A stretch of 39,303 bases of DNA. It comes from a bacterium. Its GTDB lineage: Bacteria; Armatimonadota; JACIXR01. The DNA lies in assembly GCA_014360495.1 (NCBI GenBank), contig JACIXR010000014.1:1-39303 (forward strand), given 5' to 3'. This document shows, one piece after another, positions 1 through 39,303 of this stretch. Position 1 is the first letter of the stretch. Every line of letters starts with the position of its first letter. Position numbers and translations under genes: made by a program. The notes beneath the pieces are model-generated. The model was not told the DNA's origin, made no database searches, and was given only the letters and a program-made list of their open reading frames with translations.

Positions 1-27
1 GAGGTCGCTAGGAACGAAGCGACCTCG
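1..27 (-). terminator. hairpin after the glycosidase gene (possible terminator or REP fragment)
   Basis: A 9-bp perfect inverted repeat, GAGGTCGCT at 1-9 and AGCGACCTC at 18-26, has an 8-nt loop. It lies about 30 bp past the stop of the minus-strand glycosidase gene, where a terminator would be expected. The U-tract that would prove intrinsic termination would fall outside the window. The 'GAAGCGAC' core resembles the other intergenic repeats here, so it may instead be one of those. Confidence 0.4.
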
Positions 28-54
28 CCCTTTTGTGGGAAATTCTTTAACTTT

Positions 55-3000
55 TCATTTCTCCTTGAGAATTAAAAGCCAACCCCTTCCCCTTTCAACG
101 GGAATATCCTCATCGGGAGAAAACTCCGCCGAATTTTGGAAATAGGAAATGCTCGGAGCAATCAGCCTCGCCTTATTAGGGTTAATTCCTAAAGCATCCC
201 AGTCTATATCCAGCCTCACCCTCACATCCTCATTTGCCCAGCTTGCTATCGCTATCAAGACTTCCCTCGGTTTCTTATACACTGTGGCGAGGACGTCTTC
301 CCTACCGGTTTTCACTGGACATTTAGGCGACCAGTAGCCAATCATCTCCGCCTGTTGAATGCCGAACTTGTCCCAGAAGCGCCACATATGGGGAGCAGAG
401 GGATGAAAACGACCCGTCATCCCGTATATCATTCCCCTATAGGGATTTCCGCCGTTTTCATAATTGAGCATCTCTCCCGTTAACCCGAAGGGAATCCCCG
501 ATATCTCAACAAGCCAGTAATCGGGTGAACGGTCATAATCATAAAACTCACCAAACCATAGGCTATCAATATACGGGAAATGCTCCATATATTTATTCGC
601 CGGGCTTATATGCCACTCCATGAAATCGTACTCATTCCCGCTGTGGAAATTTATCCTGCTTTGGGGATTTATGCTCTTCATCACCCTACGAATCCGCTTC
701 ATTATCTCCCTATCATAGCCGATTCCGTCAAGATAAAGCCCATCCACTCCCGTCTTTTCCATTAGATAACGCATTCCTTCCACATAATAATTGTGCCAGC
801 GAGATAATCCCTGTGTCGCTATCGCTGCATCTACATCTCCTCTATCAGTGGGAGTCATCCAGGCGGGAACATAACCCCAAACTAAATGCTCCCTCAGCCA
901 GGGATATCCTCCATCCGCCTTGCTCTGGTCAATATTCTCTTCTCCATATATATCAACCCCTCCCGTTAGGAAAACCTCGTCTCCCAAACTCCGGAGCGCC
1001 CAGAGCTCCTGACAATGATTGCTCAATTCCCTTACAGTATAATAGATATTCACTCCTTTGGGAGGAATCTCCACCTTCTTTGCGGAAAATATTATCTCCT
1101 TGCCGAAAGCTCCCTTACCTACCTCGCAAACTCCCTCAATTACTCCCAAGCCTTGTCCCTTCTCCGGTTTGCTCACCTTCCCTCCATCCCAATCGGAAAA
1201 TTTATCCAGGAATATCGTCTTCTCATCAATTTCTGGTCTTATCTCCATGCCCTCAACATGGGCTTCTTTCTCTATCTTTATCGCCTCAACCGCGAATCCC
1301 TCATTTGGCTTACCCTCGAGCACCATCTTCGCTTCACTCAAATCGTTTTCCAATATCCCTTTATATACCGCTCCTGCAAGCTTCTTTCCATCCACGAATA
1401 TCGCTAGCTCTTCTCCCCAGGAAAGAGTCAAGATATGCCTTTGCCCTTTCTCCCAATCGGGTGAATGACTTGATAGAAGCACTGGATATTGATTTAGCTG
1501 AGGTGCTCCCTTTCGAATATACGCCCTCATCCCCTTATCATCAATGTTCCAATAAAATCCCAATCGGTCCTTGTTGGGAAAGTCCAAATGGAAGAGCGCC
1601 TGATTATAGCGGGCATCTCCCGCCTGACCCTTCTTTGGGTCGAAATTAACCCTCACCCAAATATGCAGGGCGCCCTTCTCCAAATCTATATTCCCCTGTG
1701 CGGGATAAACGAGCCTTCCAAAATCGGTTAGCTTGTAGCGGACGGACTTCACCTCCTGAACGAACTTCTTTATATCATCAATCGTTAAAAATGGGTAATT
1801 GATGTAGGGATTGGGAGCTGTGGCGTGGTGAAGGTGAAAGATGTTATAATCCGTCTCCGCCGTCTCATCTAATAGCCATCCGCCTATTCGCCAATTCCAG
1901 TGATTTTTATCTATCTCCTTGAAGGGGGTTATCAAGAGACGAAAGCCGAACCGAAGTTCCTCCCCCGCTCTGAGACTTCTCTCTCCGCTAAACGCTTTGA
2001 CGAGCACCATATCTCCTTCTTCCAAGATATGGCATCCACCCTTCCCATCGTTATCCCAAGATTTCGGAATCCCCACATCCCTCAAATCAACCATTGCCCA
2101 AAAATCTCTTTCTCCCTCAAGCTTAACCTGCACACCTGCTTGAACATCTCCTAACCAAACCATATTATCTGCCCGATTTATATCCCACTTCCAATTCCAT
2201 TCACTTGGGCGATAGCCGCCCCTATAGCTCATCCCCATCATATACTTGGCTACCTCCTTCCGTATAGGGACCTCTAATCGCGCATCCCTCAAATCAATAT
2301 CCCTATCCACCTTCAAATAGACATCATATCTTAAACAACCATCAAACTCCAATTTATAATGGACTCTAAGAGCGAAGGGCTCGCTTTTAGCCTCCACTTC
2401 CCTCTCCAAGACGCCATTGCTTTTCTTTATCGTCCTTTCCCCAACCCTCCTCCAATTCTGTATAACTTCCTCCGTCTCAACGATGAATCTAACGGGTGAA
2501 GCGAGAATTTCATTTCCCCAGCTCTTTATGCTTTTAGGCAAGCCGATTTCCGTGAAAACAATCTCCCTTTCCAATATGGATGCTTTTTCCTTTTCCACTT
2601 TCAAGGGAGTGAAGGGAGGAATGGGGTCATCGCTCAGTCCCAAGGTGGAGTTAAGCCAGCGCAGGCGTGAGAGACGCCAAAGTTCGCTATCCCCTTTATC
2701 CCTCAGCGCTTCCCCTTTGACATCCAAAATTAGTTTTATATCCGTTTCCGCCAAGCCCTCAGGCTTGACCCTTATTGTCCCCTCATATCTACCCTTAGCA
2801 TTCTCGGGAACATCTATCCCAATCCAAAGGGGACGAACCTTTCCCTTCGCAAGGGAAAATATCTTCTTGAAGGAACGTCCGAGCCAATCTATGCCGGAAA
2901 GATTGATGCAATCAAAGGCGGAGGCGGGAATCTTCCCCTCTTTACCCTTTAAATCCTCGTATTCTAGGCTCAAATTTCTTATCCCACTTCTCAAAGCCCA

Positions 3001-3738
3001 AATCCCCAGCTGAAAGACATAGTATTCGCCGGGGCGGGCCTCTCCGTGGAATTCCTCCTTAGGTCCCTCTACAGCCCACTTCTGGGGAAGCGTCTCAAAC
3101 ATTTTTATCGGGTATTTGCGGTCCTCGGGGAAAATCAAATAATCCCTATCTTGATAACGAGCAATCAGAGAATTGATTTCCTCCTGCGTCGCTATTACCT
3201 CCATTGGATAGAAGCTGTTGAATTCGTCCCTCGCCTGAATTTCCAAAACCCTTGCTTGAGGGAGATTTCGCCATTCTCCTTTTACCAACTCCTCTGGCGT
3301 TAAGTGATTTCTCATAAGCCATTCCCTATCGGGGGAATCTTGGGGAGGAAAATATCCTTGGGGAACATCCATAGGACCCTTGGGGCTGTTGTAGGGAAGA
3401 TAATAGATTTCATATATACCGGGAACAGTTTGTGGTTGAAAGACGATATCGCCGAACTCCTGATTTATGTTTATCCGAACGAGGTTAAGAATCCTCTTTT
3501 GCGTAGTGGAATCGTAAATTATGATTGCCTTATCCTGCGGATTGGGGTCCCTTCTCCTCCAGGGAATATGGACTAACACAGCATCCGCCTTCTCTCTTAC
3601 CTCCACAAGGGCTCTGTGATTTCCCCTTCCATCCTCCTGCCAAGAGGCAATAGTGAAGGGAACCAACTCCGGCAAAGCGAAAGAGACGAGAAACAGAAGC
3701 AAGGAAACCATAATCAGGATTGGAGAAAGCAAATCCAT
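55..3738 (-). CDS. large secreted glycoside-hydrolase-like protein (DUF6067-type) with an inserted LamG-like domain
   Basis: The protein is about 1227 aa. I chose the ATG at 3738 because AAGGAGG lies 9 nt upstream and the protein then opens with a membrane or signal segment (LLSPILIMVSLLLFLVSFAL). The longer in-frame start would overlap the upstream gene. The C-terminal part (about residues 890-1227) matches my memory of DUF6067 glycoside-hydrolase-like TIM barrels: 'YYTVRELSN', 'ALRSLGDE', 'GGYPWLREH', 'GLSRWHNYYVEG' and 'VDGLYLDGIGYDRE', where the Asp residues are candidate catalytic or substrate-binding groups. The earlier part of that domain ('NPYINYPFLTIDD', about residue 644) is separated from it by about 240 aa containing a concanavalin/LamG-like fold (about 686-810). 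The first 600 residues look like beta-rich carbohydrate-binding or support domains. It probably acts on polysaccharide outside the cytoplasm; the substrate is unknown. Confidence 0.8.
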   Translation of the reverse strand: MDLLSPILIMVSLLLFLVSFALPELVPFTIASWQEDGRGNHRALVEVREKADAVLVHIPWRRRDPNPQDKAIIIYDSTTQKRILNLVRININQEFGDIVFQPQTVPGIYEIYYLPYNSPKGPMDVPQGYFPPQDSPDREWLMRNHLTPEELVKGEWRNLPQARVLEIQARDEFNSFYPMEVIATQEEINSLIARYQDRDYLIFPEDRKYPIKMFETLPQKWAVEGPKEEFHGEARPGEYYVFQLGIWALRSGIRNLSLEYEDLKGKEGKIPASAFDCINLSGIDWLGRSFKKIFSLAKGKVRPLWIGIDVPENAKGRYEGTIRVKPEGLAETDIKLILDVKGEALRDKGDSELWRLSRLRWLNSTLGLSDDPIPPFTPLKVEKEKASILEREIVFTEIGLPKSIKSWGNEILASPVRFIVETEEVIQNWRRVGERTIKKSNGVLEREVEAKSEPFALRVHYKLEFDGCLRYDVYLKVDRDIDLRDARLEVPIRKEVAKYMMGMSYRGGYRPSEWNWKWDINRADNMVWLGDVQAGVQVKLEGERDFWAMVDLRDVGIPKSWDNDGKGGCHILEEGDMVLVKAFSGERSLRAGEELRFGFRLLITPFKEIDKNHWNWRIGGWLLDETAETDYNIFHLHHATAPNPYINYPFLTIDDIKKFVQEVKSVRYKLTDFGRLVYPAQGNIDLEKGALHIWVRVNFDPKKGQAGDARYNQALFHLDFPNKDRLGFYWNIDDKGMRAYIRKGAPQLNQYPVLLSSHSPDWEKGQRHILTLSWGEELAIFVDGKKLAGAVYKGILENDLSEAKMVLEGKPNEGFAVEAIKIEKEAHVEGMEIRPEIDEKTIFLDKFSDWDGGKVSKPEKGQGLGVIEGVCEVGKGAFGKEIIFSAKKVEIPPKGVNIYYTVRELSNHCQELWALRSLGDEVFLTGGVDIYGEENIDQSKADGGYPWLREHLVWGYVPAWMTPTDRGDVDAAIATQGLSRWHNYYVEGMRYLMEKTGVDGLYLDGIGYDREIMKRIRRVMKSINPQSRINFHSGNEYDFMEWHISPANKYMEHFPYIDSLWFGEFYDYDRSPDYWLVEISGIPFGLTGEMLNYENGGNPYRGMIYGMTGRFHPSAPHMWRFWDKFGIQQAEMIGYWSPKCPVKTGREDVLATVYKKPREVLIAIASWANEDVRVRLDIDWDALGINPNKARLIAPSISYFQNSAEFSPDEDIPVERGRGWLLILKEK

Positions 3739-3760
3739 AAAATATCGCCTCCTTATTGAT

Positions 3761-6367
3761 TCAATGCTCAAGAAGAATACCTCCCGCTTCCGCCATGCCC
3801 TCAATCTCAACCTCAATAACTGAGCCATCCCTCTTTATCCCAACTGCCCTCCATCTTCCCTCACTCGGCGTATAAATCCTCGCCGAGCGAATCCTCTTTC
3901 CATCAGAAACCCTAATCCTTATCTTAAACTTACCTTCTATCATATCTTCTTCCCTAACCAAAGCAATATAATAATCCCCCTTGTTGGTCTTGAATATATT
4001 CCCCTTAACCCCTTTCGGCAGAGAAAGAGCGTGGGCTTCAAGCAACCATTCCCTCCCTCTCAAAGGCTCAAATAGGGGAAGCCAGCTTTTGAGGAGTTCC
4101 AAATCTATCGTTTCGGGAACAAGTTCCCATTCATTGAAACCCAGCATAACCCCGCTGAGGAGTGCCGATTTGAGATTGTTTATTAATCTCTCCCTCCTCT
4201 TAGGGTCGTTCTTATCGTAATAGGTGATGAAAAGCATCGGCTTTACAAGTCCCAGATACCTCTGAGCCTCAAGGAAATCCGTCCTGCTTTCCACCATAAT
4301 ACCATCCATATATCGCGCCGATTCCAAATCGCAAGAACCATTCGCCCACATTCCTTTCCCCAAAGCTATCAGCCTATCCTTCACTTCTCTCAGTATATTA
4401 TGCTGAGCAAAGGCATATTGATAGGCGGGACGATTATTAATAAAGGTTATCCCGTCATCCTGCCCATAACTTACGAAGGAACCACCCGTATTATCAACGA
4501 ATACGCCATCCACTTCGGGAAGTGCTTTCAGCAATTTATCAAGCTGGTCAAGGATATAGCTATGCCATTTGCCACCTGGATATGGAAGCATCCAAGTGAT
4601 GCCTTTCCAACCCAAGAGCATAGGTCTTCCATCTGGCCAGCGAGCGACGCTGTCGGGGAAATTCTCCTCCGCGAATGTCGGCTCCGTTTCAATGTAGCTC
4701 CAGTAGTAATAGAAATGAAAATCAACTTGATGGCAGAGATTTAGAAATTCCCTCTTCCCCTTTATCTCCTCTTCAGTGTTCACCTCGCTGAAGTATTTGC
4801 CATAAAAGGGTGTTTCAAGTAGATGGCTCATCCCCCAAGTGAAGCCAAGCCCCCTCAACCACTCAAGTCTTTCCCTTGGTCTTTCCCACATTATCACTTG
4901 ATGACCCTCAGCAACTTTCATCTCAGGCTTGAAGAACTCGGGAAATCTACTCAGAACCCATTTCAGCCCGGAGCGCCAATCTCCCTGATGATTGGCAATG
5001 AAAACGCGCAGATGCAGGGGATGTTCCCTCTGTAATCTGCAATTGTTCCATTGCAAGAGCAATACAGGTGGATTGCCCTGCGGATTGAAGGCAAAGGAGA
5101 GGGAGGGTTTTGGTGAGTAGGGGTCGGCGAGAATAGTCAATCCAATATCCCTTCCCTCCGAATAAAGGGTTGCCATAGGGATGGAGAGATTTCCTCCGCC
5201 TCTATATACGCAATAGCTGGGCACTTCCTCCCTGCGAAAAGGAGCGCCAGACATAGGAAGAAAGATTTCTTCACACCATTGGGGAAGGGGGAAGACGAAA
5301 CTTATTTTCCCCTCCCGTGGTTCATCGTTCTTAACGGAGAGCCTTACATCCCAGATGAGGGTATCCTCCTCAAGGGAATAAGTTGTTTCAACCACTATTT
5401 TGCTGTCCGATGTGATTTGTCTCATCCTCGCTTGCTTGGACGTGAAATTCAAGGAAGAGGGCGTGAGGGAGAAGTCCTTATCGCTATATGTCTTCCCAAG
5501 GCTTACATTCCCGATAGATAGAACTCCCATTCCTTTATCAATAAGAGGGAAACCATTTGCCGTTTTCAATCTCAAAATCCAGCCTTTATCCTTTGAAATC
5601 TCAGTTGATAGTTTTGTGCTTTTGAGGATTAGGCGAGGAGCTTTCGTCGCATAGTCGGCTGGCAAGGAGTAAGAAGGAGGTGGAGTGGTGTATTCAATCA
5701 TGATGTCATCGTAGAATACCCCCTGGAGACCGCCGCCGGTATGGGCGCCAAAGGAGATGGGACCGCCGAAGCCAGTGAAGCCTGTATCGTGTGGCACTGC
5801 TTCCGAGTTAGCAACTAAGTTTCCATCGTGATAAATTTTTAGGGAGATGCTATGTCCATCATCTTCCAATTCCACCTTATACCACTTATCGCATTCTATT
5901 CCACTTGCCGACCATCTTGCAGACCACTCTCCTTTGTGGAACGTCCAGAGACGAATATCGGGAGGCTTCTCCTCCAACCACCAAAAGGAATACATAGGAG
6001 TACAGCCAGTATGATGAACTACTCCCGCATAGCCGTTGTTCTCCTTTGAAGGTTGATAGAAGCTGAAAGTCAACTTATAGGGGGCTCCTCCGCCCGGGGA
6101 AATGCGGGTGAAGATTTCCGAATTGGTCTTCTCGCCGAGGATATGGAGGGCGTAGCCGTGAGATGGAATATTTATAATTTCCGCTAAATTTGTCGGCTCC
6201 GCTTTAACGAAGACCCATTTCTTGGGGTCAAATTGTCTTGTTTCAAAATCTTCCCGCCAGGATATCATAGCAAAGGTAGGAGTGAGGGATATGAAGAGGA
6301 GAGGATAAAGGATGAATCTCTTGAATCTATGAAGAGCCAATTTCGGCATCCTTTCTTTAGTTGACAT
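3761..6367 (-). CDS. secreted glycosidase-like protein: N-terminal LamG-like domain plus putative TIM-barrel domain
   Basis: The protein is 868 aa with an N-terminal hydrophobic segment (FILYPLLFISLTPTFA) consistent with a signal peptide. Residues about 33-230 look like a concanavalin/LamG-type beta sandwich ('SFWWLEEKPPDIRLWTF', 'FYDDIMIEY'). A linker and a second beta region follow, then at about 500-800 a probable TIM barrel with 'LPEVDGVFVDNTGG', 'GMWANGSCD' and 'MDGIMVESRTDF'. This resembles glycoside-hydrolase-like families in which an Asp ends the 'DGVFVD' strand. I cannot assign a CAZy family. The stop lies 22 bp before the start of the next glycosidase gene on the same strand, so the two are probably co-transcribed and work on related substrates. 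The start has only a weak ribosome site; Met7 is an alternative. Confidence 0.75.
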   Translation of the reverse strand: MSTKERMPKLALHRFKRFILYPLLFISLTPTFAMISWREDFETRQFDPKKWVFVKAEPTNLAEIINIPSHGYALHILGEKTNSEIFTRISPGGGAPYKLTFSFYQPSKENNGYAGVVHHTGCTPMYSFWWLEEKPPDIRLWTFHKGEWSARWSASGIECDKWYKVELEDDGHSISLKIYHDGNLVANSEAVPHDTGFTGFGGPISFGAHTGGGLQGVFYDDIMIEYTTPPPSYSLPADYATKAPRLILKSTKLSTEISKDKGWILRLKTANGFPLIDKGMGVLSIGNVSLGKTYSDKDFSLTPSSLNFTSKQARMRQITSDSKIVVETTYSLEEDTLIWDVRLSVKNDEPREGKISFVFPLPQWCEEIFLPMSGAPFRREEVPSYCVYRGGGNLSIPMATLYSEGRDIGLTILADPYSPKPSLSFAFNPQGNPPVLLLQWNNCRLQREHPLHLRVFIANHQGDWRSGLKWVLSRFPEFFKPEMKVAEGHQVIMWERPRERLEWLRGLGFTWGMSHLLETPFYGKYFSEVNTEEEIKGKREFLNLCHQVDFHFYYYWSYIETEPTFAEENFPDSVARWPDGRPMLLGWKGITWMLPYPGGKWHSYILDQLDKLLKALPEVDGVFVDNTGGSFVSYGQDDGITFINNRPAYQYAFAQHNILREVKDRLIALGKGMWANGSCDLESARYMDGIMVESRTDFLEAQRYLGLVKPMLFITYYDKNDPKRRERLINNLKSALLSGVMLGFNEWELVPETIDLELLKSWLPLFEPLRGREWLLEAHALSLPKGVKGNIFKTNKGDYYIALVREEDMIEGKFKIRIRVSDGKRIRSARIYTPSEGRWRAVGIKRDGSVIEVEIEGMAEAGGILLEH

Positions 6368-6450
6368 CTCAATCGCAGATTATTTTAGAAGGATTGGGAG
6401 GAGTTTGTAAAGGCGAATAAAAAGGGAGGGAGCAAGTCCGCCGCAAAGCG

Positions 6451-6512
6451 TAAGCCATGGCAATCTCATAAAGACCTCACAAAAAAGGGATTGCTTCGCT
6501 ATCGCTCGCATT
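6451..6512 (-). repeat. REP-like intergenic repeat
   Basis: On the minus strand this reads GCGAGCGATAGCGAAGCAAT, and about 30 nt further on GAGATTGCCATGGC. It resembles the element at 38965-39020 (GAGGAGCGAAGCGACGAAGC, then GAGATTGCCACGG) and a shorter piece at 15671-15694. Its position in a gene gap and its half-site structure fit a dispersed palindromic repeat. The 214-bp gap around it holds no gene that I can see. Confidence 0.5.
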
Positions 6513-6581
6513 CAACGGGTAAGGGTTTTTGATTTGATAAAAATTTAGAGTTCAAAAGGAGTAGGGGAAAGGGTCGTAGAG

Positions 6582-7769
6582 CTACTTCCCCTTCACATAT
6601 CTAACGAATTCCTCCTCATTCAACTTCAACCGCAATGGATAGGGCTCCGTCCATCCGCTCTTAAAAGCGAATCCAGCTATTATCCAAATCTCCCCATCCT
6701 TTCCCTCAAATAAATAGGGATAGCTCAATTGTCCTCCCTTCTGCTTCGCCACAACAATCGGACCCAACCAACTCTTCCCCTCATCCTCGGAAATAGCAAA
6801 AGAAAGCTCCTCTCTATGCCATGAAGCGGGGAATTCCGTTCCTCCCTTGAATTCCCTCTTCGGATATACACCTCCCTCGGGATTTAACCTGTTCCAAACC
6901 AAAGCAAGCCTCCCGCTCCTCAACCTTAAAAGCCTACCAGGTGCGCTGCTCGCATCTATCTCGCTTGGATAAATCTTCCTCCAATACCTTCCTCCGTCAT
7001 CCGATATCGCTTGCCAGAAATAATCCAAATTCGTCCGAATGAGCATCCACAGCTTCCCATCCTTCAACTCTACAAGCGTTGGTTCCATAGCTCCATCATG
7101 ATGTCCTCGTCCTCCAAGGTCAATGATGTTGCTTCTCTTCCAAGTCTTTCCCTCATCATCAGAATATACGCTCATCACCACAACCCTGCCCGGATTGGAA
7201 GTGGTATGCTCAACGCTCGCCACCAATCTGCCGGTTGAAGTCTGAATGAAACCGAAGAAATTGGCGTTGTATCCCTCCATAACTCTTTGATTGTCAACCC
7301 ATGTTTTCCCTCCGTCCAAACTGCGAATAGACCAAATCTCCAATTTGCAATCCTTCGGCTCGCCATTTTCCTCATCCCATTGAAAACGATAATCGGAGAA
7401 ATTGAGATATAAAAGGACGATTGTGCCATTCTTCGTTTGCAGGAAATCGTAAGAAGCAGGCTCCTTATCGTTTATACCCTCGCAGATGAAAATCGGCTCG
7501 CTCCAACTCAAACCGCCATCCTCGCTGAAGCGAATTCCTTCGCTTCTCACTGTTGCAAGCCTCCCATCCTTCAGCCAAAGAAAAGGTCCGTTGAAATCTA
7601 TTTTTAATTCGGAGCACAAAGGATGTATCCATCTCCCATTCATAACTTTTCCGCCTTCCTTTCTTTGGATGTTAGGTTGAGAAAAAGCGCATCTCACTAT
7701 ATAAAACGAAGGAAAAACCAAGGAAAACAAAAGAATGGATAGCGAAAGCTTTCTCAGCCTCTCACCCAT
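6582..7769 (-). CDS. secreted sialidase-like exo-glycosidase (five Asp-box repeats)
   Basis: With the start at 7769 the protein is 395 aa. I prefer this ATG because its ATGGGTGA overlaps the stop of the upstream SdpI gene by 8 bp, as in tightly packed operons, and because it is followed directly by a signal peptide (LSLSILLFSLVFPSFYIVRC). Five Asp-box motifs (S-x-D-x-G-x-x-W type) are visible: SEDGGLSWSEP, SLDGGKTWVD, SDDEGKTWKR, SDDGGRYWRK and SEDEGKSWLG. These mark a six-bladed beta-propeller of the BNR/sialidase superfamily. Such proteins in polysaccharide-degrading bacteria include GH33 sialidases and many relatives with other or unknown specificities. I cannot confirm the Arg triad, so the sialic acid specificity is not claimed. 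It is the last gene of the three-gene overlapping run 9692-6582. Confidence 0.85.
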   Translation of the reverse strand: MGERLRKLSLSILLFSLVFPSFYIVRCAFSQPNIQRKEGGKVMNGRWIHPLCSELKIDFNGPFLWLKDGRLATVRSEGIRFSEDGGLSWSEPIFICEGINDKEPASYDFLQTKNGTIVLLYLNFSDYRFQWDEENGEPKDCKLEIWSIRSLDGGKTWVDNQRVMEGYNANFFGFIQTSTGRLVASVEHTTSNPGRVVVMSVYSDDEGKTWKRSNIIDLGGRGHHDGAMEPTLVELKDGKLWMLIRTNLDYFWQAISDDGGRYWRKIYPSEIDASSAPGRLLRLRSGRLALVWNRLNPEGGVYPKREFKGGTEFPASWHREELSFAISEDEGKSWLGPIVVAKQKGGQLSYPYLFEGKDGEIWIIAGFAFKSGWTEPYPLRLKLNEEEFVRYVKGK

Positions 7770-8397
7770 TTTCCTTTTTTCCCCTATATAAAAGATAAGA
7801 ATAAACCACAAGATAGAGCGCTAACGGGATGATAATAAGGATGAAATATACCGAATATTCTGGATTCAAAACGCCGAGAGCGGAGATTATCCCTCCTATC
7901 TTGAAGAGCTTAGCTCCAATCTGATGGGTCTTATCCCAGATTTCTTCATCGTGGAGAGTCCAGGGCGTCCTTATCCCTATGAAATAATTCCTCTTCGCCT
8001 TCTCCAACATCACACCAATATAGTAAAAGAGAATGCCTATCGCTACGGGAAAGGTGATATTGGGGCTTATCTTTATCCCCAAGTTCCAGAGAATAGTCTG
8101 AACATGAACCATCAAGAGGAAGAGAAAGAGTAGAAGCACGAAGTTGTCATAATATTTCCTGAACTGGGCGATGTTCTCTTTTAAAGGGTCAATAGCGGGA
8201 AGGATGAAGAGGAGAAGGGCGAGGAAAGCGAGCAAGCAGGGAGTGATAAGGAGGGCGGGCAATTTCCCCATATAGCCATTAACATTCCCCTTCGCATCCC
8301 AGTGGGATGCCATCTTCTCCGGGAGCTGAGGATAGGTGTAAAAGCTTATTGCGAAGGCTAAGAGGACAATGAAGATTGCCCAGACATAACTTTTCAT
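7762..8397 (-). CDS. SdpI/DUF1648-family integral membrane protein
   Basis: The protein is 211 aa with about six membrane segments. The N-terminal DUF1648 signature is present ('YPQLPEKMASHWDAKGNVNG'), and the C-terminal SdpI signature is 'NYFIGIRTPWTLHDEEIWDK' followed by 'THQIGAKLFKIGG'. SdpI of Bacillus subtilis gives immunity to the SdpC toxin and helps induce its own operon. Most homologues in other phyla have no known toxin partner, and I see no sdpC-like gene here. The ATG overlaps the stop of the PhoPQ-type hydrolase gene (ATGA), and its own stop overlaps the sialidase-like gene, so the three are translationally coupled. The role in this context is unknown. Confidence 0.88.
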   Translation of the reverse strand: MKSYVWAIFIVLLAFAISFYTYPQLPEKMASHWDAKGNVNGYMGKLPALLITPCLLAFLALLLFILPAIDPLKENIAQFRKYYDNFVLLLFLFLLMVHVQTILWNLGIKISPNITFPVAIGILFYYIGVMLEKAKRNYFIGIRTPWTLHDEEIWDKTHQIGAKLFKIGGIISALGVLNPEYSVYFILIIIPLALYLVVYSYLLYRGKKENG

Positions 8398-9692
8398 TTC
8401 AAAATCCTTGGCGTAGTGCTCTGGGCAAACTCTATATCATCAATTTTGTATCTTACCTCGCCAAACATAGCGGAATATCCATCCTTTGGACGCGTTAGCG
8501 TGAATTCATATACGCCATCTTTGCCCTCTATCTCTTTCGCTTCCCATTTCGCCTCTCTGAAATCCAAGCTTGGCGAACTCGCAACCCAAACCCTTACTTT
8601 AAGCGGATTTCCCTCGGGCTTTATCCTGAGCGTGAGGCTATCAAGGGTTTCCTCATAGGACCAACTTATAGAGGGGATTTTCTGATTGTGGGACAATGCA
8701 TAAGCGAAAGCGGCTATGGCTGAAATGGCTTCTATTCCATCTCCCAGGCTGTGTCCAGCATTTGGAACATAGAGGATATGCTTTTCCCCTACGAGGCGTG
8801 GGAAGTAGAGATTTGCCGATTCCAATGTCCAGTAGCGGTCGTTGCTGCCGTTTATGATGAATTTCGGCATAGTAGCACGTTCATGGAGGGTGTAGGGGTC
8901 AATGAATTTTGAGAATTGGATAGCGGTCGGGTCGCTGAGAAGCCTTTGAACCAAACCAACCTGCGTGTAATCCTCTATCTGCTCGCTGTATTTACCATAA
9001 CAGAAAATCTGCTGACCCATCTGGAGGGGAATATTTAGGTTATCGTAAACCATTGGGGCTATGCCAATCACCCTCTTATTATCTGCGATTCCCGTGAACC
9101 AGGTCGTCCATCCCCTCTTTGACGCACCCGTGACAACGAATCCCTTAACCTCCGCACCCCAACTTTCTTTGGAGATAGCCTGAATTGTATCCATAGCCCT
9201 GATGACGCTCTTAGTCATCGGATAAAGGGCTGGCCAAGTCATATCCTGCGTCTCCAAAGCCTTCATAAATGTGTATGCGAGAAGAGCGTCTTCTCTTTTA
9301 CCATCAAATAATGGTTGATTCGGGATATTGAAAATTACCGCCATTGGGATTCCCACTCTATTGGAGATCAGCCTTAAAATGTTCAGCAGTTGTTCATCCC
9401 TCCCGCCTGTGATGAGCAATCCCACGACTGAGCCATTGTCCAATTTAGCGGGAACGATTACATCCAGCTCATGTTCCCATTTTATCCCCTGCCAGATTTG
9501 GGAGACCATCTTAATGCTTATGAATTTCTCCCCACTTGCCATCTTCTCTTCTTTCACTTTTTCCCAGCTATATGCGGGGTCCGGTTTGTTCAAATACTGG
9601 AATAGCGGGTGTTCCTCCTCGCTTACCGTCCAAGCTTTGGGAAGTGGCAAAATCAAGACAATCAAGAGAAGAACTAACAAAAACTTTCTCAT
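8394..9692 (-). CDS. PhoPQ-activated pathogenicity-related family alpha/beta hydrolase
   Basis: The protein is 432 aa with a signal peptide (MRKFLLVLLLIVLILPLPKAWT). It fits the PhoPQ_related family (PqaA/AprA-like): 'VKGFVVTGASKRGWTTW' around the predicted nucleophile Ser, 'IAPMVYDNLN', 'KFIINGSNDRYW' with the likely acid Asp, and 'YVPNAGHSLGDG' with the catalytic His. The family is named for PhoP/PhoQ-regulated virulence genes in Salmonella, but members in environmental bacteria are simply secreted alpha/beta hydrolases with unknown substrates. It is the first gene of the overlapping run with SdpI and the Asp-box protein, and is divergent from the TPR gene at 9936. An esterase or peptidase role in glycan or peptide breakdown is inference. 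Confidence 0.9.
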   Translation of the reverse strand: MRKFLLVLLLIVLILPLPKAWTVSEEEHPLFQYLNKPDPAYSWEKVKEEKMASGEKFISIKMVSQIWQGIKWEHELDVIVPAKLDNGSVVGLLITGGRDEQLLNILRLISNRVGIPMAVIFNIPNQPLFDGKREDALLAYTFMKALETQDMTWPALYPMTKSVIRAMDTIQAISKESWGAEVKGFVVTGASKRGWTTWFTGIADNKRVIGIAPMVYDNLNIPLQMGQQIFCYGKYSEQIEDYTQVGLVQRLLSDPTAIQFSKFIDPYTLHERATMPKFIINGSNDRYWTLESANLYFPRLVGEKHILYVPNAGHSLGDGIEAISAIAAFAYALSHNQKIPSISWSYEETLDSLTLRIKPEGNPLKVRVWVASSPSLDFREAKWEAKEIEGKDGVYEFTLTRPKDGYSAMFGEVRYKIDDIEFAQSTTPRILK

Positions 9693-9935
9693 ATCATTTC
9701 ACCTCCATTTTAAATTTTATATTTTTTTCATTTACGGAAGCAATTGTTTTGTTGAGAATGTGGAAAGATGTTTAAAGATTTAAGATATTGGTCTTTTTCT
9801 CGCAATCTCAAAAGAGATTTTTCATTCCTCAGCAATGACAAAATCACCTTATCTTAGCCTCTTGTGTCACTTCTTCCCATTTTAGGAAAAATACATTAAA
9901 ATTAAACAAACTTAATCTACAGAGGGGTTAAAAGG

Positions 9936-12900
9936 ATGTTCAAGAACAACAAATTCTCGCTTTTTCTTTTCACACTACTTCTCGGTTTAGGGCTTGTCTT
10001 ATCTAAAGACAAAACCCTCCAAGAAGGGGAGAATGCCTTTAAAGCCAAGGATTACGATAAAGCAATCGCCATATTCCGAGAGATTTTCTTCCGATCAGGG
10101 ATAGATGTCAGCAGCGAAACGAGATTTTTAGCCGCTCTCAGATTGGGAGAATGCTATCTCGCCCTCAAAAAGAACGATGACGCTTTCAACTTTTTCAATA
10201 TCGCTCTTCAGGGAAAGGGAGATATTAAAGGCGAAGCGTTGATAGGCTTGGGAGTGGTCTACCTCGCAAGAGAAGATTATTTATCCGCAATTGATAGATT
10301 CTCCCAGGTAATCAATCAATACAAAAGCGATAAGCTCCTTGCCTATGCCTATTACAATCGAGGTTTGGCTTATAAGGGAATGAAATGGATGAGCAAAGCT
10401 TTAAGCGATTTGAGAAGCGCTAAGAAAAAGGCAAAGGGCGATGACGAGCTCATTAAAGCTATTGATGCCCAAATAAGTGAGTGCCAATCCGCCTATGGAA
10501 AGTTCAAGCAGGGAGAAGCATATTTTCTCGCCTGCCTTCAAACCCTACAAGCAAAGGGGGATAACGATGGCTGTGCCTTCCTTTTGAGGGATTTAGCGCG
10601 CTTTTGTGAGGATTCGGGAGAGATGGAATCCGCTATAGATTACGAGAAGCAGGCTATAAGTTACTCCTCCTCAGATGAATTCAAAGCCGGAAGCTGGATG
10701 AACATCGGTTGGCGCTACTTCAAGATAAAGGATTACGAGAACGCTGCCATCGCCTTCCAACGCATTGTTGAGGAATATCCCAATAGCTCTTATCCCTCAG
10801 AGGCTCTCCTTTGCCTTGGAGATACCCTGAGTAATGCAGGGAAAACAAAGGATGCAATCGCAACTTATAATCTCTTCTTCCAAAGATATCCCCAAGATGG
10901 AAGATCCTTTAACGCCCTTCTCAACATAGCGAACCAATATACACGACTAGGCATTCAAGAGAAAGCAGGAGAATATTTCTTGAAAGCGGCTGAGGCATTT
11001 CCCCAAAATCCCCAAGCAAAGGAAGCCATCAAAAGTTCCGCTTCTGCTTACTCGAGTGCAAAGGATTACGAATCCGCTTTAAATATCTACAAATTATTCC
11101 TTGAGAAGTATCCGCCAGAGGAAGATGTCATGAACCAGATTTTCGCCATAGCTCGTTCATCGGAAAGAGAAGGGGAAATGGAAAAGGCTAAGAATGCCTA
11201 TCTTATGATAAATCAATATTTTCCCAATACAGAGCTCGCCTTTTATTCTCTCGCAAAGAGCTTTGAGATTGTGGGAGAGGAAGATAAAGCCTTAGAGGCA
11301 TATGAGAGGGCACTATCATATAATGGCAAAAGATATACAGATATACTCTACGACCTTGCTTTGCTTCTCTACAAAAAAGGAAATTATGAAGAGGCTTCCT
11401 CAGCTTTCAATCAGCTCCTCAGCGAATATGATAAAAGAAAGGATACCTCCGCTAAAAGATGGGAAGCGATAAGATTAATTGGGAGATGTTTGGAAAATCA
11501 GATGGATTTCCCCAAAGCGATTAATTTCTATTCCCAAAAGATAGAAGAACTTCGCAGGGAAGGGCAAAAGCAATCGGTGATCGGATTTAATGTAAATAAA
11601 TACAGAATTGATAGCCTCAAATTAAGGATAGCCTATTGCTATCTCCAGTTGGGCGATTACGATAAGGCGAACGAGATTTGGGGGGAGCTGGGGAAAGAGC
11701 AAAAGGACTATCTGGCGATGGAAGCGAATGAGCTCTTCAAATCCTATAAAGAGGTAATAAAGCCGGCCCGGGTCGAGGAGTTGCTTAAGGAGAGAAAGAG
11801 GGAAACCCTTCTCGGTGATATTTCCATTGGTTTGAGCGATTTCTTACCCCATCTACATCGCGGTCTCATAAAGGGGGATTTGTTGATTGTTTACGGAACG
11901 GGAGGGAGTAAGGAAGAGCAATCGTTCCACAGGAGGCTTGCAGGTAGGATTAAATGGAATTTGAAGCTCTCTTCCTATAAAAGCACCAAGATTGTTTCCG
12001 ATACAGCTGTGAAAAAGGAGGAAATAGTGGGCAAACACATCATCATTATAGGGACTCCCGCCTCAAACGAGATTCTAAAGGAAATAGGGGATAAATTGCC
12101 GATAAAAATTGGGGAGAATGAATTGGAAGTTGGCAATAGAATCTACAAGGGGAAAGATTTAGCCCTTGTGATGCTTTCCCCTAATCCCTTTGACGAAAAG
12201 AAATTCGCCATTATACTCGCTACTTTCAATCCCACCCTCTACGATGCCCTGTTCGTCTTCAATGCCTTAATCGGTGATTATGCCATCCTATCCGCTCCCT
12301 CAGCTCAATATATGGCTTTCTATCCCTCGCACATAATCGCCGGTCAAATAAAAAAGCTTGAAACCGGTTACTTTCTGAAGCTGAGCAGGGGAAAATGGAT
12401 TCCCTTCAATAGCGAGGGAGAAAGAAGGGAGATAGCGGTCAAGGAAGAGGCTCCCAGTCAAAAAGTTCAGCAATATAAATGGATGGTTGAGTATTTGAAT
12501 GGAAATTATGATGAGGCGTTGAAGGTAATAAAAAGCTTGCTTGATCAAGCAAGCGAGGAAATGTCCGATAATGATAAGTGGTCCTTGATTTGGCATATGG
12601 GGAGGTGTTATGAACACAAGTTAGATTTCGCCAACGCATTGAAATGTTACGAGCAACTGCTCCCCTTGAGCTCAAAACTGAGATATTACGAGGGAAGAGC
12701 TATACTCTTCATCGGATATTGCTATCTACAAATGGGGAATGTGGAGAAGGCAATCAGCACCTGGGAGAAGGGATTGGATATCGGTTATTCCGATGAGGAA
12801 GGCTATTACCATTTCCCCCAACTCATTCGGTCTTATCGTGAAGTAATAGGCGCGAAGAATGTATCGGTTAAGAGGGAGGGTGGAAATGTTTCCAGAGTAA

Positions 12901-13457
12901 TAGGTCCCATTGGTTTCGTTCAGCAGGATTTGCAAAGGGAATTGGAGGAGGGAAATCTGCTAGTAATCTACGGGACGCAGGGGAGAACGGAGAGGGATAT
13001 AAATGTCAGTAGAGAAGTTGGGAAGAAGTTATGCATATATGGAGCGCCCCTCTCCCTTGCCACTTTGAAGAGCGATATTGAGGTCTCGGAGAAAGAATTG
13101 AGGGAAAACAACATTTATCTTGTCAGCTTGGGGCTCTCCAATAAGGTCTTGGCAAGGATTAAAGATAATCTGCCGATAAAAATTGAAGATAGGAGGATTA
13201 AGGTAAAAGAGCGGAAATATGAAGGGGATGACTTGGGCTTAATCGCTCTCTTTCCCAGCCCATTTAACAAGGAGAAGTTCCTTATGATATTTCTCGCTTA
13301 TGACCCAGCGCTTCTTCGCCATATTCTAAATGTTCCCTTTCAACGGAAGGATTACATCATCTTCAGTTCCGAATCCCTTGGCTTCGGTGAAGATGTTCCC
13401 GTGCTGGAAGAAGGCTATTTCCTCAAACTTTCGCCCACTAAATGGGAGGTTTTTTAA
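9936..13457 (+). CDS. secreted TPR-repeat protein with two copies of an uncharacterised 'YGT...G' module
   Basis: The protein is 1173 aa. The start is supported by AGAGGGG about 9 nt upstream, and a signal peptide follows (SLFLFTLLLGLGLVLS). Residues about 25-620 are tandem tetratricopeptide repeats ('YDKAIAIFREI', 'YENAAIAFQRIVEEYP', 'YEEASSAFNQLLSEY'). At about 628-824 comes a module with 'GDLLIVYGTGG', 'IIIIGTPASNEILKEIGDKL', 'LPIKIGENELEVG', 'RIYKGKDLALVMLSPNPF' and 'GYFLKLSRGKWIPF'. More TPRs follow (about 845-985), then a second, more degenerate copy (about 990-1173) with 'GNLLVIYGTQG', 'LPIKIEDRRIKVKERKYEGD', 'LFPSPFNKEKF' and 'GYFLKLSPTKWEVF'. From memory this module resembles the C-terminal region of some secreted prolyl-oligopeptidase-like hydrolases of Planctomycetes and Armatimonadota, but here no hydrolase is attached. 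It is probably an extracytoplasmic scaffold or peptide-binding protein; the function is unknown. Confidence 0.82.
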   Translation: MFKNNKFSLFLFTLLLGLGLVLSKDKTLQEGENAFKAKDYDKAIAIFREIFFRSGIDVSSETRFLAALRLGECYLALKKNDDAFNFFNIALQGKGDIKGEALIGLGVVYLAREDYLSAIDRFSQVINQYKSDKLLAYAYYNRGLAYKGMKWMSKALSDLRSAKKKAKGDDELIKAIDAQISECQSAYGKFKQGEAYFLACLQTLQAKGDNDGCAFLLRDLARFCEDSGEMESAIDYEKQAISYSSSDEFKAGSWMNIGWRYFKIKDYENAAIAFQRIVEEYPNSSYPSEALLCLGDTLSNAGKTKDAIATYNLFFQRYPQDGRSFNALLNIANQYTRLGIQEKAGEYFLKAAEAFPQNPQAKEAIKSSASAYSSAKDYESALNIYKLFLEKYPPEEDVMNQIFAIARSSEREGEMEKAKNAYLMINQYFPNTELAFYSLAKSFEIVGEEDKALEAYERALSYNGKRYTDILYDLALLLYKKGNYEEASSAFNQLLSEYDKRKDTSAKRWEAIRLIGRCLENQMDFPKAINFYSQKIEELRREGQKQSVIGFNVNKYRIDSLKLRIAYCYLQLGDYDKANEIWGELGKEQKDYLAMEANELFKSYKEVIKPARVEELLKERKRETLLGDISIGLSDFLPHLHRGLIKGDLLIVYGTGGSKEEQSFHRRLAGRIKWNLKLSSYKSTKIVSDTAVKKEEIVGKHIIIIGTPASNEILKEIGDKLPIKIGENELEVGNRIYKGKDLALVMLSPNPFDEKKFAIILATFNPTLYDALFVFNALIGDYAILSAPSAQYMAFYPSHIIAGQIKKLETGYFLKLSRGKWIPFNSEGERREIAVKEEAPSQKVQQYKWMVEYLNGNYDEALKVIKSLLDQASEEMSDNDKWSLIWHMGRCYEHKLDFANALKCYEQLLPLSSKLRYYEGRAILFIGYCYLQMGNVEKAISTWEKGLDIGYSDEEGYYHFPQLIRSYREVIGAKNVSVKREGGNVSRVIGPIGFVQQDLQRELEEGNLLVIYGTQGRTERDINVSREVGKKLCIYGAPLSLATLKSDIEVSEKELRENNIYLVSLGLSNKVLARIKDNLPIKIEDRRIKVKERKYEGDDLGLIALFPSPFNKEKFLMIFLAYDPALLRHILNVPFQRKDYIIFSSESLGFGEDVPVLEEGYFLKLSPTKWEVF

Positions 13458-13501
13458 GTAGTTTGGAGGAGAGTTTTCAATTTCATTTGATGCTTTCTAA
13501 A

Positions 13502-13600
13502 TGAGACCGCTTCGCTTGACCGCTGAAAACGCGTTCAGCTCGCAATGGCAGAAAGGTTTAGTCCCGAGCAATCTCTATTTCAAAAACGCGCTTAGTAGCC
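13502..13600. repeat. degenerate REP-like intergenic repeat
   Basis: The gap between the TPR gene and dciA (13458-13675) holds short REP-like pieces: GACCGCTTCGCTTGAC, the small palindrome GAAAACGCGTTC, CTCGCAATGGCAG and CGAGCAATCTC. They resemble, imperfectly, the repeats at 6451, 15475 and 38935. I see no gene in this gap other than the dciA promoter at its right end. Confidence 0.3.
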
Positions 13601-13637
13601 CTTTTCAATGACTATTTGTTAGATAAGTAGCCAAACC

Positions 13638-13666
13638 TTGCAAATTTTTTCTCAAAATGATATTAT
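13638..13666 (+). promoter_or_regulatory. sigma-70-type promoter of dciA, likely giving a leaderless mRNA
   Basis: TTGCAA (13638-13643), a 17-bp spacer and TATTAT (13661-13666) preceded by an extended -10 TGN form a good housekeeping promoter. Only 9 nt separate the -10 from the ATG at 13676, so transcription should start within a few bases of the start codon. There is no Shine-Dalgarno sequence in that space. Confidence 0.7.
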
Positions 13667-13675
13667 GTATTTACT

Positions 13676-14149
13676 ATGAATTTTGAGAATTTGAATTCCG
13701 CACTACGCTCCGCCATCCGTGAGATGGGCTTGGAGAAGAAAATAAAGGAAAAGGAATGCCTCTCCCTTTGGGAGGAAGTGGTGGGTGCGAAGCTCGCCTC
13801 CGTCTCACAGGCAGAGGATATCAAAAATGGAATCCTTTATGTATCCGCTAAAGACTCAATTTGGGGGCAGGAAATCTTCAATTTGAAGGGGTTGATTATG
13901 CAGAAAATAAATCAGAGGATGGGCGAGGATATAGTGAAGGATATAAAGGTGAGGGCGAAACCGTTAAAAAAGAAGACTAAGAAGGAGGAAGAGAGGAAGG
14001 AAGAGGAAAGGGAATTGAGTAAGGAGATTCTTCAAATGATAGACAGGTTGACGGCGAAGATAGAAGATGAGAAAATGCGCACCCTTATGCGCTCCGTCTT
14101 AATAAACTACTATAAAGCAAAGATGGACAAGGAACAAGAAAAGCGATAA
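13676..14149 (+). CDS. dciA: DciA/DUF721 family protein (putative replicative helicase loader)
   Basis: The protein is 157 aa. The first ~95 residues carry the DUF721 pattern: 'LWEEVVGAKLASVSQAEDIK' then 'NGILYVSAKDSIWGQEI' and 'IMQKINQRMGEDIVKDIKVR'. DciA is established as the helper that loads DnaB helicase in bacteria lacking DnaC/DnaI. The C-terminal tail is very rich in Lys and Glu (KKKTKKEEERKEEE) and ends in a predicted helix, an extension that is probably disordered or coiled. In many genomes the gene sits near recF/gyrB; here no replication gene is adjacent. Translation probably starts on a leaderless message (see promoter at 13638). Confidence 0.75.
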   Translation: MNFENLNSALRSAIREMGLEKKIKEKECLSLWEEVVGAKLASVSQAEDIKNGILYVSAKDSIWGQEIFNLKGLIMQKINQRMGEDIVKDIKVRAKPLKKKTKKEEERKEEERELSKEILQMIDRLTAKIEDEKMRTLMRSVLINYYKAKMDKEQEKR

Positions 14150-14193
14150 GGAGAGATAGCAGATTAAATGAATACGAAACACTGTTATAAAAT

Positions 14194-15456
14194 ATGAGCC
14201 ATAAAGTTTTTCCTCTTTTCAAGGACGAAACTTCTCCGCCCGAAAATCTTCCATTAAAAAGGATAAGGGATTCATCTTGGGATTACAGCGAGGTGCCGGC
14301 GGGAACGGGTGTCTATGGTATCCAATCTCTATCCCGCTATGTTCCATTTTCTCGTCGTGCGCCGCCTCATTCAAAATTTCTCCGTTGAAAGCGCCTTGGT
14401 TTTTGACCCCTTTATGGGCTCCGGTGTCGTGGCAGGTGAGTGTTTGATTAGCAAAAGAGATTTCATTGGTTATGATATCAATCCCCTGGCGGTCCTCATT
14501 GCCAAAGTGCGCACGACCCCAATCCCTACCTCCCATCTCCTCAAAATCCTCCCCTCTATAGAGAAAGCCTACCGGGAAGCCCAACCCTCAAAAATTGATT
14601 TCCCAAACATAGATTATTGGTTTACCCCTGAGGCAATAATCTCCCTTTCCAAGCTGCTTACCGCTGTATCGGAGATTGAAGACGAGAATTGCAGGGATTT
14701 CTTCAAGGTTGCTTTCTCCGAGACAGTCAGGAGGGTATCGCTAACCGATTACAATGAGTTCAAGCTGATTAGGAGGAAAAATAGGTTAAGCCAAGACGCA
14801 TTGGAGGTTTTCAGGCAAGTAAGCTTGCGAAATATTGGTCTATTAGGGGAATTTTATAAAAATTTTCCACCCCAAAAATCCAATCTTAAATTGGAGATAA
14901 GAAACATCCTTTCCGAGCCAATCCCCATTGAGGAGGAATCAATTGATTTGTGATAACCTCACCGCCCTATGGCGATTCAAGGACGACGGTTGCCTATGGA
15001 CAGTTTTCTCGCCTCTCGCTTCGCTGGCTGGGAATGGATGAAAGGGTGGATAGGGAATCCCTTGGAAGCAAAGGGAGAGAGATTAGACCTGGATTGCCCT
15101 CGGAAATCCTCTATGAGGTGCTTGAGAGGATAGCGGGAAAGAACGAGAAGCGAGCGAGGGAAGTTTTTTCCTATTATCACGACCTTTTTCAAGCAATCTC
15201 CATAATAGGTGAGAAGGTAAAAAGAGGAGGATATGTTGCTTTTGTTGTTGGGAATAGAAGAGTCAGGGGGGAAGAGCTACCAACGGATAAGATATCAGCC
15301 GATTTCTTCCAAAGCCTCGGCTTTGAACATTTGGGAACGATAGTGAGGGGGATATTCAACAAGAGGATGCCAAGCGAGAACGCTCCCTCAAATATTAGAG
15401 GGGAAAGGGATTTCACTATGAGACAAGAATTCATCGTCCTCTTAAGGAGGGGTTGA
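14194..15456 (+). pseudogene. DNA methyltransferase (N6-A/N4-C type) broken by two 1-bp frameshifts
   Basis: Three pieces in two frames read as one methyltransferase. Piece 1 (frame 1, from the ATG at 14194) ends in '...WDYSEVPAGTGVYGI'. Piece 2 (frame 2, to 14953) carries 'LYPAMFHFLVVRRLI', the SAM-binding motif 'DPFMGSGVVAGE' and 'GYDINPLAV'. Piece 3 (frame 1, from about 14950) begins with the catalytic motif 'ITSPPYGDSRTTVAYGQFSR'. Removing one A from CCAATC near 14323 gives 'YGIHLYPAMF', and adding one G to TTGTG near 14950 gives 'IDLVITSPPYG', both typical of the family. No stop codons or other damage are visible. No restriction endonuclease gene is adjacent, so it would be an orphan enzyme. 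Decay, sequencing error, or (at the second site) a real GTGA-coupled split are the alternatives. Confidence 0.8.
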
Positions 15457-15474
15457 TTTTTTATAATAGATTTC

Positions 15475-15560
15475 CATGGCTTCTACCCAAGTAGAAGCCT
15501 CGCGATGACAATCGCCCTCTCATTGCCAGGGGCTAACCCTTTCTGTCATTGCTGGTATGG
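15475..15560 (+). repeat. hairpin-containing REP-like repeat
   Basis: A perfect 9-bp stem, GGCTTCTAC (15478-15486) with GTAGAAGCC (15491-15499) and a CCAA loop, is followed by TCGCGATGACAATCGCCCTC and later TCTGTCATTGC. The downstream part matches the element near 38950 (TCGCGATGAAAATCCCTCTC, then TGTCATTGCG). The hairpin lies 21 bp after the methyltransferase stop but has no U-tract directly after it. The gap 15457-15867 has no convincing gene; it holds this element, a fragment at 15671-15694 and the promoter for the next gene. Confidence 0.5.
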
Positions 15561-15670
15561 GTAAAGGTTTCAGACAAAGAGAAGGACAAGAAGGCGAAGT
15601 TAAAATGTATGTTCAAGTCAAATATAAATGTATATTTGCGAGTAGCTCCTTAAAAACCTATACCCACAGA

Positions 15671-15694
15671 TGCAAGCGATAGCGAGACAATCTC
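15671..15694 (+). repeat. short REP-like fragment
   Basis: TGCAAGCGATAGCGAGACAA followed by TCTC matches the half-site pattern GCGAGCGATAGCGAAGCAAT seen on the minus strand at 6485-6512. It is too short to call an independent element. Confidence 0.35.
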
Positions 15695-15832
15695 GGTTTG
15701 CAAACTATGTTGGCGCAGCCAAACTGGTATTTTTGAGGAGATTTGGTCTGGAGCCTTAAATATAAAAAATGTAATTGTCAAGATATGGAGATTGCGTCAA
15801 AACCATAAAGGTCGTAAATTCATTAAAAACTT

Positions 15833-15859
15833 TTGTTCCGAGCTTTTAAATGATATAAT
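15833..15859 (+). promoter_or_regulatory. extended -10 promoter of the DUF4434 gene, likely leaderless
   Basis: A perfect TATAAT at 15854-15859 is preceded by TGA (extended -10 form TGNTATAAT). The -35 is weak: TTGTTC at 15833 with a 15-bp spacer, or TTTTGT at 15831 with 17. The ATG at 15868 is only 8 nt past the -10, leaving essentially no leader and no ribosome site. Confidence 0.65.
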
Positions 15860-15867
15860 GAATTTAA

Positions 15868-16836
15868 ATGCTTATGGAAAAGCTTAAGAAAACTCTCGGT
15901 ATCACCTTCTTCCTTGCCTTTGCCCCTTTCTCCTACCCATCCCTCACTGGCACATTCCTCCAACTTGACGGTTCCAATCTCCCCTGGCGGGAAGATGAAT
16001 GGAGAAAGGAATTATCCTATATGAAGCAAATAGGAATGGATACCCTGATAATCGCCTCTGTCGCCTTTGACTCTACCTCTTTTTATCCCTCCCGCTTCCT
16101 CTCAGAGTTCCAGCAATCAGGGACAAAGGACCCAATTGAGACCCTCCTCTCACTCTCCGATAAGATGAGGATAGATATCTATCTCGGTCTATATAGCTGG
16201 AATTGGAAGGGGAAAGGAAGCGAGGAGGATTTTGAGAATTTCGCTGAATTTAATAGAAAGGTGGCAAAGGAGCTCTACAGCTTGTATTCCAAACATCCTT
16301 CTTTTAAAGGATGGTATATCTTGAGCTGGGAATTGGGGAATGCGCCTCCGCTGGAGAATGTGGCTGTCAAAGCTTATAAAAAAGTAGTGGATTTCCTCCG
16401 GAAGCTAAATCCGAAGAAGAAAATAATAATCGCTCCCTATTTCACATTGGATATATCTCCAGAGAAAATGGGGGAGGGATGGCGAAAAATTTTGTCCTTC
16501 CTCAAAATAGACATCTTAGCTCTTCAGGATGGAGTGGGATGCGATAGGGGGATAAAGCCTGAGCATATCTCTCCTTATTTTTCCTCTATGAAAAAAGCTT
16601 GTGAGGAGAACAAGGTGGAATTTTGGGGAGATTTGGAGATATTTGATATTCTGGCGGGATGGAAGCCGGCAAATTTGGAGAGAATCAGGGAGCAGATAGA
16701 GAAGATGAAGCCATTCGTCAAGAAGATAGTGGTTTGGGAGTTCAATCACTATATGAGCCCTCTGAAGGGAGAGGAGCAAAGGAAATTATATGAGGAATAT
16801 AAAAATTTCTACCAAAAGGAGGTTAAGAGAAGATGA
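15868..16836 (+). CDS. DUF4434-family glycoside-hydrolase-like protein
   Basis: The protein is 322 aa with a signal peptide (LGITFFLAFAPFSYPSLTG). The mature protein opens with the DUF4434 pattern 'GTFLQLDGSNLPWREDEW' followed by 'MKQIGMDTLIIASVAF'. Later strands fit a TIM barrel: 'DIYLGLYSWNW', 'FKGWYILSWELGN' (a Glu at a position where clan-A-like barrels often keep an acid), 'ILALQDGVG' and 'VVWEFNHYMSP'. DUF4434 proteins are thought to be related to glycoside hydrolases; few have known substrates. ATG (15868) or the ATG two codons later could be the start; the leaderless promoter favours the first. The stop overlaps the next gene's ATG (ATGA), so the two are co-translated. Confidence 0.82.
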   Translation: MLMEKLKKTLGITFFLAFAPFSYPSLTGTFLQLDGSNLPWREDEWRKELSYMKQIGMDTLIIASVAFDSTSFYPSRFLSEFQQSGTKDPIETLLSLSDKMRIDIYLGLYSWNWKGKGSEEDFENFAEFNRKVAKELYSLYSKHPSFKGWYILSWELGNAPPLENVAVKAYKKVVDFLRKLNPKKKIIIAPYFTLDISPEKMGEGWRKILSFLKIDILALQDGVGCDRGIKPEHISPYFSSMKKACEENKVEFWGDLEIFDILAGWKPANLERIREQIEKMKPFVKKIVVWEFNHYMSPLKGEEQRKLYEEYKNFYQKEVKRR

Positions 16837-17585
16837 AGCTTCTGGAAGGGAAAATCGCGTTGATAACGGGAGCAAGCAAGGGAATAGGGAGGGCAATAGC
16901 CCTCGCTATGGCGGATGTGGGAGCGGATATAATCGCAACGGCGAGAACTGAGGAGGAGTTAAAGGAGCTTTGCAAAGAAATAAAAAAGAAGGGAAGGAGG
17001 GCGGAATACATAGTTGCGGATTTGAGGAGCACTGAGGAAGCAAAGGCGATGGCTAAAAGGGCGCTGGAGATATTTGGCAGGGTTGATATATTGGTCAATA
17101 ACGCTGGGGTCAGCTATCCCCAGCCCGCCCTTGAGACGACAGAGGATAGGTGGGACGAGACTTTCCAAATCAATTTGAAGTCGCTCTTCTTCCTCACCCA
17201 AGTTATTGCGAGGGCGATGGTTCAGCAAGGAGGCGGAAAGATAGTCAACATCTCCTCACAGGCGGGATTGGTCGGATTGGAGGACCACGCAGCTTATTGC
17301 GCCACAAAGGGAGGGTTGATACTTTTAACGAAGGTATTGGCTATAGAATGGGGGAAATACAAGATAAATGTGAACGCCGTCGCCCCCACAATCATAATGA
17401 CGCCGATGGCGGAGAGGGCTTGGGCTGATGTCAGGAAGAGAGAAGAGGCATTGAAGAAGATACCTATAGGTAGATTCGGCAAACCAGAGGATGTAGTGGG
17501 AGCAGTCATCTTCTTAGCCTCCCCCTATGCCGACCTAATCACGGGAGCCGTCCTCCCCATAGACGGCGGCTACACTGCTCAATAG
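16833..17585 (+). CDS. short-chain dehydrogenase/reductase (FabG/gluconate-dehydrogenase-like)
   Basis: The protein is 250 aa, a typical classical SDR length. It has the cofactor motif 'TGASKGIGRAIA', 'NNAGVS', the catalytic Ser in 'VNISSQAG', the YxxxK pair in 'YCATKGG' and the C-terminal 'PIDGGYTAQ'. It would reduce or oxidise a hydroxyl group using NAD(P)H. Assignment to 3-oxoacyl-ACP reductase rather than a sugar or sugar-acid dehydrogenase cannot be settled from sequence alone. Its translational coupling (ATGA) to a secreted DUF4434 glycosidase-like gene makes a role in oxidising the released sugar plausible. The gene converges on the HEAT cluster with only 9 bp between the stop codons, so there is no room for a separate terminator. 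Confidence 0.9.
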   Translation: MKLLEGKIALITGASKGIGRAIALAMADVGADIIATARTEEELKELCKEIKKKGRRAEYIVADLRSTEEAKAMAKRALEIFGRVDILVNNAGVSYPQPALETTEDRWDETFQINLKSLFFLTQVIARAMVQQGGGKIVNISSQAGLVGLEDHAAYCATKGGLILLTKVLAIEWGKYKINVNAVAPTIIMTPMAERAWADVRKREEALKKIPIGRFGKPEDVVGAVIFLASPYADLITGAVLPIDGGYTAQ

Positions 17586-17594
17586 CTAAAAACT

Positions 17595-19124
17595 TTATTT
17601 GCCTTTATTCTCTTTCCACCATTGGCGCCATTTGGCGGGGTCTATACCGAAATCCTGCTTCGTTATAGCTCGGAGAGCAGAGGCGGCGCATCCGAGAGCG
17701 GTTCGGTCTTTTTCCTTTTCCAGGAAGCTTATGAGGGGCTCAATTGACGGTCTCCCTATGCTCACCAACCCTGCAACCGCAAACTCCCTTACCATTCTGT
17801 CATCGTCTTTTAAAAAGGAAAGAAGATAGGGGATAGCGTTTATATCCTTTATCCCTTTATCAAATATCTCCGCTATCCCTTCTGAAATCCCTTTGTCCCT
17901 CTTCAATTCCCGAAACAGCACGGGTATCGCCTCCGCTCCCATCCTCCAAAGGGCTTGTCTTGCCTCGTAAGCGATATTTATGTCTTTATCGTTTATATAG
18001 GAAACAAGGACCTCCGCTGAGCGAGAAGAATGTATCTTACCTAAAGCCTTTATCGCGGTGAATCGCAGTCCAGTTTCAACAATATTGAGATATTTGGAGA
18101 TTTCCTCTATGGCTCTCTCGTCCCCGATGTTCCCCAAACTCTCTATGATAACCATCTTTTGCTCTGATGGAGTTTTCTCCTCCTTAAGAAGGGAAAGTAA
18201 TGGCTCTACTGCCTTGCGAGACTTAACCTTTCCCAGCGCCTCAATTAAGTAATATTTAATAGTTTCGTTCTCTTCTGATTTAAGCGCCTCTAATAGGACA
18301 TCCTCTGCCCTTATATCCCCGAGCTCGCCCAGCAAATATATCAGTGTAGTTCTCATATTGTCTTCCTTTCCCCTGCTTTTCAGCATCTCGCAGAGGGGAA
18401 GGACTGCCTCTGGGTCCTTGACGGAAGCAATTCCCATACCAGCTATCATAGAGATAGTTTGCTCCTTATCGGTAAGGGCGAGGAGAAGGGGCTTTACGCC
18501 AAAGAAGCGGTAGCAAATTTTCGCAAGCTTTATTCCCACCCCCGCTTCCTTCATTTCTGGAGGTGGTTCCGTTCCTTCCTCCGTTTTTGATTCCCCATAT
18601 CCGAAGGCGTAGCTTGCCAAGGCTCTTCCTGGGTCTTTGTAAATCTCTGGGTCAACCCACTTTGTATACTCGTAAGGGCTGACCTCCCAAGGTTCAACAT
18701 TTATTTTGACCTGCTCTCTTACCAACTTTCCGCCAACCTCCAAGCTGACTTCCCCTTGCATTCTCGCTCCGGTGTAAAGATATCCTCCCTTCACATAATT
18801 TTTCCCCAGTGCCTTTCCCTCCACTTTTATAGTCAATAGGGCTTCGTAATTTAGCGAATCATCGGGAACGACGGTGACGCCGGCAAAGGAGAAAAGGCGA
18901 GAGGCGACTTCCTTGAAAGGAATATACACTCCTTGAGCAGGTCCCTCGTAGGATTGAAAAACCTGAATTTTAAGGGTCTTAAATTTGGGCAGATTCTCTT
19001 TGTATTGATTTGATTCCTGAACGGATTGAGAAACCTGCGTTTTAGGGCTTTCCAATCCGATGAGATTCTCCTCGCTAAATAAAGAGAAGAAAACAGCGAA
19101 AATCAACAGCAAAATCTTCCTCAT
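17595..19124 (-). CDS. secreted HEAT-repeat protein C (last gene of HEAT cluster)
   Basis: The protein is 509 aa with a signal peptide (KILLLIFAVFFSLFSEENL). Residues about 48-215 form the N-terminal domain shared by the cluster: 'LKIQVFQSYEGPAQGVYIPF', 'YEALLTIKVEGKALGKNY', 'YLYTGARMQGEVSL'. About eight HEAT repeats follow (e.g. 'IRAEDVLLEALKSEENETIK', 'GDERAIEEISKYLNIVETG', 'SRSAEVLVSYINDKDINIAY'). It ends with the cluster's tail 'ITKQDFGIDPAKWRQWWKEN'. HEAT arrays bind other proteins; the target is unknown. The ATG is 6 bp past the stop of gene B with GAGAGAAG as ribosome site, so it is in the same operon. Confidence 0.88.
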   Translation of the reverse strand: MRKILLLIFAVFFSLFSEENLIGLESPKTQVSQSVQESNQYKENLPKFKTLKIQVFQSYEGPAQGVYIPFKEVASRLFSFAGVTVVPDDSLNYEALLTIKVEGKALGKNYVKGGYLYTGARMQGEVSLEVGGKLVREQVKINVEPWEVSPYEYTKWVDPEIYKDPGRALASYAFGYGESKTEEGTEPPPEMKEAGVGIKLAKICYRFFGVKPLLLALTDKEQTISMIAGMGIASVKDPEAVLPLCEMLKSRGKEDNMRTTLIYLLGELGDIRAEDVLLEALKSEENETIKYYLIEALGKVKSRKAVEPLLSLLKEEKTPSEQKMVIIESLGNIGDERAIEEISKYLNIVETGLRFTAIKALGKIHSSRSAEVLVSYINDKDINIAYEARQALWRMGAEAIPVLFRELKRDKGISEGIAEIFDKGIKDINAIPYLLSFLKDDDRMVREFAVAGLVSIGRPSIEPLISFLEKEKDRTALGCAASALRAITKQDFGIDPAKWRQWWKENKGK

Positions 19125-19130
19125 CTTCTC

Positions 19131-22106
19131 TCACTTTAGCTTTAGTAGGTAATCTCTGTTTCTTTCCCACCATATGCGCCATTTCCCCACATCCTCGCCG
19201 TAATCGTTGTGAGCAATCTTCTTCAATGCCCCTCTTGCCGCTTCCCTAACCTCCTTGTTCTCATCAATCATCAATTCAAGCAATTCCTCCACTCCATAGG
19301 GAGACTCAAGATAGCCGAGCGCCTCCGCCGCTGATTTTTTCACCTTGGCATCCTTCTCCTTGAGATAGGGAATTATGACCTCTGAGGCTCTTTTGAGGTC
19401 CGTCCACTTCAAAAATGAAGCGATTTCCTGCCTTCTCAGCGTATCCTGGCAGGAGATGAGGAATTCGGCTAATGGCTTTATGGAATAAGGAGATTTAAGA
19501 TTTTTTAGGAGGGAGAATGCTCGGGAACGAATCCTTGCATCGGGGTCATATTTGTAGGCGTCCACTATTGCGCTTATCGCCACAGGATTGTTCAGCTTCG
19601 CCAAACAATCCAAAGCTGTCTCCCTGTTATCAGGGTCTTCGTCGTTTTTGGAAGTGTAAATCAAATCGTTCACTATGTCCTCCCTAGGACCTATATACAA
19701 AATCGCGTAAAGGGCAGAGCTTCTAATCCTTTTGTTCTCGTTATTCAAAAGAGAGGCTACTTCTTTAAGCAGGGATGGGTCTTTCATCCTGCTGATAAGA
19801 CCTAAGACGCTGTCCATATAGTAAGAAATGGATTCCTCTTCTTCACTTGCTGATTTCTCCATTAATTGCTTCATCAGAGCAAGCAATGGTTTAACAAATC
19901 TCTTATCGCTAAATTCGCTCTTGGTCTTATTCACCCATTCCGCTGTGATTTTCACAGCTTCCTCTTTATCTGCAATTCCTGCTTTTTCATCGTTAAGAAT
20001 TGAGAGAACTACATCAAGAAAGCGAGGGTCATTCTCTTGGGCGAGCCTATAAGCGACGATTAGCCGAATAGTCATATCCTCATCCTGCCCCAGGGGAAGA
20101 AGAAGTTCCTTAGCCCACTGCTCGTTGCTTTCCCTCAACGCCATCGCTATTGCCACTCTTATCCTTGGGTTCTCGTCAGCAAGAGCATCCTTTATCCTCT
20201 CCAAAGCCGGTATCCCAATGCAGACAAGGGCTTTGGCAGCAGAAGAAGGCAAGTCGTAGTAATGATGGATTGTGGGCGGAGTAGTTGTAATAGACACATC
20301 CCAAAAAGCAAATTCTCCCTCTGTTTTATCCTCACTTGGTGGCCTCACAGGGTTCAATTTTAAAGCGAAGTAAAGAGCTTCTATTGCGCGAGTATCCCCG
20401 ATTTTACCTAAGTTAAGAGCTGAAACCGCTCTAAGCCAAAGCGGCTGTTTAACATCGGTGAGGAAGGAAAGAAGAAGGTCAGTGGCTTCCTTCGCCTTCA
20501 AGTTGCCGAGGCATTGGATGGCCGCCTGTCTAATCGTGGGCACATCTTCTTTATCTTTCGCTATTTTGAGACAGGGTTCAATTAGGCGTTTATCTTGGTC
20601 TTTGATAAGCAATAATATGTTGAAAGCGGATTCCCGAACTTCTCTTTTCTCCTTTTTGTTTGTTATTATGGGGATAAGGCTATCTATAACTTTGGAGCCA
20701 GCTGCTACCAAAAGCTTCTCAGTCTCTCCTTTTTCCAGATAATTTTTCTGTTCCACCGCCAAATGCCATCGCTTAATCAGACTGGGTATATCCTCAGTGG
20801 AAAGAGTTGGCAGAGGAACCACCTGAAGAGCTTTCTGAATTGCCTCCATTATCTCAAAGCTCGGACGCTGCTGTAAAACCTCCATAAGAGGGTCGCGTGC
20901 CCTAGGGTCCCCAATCAGCTCTAGTGCCTTAACAGCTGCTACCCTGATTTCCTCTTGCTCCTTTTTATTCTTTAAGACCGCTATGAGTGGCTCAACCGCT
21001 CTTTTATCCTTTAGATTGCCCAGCCATCTCACAGCTGTCATCCTAACATTTGGGCTTTCATCCTTTAAGGCATAAATTAACCCCTCAACCGCTCTATCTC
21101 CGCCCAGCCTTCCCAAAACTTCCGCTGATAAACCTCTTACCCTTGGATTCTCGTGCTTAAGGCAATTGATTACTACCTCAATCCCTCCTCGCTCCTTCAC
21201 TATGTTTGGAATCTCGTCAATTACTTCCCGCCGCGGGATGGCGGGAATCGCGGCATACTCCAACAAGTAGGGGATTGCTTTCGGCAATTTAGTTTTCTCA
21301 AGGGCAATTACGGACCCTATTTGTATCCATTCCCATTTGCTGTTTTTCAATAAGTAAACAAGGGGGTCAAAGAGCTGTTCGCCGAGTTCCTTAAGAAGGG
21401 GGGAAATGGTTTGATAGGGAGCACCAGAGGGCGAAGTGCACTCAAGAATAGCAGCAGCCAGCGCATATCTACCGAAGCACTTGTAATAAATCCTGGCAAA
21501 TTTGTCAATGAAGGAGCCGGGAACATCCAGAACTTTATAGAAAGGAGCGGATTCAGGGCTCTTGTAGGTTTCTATATGCTGTTTTACCTCCATGGGGAGC
21601 TCATCAGGAGGTTCAATATTTCCGGTGAAATTATCCTCTATTTTGAATCCTTCCCTTGTCTCAAGGGAGATTTTCCCCTCAACATAAGCTCCCGTGTAAA
21701 GGACACCTTCAGAATATTTTTTGCTCAACGCCCGGAACGAAGCAGAGATATTAAGGGCTGCTTGGTAATCTGAGGGACCTTCCCCAACGACAATATGTAA
21801 ATTTGGGATGCTGAGGAAAGGCTTTACTATGTTTGAAAAATATAAATAACACTTAGTATTTTCCCATTTGACATTTTCCCATTTCACATCTTCAACGATT
21901 TTAATGATATCCACTTTCTTCAAAGCGAGATGCCACTGCTCTCTGAGACGGATTTTGGTGAGGAATTTATCATAGGCGTCGGGAGGTTGACCTCCTGCAG
22001 GCAGTGGAATGTCCTTTAATTCCCTCTCAATATCTGCTATATCGCCCTTCACCTTTAGGGGGAGAAGAAGGAAGAAAGAGAAGAGGATTGCCCCGATTCT
22101 CTTCAT
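19131..22106 (-). CDS. secreted HEAT-repeat protein B
   Basis: The protein is about 991 aa. The start at 22106 is fixed by AAAGGAGG 8 nt upstream and by the signal peptide that follows (MKRIGAILFSFFLLLPLKVKG); a longer in-frame start would lie inside gene A. The ribosome site is encoded by the last codons of A, and the two genes are 1 bp apart. The N-terminal domain (about 70-230) has 'YQAALNISASFRAL', 'GVLYTGAYVEGKISL' and 'PPDELP'. About 15 or more HEAT repeats follow (e.g. 'GGDRAVEGLIYALKDESPNV', 'DKRAVEPLIAVLKNKK', 'GDTRAIEALYFALK'). The C-terminus has 'IAHNDYGEDVGKWRIWWERN'. The last ~80 residues are encoded by DNA identical to that in B' (see 19164-19403). Confidence 0.9.
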   Translation of the reverse strand: MKRIGAILFSFFLLLPLKVKGDIADIERELKDIPLPAGGQPPDAYDKFLTKIRLREQWHLALKKVDIIKIVEDVKWENVKWENTKCYLYFSNIVKPFLSIPNLHIVVGEGPSDYQAALNISASFRALSKKYSEGVLYTGAYVEGKISLETREGFKIEDNFTGNIEPPDELPMEVKQHIETYKSPESAPFYKVLDVPGSFIDKFARIYYKCFGRYALAAAILECTSPSGAPYQTISPLLKELGEQLFDPLVYLLKNSKWEWIQIGSVIALEKTKLPKAIPYLLEYAAIPAIPRREVIDEIPNIVKERGGIEVVINCLKHENPRVRGLSAEVLGRLGGDRAVEGLIYALKDESPNVRMTAVRWLGNLKDKRAVEPLIAVLKNKKEQEEIRVAAVKALELIGDPRARDPLMEVLQQRPSFEIMEAIQKALQVVPLPTLSTEDIPSLIKRWHLAVEQKNYLEKGETEKLLVAAGSKVIDSLIPIITNKKEKREVRESAFNILLLIKDQDKRLIEPCLKIAKDKEDVPTIRQAAIQCLGNLKAKEATDLLLSFLTDVKQPLWLRAVSALNLGKIGDTRAIEALYFALKLNPVRPPSEDKTEGEFAFWDVSITTTPPTIHHYYDLPSSAAKALVCIGIPALERIKDALADENPRIRVAIAMALRESNEQWAKELLLPLGQDEDMTIRLIVAYRLAQENDPRFLDVVLSILNDEKAGIADKEEAVKITAEWVNKTKSEFSDKRFVKPLLALMKQLMEKSASEEEESISYYMDSVLGLISRMKDPSLLKEVASLLNNENKRIRSSALYAILYIGPREDIVNDLIYTSKNDEDPDNRETALDCLAKLNNPVAISAIVDAYKYDPDARIRSRAFSLLKNLKSPYSIKPLAEFLISCQDTLRRQEIASFLKWTDLKRASEVIIPYLKEKDAKVKKSAAEALGYLESPYGVEELLELMIDENKEVREAARGALKKIAHNDYGEDVGKWRIWWERNRDYLLKLK
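19164..19403 (-). repeat. 240-bp tract identical to 25201-25440 (gene-conversion-like), copy in gene B
   Basis: Reading the two regions side by side gives 240 consecutive identical bases at an offset of 6037. The first differing base at each end is 19163/25200 (T/C) and 19404/25441 (C/A). Flanking sequence is only distantly similar, about half identical at the protein level. The tract encodes the last HEAT repeats and the conserved 'HNDYGEDVGKWRIWWE' tail. Confidence 0.9.
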
Positions 22107-22107
22107 T

Positions 22108-25098
22108 TCATCTACCTCCTTTGAGGAAAAAGCTTTTGTTATTTTCCCACCATTCCCTCCAGAGAGAGACATTGTAGCCGAGGTCTTGATGGGTTAAGCT
22201 TCTCAATGCGTTTAGCAGTTGCCAATCGCCCAATCCCTCGGGGCTTCTTATCAAACCGAGAGAATGAATTTCCTCAAAGAGGGAAAGGATGGGTTCTATC
22301 GCCCTTGGGTCTTGAATCTCAGCAAGAGCGGAGAGCGCGAGACCCTTCTGTTCGTATGATGAATTTTCGCTTTTCAAGACATTTATCAATGGTTCAACTG
22401 CCAAAGGACCGAGGCGGACCAGAGCGTTATAGGCACTTCTGGTTAAATCATAAGCTCTCTCAATGTGTTTCTTCTCCAACTGCTCCAAAATTTGGATGAT
22501 GAGGGGAACAGAGCGTGGGTCCTGAAGTTTTCCCAAGGAGATTATCGCCGCTTCCTTCACTTCTTTATTTCTATCGTTCAAAAGAGGGACAAGAGCATCT
22601 ATAGCCCTTTTGTCGCCGATATCGCCCAACGCCCTCGCCGCTCCCTCTCTTACGATAGCATAGCTATCTTTCAAAGTTTCTATGAGGGCTTCCGTTGCTT
22701 TAAAACTGCCGATTTTCCCAAGCGCTATTGCGGCTGCTCGCCGCACAATAGGATATTCATCATTCAAAAGCTTGAGGAGGATATCAAGGGAAGCGGTGAG
22801 TCCGATTTCCCCCAATCCCTCCGCGCCCAAGCGACGCACCTCGGGGTCGGAACTTTTGCAAAGCTCTTCAAAAAATGGTATCGCCGAGGGCGATTTGTAT
22901 CTTCTCAAGGCGTTCAAGAGTTCAATATCAATCGCACCTGCTCTCTTATTTAATAGGGAGACAAGGTGGGGAATCGCCCTCTCATCCCTCAGCTGGGAGA
23001 GAGCTATGGCAATCGGCTTCTCCAAAGAAGGGTCGTTGTTCATCAGGGATACCAAATCGTCAGCGATTTCCTCTCTCCATACGAGGGCGAGAGTTGAGAT
23101 ACATTTGGTTTTGATGTATTCGTTCACTTTAGGGCTTCTGATAAGGGTGAGCAATTTCTCCTTTATTGATTCGCTCTTCTTCCCCACCAATGAGAAGATT
23201 AAAACCTCTCGGAGGAAATAATCCATATCTCGTTCCAATGCCATTTCCACCACTTCGGGAGGATATTCTGCTCCCATCTCCTCAAAAGCGCGAAGGGCGC
23301 TTATCCTCACTTCGTTCTTCTCTTTATCATCCTTCAAAATGGAAAGCAAAACATCCTTTACCCTTTGGGAGGGAAATTGGCGCAAGGCAAACGCGGCCTG
23401 GCTCCTCACTTCCACATCTTCTCTTTGGTTCTGGGCTATTAGGAGCAAGGGTTCTAATGCCTCTTGGGCTTTAAGGTTGGCGAGGACCTTTATAGCCACG
23501 ATTTTTCGCTCAGGATTATCCCCTTTAAGAACCGCAAGGAGAGAATTGGTTGCTGGCTTTCCAATGTTGTATAAAGCATATTCCACCTGGGCAAGGTAGG
23601 TTGGGTCTGATTCTTCCAAGGAAGCGATGAGGGCATCAACCGCCCTTGCATCCTTAAGCTTCCCCAGTGTTAAAGCTATGCTACCCTTCATAAAGTTAGG
23701 ATACTTTCTTTCATTTAGGAGGGAGATGAGGGCATCCACTGCGGGAGCGCCTAATTTAGAAAAGTATTTGGTTAAATCACTGTAGAATCTCCCTTCTTTG
23801 AAATCTGCAACGAGAAACTCAACTGCACGAGGGTCCCTTGTATTCACCAAAGCTTGCAAAGCTGTTAAGTAAAAGTTGTCAATTTCCCTTTGTTGTTCAC
23901 GGGACTTCCTTGTTAAATCAACCAAGAAATCGGTTGCTTTCTTCCCGCCAATTTCGCCAAGGGATTCTATAGCTCTCCTACGAACATCTTTTCTTTCCCC
24001 CTCATTTTTAGCTATCTCAATCAATATATCCACACTCTCGCTCGCCTTCAGCGCACCCAAGGAGCGAATAGCCGCTATCCTTACATCTGCCGAGGGGTCG
24101 TTAAGCGCTTCCATCAAGGGAGGAATTGCTCTTTCATCACCGATCTCTCCCAAAGAGAAGGCGGCAGATGAACGAATAGATGCATCTTTATCCTTAAGCA
24201 AGGGAATGAGATGTTCAACCGCCTTTTTGTCCTTAGCTATTCCCAACAGAATAACCACATCCATTCGCACCATTTGATCCTCGCTTTTCAGAGCCGATAT
24301 GAGGAGCTCAGCCGCTGAGGGAGCGAATTCGGCGAGGGCGTTGTAGGTGGATTTTCTTACTTTCCAATCTTCATCCGCCAAAGCGGGTATAAGAGCATTT
24401 ATGCCGAGGAATTTCCCCACAGCGATAGCGAATTTATCGGGGAAGGAACCTCTATCAAGGAATGCTTGAAGGAAGGGTGCCTGGTGGGGCTTATAAGGTG
24501 GGTCATAGAAATTGGAGAATTTACCGGGTAGCCAAAGTCCTTCAAAGCTTTCGCTAACCGTTTTCCCATCCTTGCCCCTAAATATTATGCTTCCCCTAAG
24601 CATAGCGCCGGTGTAAAGTATATCAAATTCCTGCTCTGGATTAAGGTTAGACGGTTCTTCTATGGAACGAGGTAAAAGAATTGGTTCCCTTATCCATGGA
24701 TATCCCCAGCCATAAAATTTTGGCCAATATTCTGTTTCGTCGTTCTCCTCTAAACAAAATCCTCTCTTCATCTTCGCTTCTAAATTAGTAAATGGGGTGA
24801 ATAGAAGCTCTCCCCTTTTATCGTAATAACCCCAAAGCGGTTTCCCCTCTACTTTTATCTCCAAAATGGCCTCGTAATCCTCTGCATTCTCTGGCAGAAT
24901 CTCTATATTTGCCCTTTTCAAAAAGCGATAAACCACATCCTTGAAGGGAAGATAAATTTCCTTTGCTTTTCCATAGTCTTGGGAGAGGACAAGCTTAACT
25001 CGTTTTATGTTCACCTCCTCTTGCTGAGCTGAGGCAATGTGCAGAAGCAAAAAGAGGAAAATGAAGTTGCTCAGTATGAGGAAGTTGAATCTTCTCAT
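22108..25098 (-). CDS. secreted HEAT-repeat protein A
   Basis: The protein is 996 aa with a signal peptide (FLILSNFIFLFLLLHIASAQ). Residues about 30-225 are the shared N-terminal domain: 'NIKRVKLVLSQDYGKAKEIY', 'LPFKDVVYRFLKRANIEIL', 'YEAILEIKVEGKPLWGYY', 'ILYTGAMLRGSIIF', then 'APFLQAFLDRGSFPDKFA'. About 20 HEAT repeats follow (e.g. 'DERAIPPLMEALNDPSADVR', 'DKRAIDALVPLLNDRNKEVK', 'ASLDILLKLLNDEYPIVRRA'). It ends 'LTHQDLGYNVSLWREWWENN'. The ATG has GGAGG 9 nt upstream and lies 69 bp after the stop of B'. The gene is the intact paralogue of the broken A' copy at 26740-28088. Confidence 0.9.
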   Translation of the reverse strand: MRRFNFLILSNFIFLFLLLHIASAQQEEVNIKRVKLVLSQDYGKAKEIYLPFKDVVYRFLKRANIEILPENAEDYEAILEIKVEGKPLWGYYDKRGELLFTPFTNLEAKMKRGFCLEENDETEYWPKFYGWGYPWIREPILLPRSIEEPSNLNPEQEFDILYTGAMLRGSIIFRGKDGKTVSESFEGLWLPGKFSNFYDPPYKPHQAPFLQAFLDRGSFPDKFAIAVGKFLGINALIPALADEDWKVRKSTYNALAEFAPSAAELLISALKSEDQMVRMDVVILLGIAKDKKAVEHLIPLLKDKDASIRSSAAFSLGEIGDERAIPPLMEALNDPSADVRIAAIRSLGALKASESVDILIEIAKNEGERKDVRRRAIESLGEIGGKKATDFLVDLTRKSREQQREIDNFYLTALQALVNTRDPRAVEFLVADFKEGRFYSDLTKYFSKLGAPAVDALISLLNERKYPNFMKGSIALTLGKLKDARAVDALIASLEESDPTYLAQVEYALYNIGKPATNSLLAVLKGDNPERKIVAIKVLANLKAQEALEPLLLIAQNQREDVEVRSQAAFALRQFPSQRVKDVLLSILKDDKEKNEVRISALRAFEEMGAEYPPEVVEMALERDMDYFLREVLIFSLVGKKSESIKEKLLTLIRSPKVNEYIKTKCISTLALVWREEIADDLVSLMNNDPSLEKPIAIALSQLRDERAIPHLVSLLNKRAGAIDIELLNALRRYKSPSAIPFFEELCKSSDPEVRRLGAEGLGEIGLTASLDILLKLLNDEYPIVRRAAAIALGKIGSFKATEALIETLKDSYAIVREGAARALGDIGDKRAIDALVPLLNDRNKEVKEAAIISLGKLQDPRSVPLIIQILEQLEKKHIERAYDLTRSAYNALVRLGPLAVEPLINVLKSENSSYEQKGLALSALAEIQDPRAIEPILSLFEEIHSLGLIRSPEGLGDWQLLNALRSLTHQDLGYNVSLWREWWENNKSFFLKGGR

Positions 25099-25167
25099 TC
25101 CTCTCTGCCTCCTTCTGGGCTTCCTCCTATTAATTAGACGCCTTTAAGTATTGATTTGTTTCCCCTC

Positions 25168-26245
25168 TTACTTCAGCTTTAGGAGAAAATCTCTGCTGTC
25201 TTCCCACCATATGCGCCATTTCCCCACATCCTCGCCGTAATCGTTGTGAGCAATCTTCTTCAATGCCCCTCTTGCCGCTTCCCTAACCTCCTTGTTCTCA
25301 TCAATCATCAATTCAAGCAATTCCTCCACTCCATAGGGAGACTCAAGATAGCCGAGCGCCTCCGCCGCTGATTTTTTCACCTTGGCATCCTTCTCCTTGA
25401 GATAGGGAATTATGACCTCTGAGGCTCTTTTGAGGTCCGTAATTTTCAAAGCCCAAGCAATTTTCTTTATTAAGTGTTCATCCTTACAACTCATTAGGAA
25501 TTTAGCAAGATTCTCTACAGCATAGGGAGAGCGTAAGTTAACCAATATCTCGGCAGCTTCCATTCGCACTCCGTCATCGGGGTCGTATTTAACCGCATCT
25601 ACTATAGCGTTAACCGCTTCTGCATTATTTACTTTGCTTAAATACTTCAAGGCGATTATTCTTAAAGATGAACTTTCGTCGTTTTTGGTAACATATATCA
25701 AATCATTGACGACCTCTTTGAGAGCACCGATTTCAAAGAGGGAGTGGAGCGCTCTTCTTCTTATGTTCTCGTCTCTGTTATATAATTGATGAGCGATGAA
25801 TTTAACTGCTGAAGGGTCCCCTGTTTCTCCTAATAGACCCAAGAGGTCATCGGTGTAGAGCTTTTCTTCTCTCCTCTCTTCCTCTTTCAAAAGCTCTATC
25901 AGTGGCTCAACAAATCTCTTATCCTTGAATTTCGCCTTGCTTTTCTCCTTCCATGTGTAGATTAGAAGAATCGCTTCTCTTTTTTGCCAGTGATTTACCT
26001 CTTTGTCTTTGAGGATGGAGATAACGATATCAAAGGCTTGTGGGTCTTCATATCCTATTAATGCACGAGCAACAGCTAACTTGACTACTAAGTTTGTGTC
26101 GTTTTTTAAAGAAAGCAGAAGCTCTTTCATAGCTTCGTCCTTTTTCCAAGCCAATGCGTTAACCATAGCCTGCCTACCATCGGGGTCATCATCGGATAGT
26201 GCATTCTTGATTCTGTCCAAAGCTGGCTGAATAATTTCAAAAAGA
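25168..26245 (-). pseudogene. B': C-terminal remnant of a second HEAT protein B
   Basis: An open frame of about 350 codons aligns with residues of about 670 to the end of protein B ('LDRIKNALSDDDPDGRQAMV' against 'LERIKDALADENPRIRVAIA'; 'DKRFVEPLIELLKEEE' against 'DKRFVKPLLALMKQLME'). It ends in the same 'GEDVGKWRIWWE' tail. There is no signal peptide, N-terminal domain or first two-thirds of the repeats. Homology fades just upstream of 26230, where IS-remnant sequence begins. Any translation from the internal Met near 26220 would give a cytoplasmic HEAT fragment. The frame itself is undamaged, so the truncation could be recent or the fragment could be kept by gene conversion with B. Confidence 0.8.
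25201..25440 (-). repeat. 240-bp tract identical to 19164-19403 (gene-conversion-like), copy in B'
   Basis: This is the second copy of the perfectly identical 240-bp tract. Both edges are abrupt, and the flanks in B' and B have diverged strongly, so recent duplication of the whole gene cannot explain it. Confidence 0.9.
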
Positions 26246-26279
26246 TATTGTAATATATAGATAAGAGGAGAGATTTGAA

Positions 26280-26745
26280 AGGGGAAGATATAGTTAAGTT
26301 AAAGATATACAAAGACTCAGGTTATAACCCCGCAGCGCTTTGACCTCTCTCAAGAAGACCTAAAAATCCAAGAAAAAGAAACTGGGATATAAGAGTGATA
26401 GAATAGATGTTGTCTCAAGATTTGGTTTCTCTTACGCTTTCCCGAGATTATCAAGCAGGAGCGCGAGGGAATTTATGGAGAAACTCTTGGAGGTATCCAC
26501 CTTCGCTGTGAGGTGTGTTCAAACGGATAACGGGAGCGAGTTCGCGGGAGAATTTGAAGATTTTCTCAGGAATAAGGGTATTATCCATTTCTACACCCAT
26601 CCAAAGAGACCGCAAGAGAACGGTTATGTGGAGTGATTCCAGAGAACTATCCAAGAATATTTCATAGATGTATACCCGCTGGAGTCAACGGATATATGCG
26701 AATTTAATAACCAAAGGAGTCCCAAATGTTATGGAATTATACACA
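26280..26745 (+). mobile_element. remnant of an IS481-type insertion sequence (transposase pseudogene with right end)
   Basis: On the plus strand, about 26380-26720 reads as a degraded integrase-core transposase: 'IDVVSRFGFSYAFPRLSS', 'VQTDNGSEFAGEFEDFLRN', 'HFYTHPKRPQENGYVE', then a TGA stop and 'FQRTIQEYFIDVYPLESTD'. The Asp of QTDNGSEF and the Glu of QENGYVE are the second and third DDE residues. An upstream piece in another frame ('YNPAAL', stop, 'PLSRRPKNPRK') resembles the region before the catalytic core. The first catalytic Asp region and the left end are not recognisable. The right end is GTTATGGAATTATACACA at 26728-26745, the reverse complement of a TGT-starting inverted repeat, with a partner at 32890. 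It separates the A' and B' HEAT fragments. Confidence 0.78.
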
Positions 26746-28088
26746 ATCTTGACAAGTGCCCATCCCACATATTGAGAAAAGCTATATGCATTCTCCCTTA
26801 AAGACGAAATCAGTGCGTTCACAACTCTTGGCCCCCTAAGCTCTTCTAGAGCATAAGCTATGTATTTTCTATTGTCCGCTCGCACAGTAGCATCATTTAA
26901 AAGTTCTATTAGGGTTTCTAAGGCAGGGGTCCCGATTTTAGAGAGAGCTAACGCCACTCTTTCGTCTCCATGTGTATCTCGCCATGCTTCCTTAAGGTAT
27001 TTCACAGCCTTGCTTTCCCTTGCGTTAGCCAAACCAAATAGCGCGTGTAAGTAGAGAGAATCCCATAGGCTCTCTTTGCTGGGAGAATCTTTCGTTAATT
27101 CCCAAAGGGTTTGAACCGCCTTTTTGCCACCTATTTCACCGAGAGCAATTACTGCAGATTTACGAATATCATCGCTTATCTCAGTGTTTAACGCAATCCT
27201 TGCTAAATCGTCAACCGCTTCCTTTGCCTTAAGCCTTCCCAAAGAGCGAGCTGCATACTCCTTTAAACCGCTATCTGCCAAAGCTTTGATTAGATAGGGA
27301 ATTGCCCTTTTATCATTTAGCCACCCTAACAATTCCACTACGTTCTTTCTGACAAGTTTGTTAGGATTATTTAAGGCTTTGATTAAGCAGTCCAGAGCCC
27401 CTTTCCCGAATTCCCCAATAGCTCTTTTGGCGACTTCGTCAAGTTCCCATGTCATCTCACCTGAAGCTGGTATAAGGACCTCAACCCCGAAGAATTTCCC
27501 AACGAATTTCGCCAAATTATCGGGGAAGGAACCTTTTTCTAAAAAGGCAAACAGAAACGGCGCCTTCTCCGGCGTATAGGGAGGGTCCTTGTCTAAATCC
27601 CACCAAGATAAATATTCAGGAGGTGCTATATAGCCTTGAAATTTCTCCTTAACAATTTTCCCATTCTTTCCCTTTAAACTTATCTCTCCACTTAGCATAG
27701 CCCCTGCATAAAGGAGATTGATGGGTTCAAATGGTTTCACGGCGGGATTGAAGACCTCAGGAGGCGACCAAGGTGTCGGCATCTTTTTAATCTCTACATT
27801 AGCCCTTATTTCTACCGCGCTTTCCTCTTCTTCAAAATACACCCTAACCCTTGGAATCTCCTCTTTTTTAAAAGGAGTGAACAATAGCAAATCGCCCCTA
27901 TAGTAGCCCCATAGGGGCTTGCCTTGGACATTTATTTCCAGAACCGCATCGCAATCAACGGAATTGTCAAGCCCAACTTCCGCGTTGGCGTTCTTCAAAA
28001 ATGGTAGGAGATATCATAAAATGGAAGAGGAATTGCCCACACCTTTTCCACGCTTTGGTTGACAACTAATCGCACTCTTTTAATTGAT
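26746..28088 (-). pseudogene. A': N-terminal remnant of a second HEAT protein A, frameshifted and truncated
   Basis: The frame below 27998 matches the N-terminal part of protein A: 'DAVLEINVQGKPLWGYYRGD', 'LLYAGAMLSGEISL', 'APFLFAFLEKGSFPDNLAKF', then about five HEAT repeats ending in 'VGWALVKI' at the IS end (26745). Upstream the homology continues in another frame as 'SIKRVRLVVNQSVEKVWAIP', 'LPFYDISYHF', then TGA. A single missing T in the T-run (plus-strand A-run 27997-28001, five instead of six) causes the shift; restoring it gives 'YHFLKNANAEVGL', as in A. A further in-frame stop precedes 'SIKRV', and no signal peptide is recognisable. The C-terminal half of the gene is lost. Confidence 0.8.
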
Positions 28089-28126
28089 TTTTAAGAGACT
28101 CTGCTAAGTTTGTTTCTCTGTTCCCT

Positions 28127-29110
28127 TCAAACTATTCCGACCTTCACCAGGTCAACGATATCTATCATCCCCAAGGCATGTCCTTCTTCATCAACAACTG
28201 GCAAATCGTCTATATTCCTCTCCTGCATCAATCTTAAAGCCTCTGCTGCAAGCTTTCCTCTCTGAATCGTTATGGGCGTTTCAGTCATAATTTCTCTTGC
28301 GGGCTTGTTCAGGACTGTCTCGTCAAGAATGAGGTGGCGTCTTATATCGCCGTCCGTGATTATGCCAACCAATTTGTTCTCCTTATCTACAACGCTAGCC
28401 GCTCCTCCCCTTGCCTTCGTGATTGTGAAGAGGACATCCCTAACGGGAGTTTCCTCCTCAACAACAGCGTGGCGCTTTCCCGTTCTCATTACATCCTCCA
28501 CTTTCAAGAGCAATCTCCTGCCGATTGTTCCGCCCGGATGAAGCCTTGCAAGGTCATCTCTTGTTATTCTTCTCAAACTCATAATCGCTATGGCGAGGGC
28601 ATCTCCCATAGCCATAGTCGCGGTTGTGGATGAGGTGGGGGCGATACCGAAGGGACAGGCTTCCCTCTCAACGCTCACATCTATCACTATATCGGAGGCT
28701 TTCGCGATGCTTGAATTCGGGTTTCCCGTGAGAGCTATCAGCTTTATTCCCAAGCGTTTTAAGAAGGGGATGATATTTATCAGTTCTTCCGTCTCCCCGT
28801 TATAGGAGATGAGGATGATGATGTCATCGGAGGAAAGTAGCCCAAGCTCGCCATGCATTGCCTCAGCGGGATGAAGGAAGACGGAGGGAGTTCCCGTTGA
28901 GGCAAAAGTGCTTGCTATCTTCCTTCCCACTGCTCCCGACTTCCCAATCCCCGTGATAACCACCTTGCCCTTACAAGAAAGGATTTCCTCAACTGCCTCA
29001 TATACAGCTTCGTTTATCTTTTCCCTTAGCCCTAGAACCGCTTCCCCCTCTATTTTAAGGACTTCCCATATTATTTGCTTTATCTTCTCCTTATCCAGTT
29101 CTTCCGTCAT
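28127..29110 (-). CDS. kdsD: arabinose-5-phosphate isomerase, KpsF/GutQ family
   Basis: The protein is 327 aa, the usual length. It has an N-terminal SIS domain (about 35-175: 'VVITGIGKSGAVGRKIASTF', 'HGELGLLSSDDIIILISYNG', 'PTSSTTATMAMGDALAIAIM') followed by two CBS domains (about 207-262 and 275-327). KdsD interconverts ribulose-5-phosphate and arabinose-5-phosphate, the first step to KDO of lipopolysaccharide core, so the cell probably has an LPS-like outer membrane. The start overlaps the flavodoxin stop (ATGA). The assignment to KdsD rather than another sugar isomerase of the family is by general likeness. Confidence 0.92.
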   Translation of the reverse strand: MTEELDKEKIKQIIWEVLKIEGEAVLGLREKINEAVYEAVEEILSCKGKVVITGIGKSGAVGRKIASTFASTGTPSVFLHPAEAMHGELGLLSSDDIIILISYNGETEELINIIPFLKRLGIKLIALTGNPNSSIAKASDIVIDVSVEREACPFGIAPTSSTTATMAMGDALAIAIMSLRRITRDDLARLHPGGTIGRRLLLKVEDVMRTGKRHAVVEEETPVRDVLFTITKARGGAASVVDKENKLVGIITDGDIRRHLILDETVLNKPAREIMTETPITIQRGKLAAEALRLMQERNIDDLPVVDEEGHALGMIDIVDLVKVGIV

Positions 29111-29544
29111 ATTTCAATCGTTCTTACTTGCAGACCATACTCCCTGCATTGCTTTAAAATCTCGTCGTCGGGTTCCCCAACGGAGAGAATTCCCGGGAGA
29201 ATTCTCATCTGATGGATTTCAAGGAAACGCCGCAGGAAGTAAAGGGTGTATTCGCCATCTCTTTTGGTTCCTGATGAGGCAAAATAGCCTGCAAGTTTCC
29301 CTTTGAACTCACCAACTAAATTTGGACCCTGGTCGAAGAGCCTTTTTATCTTCCAAGAGACATTTCCGAAGTAGCAGGGGGAACCGATGAACAACACATC
29401 TGCTGAGTAAAAATAGTTGACGAAAATGATGTCTACCTTTGCTACGACGACATCTGCTCCCGCTTCCCTTGCGCCTTCGCCAATTGCTTCAGCCATCTTC
29501 TCCGTATTTCCCGTTTGGGAATCATAAACAACTAAAACCCTCAT
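29107..29544 (-). CDS. flavodoxin-family protein
   Basis: The protein is 145 aa, short-chain flavodoxin size. The FMN phosphate loop is 'YDSQTGNTEKMAEAI' at the N-terminus, followed by 'ADVLFIGSPCYFGNVSWKIK', where the loop around 'PCYFGN' would contact the isoalloxazine ring. It probably carries electrons or acts as a small flavin reductase; the partner is unknown. A good ribosome site (AAGGAGG) precedes the ATG, 24 bp after the tsaD stop. It is coupled to kdsD by an ATGA overlap, an order with no obvious metabolic logic. Confidence 0.85.
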   Translation of the reverse strand: MRVLVVYDSQTGNTEKMAEAIGEGAREAGADVVVAKVDIIFVNYFYSADVLFIGSPCYFGNVSWKIKRLFDQGPNLVGEFKGKLAGYFASSGTKRDGEYTLYFLRRFLEIHQMRILPGILSVGEPDDEILKQCREYGLQVRTIEI

Positions 29545-29568
29545 CGCTTAAAACCTCCTTTTTTATTA

Positions 29569-30558
29569 TTATATCCGTAAAGAGGGTTCCACATCAAATT
29601 CTTCTTCCCCTTTCTTCAGGAATTCATAATAGCCTAAAACTGCAATCATTCCCGCGTTGTCTGTGCAGAGATAAAGGGGAGGGATGTAAAGTTCCCAATT
29701 TTCCTCCCTTGCCCTTTCCTCAAATTTTGCCCTTAATCTGCTGTTCGCTATCACTCCTCCGCCAAGAAGAACTCTTTTTAAGGAAAACTCTTTACATGCC
29801 ATAGCGGTTTTCTCAACAAGGGTATCAACTACTGCTTCCTGAAATGAGGCGCATAAATCTTTCACGGGAATCTTGCCTTCCGCTTGAAATTTCCTTACCT
29901 CCCGCAAGACCGCTGTTTTCAACCCGCTGAAGGAGAAATCCCAGCTATCGGGAAGGAGAGGGCGAGGAAAGTCAATGAATTTTGGATTTCCCTCCTTTGC
30001 TAATTTATCAATGATTGGTCCGCCGGGATAGCCGAGGTCCAATAACTTTGCGACCTTATCAAAAGCTTCTCCAGCCGCGTCGTCCCTGGTTCTGCCAAGA
30101 TATCGGACTGATTTATCCTCGTTGAGGATGAATAGATTTGTGTGTCCTCCGGAGACGACAAGGCAGAGGGCTGGCAAAGGGATATCAGGGTTTATGAGGA
30201 AATTCGCGTAGATATGAGCCTGGATATGGGATACGCCGATGATTGGCTTATTGAAGGCAAGTGCGAGGGATTTGGCACAGACTACTCCGACGAGAAGCGA
30301 GCCGGGTAGTCCTGGTCCCTTCGTAACTGAGATTAAATCAATGTCTTGAATTTGAGCGTTTGCTTTCTTGAGTGCCTCATCAACGACGGGGATAATTGCT
30401 TCTAAATGTTTACGGGAGGCAATCTCGGGGACGACGCCTCCAAAAGCTTTGTGGAAATCTACTTGGGAAGCGACTACATTTGAGAGAAGGTTTTTACCAT
30501 CTTTAACAACTGCAGCCGCCGTTTCATCACAGCTCGTTTCTATCCCTAAAACCAACAT
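29569..30558 (-). CDS. tsaD: tRNA N6-adenosine threonylcarbamoyltransferase TsaD
   Basis: The protein is 329 aa and complete. It starts 'MLVLGIETSCDETAAAVV' and contains 'VTKGPGLPGSLLVGV', the metal-binding His pair in 'VSHIQAHIYANF', 'VSGGHTNLF', 'DDAAGEAFDKVAKLLDLGYP' and 'LLGGGVIANSRLR', all family signatures. With TsaB and TsaE it makes the t6A37 modification in tRNAs reading ANN codons; TsaB and TsaE are not in this window. It heads the operon tsaD-flavodoxin-kdsD, with a strong promoter 10 nt before the ATG. Confidence 0.97.
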   Translation of the reverse strand: MLVLGIETSCDETAAAVVKDGKNLLSNVVASQVDFHKAFGGVVPEIASRKHLEAIIPVVDEALKKANAQIQDIDLISVTKGPGLPGSLLVGVVCAKSLALAFNKPIIGVSHIQAHIYANFLINPDIPLPALCLVVSGGHTNLFILNEDKSVRYLGRTRDDAAGEAFDKVAKLLDLGYPGGPIIDKLAKEGNPKFIDFPRPLLPDSWDFSFSGLKTAVLREVRKFQAEGKIPVKDLCASFQEAVVDTLVEKTAMACKEFSLKRVLLGGGVIANSRLRAKFEERAREENWELYIPPLYLCTDNAGMIAVLGYYEFLKKGEEEFDVEPSLRI

Positions 30559-30568
30559 AGTATATTAA

Positions 30569-30597
30569 ATTATAAGGTTTCCCTGTTTTCTTAACAA
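30569..30597 (-). promoter_or_regulatory. strong sigma-70-type promoter of tsaD, likely leaderless
   Basis: On the minus strand, TTGTTA (30597-30592), a 17-bp spacer and a perfect TATAAT (30574-30569). The ATG begins at 30558, only 10 nt past the -10, so the transcript should start within about three bases of the start codon. No Shine-Dalgarno sequence fits in the gap. Confidence 0.75.
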
Positions 30598-30734
30598 AGA
30601 AAATTAGGTTTTGATGGGTTATTTTGCCCTCCTGCCTTTTTATTTCTAAAAAATTTAACGATGCCACCATGGAGACACAGGGCGCTTTTACCTCAATTTT
30701 TAAACAAAGACTCTTGGACAAAATAATCAACAAG

Positions 30735-30763
30735 TTGACCTCCTCGCTTTTTCCCCTTAAGAT
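30735..30763 (+). promoter_or_regulatory. promoter of the GH172 gene
   Basis: TTGACC (30735-30740), a 17-bp spacer and TAAGAT (30758-30763). The start codon is 29 nt downstream with a full Shine-Dalgarno (AAGGAGG, about 8 nt before the ATG), so this gene has a conventional leader. Confidence 0.6.
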
Positions 30764-30792
30764 TTTCTAAAATAAGAAAGGAGGTTTTGATT

Positions 30793-31800
30793 ATGAAGGA
30801 AGAGAAGAATCTTTTCGGAAGTCCGCTATCAGGTCTACCCTATCTTCGCAAATACAGGGTCAAAAGGGTGTCCAGCTGGGACACAACTGGAGGAAACAAG
30901 GACTGGTGGGAGGTGGGTCCTGGGGAGAGGAAGGTGCTTGCCGATATACAAGGTCCAGCCTGCATCAAACATATCTGGACAACCCTTTTCTCCCAAGACC
31001 CTCACTATCTCCGCACGACCCTCCTCCGTGCCTATTGGGATGGGGAGGATGACCCAAGCGTTGATTCTCCCATTGGCGATTTCTTCGGGATAGGGCATGG
31101 TATAGCAAAGCATTTCATCTCCCTCCCGTTGACGATGACCTGCGATAAAGGATTCAACTGCTACTTCCCTATGCCCTTCAATAAAAATGGGAGGATTGAG
31201 GTTGTGAACGAAAGCAATGTTCCCTTGGGGATTTATTTCCATATTGACTATGAAATCTACGACTCCCCCCTTGAGGATGTCGGTTATTTCCACGCCAAGT
31301 GGAGAAGGGAGAAAAATCCCCAACCGATAAAGGATGGTATAAATTTGACAGGAAAGGAAAATTATCTGATTCTGGAGGCAAAAGGACAAGGGCATTTCGT
31401 AGGCTGTATCCTTAGCGTTCACGGTTTAGCTCCCGATTGGTGGGGAGAGGGAGACGATATGATTTTCATAGATGACGATGTCTGGCCTCCATCCCTTCAC
31501 GGAACGGGCACGGAGGACTATTTCTGCGCCGCTTGGGGATTCAACAGAGAATTTTATGGACCCTATCACGGATTTCCCCTTAAGGGGAACGAGGATTGGA
31601 CTGGCAAGCATTCCGCCTATCGCTTCCACATAGAGGAGCCGATTGTCTTCCACAAGTATATAAGGGTAACGATAGAGCATGGGCATGCAAATGACAGAGC
31701 GGATGACCTCTCCTCCGTCGCTTATTGGTATCAAACGGAGCCTCACTTCAATTTCTCCCCAATGCCTCCAGTGGAGGAGAGGATACCAAGGGAAGGTTGA
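30793..31800 (+). CDS. GH172/DUF2961-family protein (fructofuranosidase-like glycoside hydrolase)
   Basis: The protein is 335 aa. ATG 30793 is preferred to the TTG two codons earlier because GGAGG lies at the right distance. Family features are 'RVSSWDTTGGNKDWWEVGPG' near the N-terminus, 'GPACIKHIWTTL', 'SPIGDFFGIGHG', 'FNCYFPMPF' and 'HGTGTEDYFCAAWGF', whose Glu lies in the conserved active-site loop. DUF2961 is now classed as GH172, with characterised members that act on alpha-D-fructofuranosides and alpha-D-arabinofuranosides. There is no signal peptide, so it is predicted to be cytoplasmic. The stop overlaps a TTG start of the next gene. Confidence 0.9.
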   Translation: MKEEKNLFGSPLSGLPYLRKYRVKRVSSWDTTGGNKDWWEVGPGERKVLADIQGPACIKHIWTTLFSQDPHYLRTTLLRAYWDGEDDPSVDSPIGDFFGIGHGIAKHFISLPLTMTCDKGFNCYFPMPFNKNGRIEVVNESNVPLGIYFHIDYEIYDSPLEDVGYFHAKWRREKNPQPIKDGINLTGKENYLILEAKGQGHFVGCILSVHGLAPDWWGEGDDMIFIDDDVWPPSLHGTGTEDYFCAAWGFNREFYGPYHGFPLKGNEDWTGKHSAYRFHIEEPIVFHKYIRVTIEHGHANDRADDLSSVAYWYQTEPHFNFSPMPPVEERIPREG

Positions 31801-32492
31801 ATGATATAGAGAGGAAAGGGAAGCGTTTAACAAGAAAGGGAATATTTTTGATTTTCTTTTTCCTGCTTCTCCTCGCGGGAGGGTTCTTTTTCACTGCGAG
31901 GAGAAGCAGGAAATCAATCTTACAGGCAAATGTTCCCTTACCTCAGCAAGCGCCATCTATTCTCCAAACGGAGCCCTACCTTCCCAATCTCGTGAACGAA
32001 CCACTAATTACTGCCCAACCTCCAAGTGGAGAGCTTCCATATAAGGAGGAAGTGATAGCTTATCTCACGGCGCTGGAGAAGGTCCTTCAGGATTGGGAGG
32101 AAACGGAGAAAACGGATATCGCTCAACAGCAGTTGGAGAGTTTGATGGAATCGCTTTTCTCTCCTGAGGGTGAACAGGAGGCGCAGGAAAGCTTAAAGGT
32201 TTATGATTATTACATAACGCAAAAGCAGAAAGTTCTTCAGGAGCTCCTTTCTCTTTCCCCTCCGCCTCCTTGCATCAATCTTCACTATCATTACAAAACA
32301 GCGTTTGAGGAAAGCATAAAGGCTATTGCAGGGATAAGGCAGGGGATATATACAAAGGACAGGGATTATATAATGAAGATGCTCACTTATCAATTGACGA
32401 TTAACAAACACTTGGCACAGGCGGAGGGGGAGGAGGATGCATTGAGGCGGATTTACGGCTTACCACCGCGTTCAGTAAGCATAAGGCATTAA
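31797..32492 (+). CDS. hypothetical single-pass membrane-anchored protein
   Basis: I do not recognise this 231-aa protein. The likely start is TTG at 31797, whose TTGA overlaps the GH172 stop; no ATG gives a sensible N-terminus. A basic N-terminus (NDIERKGKRLTRKG) precedes one strong membrane helix (IFLIFFFLLLLAGGFFFTA) and a positively charged border (RRSRKS). A Pro/Gln-rich linker then leads to a helical, Glu/Gln-rich domain ('LTALEKVLQDWEETEKTD', 'SLKVYDYYITQKQKVLQELL', 'AQAEGEEDALRRIYGLP'). The charge pattern predicts the C-terminal domain outside the membrane. Part of the membrane segment is encoded by an 18-bp perfect inverted repeat. The stop is 4 bp from the 3' end of the convergent tRNA-Glu. 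Confidence 0.65.
   Translation: MNDIERKGKRLTRKGIFLIFFFLLLLAGGFFFTARRSRKSILQANVPLPQQAPSILQTEPYLPNLVNEPLITAQPPSGELPYKEEVIAYLTALEKVLQDWEETEKTDIAQQQLESLMESLFSPEGEQEAQESLKVYDYYITQKQKVLQELLSLSPPPPCINLHYHYKTAFEESIKAIAGIRQGIYTKDRDYIMKMLTYQLTINKHLAQAEGEEDALRRIYGLPPRSVSIRH
31859..31913. repeat. 18-bp perfect inverted repeat inside a coding region
   Basis: TTTCCTGCTTCTCCTCGC (31859-31876) and GCGAGGAGAAGCAGGAAA (31896-31913) are exact reverse complements separated by 19 nt. They lie at the end of the membrane helix and just after it in the hypothetical protein. Such a long perfect stem would fold strongly in the mRNA. Confidence 0.9.
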
Positions 32493-32496
32493 AAAA

Positions 32497-32573
32497 TGGT
32501 GGCCCCAAGGGGATTTGAACCCCTACTTACGGATTGAGAGCCCGTTGTCCTGTCCGGGTTAGACGATGGGGCC
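32497..32573 (-). tRNA. tRNA-Glu (anticodon CTC)
   Basis: The minus strand reads a complete cloverleaf: acceptor GGCCCCA/TGGGGCC, anticodon stem ACGGG/TCCGT around the loop CTCTCAA (anticodon CTC), T-loop GGTTCAAATCC, discriminator A and an encoded CCA (32499-32497). Six T's follow directly (plus-strand AAAAAA 32491-32496), a likely transcription end. It reads GAG codons. Confidence 0.93.
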
Positions 32574-32579
32574 ACCTTC

Positions 32580-32653
32580 TGGCTGGGGGAGAAGGATTCG
32601 AACCTTCACCAAGGGATCCAGAGTCCCGTGTGCTACCATTACACCATCCCCCA
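32580..32653 (-). tRNA. tRNA-Gln (anticodon CTG)
   Basis: Minus strand: acceptor TGGGGGA/TCCCCCA, D-arm TGGTGTAATGGTAGCA, anticodon loop CTCTGGA (anticodon CTG), T-loop GGTTCGAATCC, discriminator G and encoded CCA (32582-32580). The 5' U and these features are typical of bacterial glutamine tRNA. It lies 6 bp upstream of tRNA-Glu, so both are processed from one transcript. It reads CAG codons. Confidence 0.93.
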
Positions 32654-32663
32654 GCAATTAAAA

Positions 32664-32691
32664 ATTATAAATATTTTAGATGATTCGTCAA
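32664..32691 (-). promoter_or_regulatory. promoter of the tRNA-Gln/tRNA-Glu transcript
   Basis: On the minus strand, TTGACG (32691-32686), a 16-bp spacer and a perfect TATAAT (32669-32664) end 10 nt before the first base of tRNA-Gln, a near-consensus promoter as expected for tRNA genes. Confidence 0.75.
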
Positions 32692-32784
32692 ATAGAACGA
32701 GGGGGTAAAACAGCCCTTAAACTTGCATAATAGCCTTGCCTTATTTTATATCAACCTAATAATTTCACAAAGATGTTGGAATAT

Positions 32785-32908
32785 ATAGATAGCGAATTTG
32801 TGAGAGAATTTGGGGATTTTCTGAGCTGAGGCTTCTCCTTTACGGTTAATAGTCAAGCAATATGGTAGGTCTCCTGGGGTATCTCAAGGGTTATGGAATT
32901 GGACATTG
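32785..32908 (+). mobile_element. second, heavily degraded remnant of the same IS type
   Basis: AGCGAATTTGTGAGAGAATT followed by TGGGGATTTTCT (32791-32822) aligns base by base with the 'GSEFAGEFEDFL' codons of the remnant at 26533, after a 6-base gap. Downstream, GTTATGGAATTGGACATTG (32890-32908) matches the right-end repeat GTTATGGAATTATACACA at 26728. Almost everything between has been deleted. The stretch 32654-32957 otherwise holds only the tRNA promoter and the promoter of the next gene. Confidence 0.65.
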
Positions 32909-32914
32909 TCTTGC

Positions 32915-32942
32915 TTGAAACTTTTAAAAATTTTATTATATT
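32915..32942 (+). promoter_or_regulatory. possible promoter of the PIN/TRAM gene, next to the IS end
   Basis: TTGAAA (32915-32920), a 16-bp spacer and TATATT (32937-32942) lie just downstream of the IS end at 32908. GAGGTG at 32947-32952 is the ribosome site for ATG 32958. The implied transcription start would fall close to or within that site, so the exact -10 is uncertain. Confidence 0.45.
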
Positions 32943-32957
32943 TATAGAGGTGTTCAT

Positions 32958-34073
32958 ATGAAAGCTAATAAATTGCTTTGGGCTATTTTCGTTTCCTCTT
33001 TCGTTCTCATTGGAGGAGTGCTTGGGAACGAATTCTTCAATTTCTATAGCGGGTTGCCTGTCATCTCCGATGTAATCAAAGATTCTCCTTCCTCCCGTCT
33101 CGCTCTTCAAGCTGCAACAATCATAGTTTTTCTCTTCCTTTTCTTCTATCTCGCCTCCTCGGGCTTCAGGTGGCTGATTGAATTTGGGGAAGAAATCCAG
33201 AAAATGTCCTTTGAGGATAAGTTCTCCATCGTTATCGGCATTCTCTTGGGTCTTATTTTGACGCTCATAGTTGCTCCGCTTCTCTGGCATATACCTCGCC
33301 TTGGCGTTGCCCTATCAATTCTCTCCGCCACTTTCTTCGTTTATCTCGGTATAGTTGCCTCCCTTAGCGTTAAGAAGGAGCTCCCTGGTCTCATCTTCTC
33401 CCGAGCGAGGGAAGAACTACCTTCATTTCTCGCCTCAAGCCCAAAAATCCTTGATACAAGCGTGATTATTGATGGGAGGATAAGGGATGTTATCAAGGCG
33501 GGATTCATTGAAGGACAGATTATCCTCCCTTCATTCGTCATTGAGGAGCTCCAAACGATTGGTGATTCAGAGGACCCATTGAAGAGGGCAAGGGGAAGAA
33601 GAGGATTTGAAATCCTGAGCGAGCTAAAGAAGGAGATGGGGGAACAGATAAAAGTCGTGGATGACCCTGAAATCCCTCGCTTTGAACCAATGGATTCCAA
33701 GCTGGTGCGCCTCGCAAAAAAGCTGAACGCGAAAATCATAACAAACGATTCAAATCTCTCCAGCATAGCCAATCTGCAGGGAGTGGAAACGCTATGCATA
33801 AACGAATTAGCAGCCGCTCTTAAACCTGTTGTTTTACCAGGCGAGAAAATGACGGTAACATTGGTAAGAGAGGGGAAAGAACCAGGGCAGGCTGTCGCTT
33901 ACCTTGAAGATGGAACTATGGTTGTCGTTGATAGGGCAAGGCATCTAATCGGGCAAACGGTGGAAGTGGAGGTGGTGAGCATTCTCCAAACCGCAGGTGG
34001 AAAGATGATATTCGCCTCCCTGCCGGAGGAAACTCCTCAAAAAACTGCGAGAAAACCACCCATTAAAAAGTGA
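32958..34073 (+). CDS. membrane-anchored PIN/TRAM-domain protein (YacL family)
   Basis: The protein is 371 aa. Four hydrophobic segments fill the first ~145 residues. A PIN nuclease-like domain follows (about 164-275), with acidic residues in 'ILDTSVIIDGRI', 'VIEELQTIGDSEDP' and 'AKIITNDSNLSSIA'. A TRAM domain (about 290-355: 'EPGQAVAYLEDGTMVVVDRA', 'GQTVEVEVVSILQTAGGKMI') completes the YacL layout. PIN domains are metal-dependent RNases, and TRAM is an RNA-binding fold shared with tRNA-modifying enzymes; the substrate of YacL is not firmly known. The stop overlaps the GTG start of ispDF (GTGA). A yacL-ispD-ispF order is familiar from Firmicutes and some other phyla. Confidence 0.92.
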   Translation: MKANKLLWAIFVSSFVLIGGVLGNEFFNFYSGLPVISDVIKDSPSSRLALQAATIIVFLFLFFYLASSGFRWLIEFGEEIQKMSFEDKFSIVIGILLGLILTLIVAPLLWHIPRLGVALSILSATFFVYLGIVASLSVKKELPGLIFSRAREELPSFLASSPKILDTSVIIDGRIRDVIKAGFIEGQIILPSFVIEELQTIGDSEDPLKRARGRRGFEILSELKKEMGEQIKVVDDPEIPRFEPMDSKLVRLAKKLNAKIITNDSNLSSIANLQGVETLCINELAAALKPVVLPGEKMTVTLVREGKEPGQAVAYLEDGTMVVVDRARHLIGQTVEVEVVSILQTAGGKMIFASLPEETPQKTARKPPIKK

Positions 34074-35212
34074 AAGCAGGAGCTATTATACCCGCAGCTG
34101 GAGAAGGACGGAGAATGGGTGGGGTTCCAAAACTCTTCCTTCCTCTTGGTGGCAAACCGCTCATTCTTCATACCCTTCGTCCGTTTTTGCAAAATCCGCA
34201 CATTAAAGAGATAGTCGTCGCGGTTAGAGAGAATGATTTAGAGAAGGCTAAGGATATATTGGAAGGGCTTCCGGTAAAGGTTATTTTGGGTGGGAAAGAG
34301 AGGCAGGAAACCGTAAGGTTTGCCTTGGAGGCAATTGATGAGAGTGTGGAGCTACTGGCTATCCACGATGGAGCGAGACCATTCCTCTCGCCCCTATTGC
34401 TTCAAGCTTGTCTTGAGGCGGGAGAGAAATTCGGTGCGGTCGTCCCCGCCCTCCCCATCTACGACACGATTAAAAAGGGACACGATTGGGTGGAAGAAAC
34501 GATTTCAAGAGAAGGGCTATACACAATCCAAACCCCTCAAGTATTCAGAGCGGAATTGATAAGGGAAGCACATAAAAGAGCGTATGAGGAGGGATATCTT
34601 GCCACGGATGACGCTTCTCTCGTTGAGAGAATGGGAGTAAAGGTGAGAATGATAAAGGGGGAGAAAACGAACATAAAGATAACGGACCCTGAGGATTTGG
34701 AGACAGCGGAGAAACTTATAGGGGAGTGGGAATATAGAAGTGGAGTTGGCGTGGATTTTCATAGGTTAGTTGAGGGGAGAAGGTTGTTTTTGGGTGGGAT
34801 TGAAATAGATTACAATAAAGGGCTTTTGGGGCATTCAGATGGGGATGTTCTCCTTCATGCAATAGCGGATGCGATTTTGGGAGCGGTTGGAATCGGCGAT
34901 ATAGGGGTTTATTTCCCGCCGGGAGAGGAGAAGTGGAGGGATGTGAGGAGCGTGATAATTTTGGAAGAGGTTGTGAGGATGGCGAGGGAGAAGGGGTGGG
35001 AGGTTGAGAATGTTGATTGCGTGCTTCTTGCTGAGGAGCCGAAAATCTTCCCTTATAGAGAGGAGATTGTGAAGAGGATAGCGGAATGTATGAAGATAGA
35101 AAAGGAGAGAGTCAACATCAAAGCGACTACTACTGAGGGGATGGGATTTTTGGGGCGAGGTGAGGGGATGTGCGCCATCTGTAATGTCTTATGTAGGCGT
35201 GCTCTTAAATAA
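34070..35212 (+). CDS. ispDF: bifunctional IspD-IspF (MEP isoprenoid pathway)
   Basis: The protein is 380 aa. Residues 1 to about 220 are IspD (MEP cytidylyltransferase): 'IIPAAGEGRRMGGVPKLFLP', 'IHDGARPFLSP', 'TIQTPQVFRAELI', 'TDDASLVERMG', 'KITDPEDLETAE'. Residues about 223-380 are IspF (MECDP synthase): metal ligands in 'GVDFHRL' and 'LLGHSDGDVLLHAIADAILG', then 'KATTTEGMGFLGRGEGM'. The usual 'FPDTDPxxKGxxS' loop is replaced by 'FPPGEEKWRDVRS', a divergent version whose effect is unknown. The fusion joins steps three and five of the pathway; IspE is not in the window. The GTG start overlaps the upstream stop. Confidence 0.95.
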   Translation: MKAGAIIPAAGEGRRMGGVPKLFLPLGGKPLILHTLRPFLQNPHIKEIVVAVRENDLEKAKDILEGLPVKVILGGKERQETVRFALEAIDESVELLAIHDGARPFLSPLLLQACLEAGEKFGAVVPALPIYDTIKKGHDWVEETISREGLYTIQTPQVFRAELIREAHKRAYEEGYLATDDASLVERMGVKVRMIKGEKTNIKITDPEDLETAEKLIGEWEYRSGVGVDFHRLVEGRRLFLGGIEIDYNKGLLGHSDGDVLLHAIADAILGAVGIGDIGVYFPPGEEKWRDVRSVIILEEVVRMAREKGWEVENVDCVLLAEEPKIFPYREEIVKRIAECMKIEKERVNIKATTTEGMGFLGRGEGMCAICNVLCRRALK

Positions 35213-35222
35213 AAAGTTTTTC

Positions 35223-35250
35223 TTGCTTTATATATCATATAGTCTATAAA
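35223..35250 (+). promoter_or_regulatory. possible promoter of the DUF6785-like membrane protein gene
   Basis: TTGCTT (35223-35228), a 16-bp spacer and TATAAA (35245-35250), 17 nt before the ATG at 35268. No clear Shine-Dalgarno is visible in the short leader, giving another candidate for SD-independent initiation. Confidence 0.5.
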
Positions 35251-35267
35251 CTTGCTTTTGAGTATTT

Positions 35268-37370
35268 ATGGCAAAAGAGACAATTCCTCAAAGAAGAATT
35301 CGTTCCATCAGAGCTATCTTAATTGGAACCCTCCTTATCTCTTTAAACATTTATTGGATAACTGTTATGGAGGTGAGGTGGTATACTCTTGACAGCTCCT
35401 GCATCCCGCTGTTCATCACGCCCGTCTTCCTCATCTTCATAGTAGTTTTGTTCAATCATCTCTTTCACAAAAGAGGGAAAGCTCATCCCCTCTGCCTCTC
35501 CTTCCTTTTCTGCCTGTTGGACTTGCTAATCGTCATCGTTTTGCATTATCAAACATCCTTCAACTTCTATCACATTCTTTCAACTTTATTTATTTTCAAT
35601 TTATTCCTCTTTTGGCTTCCGAGACATCTAAGCTTTGCCCCCCTCACTTCAGAGGAAATTATCTTGATTTACATAATGCTTGTTATGTCCACCGCAATAG
35701 CGGGAACCGACTCCCTTCAATATCTATTTGGTCTTCTTGGTTTCCCCTTCAAATTCGCCACTCCGGAAAACAAATGGGCGGAAACAATAATCCCCTATCT
35801 GCCTAAATGGCTTTTCGTCTCCGATAAGGATGCCCTTGAGGCTTTTTACGGTGGAGGAGCAACAAAATATCTTCTTCCCCATCTTCACATTTGGGCTAAG
35901 CCACTTTTTTACTGGAGCATTTATGTTATTACCCTGATATTTATTATGCTCTGCCTCAATGTAATATTGAGAAAGCAGTGGACTGAAGCGGAGAAGCTTT
36001 CCTTTCCAATCATCCAATTGCCTTTAGAAATAGCGAGAGGCGGTGGAGATATTCCCCTCTTCAGGAATCGTCTGCTATGGGTTGGCTTCACCATAGCCTT
36101 CCTCATCGGTTCAATCAATGGAATTGCCTCCCTTCTCCCCTATATCCCCCGAATACCCGTTAGCGCTTGGGACCCTGCCAACGATTTGGGTCAATATATC
36201 ACCACCCCACCCTGGAATGCTATAGGCTGGACACCGCTTTCTAAATATCCCTTTGCCATTGGTCTCGCCTTCTTCATTCCCGCTGACCTTTCCTTTTCTT
36301 GCTGGTTTTTCTATGTCTTTCGCAAGTTTTTGCAGATTTTGGGTAGGGCGACGGGATGGGAAGGAAGCATCAGGGGTTTCCCCTTCTTCAATGAGCAAGC
36401 TTCGGGCGCTTGGATTGCCTTGGGCGTCGTCGCTCTTTGGGGAAGTAGAAGACAAATCTGGGAGGCGATAAAGAAGGCATTTGGGAAAAGCGATGTAGAC
36501 GACTCCGATGAGCCTATTTCATACAGAGGAGCTATTATCGGCTTGATTGTGGGTGGGATTGTGCTAATTTATTTCTCCTTTAAAGCAGGGCTGGCCATTT
36601 GGGCTTCTTTTGTGTTCTTTGGTATTTATTTTCTCCTCGCCCTGGCTATGACAAGGGTCAGAGCGGAATTGGGCACTCCCCACGAGATTTACTTCGTTAA
36701 CCCTGAAAACATAATGGGCACTATTTTAGGTTCTAAAATCATCGGAAAGGAGAATGCCATACCCCTTTGGTTTTTATATTGGCTGAATAGATGCTACAGG
36801 ACTCATCCAATGCCGAATCAAATGGAGGCTTTTAAGATGGGAGATGTTATGGGGATTAAACAGGGAAAGATTTTCTGGCTCATCTTGTTCTCTATACTCA
36901 TCTCCTTATTGGCTACCTATTTCTTCAATCTTTACACGGGTTATAGCGAGGGGGCAAGAGCGAAGTGCATAGGTTTTAAGGACCATGCCGCTTGGGAGGG
37001 TTTCAATCATTTAAACGAATGGTTGAATTACGGGAAAAGAGTGGAGAAAGACGGCGTTATTGCGTTTATCGTAGGTTTCTCAACTGTGGCGCTTCTGCGG
37101 GCAGCGAGGTGGCACCTATGGTGGTGGCCATTCCATCCCGCAGGATATGCTCTTGCTGTATCCTTCGCAATGGATTATTTTTGGTTCTCCTTCTTCATCT
37201 CTTGGCTTCTAAAAGTGGTCATTCTACACGCAGGTGGAATGAGGCTTCATAGAAGAGCTTTGCCATTTTTCCTCGGCTTGATTTTGGGAGACTATGTAAT
37301 CGGCTCAATATGGGGAATCCTCGGTCCGTTTGTCTTCCAGCAGAGGATAATTTTCAAGACTTTTATCTAA
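35268..37370 (+). CDS. polytopic membrane protein, DUF6785/DUF6784 type
   Basis: The protein is 700 aa with about 13-15 membrane helices (e.g. 'AILIGTLLISLNIYWITVM', 'IPLFITPVFLIFIVVLF', 'IFWLILFSILISLLATYFF', 'FFLGLILGDYVIGSIWGIL'). Its layout resembles the DUF6785/DUF6784 proteins common in Armatimonadota and Planctomycetes: 'SEEIILIYIMLVMSTAIAGT' early on, 'LRKQWTEAEKLSFPIIQLPL' mid-protein, 'AMTRVRAELGTPHE' and the aromatic 'RWHLWWWPFHPAGYALAVSF'. The RVRAELGTP segment recalls the oligopeptide-transporter (OPT) superfamily, so a transporter role is plausible, but no substrate is known. Lying beside a GH-A glycosidase it might import breakdown products, which is inference. Confidence 0.8.
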   Translation: MAKETIPQRRIRSIRAILIGTLLISLNIYWITVMEVRWYTLDSSCIPLFITPVFLIFIVVLFNHLFHKRGKAHPLCLSFLFCLLDLLIVIVLHYQTSFNFYHILSTLFIFNLFLFWLPRHLSFAPLTSEEIILIYIMLVMSTAIAGTDSLQYLFGLLGFPFKFATPENKWAETIIPYLPKWLFVSDKDALEAFYGGGATKYLLPHLHIWAKPLFYWSIYVITLIFIMLCLNVILRKQWTEAEKLSFPIIQLPLEIARGGGDIPLFRNRLLWVGFTIAFLIGSINGIASLLPYIPRIPVSAWDPANDLGQYITTPPWNAIGWTPLSKYPFAIGLAFFIPADLSFSCWFFYVFRKFLQILGRATGWEGSIRGFPFFNEQASGAWIALGVVALWGSRRQIWEAIKKAFGKSDVDDSDEPISYRGAIIGLIVGGIVLIYFSFKAGLAIWASFVFFGIYFLLALAMTRVRAELGTPHEIYFVNPENIMGTILGSKIIGKENAIPLWFLYWLNRCYRTHPMPNQMEAFKMGDVMGIKQGKIFWLILFSILISLLATYFFNLYTGYSEGARAKCIGFKDHAAWEGFNHLNEWLNYGKRVEKDGVIAFIVGFSTVALLRAARWHLWWWPFHPAGYALAVSFAMDYFWFSFFISWLLKVVILHAGGMRLHRRALPFFLGLILGDYVIGSIWGILGPFVFQQRIIFKTFI

Positions 37371-37417
37371 ACCGCAACCAATGACGAGAAAGTTGCCCCT
37401 CACAATGTTGCCTAATT

Positions 37418-37440
37418 GTCATTGCGAAGCTTTCCCTAAA
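37418..37440 (+). repeat. short REP-like fragment
   Basis: TGTCATTGCGAAGCTTTCCC at 37418-37437 matches the start of the longer element at 38971 (TGTCATTGCGAGGAGCGAAG) and is confined to the short gap between two genes. Confidence 0.35.
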
Positions 37441-37567
37441 AACGGTGGCAATCCCTATAATTTGCTCGCGAGACATATGCACTTTGCCTTGGGGTATTTT
37501 TACAAAGCATTTTTTGAATAAAATCTTGCTTTTATGCCTGATATTTATCGCTTTGGAGGTGTCCATT

Positions 37568-38911
37568 ATGGCGAATACATCGGAAGTTGAGAAGGCGGAA
37601 ATCACTGTCAATTTAAAGGAGAGAATCGGTTCATTAAATATGAGCAAAGTAGCTTCTTTGGGGCAGGGAGGCTTCTGGGATGAACCCATTTGGGAGGACA
37701 GAATTGAGGAAATCCGCGCCCTGCGTCCCGCTATAATTCGCCTCTTCATTCAGGAATATTTTCATCTCCTGCCTCAACCCGGTAAATATGATTTCAGCAA
37801 GTTAGACCGCTACATTGAGGCAATCCTCAAAACGGGAGCTAAACCCTTGATGTGTATTACTATCAAGCCGAGGGCGCTTTATCCTGAAATCAATCATGAT
37901 ATAGTTGAGCCAAATGATTGGGAAGAATGGAAGCGACTTATTTTCAATTTAGTGAAGCATTATAAGGATAAGAAGGCGGGAATTCGCTATTGGGAAATAT
38001 CAAATGAGCCCGATTTAGGTGAGGGAGGAGGTTGTCCCTATCGCTTTAAACCGGAGGAGTATATTCGCTATTATAGGGAAACAGCAGAGGCGATTCTCAA
38101 AGCCGACTCATCTGCCCTGGTCGGTGGACCAGCCCTTGCCTATGTGGGTTCTCCTATTCTTACTACCCTCCTCGAACATTGCGATAAGGAGAATATCCCT
38201 ATTCATTTCGTCTCCTGGCACATCTACACGAACGACCCCCTGAAAATCAGGGAGACGATTGAATATGTAAGAGGGTTGTTGGGAAAATATCCTCGGCTGG
38301 AGTTGGAAACAATTCTTGATGAGTGGAATATGGATTTGGGAGCTCCCTCTCACGACCCGAGATTCCAACCCTGTTTCGTCGCGGAGGCAATCTATCAGAT
38401 GGTCTTGGCTGGTCTTGACTACTCCTGTTATTATCACATCAGAGACTACAAAGTCAATAGTGAGAAATTAGCCGATTTTATGTCTCCCGAGGGGATTAAG
38501 AATATCATTCGCTTTTGGAACGAGGGTGATGTTCGCCTTGGGCTTTACGATTTTGATAATCGTAGACGTCCCGTCTATTTCACCTTCAAGCTTTTATCAG
38601 AAATGAGCGGGGAAAGGTTGGAATTGATATCAAATCATCCCCAGGTTCATGGCTTCGCCACTTACGATGAGAAGGAAAAATCTTATAAGTTGATGCTTTG
38701 GAACTTCTCCGAGCAACCCATTACTTGTGAGATAAAGTGGAGAGGATTTGAAAATAATGTGCGATTAAAACATATTGTGCTTGAGGCGGAAGGTGAGGGT
38801 ATGTTGAGGGAGGAGGGGGGAGGTATCTTGAGCGAGGAAAATGACGAAGTAAAAGCGAATTTTGAGCCTTATGCAGTTCACTTTTGGTCTCTTGAAATGG
38901 AAAAGAGATAG
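37568..38911 (+). CDS. clan GH-A glycoside hydrolase (GH39-like)
   Basis: With ATG 37568 the protein is 447 aa. This start has a perfect ribosome site (GGAGG, 8 nt upstream). Immediately upstream in frame, however, is NKILLLCLIFIALEVSIMA, a good signal peptide that would be used if translation began at TTG 37514; which form is made is undecided. The barrel carries the clan-A acid/base in 'RYWEISNEPDLG' (Glu after Asn) and the nucleophile in 'LETILDEWNMDLG', with 'SWHIYTND' between them. A small C-terminal beta domain follows ('YKLMLWNFSEQPITCEIKW'). GH39 beta-xylosidases/iduronidases are the nearest remembered family; other GH-A families are possible. Confidence 0.82.
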   Translation: MANTSEVEKAEITVNLKERIGSLNMSKVASLGQGGFWDEPIWEDRIEEIRALRPAIIRLFIQEYFHLLPQPGKYDFSKLDRYIEAILKTGAKPLMCITIKPRALYPEINHDIVEPNDWEEWKRLIFNLVKHYKDKKAGIRYWEISNEPDLGEGGGCPYRFKPEEYIRYYRETAEAILKADSSALVGGPALAYVGSPILTTLLEHCDKENIPIHFVSWHIYTNDPLKIRETIEYVRGLLGKYPRLELETILDEWNMDLGAPSHDPRFQPCFVAEAIYQMVLAGLDYSCYYHIRDYKVNSEKLADFMSPEGIKNIIRFWNEGDVRLGLYDFDNRRRPVYFTFKLLSEMSGERLELISNHPQVHGFATYDEKEKSYKLMLWNFSEQPITCEIKWRGFENNVRLKHIVLEAEGEGMLREEGGGILSEENDEVKANFEPYAVHFWSLEMEKR

Positions 38912-38934
38912 GAATTTTTAGATTGAAAATATTG

Positions 38935-39045
38935 CCCGCCTTCGGCGGGTTCGCGATGAAAATCCCTCTCTGTCATTGCGAGGAGCGAAGCGACGAAGCA
39001 ATCTCTTTGAGATTGCCACGGGCTCCCAGAAGGGAGCCCTTACAG
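38935..39045 (+). repeat. composite REP-like element with two hairpins
   Basis: The element starts with CCCGCCTTCGGCGGG (38935-38949, 6-bp stem), then TCGCGATGAAAATCCCTCTC, then TGTCATTGCGAGGAGCGAAG and CGACGAAGCAATCTC, then GAGATTGCCACGG. It ends with the 8-bp stem GGGCTCCC/GGGAGCCC around AGAA (39020-39039). Parts recur at 6451, 15475, 15671 and 37418. No U-tract follows either hairpin, so it is a repeat first and a terminator only possibly. The region 38912-39303 contains no convincing gene. Confidence 0.6.
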
Positions 39046-39209
39046 GCAGCGTTTCCTTTATTGTGGAAATGCCTATGTTGAATTTTTAAAGACTAAACAA
39101 CCTCTTATAAATCCGCGATATTTGAGACGCTATCTTAAATTTTTAGTTCAGGCATTTGGATGGTAGGGGGATAATTTCTCTCTTGAATATCTTTCTTATC
39201 GGTTAGGGG

Positions 39210-39303
39210 TGGTAAAAAGGGGGGGCGGGGGGCCATTAAGGTGGCCCCCCCCCAAATAAAAAAAGCCAAAAACAAACCCGGATGTCCAGTAATTTATACC
39301 CCC
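39210..39303. other. low-complexity window end with G/C homopolymers
   Basis: AAAAAGGGGGGGCGGGGGG, then CC-ATTAAGGT-GG and a run of nine C's, then AAATAAAAAAA. The G-run and C-run form an inverted repeat. On the minus strand the stem is followed by a T-run, so it could be a terminator, but homopolymer runs this long occur nowhere else in the window and suggest a poor contig end. Confidence 0.5.

Follow-up and report, generated by a model that had tools for sequence, protein, structure and literature searches.

A cluster of HEAT-repeat genes occupies the minus strand in the middle of the window, which is the complete contig C14 (39,303 bp) of an assembly of 18 contigs and 2.55 Mb. In the reading direction the genes follow one another in the order C', B', C, B, A, and all five match HEAT-repeat families (Pfam HEAT_2 and HEAT_PBS) (Table 1). 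The ATG start of gene B, at 22106, is preceded by an AGGAGG-like ribosome site. The N-terminus of the B protein is hydrophobic and, judged by eye, signal-peptide-like. A sequence search of the PDB matched B to designed alphaRep and MTH187 chains. The cluster thus resembles HEAT/PBS-lyase-type repeat proteins and the designed alphaRep proteins in its family matches, but B differs from them: its N-terminal region has no Pfam match, and among 291 genomes of the phylum only one other proved to contain a strong relative of B. A, B and C (17595-25098) share a similar terminal motif, D-x-G-x-D/N-x-x-x-W-R-x-W-W. At the ends of the contig, bases 1-41 are 98% identical to the final 41 of contig C1, so that C1 may be the neighbouring contig or a repeat may lie at the break; 30 bases at 39009-39039 recur with ~91-94% identity on C1, C2, C4, C8 and C15 and are a small dispersed repeat.

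Table 1. Features of the HEAT cluster, its flanking genes and the identical tracts (positions in the window)
Feature	Position	Strand	Evidence and remarks
Short-chain dehydrogenase (SDR), syntenic anchor downstream of A	16833..17585	+	Same neighbour in G002
Gene A, HEAT-repeat protein, 509 aa	17595..19124	-	ORF; Pfam HEAT; G002 ortholog 47%
Gene B, HEAT-repeat protein, ~991 aa	19131..22106	-	ORF; HEAT_2/HEAT_PBS; G002 ortholog 42%
Tract in gene B	19164..19403	-	Codes ...TDLKRASEVIIPYLK to GEDVGKWRIWWE; exact match to 25201-25440; 75/75 synonymous codons
Gene C, HEAT-repeat protein, 996 aa	22108..25098	-	ORF; Pfam HEAT; G002 ortholog 41%
B', open 3' part of B paralog (B residues 655-1013)	25168..26226	-	tblastn, blastp
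Tract in B'	25201..25440	-	Exact match to 19164-19403; 75/75 synonymous codons
Decayed transposable-element remnant	26227..26743	+	rve_3 integrase-core fragment with TGA; between C' and B'
C', truncated C paralog (residues 30-512)	26745..28087	-	tblastn, two frames; frameshift near residue 59
SIS/CBS-domain sugar-phosphate isomerase, upstream syntenic anchor	28127..29110	-	Same neighbour in G002

A probable old duplication and its decay

Comparison with a genome of the same genus (G002), in which the orthologs of A, B and C lie on one contig (G002:C89), provided insights into the history of the locus. G002 has single copies of C and B in the order SIS-C-B-A-SDR, with SDR on the other strand. 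The window has the same flanking genes in the order SIS-C'-B'-C-B-A-SDR, with C'-B' inserted between SIS and C. The synteny is most readily explained if C'-B' arose by an old tandem duplication of C-B. Outside the tract described below, protein identity is 44% between B and B' and 42% between C and C'; against the G002 orthologs it is 35-37% for B or B', 43% for C and 35% for C'. These similar values suggest that the duplication is about as old as the species split. The C ortholog in G002 (L027:9048-12065) is itself split by a single in-frame TAA into ORFs of 409 and 595 aa; the gene may be damaged, the stop may be a sequencing error, or two separate proteins may be encoded.

Homology of C' to C ends at residue 512 and homology of B' to B begins at residue 655. 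The 26227-26743 segment, which abuts the two homologies on both sides, matches a multi-copy decayed element of the same genome with 84-98% identity. This exact junction is as expected if the element inserted and the missing parts of C' and B' were deleted. The sequence-only reading had called B' a truncated neighbour, and B' does lack the N-terminal two thirds of the protein (B residues 1-654), lost at the transposon remnant, and has no obvious start. Further copies of the element are found on C1, C2, C5, C8 and other contigs (L040-L045); internal gaps distinguish them, and none of the copies examined contained a complete transposase.

The two duplicates have aged differently. C' carries 69 unique changes against 34 in C (p 0.0006) and has evolved faster, whereas B' carries 24 before the tract against 28 in B (p 0.58), the same rate. 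The absence of excess changes in B' suggests that it was probably constrained until lately.

An identical tract between diverged paralogs

Direct comparison of the tracts in B and B' gave identity at 240/240 positions with a constant offset of 6037. Identity breaks off at 19163 and 19404, the first mismatched positions at either end, and the length is exactly 240 bp, as the sequence-only reading had stated. A search of the whole 2.55 Mb assembly found only these two copies. The terminal motif shared by A, B and C sits at the end of the tract in B and B'. The tract covers 79 complete codons and was described as the C-terminal tail; it does lie there, but as the last part of a longer homologous region (B residues 655-1013).

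Synonymous identity changes abruptly along the B/B' alignment, as a conversion tract would predict. Over the 260 comparable codons before the tract, 114 residues (44%) and 405/780 bases (52%) are identical, as are 45/113 synonymous-comparable codons and 12/40 four-fold sites. The synonymous sites of B and B' outside the tract are near saturation. Inside the tract every position agrees: 79/79 residues, 237/237 bases, 75/75 synonymous-comparable codons and 31/31 four-fold sites. In the 11 codons after the tract, 8 residues and 25/33 bases are the same. The surroundings had been described as roughly half identical in protein; the value is 44% upstream and higher in this short downstream end. The edges had been called sharp; the 3' edge is softer than the 5' edge. 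Across the homologous alignment as a whole, 672/1056 positions are identical. The longest identical run in 20,000 shuffles of these aligned sites was 35, and the observed run of 240 is far beyond chance.

The G002 ortholog of B shows what is conserved in this part of the gene. The tract region is its best-conserved part, with 48/79 residues the same, compared with 91/258 before the tract. The silent sites are not preserved: synonymous codons are the same in 16/45 cases and different in 29/45, as elsewhere in the gene. Since the tract bases differ at silent sites in the ortholog, the identity of B and B' requires a recent transfer. Selection on the DNA or RNA itself (an embedded signal or an antisense RNA), keeping the 240 bp identical with no transfer, could draw on the conservation of the protein there, but those silent-site differences, together with the lack of any DNA match to the tract in 40 relatives and of any Rfam family in the region, rule it out as a DNA-level constraint and leave it a negligible probability.

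Origin of the tract

The near-saturated divergence outside, the absence of any difference inside and the diverged ortholog together uphold the earlier proposal of a recent transfer between the copies. We consider it very likely that an old tandem duplication of C-B was followed by transposon-associated decay and by a recent one-way copying of 240 bp between the 3' ends of B and B', that is, ectopic gene conversion. In this scheme, an ancient tandem duplication of the C-B pair would have produced C'-B'-C-B-A, and the copies would have diverged until their synonymous sites were nearly saturated. A later transposon insertion with deletion would have fused the 5' part of C' to the 3' part of B', C' also being frameshifted. 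Homologous recombination between the 3' ends, which lie on the same strand ~6 kb apart, would recently have copied the 240 bp from one to the other without crossover, before or after the truncation. Each tract is still bordered on either side by the diverged sequence of its own copy, the reading frames are intact, and the C-B-A order is as in G002; the retained flanks and frame indicate that the transfer was non-reciprocal. The GC content of the tract is 0.50, compared with 0.448 for B and 0.404 for B', and composition does not decide which copy was the donor.

Bacterial gene conversion is RecA-dependent, proceeds with or without crossover and drops sharply as homology falls (PMC8022953). The route that we infer as likeliest is RecA-type strand invasion in the C-terminal region, where the gene is best conserved. 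If recombination began within that conserved tail, at a short run of identical bases, and stopped where homology fails, both the position and the edges of the tract would be explained. Against conversion, flanks with 52% DNA identity are a poor substrate. With no difference in 75 synonymous-comparable codons, the rule of three bounds the age of the event at roughly <~4% synonymous divergence (95%), and the event need not be very recent.

It was also proposed that the truncated neighbour keeps exchanging sequence with B. What we find is a single clear event; any indication of an older one is weak at best and lies in the last 11 codons, where the 25/33 identical nucleotides exceed the 52% background with p ~0.004 (uncorrected). 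This raised identity could be a faded older exchange, or chance. That the decaying B' still repeatedly exchanges its C-terminal end with B, the last 11 codons being the trace of an earlier exchange, appears unlikely to us. Were such recurrent exchange real, a remnant gene would be acting locally on a functional HEAT solenoid, reshaping or buffering its end.

An assembly artefact, in which one copy of the tail was mis-filled from the other or collapsed onto it, is quite improbable. Contig C8 begins (C8:1) inside the repeated element, which suggests short reads and lends this explanation some substance. Each copy nevertheless has its own diverged flanks on both sides and stays in frame, and the C-B-A order agrees with G002. 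With flanks only 52% alike, these features make a wrong fill of the tract unlikely, and even if two slightly different copies had been collapsed, a recent conversion would have to be assumed.

The sequence-only reading further compared B' with the silent cassettes of some surface-protein systems, that is, with a reservoir that repeatedly rewrites B to vary a surface protein. B' is truncated, lacks an obvious start, lies close to B and has exchanged sequence with it at least once, and identity in the last 11 codons is somewhat above background. Nevertheless, the genome as a whole holds one partial copy and no array of donors. The exchanged segment, instead of being variable between the copies, is the part most conserved against the ortholog, and the event made the copies identical, so that variation was removed, not added. 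A second tract is also absent: C and C' share none (longest identical run 18 bp), and none was found across the HEAT cluster. The idea of a variation reservoir finds no support in these comparisons and is very improbable here.

Relation to known systems and significance

Ectopic gene conversion between bacterial paralogs is known, for example between tufA and tufB (Santoyo and Romero 2005; Morris and Drouin 2007, as cited in PMC8022953 and PMC6053082). As in conversion of the tufA/tufB type, a one-way transfer has left two copies in one genome with a stretch in which silent and coding sites alike are identical. The tuf genes are 98.9% identical (PMC8022953), whereas the flanks here are far more diverged (52% DNA identity), the tract is single and short, and one partner is truncated. 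The sharp patch of silent-site identity, the lack of constraint in the ortholog and the flanks kept at both loci are those of ectopic gene conversion. The vls system of Borrelia burgdorferi B31 comprises 15 silent cassettes that share ~90% identity with the expression site and differ from it mainly in variable regions (PMC11499132). Our locus shares with vls of the Lyme Borrelia a segmental conversion involving a complete gene and a nearby partial copy. Unlike vls, it has no cassette array and no variable regions in the exchanged part, and it shows no sign of repeated switching.

The tract is real, and well supported as the mark of a single conversion in which an intact gene and its decaying tandem paralog took part, a new example of a known process. 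We found nothing relevant in the literature on gene conversion in bacterial HEAT genes. The tract reveals no new mechanism and reflects an ordinary gene-conversion event. It offers a clean instance of short-tract conversion in paralogs with flanks too divergent for efficient recombination, and it lands on the best-conserved segment of the protein. A phylogeny inferred from gene ends of this kind would mistakenly place the duplication in the recent past.
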